This document shows positions 1 through 43,140 of a stretch of 43,140 bases of DNA, one piece after another. Under the pieces are notes generated by a model. The model was not told the origin of the DNA. It worked only from the letters and a program-made list of their open reading frames with translations, and made no database searches. A program made the translations under genes and the position numbers. How positions within the stretch are numbered: the first letter of the stretch is position 1; each line of letters starts with the position of its first letter. This DNA comes from an uncultured Nitrosopumilaceae archaeon (lineage in GTDB: Archaea > Thermoproteota > Nitrososphaeria > Nitrososphaerales > Nitrosopumilaceae): NCBI GenBank assembly GCA_937897875.1, contig CALCPD010000006.1, positions 1 through 43,140 of the forward strand, in the 5' to 3' direction.

Positions 1-266
1 TGACCTTGTTCATGTTGTAATAAGCCATCATTAAATTCAGACATTCTAATCCAAGATAAAAGTGGGTTAAATTCTACACTTAGTTGTATATTCTCAACAG
101 AGAAAACAACTTGATCATCCAATTGTTCAGAGTTTACAACCCAAGTAAATCCATATTTTATAACACTGTGAGAATCTTCAAAAATACCCGGATTAGGTTC
201 AGCCATAAAATTAGACACATTTAGTTGAATATCATTAGACCAATGAATTACCTCTTTTTCAATCAT
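1..266 (-). CDS. Possible zinc-dependent protease, N-terminal fragment (cut by window edge)
   Basis: The gene runs off the left end of the window; only the first 88 codons are visible, from an ATG at 266. The last visible residues read LLQHEQG followed by a split CA- codon, so the text is compatible with HEQGH, an HExxH-type zinc-protease motif, but the second histidine is not confirmed. The part before it has short strand-like segments (YGFTWVVNSEQ, VVFSVENIQLSVEF) as in DUF922-like proteins, where the same motif occurs. No signal peptide is visible. The assignment is inference from one motif; a plain hypothetical protein is the alternative. Confidence 0.5.
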   Translation of the reverse strand, partial: MIEKEVIHWSNDIQLNVSNFMAEPNPGIFEDSHSVIKYGFTWVVNSEQLDDQVVFSVENIQLSVEFNPLLSWIRMSEFNDGLLQHEQG

Positions 267-542
267 ATTACAAACTAATCACATATACAATAAATTATTT
301 GATTTGAAAAATTAACAAATTATGCCTGAATTAAAAAAGGATAATTTTTTCAACCCATTTTGAGCAAATAACACGACACATTTTATTTTATGAATTTGTT
401 GAAATCAAAGTCAATAGATTCAAGAGGACAGGATTTGTGCTGGTTAAATCATAATGTAACTCCCAAAGAGTCGATGATAGTGAGTTAACTTGCCTGTTTT
501 CATGATTCTAAACTATTAATTTCAGAGGATTATCAATATTGT
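267..542. other. Intergenic stretch, no confident gene
   Basis: About 275 bases between the fragment at the left edge and the membrane microprotein at 543. A 32-codon open frame at 390-488 on the plus strand has no TATA-like box at the expected distance and no recognisable motif, so it is not called. The last 30 bases hold a TATA-like box (CTATTAAT, 513-520) centred 26 nt before the ATG at 543. Confidence 0.5.
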
Positions 543-629
543 ATGAGTATAAAATTTATTAAATTTTATGTGTGTATGGGGATTTCATTAGTCGCATCTG
601 CAGTTGGATTCATCGTCTTATTTAGTTAA
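543..629 (+). CDS. Single-span membrane microprotein, 28 aa
   Basis: A 28-residue protein with a short basic start (MSIKFIKFY) and one hydrophobic segment (about residues 9-27, VCMGISLVASAVGFIVLF). A CTATTAAT box centred near 517 is 26 nt upstream of the ATG, which supports real leaderless expression. It has no enzymatic motif. Three similar 26-30 aa single-span proteins lie elsewhere in the window (16886, 21872, 22053). Possible roles are membrane-complex subunit or stress peptide, but this is not shown by the sequence. Confidence 0.5.
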   Translation: MSIKFIKFYVCMGISLVASAVGFIVLFS

Positions 630-643
630 TAATACAAAAATTG

Positions 644-898
644 CTACAAAGGATGAGATTTAAACAAATAATCAGATTGTTCCTTATCAGTGTACAAAAA
701 CTTATTTTCATTTATCAATTCAAGAATGTTTTGAAATGCAGGACATTTTACATCAATTGAAAATAATTCTTCACATTTGGGACATTGAATTATGGTATGA
801 ATGCCCCAATCACATTCAACTTCAGGAATTATTTCAAAAATAACAATATTGTTACAACTACATTTTAGATAATTTTCAAATTTTTTTTCATTCAACAT
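644..898 (-). CDS. Small Cys-rich hypothetical protein, 84 aa
   Basis: The protein has a CSC motif at residues 14-16, a CPKC knuckle near residues 39-42 and a further Cys near 52, enough for one zinc ribbon. The rest is acidic with a hydrophobic strand (NIVIFEIIPEVEC) after the first Cys pair. The ATG at 898 is the first in frame. It is divergent from the gene at 952, which also encodes a small Cys-rich protein. No known family recognised; nucleic-acid or protein binding is the usual guess for such ribbons. Confidence 0.55.
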   Translation of the reverse strand: MLNEKKFENYLKCSCNNIVIFEIIPEVECDWGIHTIIQCPKCEELFSIDVKCPAFQNILELINENKFLYTDKEQSDYLFKSHPL

Positions 899-951
899 TA
901 ATTTTTAAAACAAATATTATTTATGGGTATAATTTAATTTAAAAATAGAAA

Positions 952-1158
952 ATGACAGAATGTCCAACTTGTAAGTTATCAATGGAGTCACATTCAACTT
1001 CAGAATTAATGGAATGTTGTATGAAACAAGTAGATGAAAATTTAGATGAAAATCCAAAAGGAATGTGTCCAAACTGCAAACATGAAATAAAGAAACACGA
1101 AGATAAGGAATTAGCAGAATGTACATTAGAATTTTTAAAATCAGGCCTTAACAAGTAA
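952..1158 (+). CDS. Small two-knuckle zinc protein, 68 aa
   Basis: Two CxxC knuckles (CPTC at residues 4-7, CPNC near 39-42) and two further Cys-containing helices (ELMECCMKQ and ELAECTLEF) repeat at about 35-residue spacing, so the protein looks like an internal duplication of a CPxC-(S/K)H-(S/D)xELxEC unit. This suggests two similar zinc-binding modules. An AT-rich TATA-like stretch precedes the gene. The gene at 1196 follows after 37 nt and may be co-transcribed. Function unknown. Confidence 0.65.
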   Translation: MTECPTCKLSMESHSTSELMECCMKQVDENLDENPKGMCPNCKHEIKKHEDKELAECTLEFLKSGLNK

Positions 1159-1195
1159 AGATAAGATTAAACAGCAGAAGGTAGATGAGCAAATA

Positions 1196-1789
1196 TTGAA
1201 TCAACAAACTAAAAAAATTATTAGTGAATTTTCACCAATGTGGACGAATAAACAAGTATGGGAATTTGAACAAATTAATGAAGATTTAACATTTGATATG
1301 ATTTATGTTGAACCTGGTAAGTATGACGAAAATTTATGGAAATCAAAGTCATCCCATTTGGATTCAGATGTCAGAGATGTTACAGTTAGAACATTTGACA
1401 ATCTACTAGACGGAGATGAATTATGGGTATCAAGTAAAGGAACTAAATCATTAGACAAAAAACACACCCCATACTTAATGGCCGTAATTGCAGATACTAT
1501 GATTGAGGAAGAGGTTTGTCTCAATCTCAAAATGGATAAAAATTGTCTAGTTATATCGATAGATAGGGATGCAGATGTTATTGACTGTAAAGAATTCTTT
1601 GAAGAATTCTATCACTTGGCCACAGGTTTCAATTATGATACAGATACAGGTATTCCAGATGATGAAACTGAAGCAGAAATGTATCTAACCAGATTACAAG
1701 ATGAATTTGATGAAAAAATGAAAAATATACTAGGTGACAAATATCTTCCAGGAAACAATGATCCAGATACAATTAATGCAGAAGAATGA
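1196..1789 (+). CDS. Acidic hypothetical protein, about 197 aa
   Basis: The reading frame has good coding character and ends in a strongly acidic tail (PGNNDPDTINAEE). The start is uncertain: TTG at 1196 gives MNQQTKKIISEF; the first ATG in frame is about 12 codons later at MWTNKQVWEF. No membrane segment, signal peptide or cysteine motif is seen, and I do not recognise the family. The central part (about residues 60-140) alternates strands and helices and could be one alpha/beta domain. It follows the zinc protein at 952-1158 closely. Confidence 0.6.
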   Translation: MNQQTKKIISEFSPMWTNKQVWEFEQINEDLTFDMIYVEPGKYDENLWKSKSSHLDSDVRDVTVRTFDNLLDGDELWVSSKGTKSLDKKHTPYLMAVIADTMIEEEVCLNLKMDKNCLVISIDRDADVIDCKEFFEEFYHLATGFNYDTDTGIPDDETEAEMYLTRLQDEFDEKMKNILGDKYLPGNNDPDTINAEE

Positions 1790-1808
1790 GTAAAAATAGA
1801 GATTAATT

Positions 1809-1895
1809 ATGGATGAAGAAAATTTACCGGTTCAATGTCATCCAATAATAAAATCTAAAAAAAAATCAAAGGAGAAAGAAATTGAAACAGTGTAA
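1809..1895 (+). CDS. Possible microprotein, 28 aa
   Basis: A short ATG frame, MDEENLPVQCHPIIK followed by a lysine-rich tail, overlaps the start of the zinc protein at 1882 by 14 nt in another frame. It could be a translated upstream gene coupled to its neighbour, or chance. Only position and the ATG support it. Confidence 0.25.
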   Translation: MDEENLPVQCHPIIKSKKKSKEKEIETV

Positions 1896-2031
1896 AATAT
1901 GTGGCAGTCCTTTAGGAAAAGAACCTACAACAGAGGAATTGGAAAAACATTGGAAAAAACATCATAGCTGGCATTGGGAATCTAATAAGGAGAAAACGCC
2001 CGAAGAAGCATTATTAAAAAATAAAAAATAA
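1882..2031 (+). CDS. Small zinc-knuckle protein, 49 aa (TTG start)
   Basis: The start is a TTG at 1882 with a Shine-Dalgarno-like GGAG at 1871-1874, correctly spaced; no ATG is in frame. The protein begins KQCKICGSPLGKEP, a CxxC zinc knuckle, and continues with a His/Trp cluster (HWKKHHSWHWE) that could supply the other zinc ligands. This C2H2-like arrangement suggests a single zinc finger. It overlaps a possible 28-codon frame (1809-1895), and the secreted PepSY gene follows 158 nt downstream. Function not known. Confidence 0.55.
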   Translation: MKQCKICGSPLGKEPTTEELEKHWKKHHSWHWESNKEKTPEEALLKNKK

Positions 2032-2160
2032 AAATACTAATTACTTAAAGATGAAATTATTTGAATAAAAAATAAGTGATTTGTACCTAGTGCTAAAAGG
2101 TAATTCATCACAATTTAGACATTTATGTTTACAAACTAGAACAAATTATACGATTATCTT

Positions 2161-2166
2161 TTATAT
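2161..2166 (+). promoter_or_regulatory. TATA box of the PepSY gene
   Basis: TTATAT at 2161-2166 is centred 26 nt before the ATG at 2190, the canonical archaeal distance for a leaderless transcript. It decides the start in favour of ATG 2190 over the TTG at 2175. Confidence 0.6.
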
Positions 2167-2189
2167 TCCTAAAATTGAATTTTATTAAA

Positions 2190-2879
2190 ATGGTTTCAAA
2201 AAACATTATTGCAATATTAGCAATTGCAGCATTAGTTGGAACATTAGGATTATCACCAGCATTTGCAGATTGGGATAAAACAAAATATCCAAGTATTGAA
2301 GGAACCATTCCAGTTGAAAACAATAAAGATTATTCAAATCTAGCTCAAATTACATTGGTAGATGCAATGACCATTGCTGAAAATAATGTAGAAGATAGTA
2401 AAAGTATGTATGCAAAACTTTCACCAATTAACGGATATCTAGTTTACAAAGTAGTTATGACAAATGATAATCATGAATATAGTAAAGTTCTAGTCGATGC
2501 AGGTACTGGAGATGTGCTTTATGTTACAGATGCAAAATCTTTTGATTCAAACAAAAAGAAAAAGCATAGTGAAAACACAAAAGATAGCAAGCACGACAAA
2601 AGAATGAAAGATTATTACAAAGATATGACTCCAGAGCAAATTGCAGAAAAGAAAAAGCAATTTAAAGAAATGGGGGAAGCATGGAAATCATTATCAATTC
2701 CAGACAAAGCTGCAATGATTGTTCACTTTATGCAAATGAAATTACAATGGGATACAATGTCTGAAGAACAAAAGGATGAACAAAAGGCAGAGATGAAAGA
2801 GAAATGGAAAGGATTACTAACATTATCACCTGAAGAAAAGAAACAAAAATTAGAAGAATTTGCTCAAACTGTAAAATAA
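2190..2879 (+). CDS. Secreted PepSY-domain protein with helical C-terminal tail
   Basis: Starting at ATG 2190 gives 229 aa with a clear signal peptide (MVSKNIIAILAIAALVGTLG, cleavage likely after PAFA). Residues about 35-115 resemble a PepSY domain: a helix with DAMTIAENNVEDSK, then strands GYLVYKVVM and YSKVLVDAGTGDVLYV, the last being the typical VDAxTGxVL ending. A lysine-rich linker (residues about 118-145) leads to a charged helical region of about 85 residues (MTPEQIAEKKKQFKEM onward). PepSY domains are thought to bind or inhibit peptidases or sense ligands outside the cell. It stands alone; the trp operon converges on it with 17 nt between ends. Confidence 0.75.
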   Translation: MVSKNIIAILAIAALVGTLGLSPAFADWDKTKYPSIEGTIPVENNKDYSNLAQITLVDAMTIAENNVEDSKSMYAKLSPINGYLVYKVVMTNDNHEYSKVLVDAGTGDVLYVTDAKSFDSNKKKKHSENTKDSKHDKRMKDYYKDMTPEQIAEKKKQFKEMGEAWKSLSIPDKAAMIVHFMQMKLQWDTMSEEQKDEQKAEMKEKWKGLLTLSPEEKKQKLEEFAQTVK

Positions 2880-2896
2880 TAAAATATTTTTAATTA

Positions 2897-4087
2897 CTAA
2901 TTATTTTTAGCAGCATCCAAGTATTTTTGAACTTCCTCAACATCCTTGTCACCTCTACCAGATAGAGTTACAACTATAGATTCTGAAGGTTTACATTTTT
3001 TGGCAACCTTCATAGCTTCAGAAATAGCATGAGAAGATTCCAGTGCAGGAATTATTCCTTCAGTTCTTGTAAGCGTCAAAAATGCATCTAAGACTTCTTT
3101 ATCCGTGGATGAATGATATTTTACTCGTTTAGTGTCTTTATAGTATGCATGTTCAGGTCCAACTCCAGGATAATCTAATCCTGCAGAAATACTATGTGTT
3201 TCAGTAATTTGACCCTCACTATCTTGAAGTAAATAGGTCATCATTCCATGAAGTACACCTTTACTTCCTGCAGATAATGTAGCTGAATGTAATTTTGATT
3301 TTAATCCCATTCCTGCAGCTTCAACTCCAATTATTTCAGCACTAGTATCCACTAGAGGGTAAAATGTACCAATTGCATTAGAACCTCCACCAACACAAGC
3401 AATTACCACGTCAGGATCTTTATTGTTAATTTTTTTCATTTGTGATTTAATTTCAGTACCAATTACACTTTGAAAATCTCTAACCATTACAGGATAAGGA
3501 TGAGGACCAACTGCAGAACCTAACAAGTAGTAAGTAGATTCAACATTAGTAATCCAATCTCTAATGGCTTCATTAATTGCATCTTTTAGTGTCTTAGAAC
3601 CAGATTTTACTGGATGAACTTGTGAACCTAACATGTTCATACGATAAACATTTTGTTTTTGTCTGATTGTATCTTTGTATCCCATATACACTTCAGCTTT
3701 TAATCCCAATGCAGCACATGCCATTGCTGTTGCAACTCCATGTTGTCCTGCACCAGTTTCTGCAATGATTCTTTTCTTATTCATTTTTTTTGCCAATAGT
3801 GCTTGACCTAAAGTATTGTTAATTTTATGAGCGCCACCATGTAATAGATCCTCTCTTTTGAGATAAATTTTAGCGCCACCTATTTTTTCAGATAAATTTT
3901 TTGCATAGTATAATGGAGTAGGTCTTCCAGCATACACCTTAAGATAATAATCTAATTCTTGTTTGAATTTTTTATCATTTTTGAATTTTAAATAATTCTC
4001 CTCTAATTCTTCAATTGCGGGTACGAGTGTTTCTGGAATATATTGCCCACCAAATTCTCCAAATTTACCATTTTTTGGATATTTCAT
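2897..4087 (-). CDS. trpB: Tryptophan synthase beta chain
   Basis: TrpB condenses indole with L-serine to make tryptophan, using PLP. At 396 aa it has the length of the TrpB1 type, which pairs with TrpA. Visible landmarks are the N-terminal [13 protein letters not shown], the PLP lysine in GGAHKINN (K88), the [10 protein letters not shown] loop, and the phosphate-binding [19 protein letters not shown] near the C terminus is also typical. It is the last gene of the trpEGDCB operon; its ATG overlaps the trpC stop by 4 nt (ATGA). The partner trpA is not here but at 22587. Confidence 0.97.
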
Positions 4088-4860
4088 ATTGAGTTCACCA
4101 ATTTCTTTACTTGCTCTACAATATTATCGCTTTTCATTATACTTGAACCTATCAAAAAAGCATCAGCACCACACTTTTTTAAATATTGAATATCTTCGGG
4201 AGTACTAATACCACTTTCAGACAAAATTATCCTAGATTTATCATACCCAGATAAAACAGACTCTGTTGTTTTAAGATCAATTTCAAGAGTATCCAAATTC
4301 CTATTATTAATTCCAATAATATCAGCATCAGTCTTTAATGCATTTTGAAATTCTTCCTTAGTGTGAACCTCTAGTAAAACATTCAATCCTTGTTTATGTC
4401 CATAACCTATGAATTCATCAATATCAGTAAGAAAATTTTGATCAAATAGAGATTGAATTACCAACATATAGTCAGCACCAATTTTTTTTGCAGTATCAAT
4501 CTGTATTTTATCAATCATAATATCTTTCATCAATAATGGAACATCAACAGATTGTCTTACTTGAATAAAATAATCTGGAGAACCATTAAACAAATGAGGT
4601 TGAGTTAAAACAGATAATGCCTTTGAACCGCCTTCAATCATTTGTTTTGCGATACTACTAGGATCACCAATAGTTCTAATTTTGCCTAAAGAGGGTGATG
4701 AAAATTTTACTTCAGTAAGTAATGTTGCATGAGGATTAGAAGTAATAATTTGTTTAAAATCATATGTAGATTTTTTTAAATTTACATCAACATCATAAAC
4801 ACCATCATCAATTGCAATTTGAGAATTATTTACTAATTTTTTTAAGATATTTTCAGCCAT
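4084..4860 (-). CDS. trpC: Indole-3-glycerol-phosphate synthase
   Basis: This TIM-barrel enzyme closes the indole ring, turning CdRP into indole-3-glycerol phosphate. The expected active-site stretches are all visible in order: [15 protein letters not shown] (Glu and Lys), LMKDIMID (catalytic Lys), [10 protein letters not shown] (Glu), [13 protein letters not shown] (Asn, Arg), ILSESGIST (Glu, Ser) and [11 protein letters not shown] take ATG 4860; the codon before it is TTG. At 258 aa it is one domain, so phosphoribosylanthranilate isomerase (trpF) is not fused here. It overlaps trpD by 8 nt and trpB by 4 nt, implying translational coupling. Confidence 0.96.
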
Positions 4861-5899
4861 CAATAATCTCCTTTAATTTTTCAATATCCCCAGTATTAGC
4901 CACAAATTTCTCCAATAAATTCATCGCCTTACCATCAGTAATAGTAGTCATGGCAAGTTCAACCCCATCTTCAAAACTATTTACAACATTTCCAACCAAT
5001 AGTCCTCCAGCTGCATTTAATGCAGTAGTTTCAATCATAGATTGATTAGCAGTATTATTTAGAACACCTACAAATGATTCAATTGCATCCTGTTTGGTTT
5101 CAATTTGAATATCATTAAGTTTTGATTTATGTAAACCAAGGAATTCAGGATCAATAGAATTAACAGATACCACATTATTTTTTAAAACACATACACTATT
5201 TGTTGAACTAGTTGAAAATTCATCCATTCCATCATTAGACCTAACAGCCATTATATTTTCTACCCCTTTTCTTTTAAGAATTTGAGGTAAACGAGTGAGA
5301 AATTCAGTTGAAAAAACACCGACTAGTTGATTTTTTACATTAGCAGGATTTGATAAAGGTCCAAGTAAATTAAATGCAGTTCGAATTCCCAATTGCTTTC
5401 TAGCTACAGAAACATTTTTCATTGCAGGATGAAATTTTTGTGCAAACATGAAACAGATTCGATGATTCTCTAAAATATCTGCAATAACTGATGGTTCAGC
5501 ATTTAGATCATATCCAAAATATTCAAAAATATCTGCACTTCCAGAAATTCCAGAACTGGATCTATTTCCATGTTTAGCAACAACACCTCCAGCTGCTGCA
5601 ACTACAAATGATGCAGTAGTAGAAATATTGAAAGTTTGTAATTTGTCCCCACCGGTACCGCACATATCAATAACAGTACCTTGATTTTTAGGCGTAATTT
5701 TGAGAGATAGTTCTTGCATTTTATCTAGCATCCCAAGTAATTCATCATCAGTTTCTCCTTTCTTAGATAAATTAGACAAAATTTGCATATTTTGATCATC
5801 GTTAGTTTTTCCAGATAACACTTCAGACATGATTTCATTCATTTGATCATAAGTAAGATCAATTTTTTGTTCTAATTTGGAAATATATTCAGAAATCAT
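4853..5899 (-). CDS. trpD: Anthranilate phosphoribosyltransferase
   Basis: TrpD transfers phosphoribose from PRPP to anthranilate. The 348-residue protein has the N-terminal helical domain and the signature MCGTGGDKLQTFNIST (PRPP/Mg binding, about residues 83-98), followed by KHGNRSSSGISGSAD and the FNLLGPLSNPA segment with AFNL before it. Its length matches single-domain TrpD enzymes. The ATG at 5899 overlaps the trpG stop as ATGA. It is the third gene of the operon. Confidence 0.97.
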   Translation of the reverse strand: MISEYISKLEQKIDLTYDQMNEIMSEVLSGKTNDDQNMQILSNLSKKGETDDELLGMLDKMQELSLKITPKNQGTVIDMCGTGGDKLQTFNISTTASFVVAAAGGVVAKHGNRSSSGISGSADIFEYFGYDLNAEPSVIADILENHRICFMFAQKFHPAMKNVSVARKQLGIRTAFNLLGPLSNPANVKNQLVGVFSTEFLTRLPQILKRKGVENIMAVRSNDGMDEFSTSSTNSVCVLKNNVVSVNSIDPEFLGLHKSKLNDIQIETKQDAIESFVGVLNNTANQSMIETTALNAAGGLLVGNVVNSFEDGVELAMTTITDGKAMNLLEKFVANTGDIEKLKEIIDG

Positions 5900-6486
5900 T
5901 TTTCTTTAACCTGTCTGATAAAATTACCAAGAATTTTTTTCCCATCTTCAGTCATAATGGATTCAGGATGAAATTGCACACCTTGAATTAAAAATTCTTT
6001 ATGTTTTATTGCCATAATTTCACCATCGTCATTTGCAGTAGCTATAACTTCCAAAACATCAGGAATTATTGTTTTATCTCCAACTAAACTATGATAACGT
6101 GTAGCACGAAAAGGATTTTTTACATCTTTGAATAATTCTGAATCAGTATGTTGAACTGGACTAGTTTTTCCATGTCTTACACATCCTGCATTAGTTACTT
6201 TACCACCAAATGCATCAATAATACCTTGATGACCTAAACAAACTCCCAAAATAGGAGTTGTGGGACCAATATCTTTAATCACATCACTACAAATTCCAAA
6301 ATATTTTTTATCCTCAGGTGTTCCAGGACCTGGAGAAATTATTATTCCATCATAATTATTTTCTTTAATTTGTGAAATTGTAATTTTGTCATTTCTAAAC
6401 ACATCACATTCAACTCCCAGCTCTCCAAGATATTGAGCAATATTGTAGACAAAGGAATCATAATTGTCTATAATTAAAAATTTCAA
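5896..6486 (-). CDS. trpG: Anthranilate synthase glutamine amidotransferase subunit
   Basis: This class I glutaminase provides ammonia to TrpE. The catalytic triad is visible: Cys83 in ILGVCLGHQG, and His173 and Glu175 in GVQFHPESI. The oxyanion region SPGPGTPED is intact. At 196 aa it is a stand-alone subunit. The start is a TTG at 6486 that overlaps the trpE stop (TTGA); no in-frame ATG fits better, and the N terminus MKFLIIDNYDSFVYN is typical. In some organisms this subunit also serves folate synthesis; a pabB gene is not in the window. Confidence 0.96.
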   Translation of the reverse strand: MKFLIIDNYDSFVYNIAQYLGELGVECDVFRNDKITISQIKENNYDGIIISPGPGTPEDKKYFGICSDVIKDIGPTTPILGVCLGHQGIIDAFGGKVTNAGCVRHGKTSPVQHTDSELFKDVKNPFRATRYHSLVGDKTIIPDVLEVIATANDDGEIMAIKHKEFLIQGVQFHPESIMTEDGKKILGNFIRQVKEK

Positions 6487-7832
6487 TCTGATGCCTCCTT
6501 TAATGCTTGAAGCATTGCACCTGCTTTGTGTTCAGTTTCCTTAAATTCATTTTCTGCAACTGAATCAGAAACAATACCAGCGCCTGATTGCACAAATCCT
6601 TTGTTATTTTCTATGAAGATACTTCTAATTGCAATTGCAAAATCACAACATCCATTATATGAGAAATATCCGACTGCTCCAGCGTATGGGCCTCGCTCTT
6701 CAGTCTCCAACTCATCAATTATTTGCATTGCTCTAACTTTGGGTGCACCTGAAACAGTTCCAGCAGGAAATACTGCCTGAAAGGCATCAAACATGTCATT
6801 TTTGGAGTCCAAATTACCAACTACATGACTAACAATATGTTGAACATGACTAAATCGCTTAATTTGCATCAGAGATTCAGGGTGAACTGTACCATACTTG
6901 CAAACTCTGCCAATATCGTTGCGTCCTAAATCAACAAGCATAGTATGTTCTGCTAATTCCTTTTCATCATGAATTAATTCATCAGATAATGCCTTGTTCT
7001 TTTCTTCATTATCAGTTATTTTTCTAGTTCCAGCAATTGGAAAAGTTTCAACTTTATCATCAGTAATTCTAACTAACATTTCAGGAGATGCTCCAATTAT
7101 TGTTTTTGAGTCTTGTTTCAGATGATACATGTATGGGGATGGATTTAATTTTCTTAATGTCTTGTATAATGTTAGATTGTCACCACTAGTATCAAATGCA
7201 AATTTACGAGATAAAACTACTTGAAAAATATCACCATCATGAATATACTGCTTTGCTTTATTTACAATACTTGAGAATTTTTCTTTATCCATGTTAGGAG
7301 TTACTTCACTAGAATGAAATTTATCAAATGAATCATCACTTACAATTAATTGATCATATCGATTTACATCATGGTAAAAGTAGAATAATTTTTTTTCAAC
7401 GTTGTCATATAACAAACCATCATCATAAATTCCAAATTCCATAATTGGTTGAGTTAAATTATTTTCCTCAGAAATATTTTCAACTAATCTAATTGAATCA
7501 TAATTTACAACACCAACAGCTCCACCAAGATACCTATATTTTTGATCATTTGATTTTCCTAGTAATTTTTTTAATTCGACAAAAGGATCATTAGTTTTAA
7601 TTGTAGTAGTTTCATTATTTTCAATAATTTCAACTTTATCAGAATATCCTTTAAAAATAATTTTAGGATCAAAACCCATTACAGATGTTTCAGCTAAAAC
7701 TTCAGGTCCAGATAAGGATTCAAAGAGAAACGAGTGAGAATAATTTCGAGATATTTTATTGTAAATTTGAAATTGATTTTCAGATAAATCTAGAGGTATT
7801 ATTTTTGCTTGTGCATTTCCAAAGGTGTCCAC
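6483..7832 (-). CDS. trpE: Anthranilate synthase component I
   Basis: TrpE makes anthranilate from chorismate with ammonia from TrpG and is the committed step. The 449-residue protein carries the chorismate-binding core: DGDIFQVVLSRKF, GASPEMLVR, FPIAGTRKI, LVDLGRNDIGRV, PAGTVSGAPKVRAMQII and the C-terminal QSGAGIVSDSVAENEF with ETEHKA. The N-terminal SFLFESLSG segment occupies the place of the LLES motif that binds feedback tryptophan in other TrpE proteins. The start is GTG 7832, supported by the TATA box about 26 nt upstream. It leads the operon. Confidence 0.96.
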   Translation of the reverse strand: MDTFGNAQAKIIPLDLSENQFQIYNKISRNYSHSFLFESLSGPEVLAETSVMGFDPKIIFKGYSDKVEIIENNETTTIKTNDPFVELKKLLGKSNDQKYRYLGGAVGVVNYDSIRLVENISEENNLTQPIMEFGIYDDGLLYDNVEKKLFYFYHDVNRYDQLIVSDDSFDKFHSSEVTPNMDKEKFSSIVNKAKQYIHDGDIFQVVLSRKFAFDTSGDNLTLYKTLRKLNPSPYMYHLKQDSKTIIGASPEMLVRITDDKVETFPIAGTRKITDNEEKNKALSDELIHDEKELAEHTMLVDLGRNDIGRVCKYGTVHPESLMQIKRFSHVQHIVSHVVGNLDSKNDMFDAFQAVFPAGTVSGAPKVRAMQIIDELETEERGPYAGAVGYFSYNGCCDFAIAIRSIFIENNKGFVQSGAGIVSDSVAENEFKETEHKAGAMLQALKEASD

Positions 7833-7853
7833 CCATAAACAAAATTTTCACTG

Positions 7854-7867
7854 TTTAATATTTAAAG
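7854..7867 (-). promoter_or_regulatory. TATA region of the trp operon
   Basis: Read on the minus strand, TTTAAATATTAAA lies about 26-28 nt upstream of the GTG that starts trpE at 7832, so the transcript is probably leaderless. I see no attenuator-like leader peptide with tryptophan codons, so control would have to act at the promoter. Confidence 0.5.
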
Positions 7868-7969
7868 ATAATCTGGTGAAATTGTGCTCAGGATAAAGAT
7901 ATTTGATCTAATTTTTATAATTACGGTATAGTACGGTACCTTTATAGGATAGTTGATCGCAGTATAATC

Positions 7970-8155
7970 ATGATGAAAATGCAAAGCAGAACAATTATGC
8001 AAGATTCAAAAATGCATAATGAGATTCAGTCTTCTGTTTCAATAATGGAATGTTATGTTTGTGGAAAAGGACTATCAGATGGCCATAGTATTTCAGCTAA
8101 AACTTTATCAAATGGAATTGTTCTATTTTGTGATGTTCATTATTCAATGCAATAG
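7970..8155 (+). CDS. Small zinc-finger protein, 61 aa
   Basis: The second half holds the likely zinc site: ECYVCGKGLSDGHSISAKTL, then LFCDVHY, so two Cys from CxxC and a Cys and His later. The first 25 residues are Met/Ser-rich and probably flexible. A TTTATAGG box (7941-7948) centred near 7944 places the start at ATG 7970; a second ATG follows directly at 7973. It is divergent from trpE, and its own TATA box lies between the two genes. Function unknown; a nucleic-acid-binding or regulatory role would be a guess. Confidence 0.65.
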   Translation: MMKMQSRTIMQDSKMHNEIQSSVSIMECYVCGKGLSDGHSISAKTLSNGIVLFCDVHYSMQ

Positions 8156-8174
8156 ATTAATTTTATTTCAGACA

Positions 8175-8783
8175 TTAAATTTTTAAAAATCCAGGCTCTG
8201 TAATTTTATTATTTAAAATTCTTTGTAAAACTATTCGTTCATTTGAACCTCTAAATTTCATCAATATTTCATTTGATTCATCTAAAAATTCTTTTATTTG
8301 ATTAAGACATTGTTTTAATTCTTTTTTTAATTCTGAATTATCAGAGTTGTTAATTGTAAATAAAATAGATGAAGAGATTCCAAGCATACTTGTTATACTT
8401 TTTAAAAATAAATCATAATCTTTTACAGCAAATTTATTAAATTTATGTGCATTAAGGTCTTTAGAAATATCAATAAAGATTTTTTTACTATCTAATTTTT
8501 TTAATGTTTTTGTTATCATAGATTCATTTGTAAAAATAAGATCATTGATAAATCCAACATGATCTGATGTATCATCAAATTTCAATTGAGTATAGGTTAT
8601 TTCACTTTTGTAACCTTGTTTTTTTAAATAACCTAATTCTTCCATTTTATCTAAAACAGCAGAAAACTTACTTCTAGGGTATCTTTTTCTTTTATCATCT
8701 ACACAATTTTCCCACATGTCTGTCAGATATGCAGTTTCTCCATTCATAGAATTCAAAATAGATGAAATAGAAATATCCTTCAT
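8175..8783 (-). CDS. Hypothetical protein with possible N-terminal winged helix, 202 aa
   Basis: Residues about 1-70 look like a DNA-binding winged helix: ISSILNSMNGETAYL, then a recognition-like helix SKFSAVLDKMEELGYLKKQ and a strand pair EITYTQLKFDD. The remainder is helical and charged, with EFLDESNEILMKFRGS near the end. Archaeal transcription regulators often have this order, but I cannot name the family. No Cys cluster or membrane segment is present. The gene lies between two small zinc-protein genes read in the opposite direction. Confidence 0.6.
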   Translation of the reverse strand: MKDISISSILNSMNGETAYLTDMWENCVDDKRKRYPRSKFSAVLDKMEELGYLKKQGYKSEITYTQLKFDDTSDHVGFINDLIFTNESMITKTLKKLDSKKIFIDISKDLNAHKFNKFAVKDYDLFLKSITSMLGISSSILFTINNSDNSELKKELKQCLNQIKEFLDESNEILMKFRGSNERIVLQRILNNKITEPGFLKI

Positions 8784-8895
8784 AATTTGTTCTCAGAATA
8801 GCCCTATTTACGGGTTAATTAGATAATTTTTAACCTCTGTGAACATCCAATAGGTTCTAAAAATTAATTAAACAATTCAATATCAATTTGAAAGT

Positions 8896-9093
8896 ATGGA
8901 TTCTCCTAAAGAAATTAATTCAGTATTTTGGGACAGTAAGAAAAAATCTTGGGAATACAAAATTGTTCAAGTAGATGAATATCATGGTTGGACTGAATGT
9001 CAATATTGTAACAAACCAATGTCACACAATATCAAAAGTGAAGGTGAATTCAAAGTTGTTTATGTAAAATGTGGTTGTACTCGTAACGATTAA
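8896..9093 (+). CDS. Small zinc-ribbon protein, 65 aa
   Basis: The protein contains CQYC (near residues 35-38) and CGC near the C terminus (VKCGCTRND), plus a His after the first knuckle (NKPMSHNI), a plausible single zinc site. The N-terminal half, with FWDSKKKSWEYKIVQVDEYHGW, is rich in Trp and charges and probably forms strands. An AT-rich box lies about 28 nt upstream. No known function. Confidence 0.55.
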   Translation: MDSPKEINSVFWDSKKKSWEYKIVQVDEYHGWTECQYCNKPMSHNIKSEGEFKVVYVKCGCTRND

Positions 9094-9169
9094 CGATTAT
9101 TCTATACCTATAATTCAATTTGATAGATGTACCAATTTAATATTAATATTTAAAAATATTTTAAAATTT

Positions 9170-10300
9170 ATGAAAAAAATTGTATTTTCAATGGTTTTTA
9201 TGATTTTAATAATAATTTTAACAGAACAAAATGTATCAGGTGAAGAAATTGAAGGTGAAGAAGAAAGAAAAATAGCAGCAGAAAAAGCATCAGACGCACT
9301 TAAGAGAAATAATACGAGATCAGAACCAGAAATTACAATTGAACCTGAAAAAATAGAAGAAAAAGAAGTAAAGAAAAAACTTGGAAAATTAAAGAAACTT
9401 TTGCCAACAGAAGAAGAATTAGATGAGATCACTCTAGGGACAGTTTGGAGATATTTAGATAAACAATCACAAAAAAATGAAGAAGAAAATATCGAAGTAA
9501 TTCAAGGTGTAGTAAGAGATATTGGAAGAGTGTATGATCCTGTTGTGAATAAATTCAAAGTAGCAACTATTCAAATTGAAATAATTAAATTTGAAGATTT
9601 TAATAATTTAAAAGATTATTGGTTTAATGAAAAAAATTCAAGTTTAGCGAATTTATATGATAATGCATATCTTGTTGGAAAACCAAATGAGCATACAGAA
9701 TGCCTATTCAATTATTCAAATAATGGTGCAATAACAATTTGTAAAACTGATGAATTTGTGATACAGAGTATTATTTTTGATAAATATCAAGAACACTATA
9801 TGTATTCAAAACCACAAACAGGTTTTAAAAAATTAGAATTAAATCAAGATGAGATGACAACAAGAATTGTAGAAAAGATATTAGAAAAAATACAAAAAAA
9901 TATGGAAATAACTAGTAATGGAAATCTATACAAAATATTGGAGTCAAATAGGGAAATTAAAGAAAGAGAATACAATAAAGAACTTGATGAACAAAATAAA
10001 TTTTTAGTAGAAAAAAATAAAGAACTTGGAATTGAAAAAGGCAAGAAATATGGAATTCAAAATTTTTCTTGTTTAAAAGATGAGTTTGGTTTAATTATGA
10101 TTTCAGGTCAATATAACAATAATCAAATTAAAAAAGACAAAGTAGTTATGGAAATTTTATTTTTAGATTATGATAATGAAGTAATTTTTAAAAATAAAGC
10201 AAATCTTTTAGAAATAAACAAATTTGAAACTAAAAGGTTCTTAGGTAATTTAAAAATTGATGAAAATTTTTCAACATGTACAATTCAAATAAAAAATTAA
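9170..10300 (+). CDS. Secreted or anchored charged hypothetical protein, 376 aa
   Basis: The start is ATG 9170: MKKIVFSMVFMILIIILTEQ is a signal peptide or anchor, and a TATA-like ATTAATATTTAAAA lies about 26 nt before it. An acidic/basic stretch (residues about 25-90) looks like coiled coil, ending in KKLLPTEEELDEIT. The middle (about 100-240) is mixed alpha/beta with two cysteines (TECLFNYS, ITICKTD). A second coiled-coil region (about 245-315) includes ELDEQNKFLVEKNKELG, and the last 70 residues resemble a beta sandwich. Family not recognised. Its stop interlocks with that of the DUF4129-type membrane protein at 10297, but the genes converge and are not an operon. Confidence 0.65.
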   Translation: MKKIVFSMVFMILIIILTEQNVSGEEIEGEEERKIAAEKASDALKRNNTRSEPEITIEPEKIEEKEVKKKLGKLKKLLPTEEELDEITLGTVWRYLDKQSQKNEEENIEVIQGVVRDIGRVYDPVVNKFKVATIQIEIIKFEDFNNLKDYWFNEKNSSLANLYDNAYLVGKPNEHTECLFNYSNNGAITICKTDEFVIQSIIFDKYQEHYMYSKPQTGFKKLELNQDEMTTRIVEKILEKIQKNMEITSNGNLYKILESNREIKEREYNKELDEQNKFLVEKNKELGIEKGKKYGIQNFSCLKDEFGLIMISGQYNNNQIKKDKVVMEILFLDYDNEVIFKNKANLLEINKFETKRFLGNLKIDENFSTCTIQIKN

Positions 10301-11628
10301 GAAATTAATTTTCTAAAAGTTTCTAGCGAATCAATGAATTCCTTTTGTGTTGAACTATGTTTTACAAATTCAACTTGTCCACATAATTGAAGCCATTTTT
10401 GAATTTGAGGGTAGTTTGACACATCAGATTTTCTTAGATTATACATCATTTCACTCTGGGTTAAATCTAAATTAATTCCCAATTTATTAGAGTAATAATA
10501 TCTGATTGCCTGACTGAATTTTTCAAAGGCATATTTAGGCATACTATCATCAAACAAATTCTTAGAGGATTGAATCATTTCTAGTGTATTTTCAACATAA
10601 TTAACTGATGGTGTTACAGTAGCAATGGATAATTGTCGTTTAGTAATAGATTTTCTATATGACAAATATCCAAAAATTATTAGTCCCAATATAATTGGAA
10701 TTAAAATTATTAAATTATAGTCATAATTTTTAGGTAGTTCAAAAGAAGTTTGTGGTTTTTCTATAGAATCAATTACATGCTGTGTATTTTCAAATTTAGT
10801 ATTAACAAATTGAAAATCATCAAATAGATTTGAAGAAATAGGATTTTTTAAATCAGGAGATTGATTTACAGAAATATCCAATTGACGGGATGTAATTGAT
10901 TCATAGACATCAGAAGTTTCTTTAGTCAATTGTCTTATCATATCTTCTTTCATAGCTTGTGAATCAGGAGCAACATAATTTGGAAGTAATTCTCTTAAAT
11001 CAATACTTTCTTTACCCTCATTTGCCATTTGTGAAGCTTTAAGTCTAACATCATCATATTTTGTGGGAGAAAATGCATCATTAGGTATTGATTCTAAATA
11101 ATTTAAATCATAACCACGCTCAACTAAAAAATTTTCTAAATTTGAATCAACATAGTAATCACGGGATATACCAGATGAAAGATATTTTTGTTTTTTAACT
11201 GGATCAAGCAAAGCTTCTGCTAGTTCAACATAACCATCAGAATACCTATCCAGATATTTTATCATATGAAAAAAATTATCTTTATTGATTTGTCTTTGTT
11301 CATTTAGCATTTGGTTAAGAATTTGACCTTCTTCAGAATCTATAGTAATTAACCGAGTTCCAACAGTGAATCCACTTCCAGTTATGAGATCCGCAAATTC
11401 TTTGGTTTCAGTAGAGGTTCCTAGTGATTTTTTTTGAATTTTTTCATTAATTGTATTTACATCAATACCAGGAGTGTAATCAATAAAGTCTTCAGTAGTA
11501 GGATTCACGATAGTTTTAGGTTGACCTTCAATAGTCCAATCAATTTCTACATCCACAGGTTCTGCAAAAATAGGACTAATAGAAACAATCGACATAAAAA
11601 ATAATATTAAAAACCAATATGATGTCAA
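10297..11628 (-). CDS. Membrane protein with DUF4129-like C-terminal domain
   Basis: A signal peptide (WFLILFFMSIVSISPIFA) is followed by about 270 extracytoplasmic residues, one transmembrane span (LIILIPIILGLIIFGYLSYR, about residues 306-325) and a cytoplasmic domain with YAFEKFSQAIRYYYSNKLG and LTQSEMMYNLRKS, the pattern of DUF4129. DUF4129 proteins are regular partners of MoxR ATPases, DUF58 and VWA proteins, and this gene is divergent from such a set starting at 11741. The start is probably TTG 11628; an internal ATG at residue 12 is less likely because it would shorten the signal peptide. The role may be in maturation or surveillance of surface complexes, inferred from context. Confidence 0.75.
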   Translation of the reverse strand: MTSYWFLILFFMSIVSISPIFAEPVDVEIDWTIEGQPKTIVNPTTEDFIDYTPGIDVNTINEKIQKKSLGTSTETKEFADLITGSGFTVGTRLITIDSEEGQILNQMLNEQRQINKDNFFHMIKYLDRYSDGYVELAEALLDPVKKQKYLSSGISRDYYVDSNLENFLVERGYDLNYLESIPNDAFSPTKYDDVRLKASQMANEGKESIDLRELLPNYVAPDSQAMKEDMIRQLTKETSDVYESITSRQLDISVNQSPDLKNPISSNLFDDFQFVNTKFENTQHVIDSIEKPQTSFELPKNYDYNLIILIPIILGLIIFGYLSYRKSITKRQLSIATVTPSVNYVENTLEMIQSSKNLFDDSMPKYAFEKFSQAIRYYYSNKLGINLDLTQSEMMYNLRKSDVSNYPQIQKWLQLCGQVEFVKHSSTQKEFIDSLETFRKLIS

Positions 11629-11740
11629 TCTCTATTTTTTCAAAACCAACAATAGTAAAATAAAAGTTGGTACAATCTTCGAATATACCAATACTATTAA
11701 TTCGAATATTTAAAAAAAGCAATAATTAGGAGAGATTGGT

Positions 11741-12748
11741 ATGAATGAAACTTTTTCAATATCAGATGAAAATATTCAAAAACTAACAAAAACCTCAACA
11801 GAATATTCAAAAATCATATCAAATGTTATAGAAGAAATTAAAAAAAATATCGTAGGTCAGGATGAAGTAATTAGAAAAATTATAATTTCAATAATTGCTG
11901 ATGGTCATGTATTATTAGAAAGTGTACCAGGATTAGCTAAAACACTAATGATAAAAACAATGGCAGATATTTTTAGTGTTAATAATGTAAGAATTCAATT
12001 TACACCAGATTTACTTCCAGCAGACATTCTAGGAACAAAAATTTATAAAAATAATTCAGAAACATTTGAAATTCAAAAGGGACCAATTTTTCATAATTTT
12101 GTACTAGCAGATGAAATAAATCGTGCACCACCAAAAGTTCAGTCAGCATTACTAGAATCAATGCAAGAAAAACAAGTTAGTATTCATGGAGAAACTTTTC
12201 AATTAGAAAAACCATTCTTAGTTCTTGCAACACAAAATCCAATTGAAAATGAAGGAACTTACAAACTACCTGAAGCTCAAATAGATAGATTTGCATTAAA
12301 AATATTAATTGACTATCCAACAAAAGAGCAAGAAATAGAAATAATTGAAAAAAATACTTCAAATTTACAAATTAAAATTAATCCAATTGTAGAATTAAAA
12401 CAAATACTAGAAATACAAAAATTTAACGAAAAAATTTATGCAGATACAATAATTTTAAAATATGTTGCAAATTTAATTGACGCAACAAGAAATCCAAAAA
12501 AATATGAATTAGATTTAGAAAATATAATTGAGTACGGGGCATCACCAAGAGCATCTATTTGGTTGATAAAAGCAGCAAAAGCAAATGCCATGATTAATGG
12601 TAGAGGTTATGTAATTCCTGATGACATCAAACAAGTTGCTCATGAAGTTTTGCGCCATAGACTAATTCTAACGTTTGAGGCCGAAGCAGAAGAAGTAAAT
12701 TCAGACAAAGTCATTGACATAATTCTTGAAAAAATTCCTTCACCATAG
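11741..12748 (+). CDS. MoxR-family AAA+ ATPase
   Basis: The 335-residue protein has Walker A ESVPGLAKT (residues 60-68, the GLAKT form typical of MoxR), Walker B VLADEI (121-126), the DEINRAPPKVQSALLESMQE segment just after it, and sensor 1 ATQNP (163-167), with the C-terminal helical lid after YGASPRASI. MoxR proteins act as chaperone-like ATPases that activate or assemble partner complexes. A GGAG element near 11729 precedes the ATG. The DUF58 gene begins 3 nt after its stop, so they form an operon. Confidence 0.93.
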   Translation: MNETFSISDENIQKLTKTSTEYSKIISNVIEEIKKNIVGQDEVIRKIIISIIADGHVLLESVPGLAKTLMIKTMADIFSVNNVRIQFTPDLLPADILGTKIYKNNSETFEIQKGPIFHNFVLADEINRAPPKVQSALLESMQEKQVSIHGETFQLEKPFLVLATQNPIENEGTYKLPEAQIDRFALKILIDYPTKEQEIEIIEKNTSNLQIKINPIVELKQILEIQKFNEKIYADTIILKYVANLIDATRNPKKYELDLENIIEYGASPRASIWLIKAAKANAMINGRGYVIPDDIKQVAHEVLRHRLILTFEAEAEEVNSDKVIDIILEKIPSP

Positions 12749-12750
12749 AA

Positions 12751-13629
12751 ATGAGTGAAATTTCAGAATTACTAAAACAGATTAAAAATCTACACATTCA
12801 AACAAAGGATCTAGTAGAATCAATAGAATCTGGCACCTACAATTCAAAATTCAGGGGAGGGGGAATTGAATTTTCAGAAGTTAGAGAGTATATGCCAGGA
12901 GATGATGTGAAAAGAATTGATTGGAACGTATCAGCTAGGCACAACAACCTATTTGTCAAAGAGTTTGTAGAAGAAAATGAACTTAATGTTTATTTAATTT
13001 TAGATTTGTCTGCAAGTAATAATTTTGGAGTTATGAAGACAAAACTGGAATTAAGTTTTGAAGTTGCAGTGTCATTGATGGCATTAGCATTAAAAAATAA
13101 TGATAAAATTGGATTAGGCATATTTACAGATAGTTTAGAAAAATTTATTCCATCTAAAAAAGGAAAAAAGCAAGTCATACGAATTCTTAAGCAACTAATT
13201 GAACATGAACCGAAAAGTAAAGAAACAGACATAATGAAATCATTATCAACATTAAAAAATAAACTAAAAAGAAAAAGTGTAATATACATTATTTCAGATT
13301 TTATTTCAGATTCATATGAGAAACCATTAAAATTTTTAAAATTGCATCACAAAGTAATTTTAATTAATATTTCAGATATGCGAGAAAGGGAAATACCAGA
13401 AATTGGCTATGCATATCTTGAAGATGCAGAAACTGGAGAGCAAGTACTAGTAAATACATCAAATAAAAAATTTCAAACGCAATATACTGAATATATGGAT
13501 CAAAAAATAAAAACAAATCAAAAAAATATGAATCGTATCGGAATAGATATGATCAATGTAAGTAATAAAGAATCATTTGACATTACAATTAATAGATATT
13601 TTAGAAATAAATGGAAGATGCGAAACTGA
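12751..13629 (+). CDS. DUF58 domain protein (MoxR partner)
   Basis: The signature FSEVREYMPGDDVKRIDWN and the following SARHNNLFVKEFVEENE near residues 40-76 define DUF58. After it a VWA-like fold can be read: LILDLSASN in the MIDAS position, then VIYIISDFIS. There is no membrane segment, so it should be cytoplasmic. It sits between moxR and the membrane VWA gene; the stop overlaps the next ATG (TGATG, one shared base). DUF58 proteins are consistently encoded with MoxR; the exact role is unknown. Confidence 0.92.
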   Translation: MSEISELLKQIKNLHIQTKDLVESIESGTYNSKFRGGGIEFSEVREYMPGDDVKRIDWNVSARHNNLFVKEFVEENELNVYLILDLSASNNFGVMKTKLELSFEVAVSLMALALKNNDKIGLGIFTDSLEKFIPSKKGKKQVIRILKQLIEHEPKSKETDIMKSLSTLKNKLKRKSVIYIISDFISDSYEKPLKFLKLHHKVILINISDMREREIPEIGYAYLEDAETGEQVLVNTSNKKFQTQYTEYMDQKIKTNQKNMNRIGIDMINVSNKESFDITINRYFRNKWKMRN

Positions 13630-14573
13630 TGGAATTTGGATTCATCAATGCGTTACTTCTTTTTTTATTTATTCCGCTATTAATTTTCATTTATCATAGA
13701 TATAATTCAAGTAAAAAAGAATCAGTTTTAAAATTTAGTTCATTAAAGATAATTAAAAAAACAGATGCAACAAAAAATACAATTAGAAAACATATACCAT
13801 TTGTACTAGTAGTAATTGTTCTTTCATTGATTATTATTGCACTAGCAAATCCTCAAATAGTTTCCATAGGAGTAGAAAAAGGTATCAATTTAGCCATAGT
13901 TTTGGATGGTTCTGAGAGTATGGCTGCAACTGATTACACACCAACGCGTCTAGAGGCAGCAAAGAGTGGAGTAACCACACTAGTTACACAGATTAGTGAA
14001 AAAAATAACATTGGCGTGGTACTATTTGAAACAGGTGCAGGTACAATATCATATCTAACACCAGTAAAAGAAAAAACATTGAATTCAATTTCATCCATTA
14101 AGCAAGGTAATGGAGCAACTGCAATTGGAGATGGCTTATCATTAGGAATTGATATGGTTTCATCAATCTTAGATAAAAAACGAGTAATTGTTTTACTTAG
14201 TGATGGAATACAAAATTCAGGATTAGTTTTACCAGAACAAGCAATACAATATGCAATTAACAATAATGTACAAATTCATACAATTGGAATTGGTTCAGAA
14301 AACCCAGTTTATCTTAGAGATGATATTTACGGTGAACCACAATATGCAGAGTTAGATGAAATTACATTAAAAAATATTTCAGAGAGTACAGGTGGAAATT
14401 ATTTTAAATCCTTAGATGAGCAAACACTTAACGAAATATTATCAAACATAAGTTCAAACATGGAGTATGAAAAAGAATTATCTACAATTAGTAATTGGTT
14501 TATTGGTTCAGCGATCGTGATTCTTTTACTAGATATTTACATAATTTACGGTAGGTATAGAATTGCTGCGTGA
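13629..14573 (+). CDS. Membrane-anchored von Willebrand factor A protein (BatA-like)
   Basis: I prefer ATG 13629 (MEFGFINALLLF), which forms TGATG with the DUF58 stop; an ATG six codons upstream is possible. From this start the 314 residues show an N-terminal membrane hairpin (spans near 4-23 and 57-74), a VWA domain with MIDAS motif DGSES (93-97) and LLSDGIQNSG, and a C-terminal span (WFIGSAIVILLLDIYIIYG). The layout matches BatA/BatB proteins of aerotolerance-type operons. With MoxR and DUF58 it likely forms a metal-dependent adhesion and assembly module at the membrane. Confidence 0.9.
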   Translation: MEFGFINALLLFLFIPLLIFIYHRYNSSKKESVLKFSSLKIIKKTDATKNTIRKHIPFVLVVIVLSLIIIALANPQIVSIGVEKGINLAIVLDGSESMAATDYTPTRLEAAKSGVTTLVTQISEKNNIGVVLFETGAGTISYLTPVKEKTLNSISSIKQGNGATAIGDGLSLGIDMVSSILDKKRVIVLLSDGIQNSGLVLPEQAIQYAINNNVQIHTIGIGSENPVYLRDDIYGEPQYAELDEITLKNISESTGGNYFKSLDEQTLNEILSNISSNMEYEKELSTISNWFIGSAIVILLLDIYIIYGRYRIAA

Positions 14574-14704
14574 TAAATCAAATATCTAATTCAAATAAAT
14601 AATGCGATCTTTTTAATGTGAAAAAAATAAACCAGTAAGTAATTTTTTTTAAATTTAATTTTTATCAAAAAGATAATTCTATACATATTATCGAGTCAGA
14701 GACA

Positions 14705-14796
14705 TCTTACGGTGTTAGCTGGAAGAGCCCAAAGCTCACATAAACTAGTTAATACATTCACGGAGTCTCCAAGGCGATGGAGACTGACTTTTTTTT
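14705..14796 (+). ncRNA. Candidate structured small RNA with terminator-like hairpin
   Basis: No protein frame covers this stretch, yet it folds well. TTAGCTGG (14715-14722) can pair with CTAGTTAA (14745-14752) using two G-U pairs, and encloses a GAGC-CCAAA-GCTC hairpin (14725-14737). A second hairpin has a perfect 8-bp stem, AGTCTCCA (14764-14771) with TGGAGACT (14778-14785), a 6-nt loop and then eight T (14789-14796), the form of a terminator. A TATA-like CTATACATATTA lies at about 14680-14690, about 26 nt before the proposed 5' end. A leader for the gene at 14858 is the alternative. Confidence 0.5.
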
Positions 14797-14857
14797 CATA
14801 AAAAAAGAAAACATAGGCATGATAATAATAAATTAATCAACTTTCAATTATCAAAAT

Positions 14858-15274
14858 ATGCCTTTAGATAAAATTGAAAATATTGAAGAATATGTCAAAA
14901 CTCATGAATCATTAGTTTTACACATCAAAAATAATCCAGTTGGGTGTATCATAGAAGAAAATAATGAAAACAAATCAAAGTACTCACTAGTAGAAAAAAA
15001 ATCAGAGGTAAAAGCAAGCATCAGAGGTTTTCTAAACAAACACGAAGATGCAGGATTGTTAATGGGGTTTAAATTTAAAATTCAAATTAATAATGAAATA
15101 TTAGAATACACATCATATCCAAATGAAGAATTCATAGAGGCCATCATATTAAATGAGATAATTTTTGTAATAGACAATAAAATGAAACAAATGTTTTCTT
15201 GTAAAATATCAACAGATCAATTTGTTAAAACTAAATCAGAATTAAATAAATTTCAAAAAATTTTAAATAAATAA
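14858..15274 (+). CDS. Hypothetical protein, 138 aa
   Basis: A soluble, charged protein of one apparent alpha/beta domain: helix EYVKTHESLVLHI, a strand with VGCIIEEN, helix SEVKASIRGFLNKHE, then strands FKFKIQINNEILEY and IIFVIDNK, ending in a helix. No motif that I recognise, and only two widely separated Cys. The ATG follows the small RNA candidate by about 60 nt. Coding character resembles the neighbours. Confidence 0.6.
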   Translation: MPLDKIENIEEYVKTHESLVLHIKNNPVGCIIEENNENKSKYSLVEKKSEVKASIRGFLNKHEDAGLLMGFKFKIQINNEILEYTSYPNEEFIEAIILNEIIFVIDNKMKQMFSCKISTDQFVKTKSELNKFQKILNK

Positions 15275-15684
15275 AACTACACTACAATCAAATTTTTGAT
15301 ATAATTTAACCCGTATTGGTAAGTTTTACATTCCTCTTTTATGCTCATGGTAAAAGAATTAGGCGTGAGCCGAGAATATACAACAGAAGCAGAATGGCTA
15401 GAAGATATTTGGTTCTAAGAAAACCAAACTTTTCTAATTTTTAAAAAAATAGAATAACCTAGGCATTAAAACAGATAGAAAGTATTCTGATGAAGTGGGA
15501 TTGTAGTTTGAATCCTATACGAGAGAAATGATTATCAAGAGTAATTTTCATTGTAAAATATGACATGGTTAAAATCCATTGTAAAGAGTCTCAAGTCTTA
15601 CAAAGAAAAGCAATCTGCAAGAAAAGATTACATGACTGATGGGGATTAGATCATCATTATATTGTAGTCAAACCATAAAGATCA
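15275..15684. other. Sparse region with very small open frames
   Basis: About 410 bases with no gene of normal size. Two plus-strand frames start with ATG: 15341-15418 (25 aa, begins MLMVKELGVSREYTTE and ends WLEDIWF) and 15560-15649 (29 aa, begins MTWLKSIVKSLKSYKEK). Neither has a TATA-like box at exactly 26 nt, so both are possible but unproven. An AT-rich TATA-like GATATAATTTAA lies near 15298-15309. No strong hairpin was seen. Confidence 0.35.
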
Positions 15685-15831
15685 ATGCAAATTACTAAGT
15701 GTTGTAACAGTAATCCAAAGTATTTGATTGAATATCTATCTGGAAAAAGTATTGCAAGTTTCTTAGTATGTCAATCTTGTAGTGAAGAAGAAAAACTTCA
15801 ACAATTTATCATAAAAAAGTATGAACTCTAG
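15685..15831 (+). CDS. Small zinc-finger protein, 48 aa
   Basis: The sequence begins MQITKCCNSNPKYL and continues to VCQSCSEEEK, giving a CC pair and a CxxC pair about 25 residues apart, enough for one zinc site, with a helix after each. A CATTATATTG box centred near 15660 is about 26 nt upstream of the ATG and supports leaderless expression. No family recognised; it resembles the other small zinc proteins in the window in size and design. Confidence 0.6.
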   Translation: MQITKCCNSNPKYLIEYLSGKSIASFLVCQSCSEEEKLQQFIIKKYEL

Positions 15832-15864
15832 GCATGATTATATTTTAAAACTAACCAAAGTTGA

Positions 15865-16413
15865 CTAAATTTTAGATAAAATTTTCTTTTTCTTTTCTTG
15901 GAATTCCTTTGCAGTAATTATTTTTGCATCTTTTAATTTTGACAAATTTTCTAGTAATTCTAAATTTTCTTTTTTAGACATTTTTAAATTTTTACCAGCA
16001 TTAACAGTTTTTTGAATTTTAGATTTAGCAGTAGTTTTTATTTTTGAACTAATTTTATGACGCTTGTCAGATATTTTTTCACTGATGCGGTATCCCTTTC
16101 TTTTTGCTTGATTAATAATTTCTTGGGATTTTTTTTGTGATAAATCATCAACGGAGGTATGTTTTTTGGCCATTTTGCTAATTTCCTGAGTCTTTTTTCG
16201 AGCTAAGCGTGTTTGAAGTTTTAAATCTTTAAGAATCTCATTTTTACTTTTTTGCTCAAATCTTCTAGTGTACTCCTGAATAATTAGTACAGGAAATGGA
16301 GAGTATTCAACATCAGAATAATATTTTATTATTACATCATCAGATAATTTTTTCAAATATTCTTTAAAGGATTTTTCAGATTTGAGAGCCATATGCTGAA
16401 TTAAATTCATCAT
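15865..16413 (-). CDS. SHOCT-domain protein, basic and helical
   Basis: The last 33 residues (LELLENLSKLKDAKIITAKE, then FQEKKKKIL) match the SHOCT domain, a short C-terminal helical module thought to mediate oligomerisation or recruitment. The N-terminal part (SFKEYLKKLSDDVIIKYYSD) and the lysine-rich middle are helical and basic. ATG 16413 gives 182 aa; ATG 16392 (MALKSEKSFKEY) is also plausible, while the TTG further out is unlikely. No catalytic motif. The partner cannot be told from the context. Confidence 0.65.
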   Translation of the reverse strand: MMNLIQHMALKSEKSFKEYLKKLSDDVIIKYYSDVEYSPFPVLIIQEYTRRFEQKSKNEILKDLKLQTRLARKKTQEISKMAKKHTSVDDLSQKKSQEIINQAKRKGYRISEKISDKRHKISSKIKTTAKSKIQKTVNAGKNLKMSKKENLELLENLSKLKDAKIITAKEFQEKKKKILSKI

Positions 16414-16460
16414 GATAAAAAGATTATACAAAAAATAATCAGGTGTGTTTTATGTTAATT

Positions 16461-16811
16461 TTATTCATTCCAAATAGGTTGAGTCTTTAACCATTTTATT
16501 AAATCAGTATACAGACTACTTTTTTGCATGTTTAAAACACCAATTTCAAGATTAGTAGAAGATTTTACAGTTTTTGAATAATTTTCACATATAGCAAAGA
16601 CTACTTTGTCTAAAAACATCTCATTATTCATTTCTTTTTTAGCTAATTCTTCAGATTCAGTCATTGCAAAACTTGCAAACAAGACACCATCAACCCAGTA
16701 TGCATTTGCAGCCTCTAATGAGGACATCATACCGATAAGATCATCAAGACTAAGCTTGATCATATCACGAACATAGATCTTATCATAGGGTTTGTGAACA
16801 AATTCTGTCAT
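16461..16811 (-). CDS. Conserved-looking hypothetical protein, 116 aa
   Basis: From ATG 16811 the protein begins MTEFVHKPYDKIYVRDMIKL, then LDDLIGMMSSLEAANAYWVD and a hydrophobic GVLFASFAM that could be a buried strand. The second half is helical. There are no Cys motifs or clear membrane spans. A TTG at 16832 in the same frame gives seven extra residues; a palindromic TTATAA box at 16853-16858 would fit a start near 16829 with a short leader to the ATG. Function unknown. Confidence 0.6.
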   Translation of the reverse strand: MTEFVHKPYDKIYVRDMIKLSLDDLIGMMSSLEAANAYWVDGVLFASFAMTESEELAKKEMNNEMFLDKVVFAICENYSKTVKSSTNLEIGVLNMQKSSLYTDLIKWLKTQPIWNE

Positions 16812-16852
16812 GAAAATTCCTATTTTTTGCAATTAATGAATATTTGGAAATC

Positions 16853-16858
16853 TTATAA
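16853..16858. promoter_or_regulatory. Palindromic TATA box possibly shared by divergent genes
   Basis: TTATAA at 16853-16858 is self-complementary. It lies about 30 nt before the plus-strand ATG at 16886 and about 24 nt before the minus-strand TTG at 16832 (44 nt before ATG 16811). It could therefore position TBP for both genes. Confidence 0.4.
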
Positions 16859-16885
16859 TGGTTCTTTTACCAAGTATGGTAAAAT

Positions 16886-16975
16886 ATGAAAAGATCTTTT
16901 CTTACATTAATTCTATTTTCAATTCTATTTGCCGTTGGAATTGCACTAAGTAATGTAATTACACCAAGCCCATAA
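16886..16975 (+). CDS. Single-span membrane microprotein, 29 aa
   Basis: MKRSFLTLILFSILFAVGIA is followed by LSNVITPSP: a short basic start, one hydrophobic helix and a short polar tail. The TTATAATG box near 16856 supports expression. The segment LFAVGIALSNVI closely resembles LFTVGMLLSNVI in the N terminus of the secreted Cys-rich protein at 39396, so the two are probably related and this one may be an anchor without the Cys domain. Function unknown. Confidence 0.5.
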   Translation: MKRSFLTLILFSILFAVGIALSNVITPSP

Positions 16976-17049
16976 AATTAACAAAAACAATTACGTGTTA
17001 TTTTAGTGTCCGAAGATTCAAATGAGTGATATGAAAAAAATGAGTAGAA

Positions 17050-17136
17050 ATGACTAAAAAATTACCTAGTGGACATAATCTTGGTGGTAGCACCAAACAG
17101 AAAAGACGTAAACAGCATAAACAAGAATCAGATTAG
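17050..17136 (+). CDS. Possible basic microprotein, 28 aa
   Basis: An ATG frame coding MTKKLPSGHNLGGSTKQKRR followed by KQHKQESD. The Arg/Lys-rich centre suggests RNA or ribosome contact, as in the 47-aa basic protein at 41385. An 11-codon ATG frame (17022-17057) overlaps its start (ATGACTAA) and could couple translation. No clear TATA box at 26 nt. Moderate to low support. Confidence 0.35.
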   Translation: MTKKLPSGHNLGGSTKQKRRKQHKQESD

Positions 17137-17213
17137 AACTTTAGGCACAAATCTTATTCAACATTTATCATTTTTGACAAAATACATAATGCCATTTTTT
17201 TTAGATAAACTAC

Positions 17214-17450
17214 ATGTCAAAAGAAGAAGATAATTCATCAGAGGAGAAATTATTTGTTACAGAGTTTCCAAAGGGGGAGTTTGGCATTGTAGATTACTTA
17301 CAAGGCCGCGTACATTTTGCATTAATGGATCAGATGAAACTAATGCACAAATCAGGGATGAAACAAGAACAAATCAAAGAAGCAATAATGAAAACAGTTT
17401 CTGAAATTGTAAGTAATTTTGAGCCTAAAAAAGAATCAGAAAGTTCTTGA
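17214..17450 (+). CDS. Hypothetical protein, 78 aa
   Basis: A soluble, mostly acidic protein: disordered N terminus (MSKEEDNSSEEK), then a helical core DYLQGRVHFALMDQMKLMHK and KQEQIKEAIMKTVSEIVSNF. A box AATACATAAT (17181-17190) is centred about 28 nt upstream of the ATG, suiting a leaderless transcript. The 95-aa protein at 41622 is similar in size and helix content but I see no convincing sequence similarity. Function unknown. Confidence 0.65.
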   Translation: MSKEEDNSSEEKLFVTEFPKGEFGIVDYLQGRVHFALMDQMKLMHKSGMKQEQIKEAIMKTVSEIVSNFEPKKESESS

Positions 17451-17561
17451 TTCCAGTTTACCTGATTCCATCATCAAAATTTTATGACATTTACAATAAC
17501 AGTTTGTATGAGGCATATCGTTGTCATTTCGGTATTTGCATTCTTTTGTATGCTCAACCAT
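17436..17561 (-). CDS. Small Cys/His-rich protein, 41 aa
   Basis: From ATG 17561 the protein reads MVEHTKECKYRNDNDMPHTN and continues with CYCKCHK, so there are four Cys and three His in about 28 residues, very likely a zinc site. A minus-strand AT box (TTTTATTATT) is centred about 29 nt upstream. It converges on the gene at 17214 and overlaps its 3' end by 15 nt. Function unknown. Confidence 0.5.
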   Translation of the reverse strand: MVEHTKECKYRNDNDMPHTNCYCKCHKILMMESGKLESRTF

Positions 17562-17648
17562 CAATTAGTTAACACCATCACCTAAGAATAATAAAATCCA
17601 TAAAATAAAGTTACGAGTCACAAATTTGAAGGGTTTTGGAAGGGAGTA

Positions 17649-17675
17649 ATTTCAGAAGGATTATTCTTCTGAAAT
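17649..17675. repeat. Perfect 10-bp inverted repeat
   Basis: ATTTCAGAAG (17649-17658) and CTTCTGAAAT (17666-17675) are exact reverse complements separated by 7 nt. The right arm and part of the loop overlap the end of the microprotein at 17661. No T-run follows on either strand, so it is a weak terminator; an operator or RNA hairpin is equally possible. Confidence 0.55.
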
Positions 17676-17732
17676 CAACCAAGATGCACCGATTGCATCT
17701 TCCCAATTGTCGGAGTTATTGTTATCATTCAT
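17661..17732 (-). CDS. Acidic microprotein, 23 aa
   Basis: The frame starts at ATG 17732 and reads MNDNNNSDNWEDAIGASWLI plus SEE. A minus-strand TTTAAA at 17756-17761 is centred almost exactly 26 nt upstream, which lifts it above chance. Two Trp and an acidic, Asn-rich start suggest an amphipathic segment WEDAIGASWLI. The 3' end lies in the 10-bp inverted repeat. No function can be assigned. Confidence 0.45.
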   Translation of the reverse strand: MNDNNNSDNWEDAIGASWLISEE

Positions 17733-17866
17733 AGATAGAGTAAATCAAATTTGCATTTAAAAGAGATGAACGATTGATCAGTAGGAATACTATGAACGAT
17801 TTGATAGTGATTCTTTAAATTAAATTTTGAATATTTGTGTTAATTGGCCATAAGTGATGATGGATT

Positions 17867-18358
17867 TTATTTTTTTGAATCTTCATCAGATTTTTTTTCA
17901 ATATGAGCAGTTCTTTCAAAATAATATTCTTGTCTTTTCAAATCTTTTTCAGAAATTATTCTACATTTCCTCATAGGAACAAGTCGAGATATTTGTTCAT
18001 AGGTAGTCATATCCCTAACATCTGCAGCATATGCAATCTGTAGAAGCGGAGGTTTTTCTTCAATCATTGGTTTTGCTTGCTCATAGCCCCCACTCTGAAT
18101 CATACCAGTTCTAAAAAGTCCAATATGTTGAGAACTTTTAGAGATTTGAGGATCCTCATAACAACAAATTGAAAACTCACCATTATCCTTTTCAACAATA
18201 GTCAATCTAGTGAATTTGTCACTCCATTCTTCAATTTCTTGGGCTATTGTGGTTGCTTCTTTTTTATCTTCAAACACAGTAGATACTACCAATCTATCTT
18301 TTTCATAAGCCCATGATATTCCATAAAAATTATCATGCCAATCAATTTCAAACGACAT
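17867..18358 (-). CDS. Hypothetical protein, 163 aa
   Basis: A soluble protein beginning MSFEIDWHDNFYGISWAYEK. The first 60 residues look like an alpha/beta unit (strand LVVSTVF, helix KKEATTIAQEIEEW, strand TRLTIVEK). A CCYED pair near residue 66 and a single Cys near 132 could be redox-active or bind metal, but no classical knuckle is present. The C-terminal part is helical and charged. Family not recognised. A small-RNA candidate lies upstream on the other strand. Confidence 0.6.
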   Translation of the reverse strand: MSFEIDWHDNFYGISWAYEKDRLVVSTVFEDKKEATTIAQEIEEWSDKFTRLTIVEKDNGEFSICCYEDPQISKSSQHIGLFRTGMIQSGGYEQAKPMIEEKPPLLQIAYAADVRDMTTYEQISRLVPMRKCRIISEKDLKRQEYYFERTAHIEKKSDEDSKK

Positions 18359-18425
18359 AAAACAGATTAAAAAATGTCAAATTAATGCGTTACACTTGAA
18401 AATATTATGTGTATGATAAAGAAGT

Positions 18426-18499
18426 GAATAAGCCCAGAGCAAAATCCCGGTTGGTTTCCTTTAGAGCATTGCACTCAGGGGGTTAAGGTGGACTTATTC
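18426..18499 (+). ncRNA. Candidate compact small RNA, three-way junction
   Basis: GAATAAG (18426-18432) pairs perfectly with CTTATTC (18493-18499), extended by two C-G pairs after one mismatch. Inside, AAATCC (18442-18447) can pair with GGTTT (18453-18457) across a bulged T, and CCTTTA (18458-18463) with TTAAGG (18483-18488) across one T-T mismatch, with GAG/CTC continuing inward. The result is a three-way junction of 74 nt. An AAAATATTAT box (18399-18408) is about 22-26 nt before the 5' end. No protein frame fits and no downstream gene is on this strand, so a free RNA is more likely than a riboswitch. It is not a canonical tRNA. Confidence 0.45.
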
Positions 18500-18635
18500 C
18501 TAATGACTACTATAGAACATTATCATAATTAAGTATAATTTTTTTAATGTAATTATTACAGATCATAATAGAATTATTGCAGATCATAATAGAATTATTG
18601 CATCTTTTCATCTGAAATCCACATATTGAAAATAA

Positions 18636-19601
18636 TTACAAAACAGAATATTCTTTTTTAGATTCGACTAGATCTAACAATAAATTTTTTGGGAATGGAT
18701 TAAACAAAGATTGTTCTAAAATAATTTTTAAGTCATAACGCAATGCCCAAGAATACAGTAGAGGAGAGATTTGTGAATGTGATATTAAATCATTTTCAAA
18801 TTCATCAATTAATGAATAATAATAAGATGTTTCAGATTCAGATAATTTAGATTTTACATAATTGAAAATATAATTAAAAGTATCAATCATAGGAGTTTTT
18901 TTTACAGGAGAAGATAGAATTTCATAGGTAATTTTTTTAAATATTTTAGAAATAATTTCAAAATCATCTTCAGTCCTAAAGATTAATCCAAGTTCAGCAG
19001 TTAATTTTTCATCATGACATAAAAATAAAAGCATGTTTTTTGAATAAAATTCAAATAATTTTTCAATAGATTGTTTTTCCAATGATTCTCTCAAATTTGC
19101 TAAAACAAAGATCCTAGTAAGAAAATGTTCTCGAATTGAGATATTATCTAATCTTTTTTCATCCTCTTTTACCATATTTGGAAATTCTGCAGCTACGGCT
19201 TCAGAAAACATTCCTGAAGTTTTTTGATATCCCGAATTACCTAGTTTGTGATATAATCTAACATTGTCAATTCCACATGTAGGGGAATCACGTTTGAAAA
19301 TGAATCCATCAAGGACATCAACAGATGTAACAAATTTTTGAGTAAAATTATGCATTTCTTCAGTTAGATTTTTTTCAGTAGAAGGCTGATAGAGATTCTT
19401 TTTTCCACCTATGTTGACTAGTCGAACTGGTTTTCTTGGGGTACCTAACCCAATTCCAACTTCAGGGCAAACAGGGACAAAATCAACATAATTTTTCATA
19501 TTTCTGACAAAATTATTATTTATTCTACCTCCATCATATCTACACATATCAAATTCAAGACATTTGCTAATGCCCATAATTGGTCGTGAGAAATCAGACA
19601 T
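18636..19601 (-). CDS. DUF523-DUF1722 two-domain protein
   Basis: The N-terminal half (about residues 1-155) is DUF523: GISKCLEFDMCRYDGG, FVPVCPEVGIGLGTPRKP and RDSPTCGIDNVR give the three conserved Cys-containing motifs. DUF523 proteins include thiouracil desulfidases that use an iron-sulfur cluster. The second half (about 170-315), beginning IREHFLTRIFVLANLRE, is DUF1722 (YbgA-like), all helical. The fusion is known in bacteria and archaea. The substrate in this organism is unknown; a role in removing sulfur from modified bases is inference from the DUF523 family. Confidence 0.85.
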   Translation of the reverse strand: MSDFSRPIMGISKCLEFDMCRYDGGRINNNFVRNMKNYVDFVPVCPEVGIGLGTPRKPVRLVNIGGKKNLYQPSTEKNLTEEMHNFTQKFVTSVDVLDGFIFKRDSPTCGIDNVRLYHKLGNSGYQKTSGMFSEAVAAEFPNMVKEDEKRLDNISIREHFLTRIFVLANLRESLEKQSIEKLFEFYSKNMLLFLCHDEKLTAELGLIFRTEDDFEIISKIFKKITYEILSSPVKKTPMIDTFNYIFNYVKSKLSESETSYYYSLIDEFENDLISHSQISPLLYSWALRYDLKIILEQSLFNPFPKNLLLDLVESKKEYSVL

Positions 19602-19738
19602 GTCTAGATTTCAAGAACATTGAATATAACTAGAAATAAATAATTTAGATAGTGCTAAAAAAGGTCATTTTAAACAGATAGAACAGAAATTAATATTCAG
19701 AATATAATTTTAATTGAATGAAATTCAAGATTTTTTGA

Positions 19739-19852
19739 ATGATTGGAGTCATAATTTCACAATGTGAAAAATGTCATAATGTGTGTACATGTAATTTAAT
19801 TAAAAATTTGAAGTTATGTAACCAATGTAAAAAGCAATATTGGAATTATTAA
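19739..19852 (+). CDS. Cys-rich zinc microprotein, 37 aa
   Basis: MIGVIISQCEKCHNVCTCNL is followed by KNLKLCNQCKKQYWNY, so CxxC, CTC and CxxC motifs give six Cys in about 23 residues: a zinc ribbon, perhaps binuclear. An AATATAATTTT stretch lies about 30 nt upstream. It converges with the zinc protein at 19859, 6 nt apart. Family not recognised. Confidence 0.5.
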   Translation: MIGVIISQCEKCHNVCTCNLIKNLKLCNQCKKQYWNY

Positions 19853-19858
19853 TAATTT

Positions 19859-20065
19859 TTAATGCCTATTTTTTAATAAATCAGATTTTTTTCTAGATTT
19901 ACTATTTCGAGGATGAGTTCTCAACATATAGCCACAACAAGGACACCAAAGTCCATCCCATTTGATGAATATTTCACATGTCTGACATCGTTTTTGATTA
20001 TTTGAATACCTACCCTTTCCATTATTTTGTGCCTTATGAGAAAAGCAAATTTCCTTACAAGCCAT
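19859..20065 (-). CDS. Small zinc-ribbon protein, MACKEIC type, 68 aa
   Basis: I start at ATG 20065 (MACKEICFSHKAQNNGKGRY). The core QKRCQTCEIFIKWDGLWCPC with CGYMLRT has two Cys pairs forming a zinc ribbon, with a basic tail (RNSKSRKKSDLLKNRH). From memory, proteins with this MAC-EIC start and WCPCCGYxLR ending are common small proteins of thaumarchaea, often in several copies. Its ATG overlaps the end of the zinc protein upstream (ATGGCTTGTAA), so the two are translationally coupled. The function is unknown. Confidence 0.75.
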   Translation of the reverse strand: MACKEICFSHKAQNNGKGRYSNNQKRCQTCEIFIKWDGLWCPCCGYMLRTHPRNSKSRKKSDLLKNRH

Positions 20066-20216
20066 CACATACATCACACATACCACGAACATGATTTTTT
20101 AGATCTACTATATTTTCACAACAATTACAAATCGCAGTAATACTCAAACGACATGTTGTACACAAATCAAGTTCCCGTATCTCGCAACCACAAATTCTAC
20201 ATAGTTTGTTATTCAT
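20055..20216 (-). CDS. Small multi-CxxC zinc protein, 53 aa
   Basis: MNNKLCRICGCEIRELDLCT continues with TCRLSITAICNCCENIV and ends CDVCDGL: four CxxC-type pairs, enough for two zinc sites. The stop overlaps the ATG of the next gene at 20065 by 11 nt. The frame is too short for automated callers with a 60-codon cutoff but its Cys pattern is far from random. The pair may form one functional unit. Confidence 0.65.
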   Translation of the reverse strand: MNNKLCRICGCEIRELDLCTTCRLSITAICNCCENIVDLKNHVRGMCDVCDGL

Positions 20217-20239
20217 TTTAGCGAAAAAATAAAAAAAGC

Positions 20240-20545
20240 CTATTTGTTAGATAGGACAGATAAGATAGGCATTGCATCCCATTCATACATGGAATAATTT
20301 AAAATTCCAGAACAAATTTTATCATATTTTTTGAAAAAATCATCTGCTTCCATTTTTGTAGCCTCAAAAACAGCCATACCTGTCACATCATCATTAAATG
20401 GACCAGACCACATAATCTTACCTGCACTTTGCCAATCATCAGTTAGACTTTGGATTTGAGGAGCAATTCTTTCAATGTCTGAGAGATTTACTTCATCTTT
20501 AAACACTGTAATAATGACCCAGGGTTTTGTTTCAATTTGACTCAT
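20240..20545 (-). CDS. YciI-like dimeric alpha/beta-barrel protein, 101 aa
   Basis: The strand-helix-strand order and length fit a ferredoxin-like YciI/EthD-type domain: WVIITVFKDEVNLSDIERI, helix APQIQSLTDDWQSAGK, strand KIMWSGPF, then TGMAVFEATKMEADDFFKKY, where a strand and a helix match the YciI pattern, and a final ILNYSMYEWDAMPI. Such proteins form dimers and include small enzymes and oxygenase-like members; here the catalytic residues cannot be named. It stands alone between zinc proteins and a HAD phosphatase. Confidence 0.55.
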   Translation of the reverse strand: MSQIETKPWVIITVFKDEVNLSDIERIAPQIQSLTDDWQSAGKIMWSGPFNDDVTGMAVFEATKMEADDFFKKYDKICSGILNYSMYEWDAMPILSVLSNK

Positions 20546-20636
20546 GTTACTTATTCAAAAGTATCCTTTTTAAAATTAGGTATGAATCTACGACGTTATA
20601 ATATTTTTTTAAAACAAAATTTTAAAGTAAAATAAC

Positions 20637-21227
20637 TTAATTTACAAAAGCATTAATTTGATTTTCAATTAAATCATCAGAACTATCACCAGGGGTAAAT
20701 AGAATAGTGTCAATATGAAATAATTTTGCAGCATCTAAATTTTCTTGTTTGTCATCAACAAATAATATTTTTTTTGAATCTATTTGCTCACACACATACT
20801 GGTAAATTTCAGGATTAGGTTTGGACATCCTTAAGGAGTTTGAATAAAAATGATAATCAAAATCTTTGAATTGATTTTTATCAATACACATTGAAGTTTC
20901 AGGCGTAAGATTGGACAATATTCCAATAGTATGACCATCATTCTTTAGAGATTTTGCAAAATTCAACAAATCATAATTAATACTAGACATTTTTGAAAAA
21001 GTTTTACTAATTATTTTCTTATCAATAATATTATTTTTTTCAAGAACTAAATCCCAAAACTCACTTTCATTAATTTTTGACTCAAAGAGACTACAAAGAT
21101 TTGCATTATATTTTGACTTTATTTTTTCAAAAGGCTGCTTTAATTGAGATGTAATTTCATCATAAAGCCAATCATCATTCCAATTGATAATTACGCCTCC
21201 AAGATCAAATAAAATAACATTTTGCAT
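20637..21227 (-). CDS. HAD-superfamily hydrolase (YihX-like)
   Basis: All four HAD motifs are visible: motif I ILFDLGGVI, motif II GILSNLTPE, motif III MSKPNPEIY with its lysine, and motif IV LFVDDKQENLDAA. Motif I has DLGG instead of DxDxT; the missing second Asp is the form found in YihX-type sugar-phosphate phosphatases. A helical cap (about residues 15-80) precedes motif II. At 196 aa it has the usual length. Substrate unknown: a phosphorylated sugar or small metabolite. Confidence 0.88.
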   Translation of the reverse strand: MQNVILFDLGGVIINWNDDWLYDEITSQLKQPFEKIKSKYNANLCSLFESKINESEFWDLVLEKNNIIDKKIISKTFSKMSSINYDLLNFAKSLKNDGHTIGILSNLTPETSMCIDKNQFKDFDYHFYSNSLRMSKPNPEIYQYVCEQIDSKKILFVDDKQENLDAAKLFHIDTILFTPGDSSDDLIENQINAFVN

Positions 21228-21292
21228 TACAAAATATTGAAAAATATATGCAAATAAAGAATTAGTTAAAATTAATTATTTGGCACTAGCAA

Positions 21293-21796
21293 TTAACTTG
21301 ATTTATGGCTTAGTTTTTCTAAGATTTTATCAATTTCATGTATGGCAAGTTTATCTCTACCAATTACCTCAAATTTTTGAAGAATAGATTCAAACAAATC
21401 TTCTTCTTCAATCTGTTCATGTACAAACCATTCTAAGAAAAAGTTGGTTCTGTGATCATTTTCATTTTGAGCAGTATTGATTATTCTATCAATGGCTTTG
21501 CTGACTTTTCTTTCATTTTCTAATGAAGTCTTACATGCTTGTTCTAGTGACTTCATTTTTTGAGCTGGTTTTTGAATTTGGGGTATGATGGTATCAATTT
21601 TGAGATCGTTAAGATATTGAATGATTTTCATCATATGCTCCCTTTCTTCTGTAGAATGATTTTTGAAGAAGGCTGCTGCACCATCATATCCGCTTACTTT
21701 ACACCATGATGAGACATATAGATAGTAATTTGATGCATTTGCTTCAATGCCAATCTGTTCATGTAATAATTCTAATATTTTTTTTGAAATTTTCAT
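21293..21796 (-). CDS. Non-haem ferritin
   Basis: A 167-residue four-helix protein with the ferroxidase ligands in the expected places: Glu18 in GIEANASNYYLYVSSWC, Glu51 and His54 in STEEREHMMKII, Glu in TSLENERKVSKAI, and the helix-D region FVHEQIEEEDLFESI. Ferritin oxidises Fe(II) and stores iron as a 24-subunit cage. It stands alone with its own promoter upstream. Iron supply matters in a marine thaumarchaeon, though the sequence does not show how the gene is regulated. Confidence 0.95.
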   Translation of the reverse strand: MKISKKILELLHEQIGIEANASNYYLYVSSWCKVSGYDGAAAFFKNHSTEEREHMMKIIQYLNDLKIDTIIPQIQKPAQKMKSLEQACKTSLENERKVSKAIDRIINTAQNENDHRTNFFLEWFVHEQIEEEDLFESILQKFEVIGRDKLAIHEIDKILEKLSHKSS

Positions 21797-21871
21797 ACAG
21801 TATGTTGAATTTTATTAAATTTAAGGAATTCTGAATAAAAATAAAAAAGACAATCAATTTCTAATACAAGT

Positions 21872-21964
21872 ATGGAGTTAATGGAAATAGTTATTCCTGC
21901 GCTAATTATTTCAGCAGTAGGAATTATGGTAGGTACAAGAATTTGGATAATGTTTAGAAAATAA
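21872..21964 (+). CDS. Single-span membrane microprotein, 30 aa
   Basis: MELMEIVIPALIISAVGIMV continues with GTRIWIMFRK: an acidic start, one hydrophobic helix and a basic end, so an N-out topology is likely. An AT-rich box (AATAAAAATAAAA) lies about 30 nt upstream. It is divergent from ferritin. Small subunits of membrane oxidoreductases have this shape, but no such operon is adjacent. Confidence 0.5.
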   Translation: MELMEIVIPALIISAVGIMVGTRIWIMFRK

Positions 21965-22052
21965 CTAAAATAGAAATATTTAGAAATTACCACCATGGCT
22001 TATTAAGAAAAATAAGTAAAATACAAGGAAAATTCACGTTTGTTGATGTTAA

Positions 22053-22133
22053 TTGGATAATGCAAAAATTGCGTTGATAGCAGGATTTGTTACAGTTGTA
22101 ACACTGTCTGTAGCATTACTTTTTGTAAGATAA
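22053..22133 (+). CDS. Single-span membrane microprotein, 26 aa (TTG start)
   Basis: The frame opens with TTG at 22053 right after an in-frame stop and reads as M-DNAKIALIAGFVTVVTLSV, then ALLFVR. The product is one hydrophobic helix with short polar ends. An AAAATACAA box is centred about 30 nt upstream. It follows the microprotein at 21872 by 88 nt. Weak but coherent evidence. Confidence 0.35.
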   Translation: MDNAKIALIAGFVTVVTLSVALLFVR

Positions 22134-22194
22134 TTTCTGAAATCAAGATACAGATTTCCAGTACATTTGTTTAGTAGTAATTATTGAGAACAAT

Positions 22195-22515
22195 ATGAGA
22201 AAAACATTAGGGGATTACAATATTGAAAAATCATCATCATCAGATCTAAATAATATTAGCTGGTCACAAAAAAAACTCAACGAGGATAAAAAACCAAGAA
22301 AAAAGAAAATTGTCAAAGAAGGTCAAATGCCATCAGGTACAAATATCATTTACAAAAAAAATGAAGATAAAGAAATTCCTACTAAAAAATTATTTAAAAT
22401 AGATAATGAACAAAAAGGAGAAAAATCCAAAGAAGAGATAGGTAAAAGGCATGAAAATGTAGCCTCATCATTAGGTCAAGTAAAAGAAAAATCCTACAAA
22501 AGACCTGCAAGGTAA
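22195..22515 (+). CDS. Charged, probably disordered protein, 106 aa
   Basis: The protein is lysine- and glutamate-rich with a Ser run (EKSSSSDLNN), few hydrophobic residues and basic clusters (DKKPRKKKIVKEG, SYKRPAR). The order suggests intrinsic disorder, perhaps nucleic-acid binding. It starts at ATG 22195 and ends 71 nt before trpA. No family recognised. Confidence 0.55.
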   Translation: MRKTLGDYNIEKSSSSDLNNISWSQKKLNEDKKPRKKKIVKEGQMPSGTNIIYKKNEDKEIPTKKLFKIDNEQKGEKSKEEIGKRHENVASSLGQVKEKSYKRPAR

Positions 22516-22586
22516 ATATTTCAAAAAATCAACAAAGAGTTGAAACAGTTTTTATAAATAAAAAAATCAGATACAATCAAGTAAAA

Positions 22587-23390
22587 ATGTCCAGAATTAA
22601 GGAAAAATTTGATGAATTAGAAAAAAGAAATGAAAAAGCACTGATATCATACATCATGTTAGGATTTCCCAACGAAAAAGCTACAATGTCAACTGTAAGA
22701 GGATTGGTAAATGGAGGAGCAGATATCATAGAGTTAGGATTTCCATTTTCAGATCCTTTAGCTGATGGTCCAGTTATTCAAAACGCAAGTACCATTTCAC
22801 TTGAAAAAGGTACCAATGTTTCAAAATTTTTCAACATTGTAAAAAAGATTAGAAAAGAAACAGAAATTCCACTTGTACTTATGACATATACGAATATTTT
22901 ACATCGTATGGGCTATGAGAAATTTATCAAAGATGCAAAAAAAGCAGGAGTAGACGGATTCATACTTCCAGACATGTCAATTGAGGAATCAAAGGATTAT
23001 CTTCAAGCTGCAAAAAATAATGCAGATACAATATTTTTAATTTCACCAAATACGACTAAAACAAGAATAGAAAAAATTGCTAAAGCATCAACAGGATTTT
23101 TGTATCTTGTGGCAGTATTTGGCACTACAGGAGTAAAAACAGGTATCAAAAATTACACACTAAAAGCTATCAAAAATGTGAAAAAACAAACTAAGGGTAA
23201 AATTCCAGTGGGAATTGGTTTTGGAGTATCAACTCCAGAAGATGTTAAAAAGTATATCAAAGCAGGGGCTGATGCAGTAATTGTGGGTAGTGCATATTTG
23301 AAATTAATTGAAAAAACAAAACCAGTTGAACTTGAATCAAAGATTGCATCATTTACAAAAAGTCTAAAGAAACAAACAATTTCTCAATAG
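22587..23390 (+). CDS. trpA: Tryptophan synthase alpha chain
   Basis: TrpA cleaves indole-3-glycerol phosphate to indole, which is channelled to TrpB. The catalytic residues Glu49 (DIIELGFPFSDPLADGP) and Asp60 fall at exactly the positions used for the Salmonella enzyme. GFILPDMSIEES and FLYLVAVFGTTGVKTG are the expected loop regions, and VGIGFGVSTPEDV and AVIVGSAYLK bind phosphate. TATAAATA (22553-22560) lies about 30 nt upstream. It is 14.7 kb from the trpEGDCB operon and on the other strand, so TrpA and TrpB must be balanced by separate promoters. pyrG follows after 57 nt. Confidence 0.96.
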   Translation: MSRIKEKFDELEKRNEKALISYIMLGFPNEKATMSTVRGLVNGGADIIELGFPFSDPLADGPVIQNASTISLEKGTNVSKFFNIVKKIRKETEIPLVLMTYTNILHRMGYEKFIKDAKKAGVDGFILPDMSIEESKDYLQAAKNNADTIFLISPNTTKTRIEKIAKASTGFLYLVAVFGTTGVKTGIKNYTLKAIKNVKKQTKGKIPVGIGFGVSTPEDVKKYIKAGADAVIVGSAYLKLIEKTKPVELESKIASFTKSLKKQTISQ

Positions 23391-23447
23391 TCAGCAAGTT
23401 ATCACACTAGTCAAAACATACAAAAACTAGATGTTTATTACAATAAT

Positions 23448-25049
23448 GTGCAGACGAAGTTTATTTTTGTCACAGGCGGAGTAATGTCCGGACTTGGAAA
23501 AGGAGTCACAACATCATCAATTGCAAAACTATTACAATTATCAGATCAAAAAGTATCTTGTATCAAAATAGATCCATATCTAAATTATGATGCAGGAACA
23601 ATGAATCCAATAGCCCATGGCGAAGTCTTCGTTACAGATGATGGAGGTGAATGTGATATGGATATTGGAAATTATGAGAGATTTCTTAATCAAGATATAT
23701 CAAAAGATCACAACATAACAACAGCCCAAGTCTATTCCTCAGTTATAGATGCAGAACGAAAAGGGGAATATTTAGGAGCATGTGTGCAAATAATCCCACA
23801 TGTAACAGATGAAATTAAAAATAGAATCAGAAAGGTTGCTGAAGATGAAAAATTAGATTTTCTAATTGTCGAATGTGGTGGAACAGTAGGAGATATTGAA
23901 TCACTTCCATTTTTAGAGGCATTAAGGCAAATGAGAGTAGAAGAAGGCCCACAAGGGGTGATTTTTGTACATGTTACACTAGCACCATCACTTGATGTAG
24001 TAGGAGAACAGAAAACTAAACCTACACAACACAGCGTACAAGAATTAAGAAGAATAGGAATTCAAGCAGATTATTTGGCAGTTAGATGTACAATGCCATT
24101 AGAAGAAAAAACAAAACAAAAAATTGCAATGTTTACCAATGTAACTCCAAATGATGTATTATCATGTCATGATGCAAAATCCATTTTTGAAGTTCCTCAG
24201 ATGTTATATGATCAAGGAATTATGGACTCAATATTTACTAAATTTGGAATTGTTGGAATGGTTAATGCGTCAGCTAATTGGGACAAATGGAATAAAATTG
24301 CTAAAAACATGGTAACCCACGATGATCAGAAAATAAAAATTGCAATGGTAGGAAAATATGTTACACTTGCAGATAGTTATGTCAGTGTTAATCATGCATT
24401 AAAACATGCAGGAGCAGAAATTGGAAAAGCAATTGACATTGATTGGATTGACTCAGAATCAATAACAGATTATAATCAACTAGGAAATTATGATGGAATT
24501 TTAGTTCCAGGAGGATTTGGAACTAGAGGATCGGAGGGAATTATTCAAACTGCAAATTATGCAAGAGAGAAAAACATACCATATCTTGGAATATGTTTTG
24601 GATTCCAATTAGCAGCAATTGCATTTGGAAGAAGTGTAATGAATTTGAATGATGCAAATTCTACAGAAATTAATGCAGAGACAACAAATCCAATAGTAGA
24701 CTTACTTCCAGAACAAAAAGATGTTTCAGATATGGGCGGATCACTTAGGCTAGGTGCAAACGAAGTAATAATTCAATCAAATTCAATTGCTGAAAAAATA
24801 TACCATAGTACAAAAATTAGCAAAAGACACAGACACAGATATGAAATCAATAAAGAATACATTCCAGAATTTGAAAAAAATGGATTAGTCTTTACTGCAG
24901 ATAGTGATGATGGAAAAAGAATGGAAATGTTAGAAATTCCTAGTCATAAATTCTACTTAGGAGTGCAATTTCACCCAGAATTCAACAGTAGACCAGGATT
25001 TCCCGAAGAAGCATTTTCGGCATTTATCAAAGCATCATCTGAAAAATAA
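23448..25049 (+). CDS. pyrG: CTP synthase (glutamine-hydrolysing)
   Basis: PyrG aminates UTP to CTP using glutamine and ATP. The 533 residues have the synthetase domain first ([20 protein letters not shown] with the P-loop, then [15 protein letters not shown]) and the glutaminase domain in the second half: [11 protein letters not shown], the nucleophile Cys in [10 protein letters not shown], and [14 protein letters not shown] replaces the more common LGM beside the Cys. The start is GTG 23448 with an ACATACAAAA box about 26 nt upstream. The spacing from trpA allows either co-transcription or its own promoter. Confidence 0.97.
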
Positions 25050-25056
25050 TTAAAAA

Positions 25057-26055
25057 TTATTCAATTTTAGAAATTTCATAGATTTTTTGTCTTGCATCTC
25101 TAATGGAGACTTTCTTTTTGACATATCCCTTTTTTAACAAATGGCTCAATGCCAATCTAACTGTTCTATCAGGGAGTAATGTTTTGTTTGCCAAATCTTT
25201 TTGGGTTAACTCTCCCTCATACTCTAATGTTTTTAGCAATAATTTAGAACTTGGAGGCATACTAAGTAAATCTTCAGCAAGATGAACTTTTTTTGCTAAT
25301 GCAGAAATTCCAGTTGTATCTTTTTTTAGACGAATAATTTTTGCAGGCGGAATAAATTTAGAACACTCTACAGTCTTTTTGACTTTGTATCTGTCCAATC
25401 CATCCAATACAACCTCACAATGTAATCTAGCAGAAATATCATCAATTTCAATAAAACTGGAATTTGAAACAATTATTGGTCTTCGAGTTACATCAAGAGA
25501 ATTTACAGAAATTATTTCAAATACAGAAGAATCCTGAAACAATACAGGTCCTCCAACAGACATTGAATATGCTGAAGAACCAATAGGAGTAGAAACAATT
25601 ATCCCATCTCCATTATCATGCCATACTTCATCACCATTAACACGCAATGTGTGCTCCATCAACATGGCACTTTTTGATGAAAAAACAGCTACGTCATTTA
25701 AAACAGGATAAACATTTTTTCCATCAATTTTAACACCCAGTCTAGGAACTTCCTCAACACTGTAGTTTTGTTTTTTTAAAATATCAACATATGAAGAAAA
25801 CTCTCTTAATTCAATTTGAGCCAAGAACCCACTTGATTCACCTTCATTAATTCCCAATACAGGAGAAGTGGAATCAAAAGTTCTATGAAAATAATTTCTA
25901 ACTCCCTTATCTCCGCCTAAAACAATAATGCAATCAGCAGATTTATTTTTAGATTTTGTAATAGTAAAGGAATCAATATCAGCACTACTTAGTATTTTTT
26001 TGATAGTTTTAGAAGCAGATTCTGAAGTTCCAGAACCATAGATACCAATTTGCAT
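25057..26055 (-). CDS. nadK: NAD kinase fused to a winged-helix domain
   Basis: Residues 1-260 are an NAD kinase: IIVLGGDKGVRNYF (45-56), GINEGESSGFL, the NDVAVFS loop, GDGIIVSTPIGSSAYSMSVG, and EIISVNSLDVTRRPI. It makes NADP+ from NAD+ and ATP. The GGDG motif is altered to GGDK (Asp49 kept), and the usual NE is ND. From about residue 262 a winged helix follows: SSKLLLKTLEYEGELTQKDL, then DRTVRLALSHLLKKGYVKKK, like MarR/TrmB-type DNA-binding domains. It is probably in one operon with the PfkB kinase upstream. The fused domain may sense or regulate nucleotide pools; that is inference. Confidence 0.9.
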   Translation of the reverse strand: MQIGIYGSGTSESASKTIKKILSSADIDSFTITKSKNKSADCIIVLGGDKGVRNYFHRTFDSTSPVLGINEGESSGFLAQIELREFSSYVDILKKQNYSVEEVPRLGVKIDGKNVYPVLNDVAVFSSKSAMLMEHTLRVNGDEVWHDNGDGIIVSTPIGSSAYSMSVGGPVLFQDSSVFEIISVNSLDVTRRPIIVSNSSFIEIDDISARLHCEVVLDGLDRYKVKKTVECSKFIPPAKIIRLKKDTTGISALAKKVHLAEDLLSMPPSSKLLLKTLEYEGELTQKDLANKTLLPDRTVRLALSHLLKKGYVKKKVSIRDARQKIYEISKIE

Positions 26056-26095
26056 TAGTGTACAATCCCTAATTGAGGAATAAAAGAATAATGCA

Positions 26096-26968
26096 TCATA
26101 AATCTCGAAAATCTATTAAATTATAAAAATAAGAACCATTATTTTCTATATCACCTTTTTTAGGAATTTTTTGCAATCCGACATTATTTGATTCAAGTGC
26201 AGCCTGTGCAGAGCCTGCAGCAAAACAAAATGCCCATAGAAAGTCTTTCTCCTTTATCATAGTACAAGTGAAAGTAGAACAAAAAATATCTCCAATTCCA
26301 GTAGTATCATGAACGTGTTTATTTGGTAATTTTAAAGAGTAAACTCTATTTTTTACTAAAATTGAAACATCAGTTTTGTTAGTTAGTATCACATGCTCAA
26401 TTCCTTTTTTTTGTAATGCTAGCATCATTTCATCATGAGTACCTTCTACAATATTTTGACCTTCTTCAGGGTTAATTTTAATTGCATTTACATTTGTTAA
26501 ATCAAGATCAGTTTTTTGAAGAAAAATATTATTTTCAGAATCCTTTTGTCTCAAAAACCCTTGAGGATCTAAAAATACAAAATCAGAATTTTGTTTAATT
26601 TTTTTAAAAACATCTTGAGAAATTTCATGAAATATAGGACTAACAATATGTGCATCTGCATTAACATCAGAGTATTCTATTGGCTCACATTCATTTGCAA
26701 TTTTTAGAGTTCTATCACTACCAGTGATTGAAATTGAAAATTTAGTAGTATTTTTGCTCGAATCAGGATTGATTAAATTAATTTTATTGTCATTCAAGTA
26801 TTGTTTTGGGAAGTCTGCACCATATTTTGTAAAAAGATCAACATCAAATTTTAACTCACGTGCCATTAGTCCACAGTAACATGCAGCACCACCAATTTGT
26901 TCATAAGAATTCTCTGCAATTGAAATAGTATCTAGTGCACAATGTGAATAAATTGCTATTTTTTTCAT
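26096..26968 (-). CDS. PfkB/ribokinase-family sugar or nucleoside kinase
   Basis: From ATG 26968 the product (290 aa) begins MKKIAIYSHCALDTISI. The two family signatures are present: IGGAACYCG near residue 25 (substrate side) and DTTGIGDIFCSTF, the DTxGxGD anion-hole and catalytic Asp near residue 222. The fold length fits single-domain PfkB kinases. Which sugar, nucleoside or vitamin is phosphorylated cannot be told. It lies between a small zinc protein gene upstream and the NAD kinase downstream, 40 nt away, so a nucleotide-salvage or cofactor role is plausible. Confidence 0.88.
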   Translation of the reverse strand: MKKIAIYSHCALDTISIAENSYEQIGGAACYCGLMARELKFDVDLFTKYGADFPKQYLNDNKINLINPDSSKNTTKFSISITGSDRTLKIANECEPIEYSDVNADAHIVSPIFHEISQDVFKKIKQNSDFVFLDPQGFLRQKDSENNIFLQKTDLDLTNVNAIKINPEEGQNIVEGTHDEMMLALQKKGIEHVILTNKTDVSILVKNRVYSLKLPNKHVHDTTGIGDIFCSTFTCTMIKEKDFLWAFCFAAGSAQAALESNNVGLQKIPKKGDIENNGSYFYNLIDFRDL

Positions 26969-26994
26969 TTCTTTAGTTTTTAGACATAGTAGAT

Positions 26995-27111
26995 TTAGTT
27001 TTTTGCATTTTCTTTCTTCTGACATTCATCACATAGTATCACTCCTTTAGAAAGATGCAATTTTACACCAGAACTGAAACAAATATGGCATAATCCCTCC
27101 AATTTCACCAT
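26995..27111 (-). CDS. Small zinc-ribbon protein, 38 aa
   Basis: MVKLEGLCHICFSSGVKLHL is followed by SKGVILCDECQKKENAKN: two CxxC pairs about 18 residues apart make a zinc ribbon. A minus-strand CTTTTAAT box is centred about 25 nt upstream of the ATG at 27111. The stop is 26 nt before the PfkB kinase start, so it probably leads the operon zinc protein-PfkB-NadK. Confidence 0.6.
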   Translation of the reverse strand: MVKLEGLCHICFSSGVKLHLSKGVILCDECQKKENAKN

Positions 27112-27228
27112 TAGCTATTAGGCAAACTAGGATTAAAAGATGAAGTAAATTTTATCAAAATTTAGGCATAAATACATGATTTTTAGTAAATTCTACAAGA
27201 TTATAAGTAGGCAAAATGGCTCAAATTT

Positions 27229-27516
27229 ATGCCACTTAAACGTGCAAGTAGAGGCCGTACAAAAGGAGGAAAAGGATCATCAGGAACAGTACAATGTACA
27301 AACTGTGGTCAAACAGTTCCAAAAGACAAAGCTAAGAAGGTTACTTCAAAATTGAATTTAGTTGAACATACATTAGCAAAGGAATTACGTGCACAAGGCG
27401 CATACATCGCATCACCAACAGTTTTGAAACACTATTGTATTTCATGTGCAGTTCATTTCAAAATTATCAAAGTTAGATCAGAAGATAGTAGAAGAAAACG
27501 CGGAAAACTACGATAG
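27229..27516 (+). CDS. rps26e: Ribosomal protein S26e
   Basis: The 95-residue protein has the eS26 landmarks: a Gly/Lys-rich start (MPLKRASRGRTKGGKGSSG), a zinc ribbon with CTNC (residues 23-26) and HYCISCAVH (near 70), and a basic end. eS26 is a small-subunit protein near the mRNA exit channel, found in eukaryotes and some archaea such as Crenarchaeota and Thaumarchaeota. TTATAAG at 27201-27207 is centred 26 nt before the ATG. The CDP-alcohol phosphotransferase converges on it with only two bases between the stops. Confidence 0.93.
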   Translation: MPLKRASRGRTKGGKGSSGTVQCTNCGQTVPKDKAKKVTSKLNLVEHTLAKELRAQGAYIASPTVLKHYCISCAVHFKIIKVRSEDSRRKRGKLR

Positions 27517-27518
27517 TA

Positions 27519-28091
27519 TTATTCTTTAATATTTTTTGCAGTGTAAATCATTCTTTGTATTAATGTAATTCCAGCTATTATCACTACGATAACAACTGCA
27601 TAATCCATAAAACCAATTATGCCAATTATTGCAATTACCAAAAGTCTTTCAGCCCTTTCACCAATCCCAATTCCTTGAAGTTTTATGTTAATTAAATCAG
27701 ATTTTGCCCTAGCATAACTAACTAACAAAGACAAAGTGATTGCAAGCAATACAAGATATGGTTCGGCATATCCACCAACTAAAATTCCTAAAAAGATTGC
27801 AACTTCAGAAATTTTATCAAACATTGAATCAAGGTATTCACCTTTTTTGGAAGTCTTGCCAGTTACTCGTGCCACCTGACCGTCAACCATATCAAAAAAT
27901 CCTGAAACAAGTAACAAAATACCTCCAATAATTAATCCAAATTCCATACCCATACCATAAACAACAGCAGAAGCTAATGCAATGATGAGACCTACAACAG
28001 TCCAAAAGTTTGGAGATAATCCAGTTGCAGCAAATCCTTTTCCAACCTTTTCAAGTGCAGGACGAAGAGATTCACGTAAATTATTTAACAC
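27519..28091 (-). CDS. CDP-alcohol phosphatidyltransferase (archaetidylinositol-phosphate synthase-like)
   Basis: The signature D-G-x2-A-R-x8-G-x3-D-x3-D is complete: FDMVDGQVARVTGKTSKKGE with LDSMFD after it. Multiple hydrophobic spans follow (ISEVAIFLGILVGGY, YLVLLAITLSLLVSYA, LLVIAIIGIIGFMDY and one more). Such enzymes transfer a phospho-alcohol to CDP-archaeol to make polar lipids; archaetidylinositol phosphate synthase is the likely activity. I start at GTG 28091 (MLNNLRESLRPALEK) because TAATAAAG (28114-28121) is centred exactly 26.5 nt upstream; an ATG seven codons earlier is the alternative. Confidence 0.88.
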   Translation of the reverse strand: MLNNLRESLRPALEKVGKGFAATGLSPNFWTVVGLIIALASAVVYGMGMEFGLIIGGILLLVSGFFDMVDGQVARVTGKTSKKGEYLDSMFDKISEVAIFLGILVGGYAEPYLVLLAITLSLLVSYARAKSDLINIKLQGIGIGERAERLLVIAIIGIIGFMDYAVVIVVIIAGITLIQRMIYTAKNIKE

Positions 28092-28113
28092 AAAATACAC
28101 CCAAAATACCATC

Positions 28114-28121
28114 TAATAAAG
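28114..28121 (-). promoter_or_regulatory. TATA box of the CDP-alcohol phosphotransferase gene
   Basis: CTTTATTA on the minus strand is centred at 28117.5, 26.5 nt from the GTG at 28091. It favours a leaderless transcript beginning at the GTG. Confidence 0.55.
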
Positions 28122-28213
28122 TAGATTGTAACAAACGAACCCGTCTAATGACCAAATTAAGCAGAAAGTTTTAGAAATTATTTTTATGACTATTCTTCAT
28201 TACTCGTCAATTT

Positions 28214-28858
28214 TTATTTTTTCTTTCCTTGTTTATCAAAACCATCTTTGTTGAATCCATCTTTTTTGAAACCATCTTTGTTGAATCCAGCAGTGTTAAA
28301 CAAAGTATGAGTTACAAAGTGAGTACCATCTTTATCAAAACTATTTTTATCATACCCATATTTGTTGAATCCATCTTTATCATATCCTAGTTTGTCAAAA
28401 CCACCTTTATCAAATCCTTCTTCATTGAATTTTGTTCCAGTTGTTTCATAATTTCCATCTTTGTTTAATCCAGCAGTGTTAACTAAAGTACCAGTTGCTA
28501 TGTGAATACCACTTTTATCATATCCATCTTTATCATATCCATTTTTGTTAAATCCATCTGCATAATACCCATTTTTATTAAAACCATCTTTGTCAAATCC
28601 TTCTTCATTGAATTTTGTGTCAGTTGCTTTGTGATATCCATCTTTGTTGAATGGTGTTCCAGTTGCTTCATAATTTCCATCTTTGTTTAATCCAGAAGTA
28701 TTAACCAAAGTACCAGTTGCTATGTGAATGCCATCTTTATCATATCCATTTTCATCATATCCATTTCTACTGAATCCATCTTGATCATATCCTAGTTTGT
28801 TGAATTTTGTTCCAGTTGCTTTGTGATATCCATCTTTGTTGAATCCATCTTTACTCAT
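28214..28858 (-). CDS. Protein made entirely of 5- and 8-residue repeats
   Basis: After the initial Met the whole 214-residue sequence tiles without remainder into 31 pentads of the form (N/D)KDG(F/Y) and 7 octads of the form H-x-ATGT-x-(F/V): 1 + 31x5 + 7x8 + 2 = 214. Examples are NKDGF, DKDGY, NEEGF and the octads HIATGTLV and YEATGTPF. Octads bracket blocks of two or of up to seven pentads, and a larger unit of about 61-74 residues repeats. There is no Cys, signal peptide or membrane span. A Gly and an aromatic residue at fixed places every five residues suggest a regular coil or beta-solenoid, perhaps Ca-binding through the Asp/Asn. Function unknown; I do not recognise the family. Confidence 0.8.
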   Translation of the reverse strand: MSKDGFNKDGYHKATGTKFNKLGYDQDGFSRNGYDENGYDKDGIHIATGTLVNTSGLNKDGNYEATGTPFNKDGYHKATDTKFNEEGFDKDGFNKNGYYADGFNKNGYDKDGYDKSGIHIATGTLVNTAGLNKDGNYETTGTKFNEEGFDKGGFDKLGYDKDGFNKYGYDKNSFDKDGTHFVTHTLFNTAGFNKDGFKKDGFNKDGFDKQGKKK

Positions 28859-28929
28859 AACAGAATTTCATGAATGGGATTTAGTTAAGGTAACTAATTA
28901 CAAAATAACACGAGAATGCCCAAGTCAGA

Positions 28930-29201
28930 CAGATAATAGGCAACTGACATCTGAAAATAAGCAAAAATTAAGCAGCTAATAAGCACCTAACATCTCAATT
29001 AAGTAAAAAATAAGCAAAAATTAAGCAGCTAATAAGCACTTCATAAGCAAAATTAAGTACTTAATTTACTCAGGCACGTATCACAGTTTTGCTTAATAAG
29101 CACCTAATAAGCAAAATTAAGCAGCTAATAAGCAACAGGTATCTCAATTAAGCAAAATTAAGTACTTAATATCTCAATTAGGCAATTTTGTAAAGAAAAT
29201 A
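28930..29201. repeat. Upstream cluster of short direct repeats and palindromes
   Basis: Three exact copies of AATTAAGCAGCTAATAAGCA start at 28966, 29019 and 29115. ATCTCAATTA occurs three times (28992, 29141, 29171). AAATTAAGTACTTAATTT (29050-29067) is a perfect 18-bp palindrome and ATTAAGTACTTAAT recurs at 29157-29170. The motif TAAGCA occurs throughout. Spacing is irregular, so it is not a CRISPR array. The cluster lies upstream of the repeat protein (28858, minus) and after the agmatinase end (29202). It may bind a regulator, form RNA structure or be a decaying repeat. Confidence 0.75.
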
Positions 29202-30074
29202 TTATTTTTGAGATAAATTCATTGCAATCATAGTAGAAATAATTTTTGCAGCTAATGATGCAGTAGCACCATTATCATGATATGGGTTTAATTCCACAAT
29301 ATCTATTCCAGTTACTTTTGTTTCTTCAAAAGAATGAATCATGTCAAATAGTTCCCTAGATGTTATTCCAACGGCTTCAGGATTTCCAACACCTGGGGCA
29401 TATGCAGGATCTAAAACATCAAGATCAAAACTAGAGTACACAGTGTCAAAAGTAGATACATGATCCTTAACTAATTGTGGCCCTTTACCATCTCTAACTT
29501 CCCTATCAGAAATTGTTTTAATTTTATTTTCAGTAAGAAATTCAAGTTCTTCTTGAACAAATGCTCTGGCACCAACATGTAAAATATTTTCAGCACCTCT
29601 TTCTTCAACAATTCTTCTCAAATAGGATGCATGGCTTAATTTGATATCTGCAAATTCATCACGTAAATCATAATGTGCATCAAAAACAACATACCCAGTA
29701 TTTTTTGGAAAACTAGTATACGTTCCATATGTAATGGAATGCTCTCCACCCAAAATGAAAAGTTGGCGCTGTTTTGCAACAAGTTCAGTAGTAATTTTTT
29801 TGAGCATGTCAATCATTTCTGATGCCACTACAGTATGGCGAGTATTTCCTAAATCTTCAATGTTTACAGACTCTAAATCAATTCCAAGGTCAGGATGAAA
29901 TATTTCAATATTGTTAAAAGAATCTCGAATTGCATCAGCTCCAAACCTACAACCAGGTTTGTATGAATGGGTAGCATCAAAAGGCACTCCAAAAATGGTA
30001 GCAATAGGCTCACCGCCCTCATCAGAACCAGTGATTAACGGATTTTTATTCATATACAAATCAAGAAAACTCAT
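29202..30074 (-). CDS. speB: Agmatinase/ureohydrolase
   Basis: A 290-residue ureohydrolase with the full set of manganese ligands: GGEHSITYG (His112), FDAHYDLRDE (Asp132, His134, Asp136) and SFDLDVLDPA (Asp217, Asp219), followed by APGVGNPEAVG. It probably hydrolyses agmatine to putrescine and urea; arginase or another guanidino-hydrolase is the alternative. thrS lies directly upstream (7 nt gap), so the pair is likely one operon. The putrescine product would feed spermidine synthesis, used by the deoxyhypusine synthase at 33118. Confidence 0.88.
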   Translation of the reverse strand: MSFLDLYMNKNPLITGSDEGGEPIATIFGVPFDATHSYKPGCRFGADAIRDSFNNIEIFHPDLGIDLESVNIEDLGNTRHTVVASEMIDMLKKITTELVAKQRQLFILGGEHSITYGTYTSFPKNTGYVVFDAHYDLRDEFADIKLSHASYLRRIVEERGAENILHVGARAFVQEELEFLTENKIKTISDREVRDGKGPQLVKDHVSTFDTVYSSFDLDVLDPAYAPGVGNPEAVGITSRELFDMIHSFEETKVTGIDIVELNPYHDNGATASLAAKIISTMIAMNLSQK

Positions 30075-30081
30075 AGATTCA

Positions 30082-31950
30082 TCACACCATTAAATTTGGA
30101 CGTTTTGAGATATATTTTGGGAAGTTCAAACCAGTGAATGGTTTGTCTTTTGTTTGTTCTTTAATTTCATTTACAAAATCATCAAAAGATAATTCTCTAA
30201 CTTTGCCAGTTTGTCTATCACGGATACTGAGGTTTTCAGAGTTTGCCTCCTTTTCACCAATTACAAGAATATACTGAATCCATTCTTTTTCAGCTTCACG
30301 AATTCTTTTTCCGATACTTTCATTTCTGTCATCGATGTCTACACGAACTGAATTAGCAGAAATTTTTTCTTCTAATTTATCACAAAAGTCATTGAATTCT
30401 TCTTTTAGTGGAATAATTCTAACTTGTGTTGGAGATAACCATAATGGGAATTGAGGTTTTCTTCCTTCGTGAGAATCAGTTGCAGCCTTTTCTAATAAGG
30501 CATAGATAATTCTTTCAATAGCACCACTAGGAGAATTGTGTAGAATTATTGGATGTTGTTTCTCATTATTTTCATCTACAAATTCAATTCCGTATCTATC
30601 TCCATTTTCAACATCAATTTGATCAGTTGAAAGAGCAGATGCTTTTCCAAGATTATCAATAAAATTGAATTCCCATTTTAAAACAAAATAAAAGAATTTT
30701 TCAGTCCACATTTCAACTAATACTGGCTTTCCATTCTTTTTTACCAATTCTTCAATTGCAGATTTATTTTCATTGTAAAAGTCTTCAGTGAATCTAATTG
30801 CCATGTCATAGTCAGATTTTTCAATTCCAAGATTACTCAAAACACTTTGAGATAAATCAAATCTAACCTTAATTTCATCAATTGCCTGATTCATGTTACC
30901 ACAAAAGGCATGACAATCAGGCATGGTAAATGCTCGAAGTCGTCTTAGACCTACTAATTCACCAGATTGTTCTCGTCTAAAGCTGTATCTTGTTAACTCA
31001 TAAAGTTTGTAAGGCAAATTCTTGAATGACATTTGGAAATGATTTGCCATGAGGAATTGTCCAAAACAGGCTGCAAATCTTAAAAATAATTTTTTGCCAT
31101 CAGAATCAATATTGTATTGCCTTGCAGGAAATCTATTGAAATAACTGACCATACTAGGATGTTCAGAATCATACATGATTGGAGTTTCAACTTCATAACC
31201 TCCATACTCTTTTACTCTATCAGTAACATATCTCTCAATAAGAGATTTGATCAAACGACCGTTTGGGAAAAATCTCATATTACCAGAATCAGATGCAGTT
31301 TCATAATCAGCAATACCCATTTTTTTCATTAATGCAACATGTGGTGGTGGTTTGTCAACATGACGTTGTTTTGCTACCTCGTATTTTGCTAAAATTTCTA
31401 ATTTTGGATATTTTGCAAAATTAAAATCTGCAATATTAGACATGGTTCCATCAGGAGACATTATTTTCCAAACAGATCTAATTTTGGATTCACCTTCTAA
31501 TGCATCAGATGTTAGTTTAGAATCATTTTCCAAATTTGGAGAATCTTTTGTTACTACTTTAGAACTTTCAGCTAATGGATGTCCTTTAACTTGTAGTTTG
31601 TAAGATTTGGTCCAACCAAAAGGAGAATGAGATACTTCTAATTCAGATGCAGATAATTCCATTTCTTTTAGTAATGCAATTGCAACAGAAGGTTTTGCTA
31701 AATTAGAACTAAGATGAGCATAAGGGTATAACAATAATTTTTTACATCCAATTTTTTCCATAGAATTTTTAATTTGAGATATTGCATTTTGAGCTACACT
31801 AGAATCATCACCATCCTCCATTGCAACAAAAACAACCACTAACTCTTCTAATTTTTGAGTTTGAGGATCATCAATATCTTCTGCACTTTTGATCTCCTTT
31901 TTGGTTGGAGTGTATTCAATACTATCACAATGCAGTTGTAAAATTCTCAT
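30082..31950 (-). CDS. thrS: Threonyl-tRNA synthetase, archaeal type
   Basis: The 622-residue enzyme charges tRNA-Thr. The N-terminal 140 residues (MRILQLHCDSIEYTP onward, with KLLLYPYAHLSSNLA) form the archaeal editing domain related to D-aminoacyl-tRNA deacylases, which differs from the bacterial N2 domain. The class II catalytic core shows LFLRFAACFGQFLMANHF (zinc Cys), TRYSFRREQSGELVGL (motif 2 region) and NSPSGAIERIIYA (motif 3), and the anticodon-binding domain ends the protein. A box at 31971-31980 is centred about 26 nt before the ATG. The next gene, agmatinase, is only 7 nt away. Confidence 0.94.
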   Translation of the reverse strand: MRILQLHCDSIEYTPTKKEIKSAEDIDDPQTQKLEELVVVFVAMEDGDDSSVAQNAISQIKNSMEKIGCKKLLLYPYAHLSSNLAKPSVAIALLKEMELSASELEVSHSPFGWTKSYKLQVKGHPLAESSKVVTKDSPNLENDSKLTSDALEGESKIRSVWKIMSPDGTMSNIADFNFAKYPKLEILAKYEVAKQRHVDKPPPHVALMKKMGIADYETASDSGNMRFFPNGRLIKSLIERYVTDRVKEYGGYEVETPIMYDSEHPSMVSYFNRFPARQYNIDSDGKKLFLRFAACFGQFLMANHFQMSFKNLPYKLYELTRYSFRREQSGELVGLRRLRAFTMPDCHAFCGNMNQAIDEIKVRFDLSQSVLSNLGIEKSDYDMAIRFTEDFYNENKSAIEELVKKNGKPVLVEMWTEKFFYFVLKWEFNFIDNLGKASALSTDQIDVENGDRYGIEFVDENNEKQHPIILHNSPSGAIERIIYALLEKAATDSHEGRKPQFPLWLSPTQVRIIPLKEEFNDFCDKLEEKISANSVRVDIDDRNESIGKRIREAEKEWIQYILVIGEKEANSENLSIRDRQTGKVRELSFDDFVNEIKEQTKDKPFTGLNFPKYISKRPNLMV

Positions 31951-32019
31951 GACTGAGATCCAACATAGTTAGTTTAAAATCCTTAGTATTGACTTAAAAT
32001 TGAAAATTATATGCTCAAA

Positions 32020-32622
32020 TTAAACAAATTGGAAATTTTTTACTCCTCGCCAAATGTACCATGTTCCAATGGTCCTATAAGGAATCCAACTATTTGTAAT
32101 TTCAAGTATTTCATCAGTGGAAGGATTTTCTAATTCATACAATTTTTTGATACCATTAATCAAACCCAAATCACCCAAAGGAAAAATATCCATCCTACCT
32201 AAAGCAAAAATCAAATACATTTCAGCAGTCCACCTACCAATTCCACGAATTTTTGTTAATTCAGAAATAACATCTTCATTTGACATTTTTTTAAAAATTT
32301 TAAAATCCAATTTTTTATTAACAATCATTTGAGATATATCAAAAATATATTCAGCTTTCATTCTAGATAACCCTACAGATTTAATTTGTTCTATAGTTAA
32401 TTTAGCAACATCAGAAGGAGTAGGATATTTTTTTCCAAACAAATTTTTAAATTTTAATGAAATAGACTTACCGGCACTATCAGATATTTGTTGAGTAATA
32501 ATTGCTTCAACTAATGCTTCAAAAGGATTAGAAATTGTTCGAATGTTACATTCACCAACAGATGAAATTATTTTTTTTAATTTTTTATCTTTATTCAATA
32601 CTAATAATGCATCATCATACAT
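32020..32622 (-). CDS. AlkA-like DNA glycosylase (HhH-GPD)
   Basis: A 200-residue HhH-GPD glycosylase of the 3-methyladenine type: AIITQQISDSAGKSI, the hairpin-helix-hairpin LTKIRGIGRWTAEMYLIFA, and the catalytic Asp in DIFPLGDLGLI. No iron-sulfur Cys cluster follows, and there is no N-terminal AlkA domain, so it is the short form. It excises alkylated purines in base-excision repair. A minus-strand AAATATGATAAT box is about 24-26 nt upstream. It is not obviously co-transcribed with its neighbours. Confidence 0.88.
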   Translation of the reverse strand: MYDDALLVLNKDKKLKKIISSVGECNIRTISNPFEALVEAIITQQISDSAGKSISLKFKNLFGKKYPTPSDVAKLTIEQIKSVGLSRMKAEYIFDISQMIVNKKLDFKIFKKMSNEDVISELTKIRGIGRWTAEMYLIFALGRMDIFPLGDLGLINGIKKLYELENPSTDEILEITNSWIPYRTIGTWYIWRGVKNFQFV

Positions 32623-32665
32623 GGATAATCTAAATTATTATCATATTTGAGGCATTATGAAAAAA

Positions 32666-33046
32666 TCAATTAGGTGTTTTTCCACGAATTGAAATAACTG
32701 ATCTTAAAACTAACGCAGATAATCCTAAATTGGTTGTTAGAAATTCGTAAGCACGTGATAATGCGTCAGATCCAAGAAAGCCCTCATCATATGTCATTTC
32801 TATTGTTCCTTGATTAGTTTTAACAAATGAAGTGATCAAGGAGTAAGGTCCTAATTTCTCATCTATTTTTTCTTGATAAAATCTTAATTCAATTTGGGAA
32901 ATGGTAAATTCATCTTGAACAAAGTTCCCCTTATCAAGTAGAATTTTAACATCGTCAGGACTTCGATTTACTCTACTAGGATCATGTAAATCAATTATAT
33001 CCATATCATTATTCAAATAATTATTCCTAGATAAGTAATATTTCAT
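32666..33046 (-). CDS. Hypothetical protein, 126 aa
   Basis: The soluble protein has a strand-rich centre (FTISQIELRFYQEK, GPYSLITSFVKT, GTIEMTYDEGF) and a helical end with LGLSALVLRSVISIRG. It has no Cys. The ATG at 33046 is favoured by a TATTACAT box centred about 24 nt upstream; an internal ATG at 33004 (MDIIDLHDPS) is possible. It is divergent from deoxyhypusine synthase. No family recognised. Confidence 0.55.
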   Translation of the reverse strand: MKYYLSRNNYLNNDMDIIDLHDPSRVNRSPDDVKILLDKGNFVQDEFTISQIELRFYQEKIDEKLGPYSLITSFVKTNQGTIEMTYDEGFLGSDALSRAYEFLTTNLGLSALVLRSVISIRGKTPN

Positions 33047-33117
33047 TTAGAATCAAGTAAAAAATGTAATACATTTCTGCCACAAGTATTATTTACAGTC
33101 AATAAAACTTAGTAAAA

Positions 33118-34188
33118 ATGGATCCACATCAATTTCATGGAAAGGATATTCCACACATAAAATTAGATCCAACGATGAATATTGAAGATCTTGTAGAAGT
33201 ATTTGCTAATTCAGGATTTAATGGTAGACAATTAGGTGAAGCAGCGAAACTGTATGCAAAAATGATTGAAGAAGATGCAACCATTTGTCTTACAGTATCA
33301 GGTGCAATGACGCCAGTGGGTTTTGGAGGAATTATCAAAACATTGATTGAAAGAGGATTTGTAGATTGGATTGTCACCACCGGTGCAAATGTGTACCATG
33401 AAGATCATTTTGCATTAGGATTACCAGTAAAACAAGGTAGTTTTGATGTTGACGATATGAAATTATATGAAAATGAAATTGTGAGAATTAGAGACGTCTA
33501 CATTAAGTTTGAAGAAACATTAGAAGCAGAAGATCAAACAATTCAAAAAATGTTTGAAAATGATTTTCAAGACAAATCTTTTACAACAGCAGAGTTTTGT
33601 AATCTGCTAGGTAAAAGAAGTAAAGCAATTGCAAAACATCCAGAAAAAAGTTTTATCACAACAGCATATGATTATGATGTTCCAGTGTACATCTCCACAA
33701 TAAAGGATTCATCATTAGCACTAAATTTAGCAGTCCATAGATTAGAGAATAAAAAATATGATTTAGATTTTGTTCGAGAAATTATAGAACAGGCTGCAAT
33801 TGTATATGATTCAAAAAAATCAGCAATTCTAGAATTAGGTGGAGGAGTACCAAAAAATACAGCACAACAAACAGGTCCACTATTAGATCAGATTTTGAAA
33901 AGAAATGATGGGGGTCAAGAATACATCATTCAGATAACAGATGCACGACCAGATACAGGAGGGTTATCAGGTGCAACATTGCAAGAGGGAAAAAGTTGGG
34001 GTAAAATTCAAGATTCACATGAGGGCATAATCACAGTTTATGCTGATGCAACAATAGCATTTCCAATTCTAGCATTATACGTTCTAAGTAATCAAAAATC
34101 TCGAGAACCAAAAAGACTCTATAAAAAAATAGGTGAAATGTATAATAAATTAAGTAAAGATTATTTCAAAAACCCAGACAACAATTAA
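33118..34188 (+). CDS. dhs: Deoxyhypusine synthase
   Basis: DHS moves the aminobutyl group of spermidine onto a lysine of aIF5A, using NAD. The 356-residue sequence has the NAD-binding VDWIVTTGANVYHED, the long GSFDVDDM segment, LELGGGVPKNTAQQTGP, and near the end ARPDTGGLSGATLQEGKSWG, where the catalytic lysine is Lys296 (SWGK). A TATTATTTA box lies 27 nt before the ATG. The 70-aa zinc gene at 34185 shares the last 4 bases (TTAA) in opposite orientation. The agmatinase at 29202 acts upstream in the polyamine route. Confidence 0.95.
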   Translation: MDPHQFHGKDIPHIKLDPTMNIEDLVEVFANSGFNGRQLGEAAKLYAKMIEEDATICLTVSGAMTPVGFGGIIKTLIERGFVDWIVTTGANVYHEDHFALGLPVKQGSFDVDDMKLYENEIVRIRDVYIKFEETLEAEDQTIQKMFENDFQDKSFTTAEFCNLLGKRSKAIAKHPEKSFITTAYDYDVPVYISTIKDSSLALNLAVHRLENKKYDLDFVREIIEQAAIVYDSKKSAILELGGGVPKNTAQQTGPLLDQILKRNDGGQEYIIQITDARPDTGGLSGATLQEGKSWGKIQDSHEGIITVYADATIAFPILALYVLSNQKSREPKRLYKKIGEMYNKLSKDYFKNPDNN

Positions 34189-34397
34189 AATTTATTAAAT
34201 CTGGCACGTTCAAGATCTCTATCATCTTTAGATTCTTTTTTCCATTCTTTATAATGATCCTTGCAAAGAATTGTTTTTTTGCCCTTAGAATTTACTCTTA
34301 ACCCAGCGTTTTCCACTTTGGCAGTATTTAGTGAACGTGCGCCATCCTGGTCACATCCATCCACATTACATGGTGCTCCTTTAGAAACAATGCCCAT
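34185..34397 (-). CDS. Small zinc-binding protein, 70 aa
   Basis: The likely zinc ligands are CNVDGC near residues 10-15 and CKDH near 45-48, in a C2-CH arrangement. The ends are basic and charged (KEWKKESKDDRDLERARF). The stop codon interlocks with that of deoxyhypusine synthase. A single ATG at 34397 starts it. Of the same class as the other small zinc proteins; function unknown. Confidence 0.65.
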   Translation of the reverse strand: MGIVSKGAPCNVDGCDQDGARSLNTAKVENAGLRVNSKGKKTILCKDHYKEWKKESKDDRDLERARFNKF

Positions 34398-34518
34398 AAG
34401 ATATCATGATCAATATGTTATTTATATTTGAGAAAATCTCAAGTATTTTTAGATTTTTATAAAAAATATCCAAAAAATATGTTATTCGTTTATAATAGGA
34501 ATATTTTTTTCTACGTTT

Positions 34519-34806
34519 ATGGCTGGAGCAAACAAACCAAGTGGTTCTAAAGATTCAAAGAAAAGTAAAAAAGATAAAGGCGAAGGTGGAGTCAGAAAAG
34601 CCGAGATTACAGTTATGCTAAATGAACAACAAGCTATGAAAGTAATTCAAAACTCTAAAGTCATCACAGTACAAGATCTTGCAAGACAGACAGGAGTTAA
34701 AATTTCTGCAGCAAATGCATTCTTGAAAGAATCAACATCAAAAGGAACTGTAAAAAGAGTTGGTGGATATTCAGGACATCACTTGTATCAAGTAGTCTCC
34801 TCATAG
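34519..34806 (+). CDS. rps25e: Ribosomal protein S25e
   Basis: eS25 is a small-subunit protein with a winged-helix core. The first 28 residues are lysine-rich and disordered (SGSKDSKKSKKDKGEGG), then VQDLARQTGVKISAANAFLK and the wing VKRVGGYSGHHLYQV match the family. TATAATA (34490-34496) is centred 26 nt before the ATG, the best TATA match among these genes. The 3' end overlaps the cyclophilin-like gene on the other strand by 19 nt. Confidence 0.93.
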   Translation: MAGANKPSGSKDSKKSKKDKGEGGVRKAEITVMLNEQQAMKVIQNSKVITVQDLARQTGVKISAANAFLKESTSKGTVKRVGGYSGHHLYQVVSS

Positions 34807-35174
34807 AGACGCAATACATTACCAGGTTTAACATTCTTTAATTCATCATTATCATCCTTAAATTTTCCAATAGGAGTCATAGTTTTTGCAGATTCAACAT
34901 TTCCAACAAAAAAACAAAAACTACCAGTTGAAGGTAAAAATGCAACATCACCTTTCTTAAATTCAGATCTAGCTCGTTCAATTCCCGAGTCAACACTAGT
35001 TTCAAAATAAACAATACTCTTACCGAGTAAATGGGAATTACCCTCTAAAGGTAATGATCTCATAATAGTACCAACAGTTCTCGGAGATAGATGTCGTTTC
35101 AAATCACAAGATAATTTTATCTTTCCATCAATTTCTAAAATTAATTGCTTTCTGGAGACTGATTCATTAGACAA
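34788..35174 (-). CDS. Cyclophilin-like protein (DUF369/Cyclophil_like)
   Basis: I start at TTG 35174, giving 128 aa beginning MSNESVSRKQLILEIDGK. The body fits the small cyclophilin-like fold: LSPRTVGTIMRSLPLEG, SIVYFETSV, then ARSEFKKGDVAFLPSTGSFC and MTPIGKF. These are eight-stranded barrels related to prolyl isomerases; catalytic activity is unproven. The start is set by the TTATATAA at 35197-35204, centred 26.5 nt away. A longer frame to 35312 exists but lies inside the coding start of rpo6. It overlaps the S25e end by 19 nt. Confidence 0.78.
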   Translation of the reverse strand: MSNESVSRKQLILEIDGKIKLSCDLKRHLSPRTVGTIMRSLPLEGNSHLLGKSIVYFETSVDSGIERARSEFKKGDVAFLPSTGSFCFFVGNVESAKTMTPIGKFKDDNDELKNVKPGNVLRLYEETT

Positions 35175-35196
35175 TTTTAATTTAAAAATGATTAGA

Positions 35197-35204
35197 TTAT
35201 ATAA
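35197..35204. promoter_or_regulatory. Shared palindromic TATA box of two divergent genes
   Basis: TTATATAA is a perfect palindrome centred at 35200.5. The TTG of the cyclophilin-like gene (minus, 35174) and the TTG of rpo6 (plus, 35227) each begin 26.5 nt away, the canonical TATA-to-start distance for leaderless archaeal genes. One box can therefore direct transcription both ways. Confidence 0.6.
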
Positions 35205-35226
35205 CGTTTTAAGAGAATTTTTGTAC

Positions 35227-35718
35227 TTGTCCAATCCTGAAGAACCAAAATTAGTTACACCAGAATCTGAAACATTAGAAACTGAAGCAGATCCAAACTT
35301 AGGATTAAACAAAGCATTAGATACTTATCGAAAATTAATTGAAAAAAATGTAACTAATCCAACAGAACCATTAACAGATAAAGAGCAATCAAATCTTGAA
35401 AATAGAATTAAAGAAATTGAAAGTAGAGAAGTAGTAGAAAAAGTTGAAGAACATGAAGCAGTTGAAATTCCTTGTGAAAAAGGTAAAATCACAATTGGTC
35501 CACCAACACTAACAAGATTTGAAAAAGCAAGAATTATGGGTGCCAGAGCATTACAATTATCATTAGGAGCTCCACCATTCATTGAAATTCCAAAAGATGC
35601 AAGAATTTCTTTAGACATATCAATGGAAGAATTAGAAAAAAAAGTGATCCCAATTACAATTAGAAGAGTATTACCAAATGGTGATTATCAAAATATCCCA
35701 ATCGACTATTTCCAATAA
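35227..35718 (+). CDS. rpo6: RNA polymerase subunit Rpo6 (RpoK) with long N-terminal extension
   Basis: The C-terminal 60 residues are the RPB6/omega core: LTRFEKARIMGARALQLSLG, APPFIEIPKD, and the end ELEKKVIPITIRRVLPNG. This subunit clamps the largest RNA polymerase subunit. Before it lie about 95 residues, acidic and helical (NLGLNKALDTYRKLIEKN, EQSNLENRIKEIESREVVEK), much longer than the usual archaeal subunit. TTG 35227 is favoured by the symmetrical TATA box; ATG 35188 is the alternative and would put the box inside the gene. The extension may be lineage-specific. Confidence 0.88.
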   Translation: MSNPEEPKLVTPESETLETEADPNLGLNKALDTYRKLIEKNVTNPTEPLTDKEQSNLENRIKEIESREVVEKVEEHEAVEIPCEKGKITIGPPTLTRFEKARIMGARALQLSLGAPPFIEIPKDARISLDISMEELEKKVIPITIRRVLPNGDYQNIPIDYFQ

Positions 35719-35772
35719 AGAACCAATCGTCGATAAAACTTAAAAGAACAGAAAATTTCTGAATGTTGTATA

Positions 35773-36069
35773 ATGCTCATGGAAGAAGTAAATGAACCGA
35801 AAGGTCAAGAGCAGACCGAAATAAACATTGGAAACGATCCAGTAATGCTCACTGCTGTTGATGTAGTATCAAAGCTAATGAATCAAGATAAAGTAATTTT
35901 GAAGGCAAGAGGAAATTCTATTCCAAATGCAGTTGCAGTTGCAAACATAATTACAGAAAAAATGTTAGTAGGAAGTACTAAAGTAGAAAAAATTAAACTA
36001 GACACATTGGAAGAAGCAGGGATAGGTAGTATGACATCAACTGTACAAATTATTATTAAAAAATATTAG
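35773..36069 (+). CDS. alba: Alba-family chromatin protein
   Basis: Residues about 20-98 match Alba: NDPVMLTAVDVVSKLM, VILKARGNSIPNAVAVANI, then KVEKIKLDTLEE and the end TSTVQIIIKKY. Alba coats DNA and RNA. The usual GKKPVMNYV region, with its paired lysines, reads GNDPVMLTA here, so the acetylation-controlled lysine contact is missing and binding may differ. An N-terminal acidic tail (EEVNEPKGQEQTE) precedes the fold. The stop interlocks with that of the regulator at 36066. ATG 35779 is a possible second start. Confidence 0.85.
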   Translation: MLMEEVNEPKGQEQTEINIGNDPVMLTAVDVVSKLMNQDKVILKARGNSIPNAVAVANIITEKMLVGSTKVEKIKLDTLEEAGIGSMTSTVQIIIKKY

Positions 36070-36482
36070 TAAACGCTGCCAGGGCCTTTAAGAAGCATAT
36101 TTTCACATTCTTTACAAATTTTTTCATCAATATTAGTTTCTAAATTATGATGTATCTCACAAATCAATAAACTAGATTTAATGTAATTACACAATCCAAT
36201 AAATTTAGAAAGACTTGAAGGAGTATAGGCTAAATCAGAAGAAAGGTGATCACATAATTCATCAATTAATTGTGAAACTTGTTTTTCTGCCAATAATTTT
36301 GCTATTAATGAAGGATCACCACGGGTTCCACGAATGTAATTACTAATTGCAGCTTGTGTAACTCCAAGCATTTTAGAAATTTCATCTTCTCGAATATCAT
36401 GTTCTTCAGCTAATTTTTTTGCCAAGATTGCTCTTAATGCAGGAATTAATGTTTTAGATTCAATCTCTGCAGGCAGTAACAT
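36066..36482 (-). CDS. Helix-turn-helix transcriptional regulator (COG2522-like)
   Basis: Starting at ATG 36482 with GGAG a few bases upstream gives MLLPAEIESKTLIPALRAIL, then AKKLAEEHDI and the helix-turn-helix EISKMLGVTQAAISNYIRG with RGDPS after it. The C-terminal part holds helices and CEIHHN, CKEC that could form a metal or redox site (residues about 108-130). This is the general layout of archaeal COG2522 regulators. A TTTAAA element sits about 28 nt upstream. What it controls is unknown; alba and the asparagine-synthase-like gene are its neighbours. Confidence 0.82.
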   Translation of the reverse strand: MLLPAEIESKTLIPALRAILAKKLAEEHDIREDEISKMLGVTQAAISNYIRGTRGDPSLIAKLLAEKQVSQLIDELCDHLSSDLAYTPSSLSKFIGLCNYIKSSLLICEIHHNLETNIDEKICKECENMLLKGPGSVY

Positions 36483-36588
36483 AATTTCTCCTGAGTGAAA
36501 GTATGAATTTAAAGTTTGCAATAAACAAGATAAAGTAAAAAATAATGTTAGGCATAGCTATTTTAATTTCAAAACAACCTGAGTATCA

Positions 36589-37533
36589 TTGGAAGAAATT
36601 ACTAAAAAATTATATCAAATTTTAGAAGAATCTTGTAATTTATGTGAATCAGAATTAATTGCATTATCTGGGGGATTAGACAGTTCAATAATATCCCATT
36701 TTCTTAGGGGAAAGAAAGTTGAAGGAATTGCAATAATTTCAGAAGATTTTGTGTCAACTGATCTAACATATTGTCAAAGAATTTCAAAAGAAACAGGCAT
36801 TCCATTAACAATATACAATTCAACAACATCAGAAATACTGGAAGCAGTAGAAAATACAATAAAAATATTAAAAAATTTTAACGATATTGAAATTCGTAAT
36901 AACGTTGTAATGTATTTGGCAATAAAATGGGCAAAAGACAATAATAAAAAATCAGTAATTACAGGAGACGGAGCAGACGAATTATTTGCAGGATATAATT
37001 TTTTAGTCAATAAACCCGAAAAAGAACTAGAATCAGAAATCAAAAGAGTATGCTCAATAATGCATTTTCCAACACAAGAAATTGGAAAGCATTTAGGAAT
37101 CAAAATAGAATCCCCATTTCTTAATCAAAAAATAGTTGAAATAGCAAATCAAATACCAGTGAATCTCAAAGTTAAAGAAGAAAATGGTACAAGGTATGGG
37201 AAATGGATTCTTCGTAAAACAATTGAAAAATATATACCAGAACAAATAGTATGGAGAAAAAAATCACCTATGCAAGAGGGAGCAGGAACAGTAGGGTTAA
37301 CCAACTTATTTGAATCAATAATTAATGAAGAAAAATATGTTGAGAAAAAACTAACAATTGAGAAAAATGATCAAGTAATAATTAGAAGTAGAGAATCAAT
37401 GTATTACTATGAAATTTTTAGAAAATTGTACGGGACACCTGTAGAAGAGAATGTAGTATCTAAATGTCCATATTGTAAACATGGAATTAATAATTCGAAA
37501 TTTTGTAGAATGTGTGGGGCATTTCCAATCTAA
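36589..37533 (+). CDS. Asparagine-synthase-like amidotransferase domain with C-terminal zinc ribbon
   Basis: The 314-residue protein is the synthetase half of an asparagine synthase: PP-loop ALSGGLDSSII (about residues 25-35), ITGDGADELFAGYNFLV, then ESPFLNQKIVEIA and YGKWILRKTIEKYIPE. The N-terminal glutaminase domain with its Cys2 is absent, so it would need free ammonia or a separate partner. The end carries a zinc ribbon, KCPYCKHGINN and FCRMCGAFPI. The start is TTG 36589; CTATTTTAA (36558-36566) is centred 26 nt upstream. Substrate may be Asp or a carrier-bound acid; unknown. Confidence 0.85.
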   Translation: MEEITKKLYQILEESCNLCESELIALSGGLDSSIISHFLRGKKVEGIAIISEDFVSTDLTYCQRISKETGIPLTIYNSTTSEILEAVENTIKILKNFNDIEIRNNVVMYLAIKWAKDNNKKSVITGDGADELFAGYNFLVNKPEKELESEIKRVCSIMHFPTQEIGKHLGIKIESPFLNQKIVEIANQIPVNLKVKEENGTRYGKWILRKTIEKYIPEQIVWRKKSPMQEGAGTVGLTNLFESIINEEKYVEKKLTIEKNDQVIIRSRESMYYYEIFRKLYGTPVEENVVSKCPYCKHGINNSKFCRMCGAFPI

Positions 37534-37676
37534 ACATTATTTTTATATTTTCGTGGTTTCTTTATGAAAATTTTTCTGCAGCCATTACAGCAAAAATAGA
37601 AATTTTTTCCATTATGGTCATGAATTAAGGCAATATCCTCATCAAGTTCAATTCCACAAACAGGATCAACTGGCAC
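37530..37676 (-). CDS. YHS-domain microprotein, 48 aa (GTG start)
   Basis: The product reads MPVDPVCGIELDEDIALIHD, then HNGKNFYFCCNGCRKIF and a basic tail. DPVCG and FCCNGC are the two halves of a YHS/TRASH-type metal-binding module found in metal-handling ATPases and monooxygenases. The start is GTG 37676, and CTATAAATAG at 37698-37707 (minus) is centred 26.5 nt upstream; an in-frame stop rules out a longer form. It probably binds a transition metal such as copper. The stop overlaps the end of the asparagine-synthase-like gene by 4 nt. Confidence 0.72.
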   Translation of the reverse strand: MPVDPVCGIELDEDIALIHDHNGKNFYFCCNGCRKIFIKKPRKYKNNV

Positions 37677-37697
37677 AAATTTTTTTGTTTTAATTTC

Positions 37698-37707
37698 TAT
37701 TTATAGA
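37698..37707 (-). promoter_or_regulatory. TATA box of the YHS microprotein gene
   Basis: CTATAAATAG on the minus strand is centred at 37702.5, 26.5 nt before the GTG at 37676. It is a near-consensus archaeal TATA box and the main evidence for the GTG start. Confidence 0.6.
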
Positions 37708-37801
37708 TTCAGTAATGTATAATGACCAATTTTTGAAATGCAAGTATCAAATTAATGAAAATTATTGATTTAAAATTTTAATCACAGAATAGAAAACTAT
37801 C

Positions 37802-38902
37802 TTACGTAGTTAATTTTTTTACTAATTGAAGAAAGTCTTCATTAGACATTGGAGGAATATTCATAATTTCTAAATTTTCGGAAACATGTTCAGATAATTT
37901 TTGGCCAACAAGAGGAGCAAGTACACCAGGAGACGAACGAATAAACTGTAATGCACGTAATGATGGTTTCAAATCATTAAAATCAGGCATAACACCAGGG
38001 GATAAAAGACGTCCTTGCATAAATGGAACACTAGTAAATACACCAATTCCCAATGTAACTGCAGATTCCAAAATTGAAACAGGCTTATTTTGAATTAATT
38101 GATTTTTGCCAAGTAAAGCTTGATCATAATTCATGTTATAGGGTAATTGTATGAATTTAAATCCATGATTTTCACCACCAACATTTTTTGCCATTTCAAC
38201 AATATCTTCTAGTAATAGAAATTGAGAATTATCTCCCATAACTCTAAAACATTCCCAAGTTGCCATTCCATAAAATTTAATTTTTCCTTCATCACGTTTT
38301 TGTTCATACAGTTCAAAAACAGATTTTAAATTTTCTAAAAATTGTTCTTTAGACACATCTTTGATTTGTCCTTCAATAGAATTATGAAGATACATTAAAT
38401 CAAGACATTCTAAATCTAGATTTTTTAGACTTCTATCTAATTGATCAGACAAAAACGAAGTAGTCATACAATGATAACCAGATGTGATATCTCCCTCCTT
38501 TACAATACCTGGTTTTCCAAGTTCACGCATCACATATTGCATAAAATCTTCTTGAATATCTGCATCATTTGTGACATATCCATTTTTACTACTTACAAAG
38601 ATCTGATCACGAGAAATCTTTCCACCTTCAATTAATTCAGATATTGCTTTACCAACAGAACGTTCAGCCTTTTGAGCACGATAATTAATTGCAGTATCAA
38701 TTACATTTACACCAGATAATACAGACTGTTTTACCGCATTTTTTACTAATTCATCAGTACGAGTATCAGGTTCACCAAGATAGGTTCCAATTCCAACATT
38801 GGATAGGTGGAGATTTTCAAAGTCATTAAAATTAAGAGAATTTACGCTCGAATTTTGTTTAAAAGTTTCAGTTCCTTGAGGTGTTGCAAATCCTGAAATC
38901 AT
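37802..38902 (-). CDS. Aldo/keto reductase
   Basis: The 366-residue protein is an AKR: after about 30 extra residues comes LSNVGIGTYLG, then the catalytic Asp69 and Tyr74 in VIDTAINYRAQKAERS, Lys106 in FVSSKNGYV and the His in LMYLHNS. The C-terminal NADPH region ends SSPGVLAPLVGQKLSEHV. It reduces an unknown aldehyde or ketone with NAD(P)H. A stretch after VSSKNGY (residues about 111-150) is longer than in typical AKRs. No operon partner. Confidence 0.9.
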   Translation of the reverse strand: MISGFATPQGTETFKQNSSVNSLNFNDFENLHLSNVGIGTYLGEPDTRTDELVKNAVKQSVLSGVNVIDTAINYRAQKAERSVGKAISELIEGGKISRDQIFVSSKNGYVTNDADIQEDFMQYVMRELGKPGIVKEGDITSGYHCMTTSFLSDQLDRSLKNLDLECLDLMYLHNSIEGQIKDVSKEQFLENLKSVFELYEQKRDEGKIKFYGMATWECFRVMGDNSQFLLLEDIVEMAKNVGGENHGFKFIQLPYNMNYDQALLGKNQLIQNKPVSILESAVTLGIGVFTSVPFMQGRLLSPGVMPDFNDLKPSLRALQFIRSSPGVLAPLVGQKLSEHVSENLEIMNIPPMSNEDFLQLVKKLTT

Positions 38903-39011
38903 AAAGGAATCACATTTTTACTAAATTTATGTCTGTGGTAGGAATACCTTAACGAATCAACTAAAAGTCACAGTGAGAAATCAATATGAAGAGTAAGTTA
39001 TTAGATAAATT

Positions 39012-39224
39012 ATGAAAATCATAATAAAAAATGGGGAATCAGTTGAAACATATCATAATGCTGGTGATGTAGTTGTGCTTCCAAAAAGCAAACTAGTAAG
39101 AAGATTTAGTGAGTATGGTTCTTTAATTGAAGAATACAAACTGGTGGATAAAAAAATCACATTAGAAGATGACCTAGAGAATGATCAAACAGAAATTGTT
39201 GTTACTTTACTTGTTGAAAAATAA
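39012..39224 (+). CDS. Hypothetical protein, 70 aa
   Basis: A small soluble protein beginning MKIIIKNGESVETYHNAGDV. Two strands (DVVVLPKSKLVRRF, EIVVTLLVEK) flank an acidic helix region (ITLEDDLENDQTE), so a small beta-rich fold is likely. No Cys or known motif. A small-RNA candidate follows on the same strand within 40 nt. Confidence 0.5.
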   Translation: MKIIIKNGESVETYHNAGDVVVLPKSKLVRRFSEYGSLIEEYKLVDKKITLEDDLENDQTEIVVTLLVEK

Positions 39225-39258
39225 TAATTGCAAACAACAAAGGATCTTAAAAAATAAA

Positions 39259-39321
39259 TGAGAAGAGTCCCAACGACGAAACTCTCTCACCTAACAACAC
39301 CCGTGTTGTGTTCAAGAGGTG
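39259..39321 (+). ncRNA. Candidate small RNA or leader with two hairpins
   Basis: TGAGAAGAGT (39259-39268) pairs with ACTCTCTCA (39281-39289) as nine base pairs with one bulged A, loop CCCAACGACGAA. A second hairpin has ACAACA (39294-39299) with TGTTGT (39304-39309) and the outer CACCT (39288-39292) with AGGTG (39317-39321); it shares two bases with the first, so the two could switch. An AAAAATAATAAT box is centred about 30 nt before the 5' end. It may be a free RNA or a regulatory leader of the gene at 39396. Folded by eye only. Confidence 0.4.
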
Positions 39322-39395
39322 TATGATAAAGATAATAGATAGGATACTAAAATAACCTGAGAAAATCATATCAAGAACAACGTACTTGATAAATC

Positions 39396-39659
39396 ATGAA
39401 TCCAAAAAAAATAATCATATTTCCAGTAATCATATTTTTAATTCTCTTTACTGTTGGAATGTTACTAAGTAATGTGATACAAGTAGAGAATTCAAAATCC
39501 ACCCTGCCTGATATTGGACTTCAAAGCTGTTTGGTGTGGTATGACGGATGTAACACATGTACGATTATGACAAATACAGACGGTATCAAAGATTTTGCAT
39601 GTACAAAGATGGCATGCTCTGAGTATGAAAAACCAATGTGTTTAGAACCAACACCCTAA
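39396..39659 (+). CDS. Secreted or anchored Cys-rich protein, 87 aa
   Basis: The N-terminal helix (PVIIFLILFTVGMLLSNVI) is a signal peptide or anchor. The outer domain has seven Cys: LQSCLVWYDGCNTCTIM, then FACTKMACSEYEKPMC. The pattern C-x2-WYDGCNTC suggests a small disulfide- or metal-stabilised domain; I cannot name the family firmly. The helix resembles the microprotein at 16886. The possible RNA leader at 39259 lies just upstream. Confidence 0.65.
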   Translation: MNPKKIIIFPVIIFLILFTVGMLLSNVIQVENSKSTLPDIGLQSCLVWYDGCNTCTIMTNTDGIKDFACTKMACSEYEKPMCLEPTP

Positions 39660-39752
39660 TGAAAATATCACCTCACATCATCTAACCGATAATTTTAACT
39701 CTCAAAATTAAATAATTTAGTAAGTGAATTGTCACACTATCTATACATCTGC

Positions 39753-40637
39753 TCAGAGAGGGATTAAGAAACTAATAACAAATAAAATTCCAGTAAGACG
39801 ACTGAATTTTAAAGTTGAACTCATGTAAGGAACTAAATTTTCAACAGAGTCATAATTTTTTTGCAAGCCAATTCCAGATTTAATAATTAATGGAAAACTC
39901 ATCAAACTAATCAAAGTGAAAACAGGTAAATAATTTAACACAACTCCAATCACAATAACACCATAAGCAAATAATGGGAAAATCCAAAATAATTTTCGTG
40001 CTTTTTCTTTTCCAACGGTAATCACTAATGTTTTTCTACCTTTTGATTTATCAGCATCATGATCAGGAAATGATGCAATAAACAAAACTAATGATGACAA
40101 AGTTCCAATGACAATTCCAGCTAAGATGGATTCAATATTGACTTCACCAGATTGAATGTAGAAGGTTCCAATGACAATCATTGATCCCTTTACAGCAACA
40201 AAAAATTCACCTAAACCAGAATCGACAATCTTAGTAGAGTAAAAATAAATTGAAAGAATTGCAAAACCCAAAATTATTGCAATTAAAATTCCATATGTGA
40301 TAACAAAGTAACTACCAATCAATGCACCAAGTACTAAGAAAAATACACCAGCACGATAAACAGAAGAAGGTTTGAGTAATCCTTCAGGCAACACACCTGT
40401 TCCGCCACTCATTTTGGTTCTAGTAGTTTTAGTATCAATTCCTCGTTTGAAATCCCAGTAATCATTAAGCAAATCAACACTTGCATGTAATGCCATTACA
40501 CCTGCAAATGTCAAGAAAGCATCAAAGAATTCTATAGAACCATTTTGCGACCAGTTTAATGCCAAGCCTACAAGTACGGCAATTACAGATGCTAACAAAA
40601 AACGAACTCGAATTACACGCAGCCAAACTGAAATCAT
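39753..40637 (-). CDS. UbiA-family prenyltransferase (MenA-like)
   Basis: The protein, 294 aa from ATG 40637, is a polytopic membrane enzyme. It has the first Asp-rich motif DLLNDYWDFKRGIDTKTTRT and the second, SFPDHDADKSKGRKTLVI, as in UbiA enzymes. The isoprenoid is joined to an aromatic acceptor; MenA (dihydroxynaphthoate) is the closest guess, consistent with a menaquinone-type carrier, but lipid or haem enzymes of the same family cannot be excluded. The start is set by ATAAAA near 40661-40666, 26 nt upstream; a TTG three codons earlier is rejected. Confidence 0.85.
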   Translation of the reverse strand: MISVWLRVIRVRFLLASVIAVLVGLALNWSQNGSIEFFDAFLTFAGVMALHASVDLLNDYWDFKRGIDTKTTRTKMSGGTGVLPEGLLKPSSVYRAGVFFLVLGALIGSYFVITYGILIAIILGFAILSIYFYSTKIVDSGLGEFFVAVKGSMIVIGTFYIQSGEVNIESILAGIVIGTLSSLVLFIASFPDHDADKSKGRKTLVITVGKEKARKLFWIFPLFAYGVIVIGVVLNYLPVFTLISLMSFPLIIKSGIGLQKNYDSVENLVPYMSSTLKFSRLTGILFVISFLIPL

Positions 40638-40722
40638 TAGTAACAATACTAATTTTTACTATAAAATTCGTTAGTTTTGATTTTAATCAAATTTTATATG
40701 AAAATAATCTAAAATCATAGTC

Positions 40723-40929
40723 ATGAGATTTGGGAAAATTGAAGAAAATGAGGAAATTATTAAATTTAATTTAGAATTACAATGTGTTAATTGTAATAAA
40801 AAAGTTCCAGGAGGAATGAAGACAGGTGGGAAATATTTTGAAACAGAAGAATACAATATAGAAATAGAGAAATTTAAAAAAACATATCTTTGCGGTGTCT
40901 GCAGAGATAAAAAAAGAATGTCAGATTAA
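40723..40929 (+). CDS. Small zinc-ribbon protein, 68 aa
   Basis: LQCVNCNKKVPGGM and YLCGVCRDKKRM provide two CxxC pairs 35 residues apart, a zinc-ribbon arrangement; the rest is charged. TTTATATG (40693-40700) is centred 26 nt before the ATG, a strong start. Its end overlaps the DUF2203 gene on the other strand by 9 nt. Function unknown. Confidence 0.65.
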   Translation: MRFGKIEENEEIIKFNLELQCVNCNKKVPGGMKTGGKYFETEEYNIEIEKFKKTYLCGVCRDKKRMSD

Positions 40930-41322
40930 AGTTTCATCACTAACTTCGATAGGTTTTCTTCCCATAAACCCAGAATCTTTGGCATGCCAAAATTTAATTT
41001 CAGTTTCACCATGTTTCCAACAAAGACACACTTCTTCATCAAATCTTTTAGAAGGAAAATCAAGCAATCCTTGCTCTATACTTTTAATCATCACACCAGT
41101 ATTTTCTAAAATTTCAACAGATTCATAAAATTTAGTAATTGCAGAATTCAATTGTTTTTTTAATTCCATATATTTTTCAAATGAGTCAGTAGTTGAAAGA
41201 ATCATTTGTAATTCTTTTTCTATTTTTGTAATATCACTTTTTTTAGCCAAAGCATATTCAAATTTTTTAATTACATTAGGTAATGCTTCATTTGCTTGTT
41301 TTGCAGTAAAAAAGGAAAACAT
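40921..41322 (-). CDS. DUF2203-family protein
   Basis: The 133 residues match DUF2203: N-terminal FFTAKQANEALPNVIKKFEY, a long helix, then TGVMIKSIEQGLLDFPSKRF, EVCLCWKHGE and FWHAKDSGFMGRKPIEV. This family is widespread in archaea and bacteria, always short, and of unknown function. Length is normal. It overlaps the zinc-ribbon gene at 40723 by 9 nt. Confidence 0.85.
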   Translation of the reverse strand: MFSFFTAKQANEALPNVIKKFEYALAKKSDITKIEKELQMILSTTDSFEKYMELKKQLNSAITKFYESVEILENTGVMIKSIEQGLLDFPSKRFDEEVCLCWKHGETEIKFWHAKDSGFMGRKPIEVSDETLI

Positions 41323-41384
41323 GCCTACATTCAGAAAGCCTCAATTAAATATCTTAGCGGATAAATCTGACTAAAATTAACAAT

Positions 41385-41528
41385 CTAGTATTTTTTTGGT
41401 TTTGGTCCATGTTTCTTATCCTGCTGTTTCTTTTTATAGCGTTTAACTCGTTGTTGTTGTTCTGCTTTTTTTTGGCCTTTTTGCTTTCGTCCATCTTTTT
41501 TACCATCATTTTTCATTTTAAACCCCAT
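41385..41528 (-). CDS. Basic microprotein, 47 aa
   Basis: From ATG 41528 it starts MGFKMKNDGKKDGRKQKGQK and continues with Gln/Lys/Arg-rich QQRVKRYKKKQQD, ending in a GPKPKKY tail. More than one third of residues are Lys or Arg, so RNA or ribosome binding is likely. An ACTTATGA box is centred about 27 nt upstream; ATG 41516 is the alternative. It is similar in style to the 28-aa protein at 17050. Function not known. Confidence 0.5.
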   Translation of the reverse strand: MGFKMKNDGKKDGRKQKGQKKAEQQQRVKRYKKKQQDKKHGPKPKKY

Positions 41529-41621
41529 TCAATTAGCATGAATTTAGATTCTCATAAGTATTGTTTTTAAAAAACAAAAAGAAATATGCAAATTTATTAA
41601 GAATGGTTTCCAAAAATGCTT

Positions 41622-41903
41622 ATGAGCGAAGATCCATTAGAAGCAATAATTTTACAAACAATTAATGGTGCAATAGCCACAATTCCAGGCTACATGGAGG
41701 AAATTAAACAAAATAAAGAGACCTTAAAAGTGGAAAATGCTCAAGAATTTGTCTATGGAATAGTAATGGGAATGGCATTAGGAATGAGCGGAGCAATACT
41801 CAGTGCACAAGATAAACCTCCAACAAACGAAGATCAGATGAGAGTTAGAGACATAATTTACAAGCACATCCCAGACATACGAGAAAGAATTTTCAATTCA
41901 TAA
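41622..41903 (+). CDS. Hypothetical helical protein, 93 aa
   Basis: I start at ATG 41622 (MSEDPLEAIILQTINGAIAT) because AATTTATTAA is centred 26 nt upstream; ATG 41616 is in the same frame two codons earlier. A central segment FVYGIVMGMALGMSGAILSA is hydrophobic and Gly/Met-rich and could be a buried or membrane-associated helix. The rest is charged helix ending DIIYKHIPDIRERIF. No known family. Confidence 0.65.
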   Translation: MSEDPLEAIILQTINGAIATIPGYMEEIKQNKETLKVENAQEFVYGIVMGMALGMSGAILSAQDKPPTNEDQMRVRDIIYKHIPDIRERIFNS

Positions 41904-41930
41904 AATTCTAAATGAAGCATACAACAAATA

Positions 41931-42989
41931 TTATTTTATTTGATATCTTAAAATTGCTAAAACAGAATCATCTAATTCAAGTTTTTTAATTATTTGTGGA
42001 GATGTAGCAAATTCAATTTTACATGAGGTCTTTTTGGCAATTTCCAACATTTTCAGGATATTTTTAAATTGAGAATTGGTATGATAGTTTGCAGAAACAA
42101 TTAATGTTTCGACACTACCTCTTTCTAAGGCACGATAAATAACATTATTTCTCTTGGCGGTTAATCCATCTTTTACTAATTTTTCATATTTTTGAATTAA
42201 TTCTTTCATGTGTTTTTTTCTATATTCATACAAATGATGAATCAATATTTTATGAATATCATTTTTTGCAGTAGTGAAGGATAGACCTTCAACAAATCTA
42301 CATTTAGAAGATAAATCAGAATTTAATTCGTCATAAAATTCTGTTTTGCCAGGACCGTTTCCGCCCAAAAGTATTAACTCACTATTAACATCCATCAATC
42401 TAACTTTGTTTGCAACTTTTTTGAAAAATACATGAATTTTTGTTTGTCTTGCACGTAAAAATCGACCTTGGCTTTGTCCTCCTTTTTTGTGTCTACCTTG
42501 TAAATCAATTCTCAATTTGGATTCTTGAGTAATTTGATTGCCATGGAATTTTTGTATCCGTGCAGTTTTTTGATCAACAGTTATTAGTAAAACATCATAA
42601 TTTGTTTTTAAAATATCAGAAAAAGGTTTTACATATGGTTTTTTATTTACCATGTATACATATGGTAATTTTTTAGAAGTTCCAATTACTTTGATGTGAA
42701 TTTTCTCATTTTTGACCCAACCAAATACACATAATGTTTTAGTAAATTTTCCAACAGAAACAGGGTTCTTTTTAAGTTCCAATATTTTCTGTTCTATTTT
42801 CTGTTCGATTTTCTTTAATGATTCTGAACGAGTTGTTTCTTGCAATAATTGAATGGTGTCTTTGCCCTTACCATAGGGATAGTAAACTGAAATACATTGA
42901 GAATTAATTTCTTTTAATTCTTGTACAAATTGATTCAATGATAACCATTCAGAAGGATTAATTTCAGATAATACAGAAGATTCAGTCAT
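41931..42989 (-). CDS. eRF1/Vms1-like GGQ protein
   Basis: From ATG 42989 the 352-residue protein has a central GGQ motif in GRHKKGGQSQGRFLRARQ (about residues 166-183), as in class I release factors and Vms1/VLRF1 relatives. GGQ loops hydrolyse peptidyl-tRNA. The N-terminal domain (CISVYYPYGKGKD, then ETTRSESLKKIEQKIEQK) resembles eRF1 domain 1 but lacks the NIKS stop-codon motif, and the C-terminal part (ELILLGGNGPGKTEF, GSVETLIVSANY) resembles the eRF1/Pelota C-terminal fold. It is therefore probably a rescue or quality-control factor rather than the main release factor. TTATTACA is 26 nt upstream. Confidence 0.82.
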   Translation of the reverse strand: MTESSVLSEINPSEWLSLNQFVQELKEINSQCISVYYPYGKGKDTIQLLQETTRSESLKKIEQKIEQKILELKKNPVSVGKFTKTLCVFGWVKNEKIHIKVIGTSKKLPYVYMVNKKPYVKPFSDILKTNYDVLLITVDQKTARIQKFHGNQITQESKLRIDLQGRHKKGGQSQGRFLRARQTKIHVFFKKVANKVRLMDVNSELILLGGNGPGKTEFYDELNSDLSSKCRFVEGLSFTTAKNDIHKILIHHLYEYRKKHMKELIQKYEKLVKDGLTAKRNNVIYRALERGSVETLIVSANYHTNSQFKNILKMLEIAKKTSCKIEFATSPQIIKKLELDDSVLAILRYQIK

Positions 42990-43140
42990 AAAATTCAATT
43001 AATTCACTTTTGTAATAAGATTTGGGAAAAAGTAAAGAGAATATGGAAAATCACATCCAATAAAGTATCAAAAGAACGATCAATATGGCATAATTTTATC
43101 AAAAAAAAGGCTTTTTTTACAAAAATTTGAAATAGCTTAT

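Follow-up and report, generated by a model that had tools for sequence, protein, structure and literature searches.

A 214-residue protein built almost entirely from two short repeat units is encoded in the window, a stretch of 43,140 nucleotides from an uncultured Nitrosopumilaceae archaeon (contig CALCPD010000006.1, in a genome bin of 1.22 Mb and 94 contigs). Its gene, on the minus strand at positions 28,214–28,858, specifies a Met, 31 pentads, 7 octads, and a terminal Lys-Lys before the stop codon. In appearance the product is closer to an extendable scaffold or spacer of repeats than to an enzyme or a demonstrated new fold. We tentatively regard it as a cytosolic, non-enzymatic tandem-repeat protein of one Nitrosopumilus lineage that would serve as a multivalent scaffold or spacer, extended and semi-flexible. 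This reading is the best supported because the protein has no apparent signal peptide or membrane segment, no catalytic match, a near-neutral charge, and a five-residue aromatic phase.

Parsing of the minus-strand translation into pentads and octads leaves nothing over (1 + 155 + 56 + 2 residues), confirming the exact tiling claimed by the initial annotation, which left out the strand. Stricter unit patterns tile 196 of the 214 residues, whereas 500 shuffles average 47 (sd 11, maximum 85). The consensus sequences first given for them, (N/D)KDG(F/Y) and H-x-ATGT, are looser than stated. Because the pentad columns vary—Gly at position 4 in 30 of 31 units (DKNSF is the sole exception), Asn or Asp at position 1 in 27, and Phe or Tyr at position 5 in 23—the former is a loose consensus. 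Among the seven octads, Thr4 and Thr6 are invariant, Gly5 is found in five, and position 1 is His in five and Tyr in two; HFVTHTLF and HKATDTKF depart from ATGT. Five residues is by far the commonest spacing of aromatics (20 intervals between successive aromatics), and the chain as a whole is hydrophilic (GRAVY −1.29, net charge −3, Gly 16.8%, aromatics 15%). With a maximum 19-residue hydropathy of 0.26, the protein lacks a hydrophobic segment; no signal peptide or membrane segment is apparent, which suggests a cytosolic location.

A second level of periodicity overlies the first. A 178-nt DNA repeat (family D1) occurs three times on the minus strand of the gene, at 28,627–28,804, 28,405–28,582, and 28,222–28,399, with spacings of 183 and 222 nt (61 and 74 codons); the 13-residue excess of the longer super-period equals one pentad plus one octad. 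Taking the middle copy as reference, the first shows 83% identity and the third 65%, the latter carrying a divergent DKNSF pentad and a THTLF octad that are both kept in orthologs. The two-level periodicity proposed at the outset is therefore present, and these repeats, together with the unit maps of orthologs described below, bear out growth by repeated duplication.

Nitrosopumilus orthologs (L036–L043) share 68–91% identity with the protein in the best segment, and every one with readable flanks lies between the same two neighbors: an agmatinase/arginase-family gene upstream (29,202–30,074) and a CDP-alcohol phosphatidyltransferase-like gene downstream (27,519–28,112), both on the minus strand and named from sequence rather than by family search. 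Among eight orthologs, dN/dS lies between 0.11 and 0.49 in all pairs. On the strength of these ratios, the synteny, and the upstream conservation, the 214-aa open reading frame is a real gene under purifying selection. An ortholog is held by 6 of the 37 searched genomes of the genus. Eleven other congeners examined at the locus have no repeat gene, with 86–602 bp between the two neighbor genes; the gene is therefore either a lineage-restricted gain or has been lost in the others.

Ortholog length ranges from 134 to 235 aa, the differences being mainly whole repeat units. In unit maps of eight orthologs, the opening pattern ppOpppppOppO is kept, in lengthened form in L041, as is a closing module that combines the octad H(x)VTHTLF with a divergent pentad, DKN(N/S)F. 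The middle is present in the window protein, L036, L037, L039, L040, and L041, and absent from L042 and L043. With the ends retained and the middle gained or lost, change has thus been mainly by whole modules. In L040, one residue was lost within an octad, and one octad has Cys in place of His.

Conservation among orthologs is strong over roughly the last 50 bp ahead of the start codon and does not extend to more distant intergenic DNA. In the alignment this proximal region, at 28,859–28,912 on the minus strand (TTATTTTGTAATTAGNTACMTTAACTAAATCC...ATTCTGTT-ATG), is conserved in all eight orthologs and carries an AT-rich TTAACTAAA about 25–33 bp before the ATG; it is likely the core promoter. 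An exact copy of the motif occurs nowhere else in the genome, and matches with three mismatches occur at control level. Farther upstream, the intergenic segment 28,921–29,185 holds AT-rich direct repeats (ATTAAGCAGCTAATAAGCAC-like; 45-nt family D4), which are almost intact in L043, related in L036 as TGCCTATTAGG variants, and not seen in L037 or L039–L042.

Searches of Pfam, NCBIfam, PHROGs, and PDB sequences with the 214-aa protein returned nothing above cut-off, a catalytic domain included. The initial annotation had set the protein apart from the A(D/N)LxX pentapeptide repeat, and rightly so: neither Pfam nor NCBIfam gave a match above cut-off, and no pentapeptide model matched in Pfam up to E = 10. 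The two share a five-residue period, but that family, which folds as a right-handed quadrilateral beta-helix, wants a small residue at i−2 and Leu or Phe at i. The 214-aa protein fails this; with Phe/Tyr taken as i, 20 of the 31 pentads have Asp or Asn at i−2, and Gly falls at i−1. The best weak NCBIfam match was TIGR02953, the pentapeptide MXKDX repeat, which likewise has a five-residue unit with KD, although that unit, as its name gives it, has no phased Gly-aromatic pair; membership was rejected at 16.6 bits, below the curated cut-off of 41. No Ca2+-binding model (EF-hand/dockerin/RTX-like) matched in Pfam up to E = 10. Judged by title, none of the searched papers that print the repeat's letters was relevant. 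Repetitive-motif families without an assigned function are mentioned in the genome paper on Candidatus Ichthyocystis, and these were not matched to the present loci.

The units are not unique to this protein: no library model names them, and they are widespread in bacteria and viral contigs. Both (D/N)xxG(F/Y) arrays and HxxTGTx(F/Y) octads occur (seven octads in the 214-aa protein). Bacterial records with the repeat are labelled Bacillota/Clostridia, Elusimicrobia, Endomicrobia, Nocardia, Gammaproteobacteria, Ca. Ichthyocystis, Phycisphaerae, Campylobacterales, Cetobacterium, Kapaibacterium, and Delongbacteria; 12 plasmid-collection records and eight loci on IMG/VR viral contigs carry it as well. 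A tblastn search against phages gave no match, a weak negative because low-complexity filtering masks such queries. Of 61 bacterial/viral repeat ORFs, 16 contain octad-like units, 51 in all where shuffling yields about 0.7; the two-unit grammar is therefore common to archaeal and bacterial/viral repeat ORFs, and may reflect descent, transfer, or convergence. Bacterial KDGY-array proteins (Clostridia L044–L049, Phycisphaerae L054, Cetobacterium L082) have the same pentads and an octad-like GIHKxTGTKYD, with about 31–51% identity in the best segment, but are larger and often bear extra domains; no family name for them turned up.

In bacteria, repeat arrays adjoin domains of three kinds, OmpA (L076), TrbI (L062), and DnaJ (L064), and in Cetobacterium (L082) an array follows PelG in one reading frame; the arrays thus occupy positions suiting a spacer. 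A zinc-ribbon domain lies beside the array in L052 and, weakly, in L080. The domain-fusion argument for a spacer comes from bacteria, the archaeal 214-aa protein having no fused domain.

Several of these loci have further features of their own. The TrbI/VirB10-family protein at L062:3737-5515 has its GYD pentad array ahead of the TrbI domain; because of this fusion, a link to the repeat region of Legionella DotG was considered, and it found no support in the searched literature. On a 70-kb IMG/VR contig (L099), and also in L101, four neighboring paralogous ORFs of 366–444 aa combine a conserved N-terminal domain (no Pfam match in the one ORF tested) with a terminal pentad array whose length varies per ORF. 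The clostridial-type L044, L045, L047, and L073 have in common a C-terminal region of about 120 aa after the array, for which Pfam gave no match. Nitrosopumilus or marine thaumarchaeal repeat proteins (L027, in the G014:C23 cluster, and L080) carry HKITGTKYD or HKVTGTKFD octads, and the C-terminal end of L080 is a Cys4 zinc-ribbon-like segment.

We infer the scaffold or spacer role from the repeat anatomy, the selected gene, the whole-unit length changes, and the bacterial arrays beside folded domains. Along a chain of Gly, Asn, Asp, and Lys whose net charge is close to zero, a Phe or Tyr at every fifth residue would supply evenly spaced contact points, possibly stickers; the octads (His-x-Ala-Thr-Gly-Thr-x-Phe) may serve as joints or punctuation. 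Gain and loss of whole units would set the array length, with unit sequences held by purifying selection. Against a plain spacer, the DKN(N/S)F and VTHTLF units are position-specific and conserved.

A less likely alternative is that the pentad arrays form an unsolved regular coil or solenoid, with each pentad making one turn motif and perhaps with Asp/Asn-bound Ca2+, in which the octads act as breaks or hairpins. Phased Gly and aromatic residues are in keeping with this, but no Ca2+-binding family matched in Pfam. AlphaFold2, run on the 214-aa protein with its orthologs, gave a mean pLDDT of 45.4 and a pTM of 0.29, with no residue at or above 90 and 120 of 214 below 50; a structure search of the model returned no PDB match with E ≤ 0.001. 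The new regular solenoid of the initial annotation was thus not borne out for this protein. Disorder throughout, named there as the refuting outcome, largely describes it by pLDDT and by charge-hydropathy (H 0.357 against a boundary of 0.418, on the disordered side), with the prediction for a paralog pointing the other way.

A 251-aa paralog (MGLFDKFSKTFDKFGYDLDGYD...) lies at another locus of the same genome, G000:C65:6259-7014, where neighboring genes give no functional clue. Like the 214-aa protein, it has (D/N)KxG(Y/F) pentads, belongs to the same genus, and lacks a signal peptide; unlike it, it consists of nearly pure pentads after a short N-terminal helix, with one degenerate octad (GIHxxTKIxFD). 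With 11 sequences aligned, the model of the pure-pentad paralog L056 reached a mean pLDDT of 85.0 (121 of 250 residues at or above 90), but a pTM of only 0.40 and almost no assigned strands; confidence is low mainly over the N-terminus and the octad-like stretch GIHIATKIAF. This confident regular model favors order and counts against the semi-flexible scaffold. A structure search gave no PDB match with E ≤ 0.001 and weak viral-library matches only, so the coil fold, if real, would be new. AlphaFold2 yields overconfident, unrealistic models for near-perfect repeats, with a bias towards beta-solenoids (PMC11795689); the nearly strandless paralog model may not be the beta-solenoid of that bias. 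The pLDDT of 85 leaves room for an ordered pentad coil, but such scores are unreliable for near-perfect repeats. Taken together, the predictions neither prove a solenoid nor make disorder certain. The broader proposal, a new regular coil of pentads with hinge octads that would act as a length-tunable rigid spacer across archaea, many bacterial phyla, and viruses, seems unlikely.

A hydrophilin-like stress protectant, that is, a disordered, Gly-rich, hydrophilic protein acting against osmotic, cold, or drying stress, is improbable. The glycine content, the GRAVY value, the charge-hydropathy position, and the monomodular, apparently cytosolic form in archaea would suit such a role, but strictly phased aromatics at 15% are unusual for hydrophilins, and neither a known stress family match nor stress-gene neighbors were found. 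Less probable still is a multivalent protein that binds a ligand, or buffers metal, through His/Thr octads and Asp/Asn pentads: the five His-initiated octads, the invariant Thr4 and Thr6, and the octads kept in bacterial relatives are offset by the change of His to Tyr in two octads and to Cys in one of the ortholog L040, by the lack of a match to a known metal motif, and by octad conservation that fits a structural turn equally well. Low-complexity DNA open by chance, as AT-rich repeats with no database family might suggest, is ruled out by dN/dS well below 1, with orthologs open end to end, a conserved start and proximal upstream region, and in-frame whole-unit indels.

As an individual, the 214-aa protein is one more short-tandem-repeat protein; the two-unit class to which it belongs is nameless in the searched libraries. 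The class marks an annotation gap: the repeat spans archaea, many phyla of bacteria, and viral contigs, yet the searches of Pfam, NCBIfam, PHROGs, and PDB turned up no entry for it. Orthologs of 134–235 aa at one locus provide a ready length series, and the class as a whole offers a natural test of whether structure predictions made with confidence for short, near-perfect repeats can be trusted.
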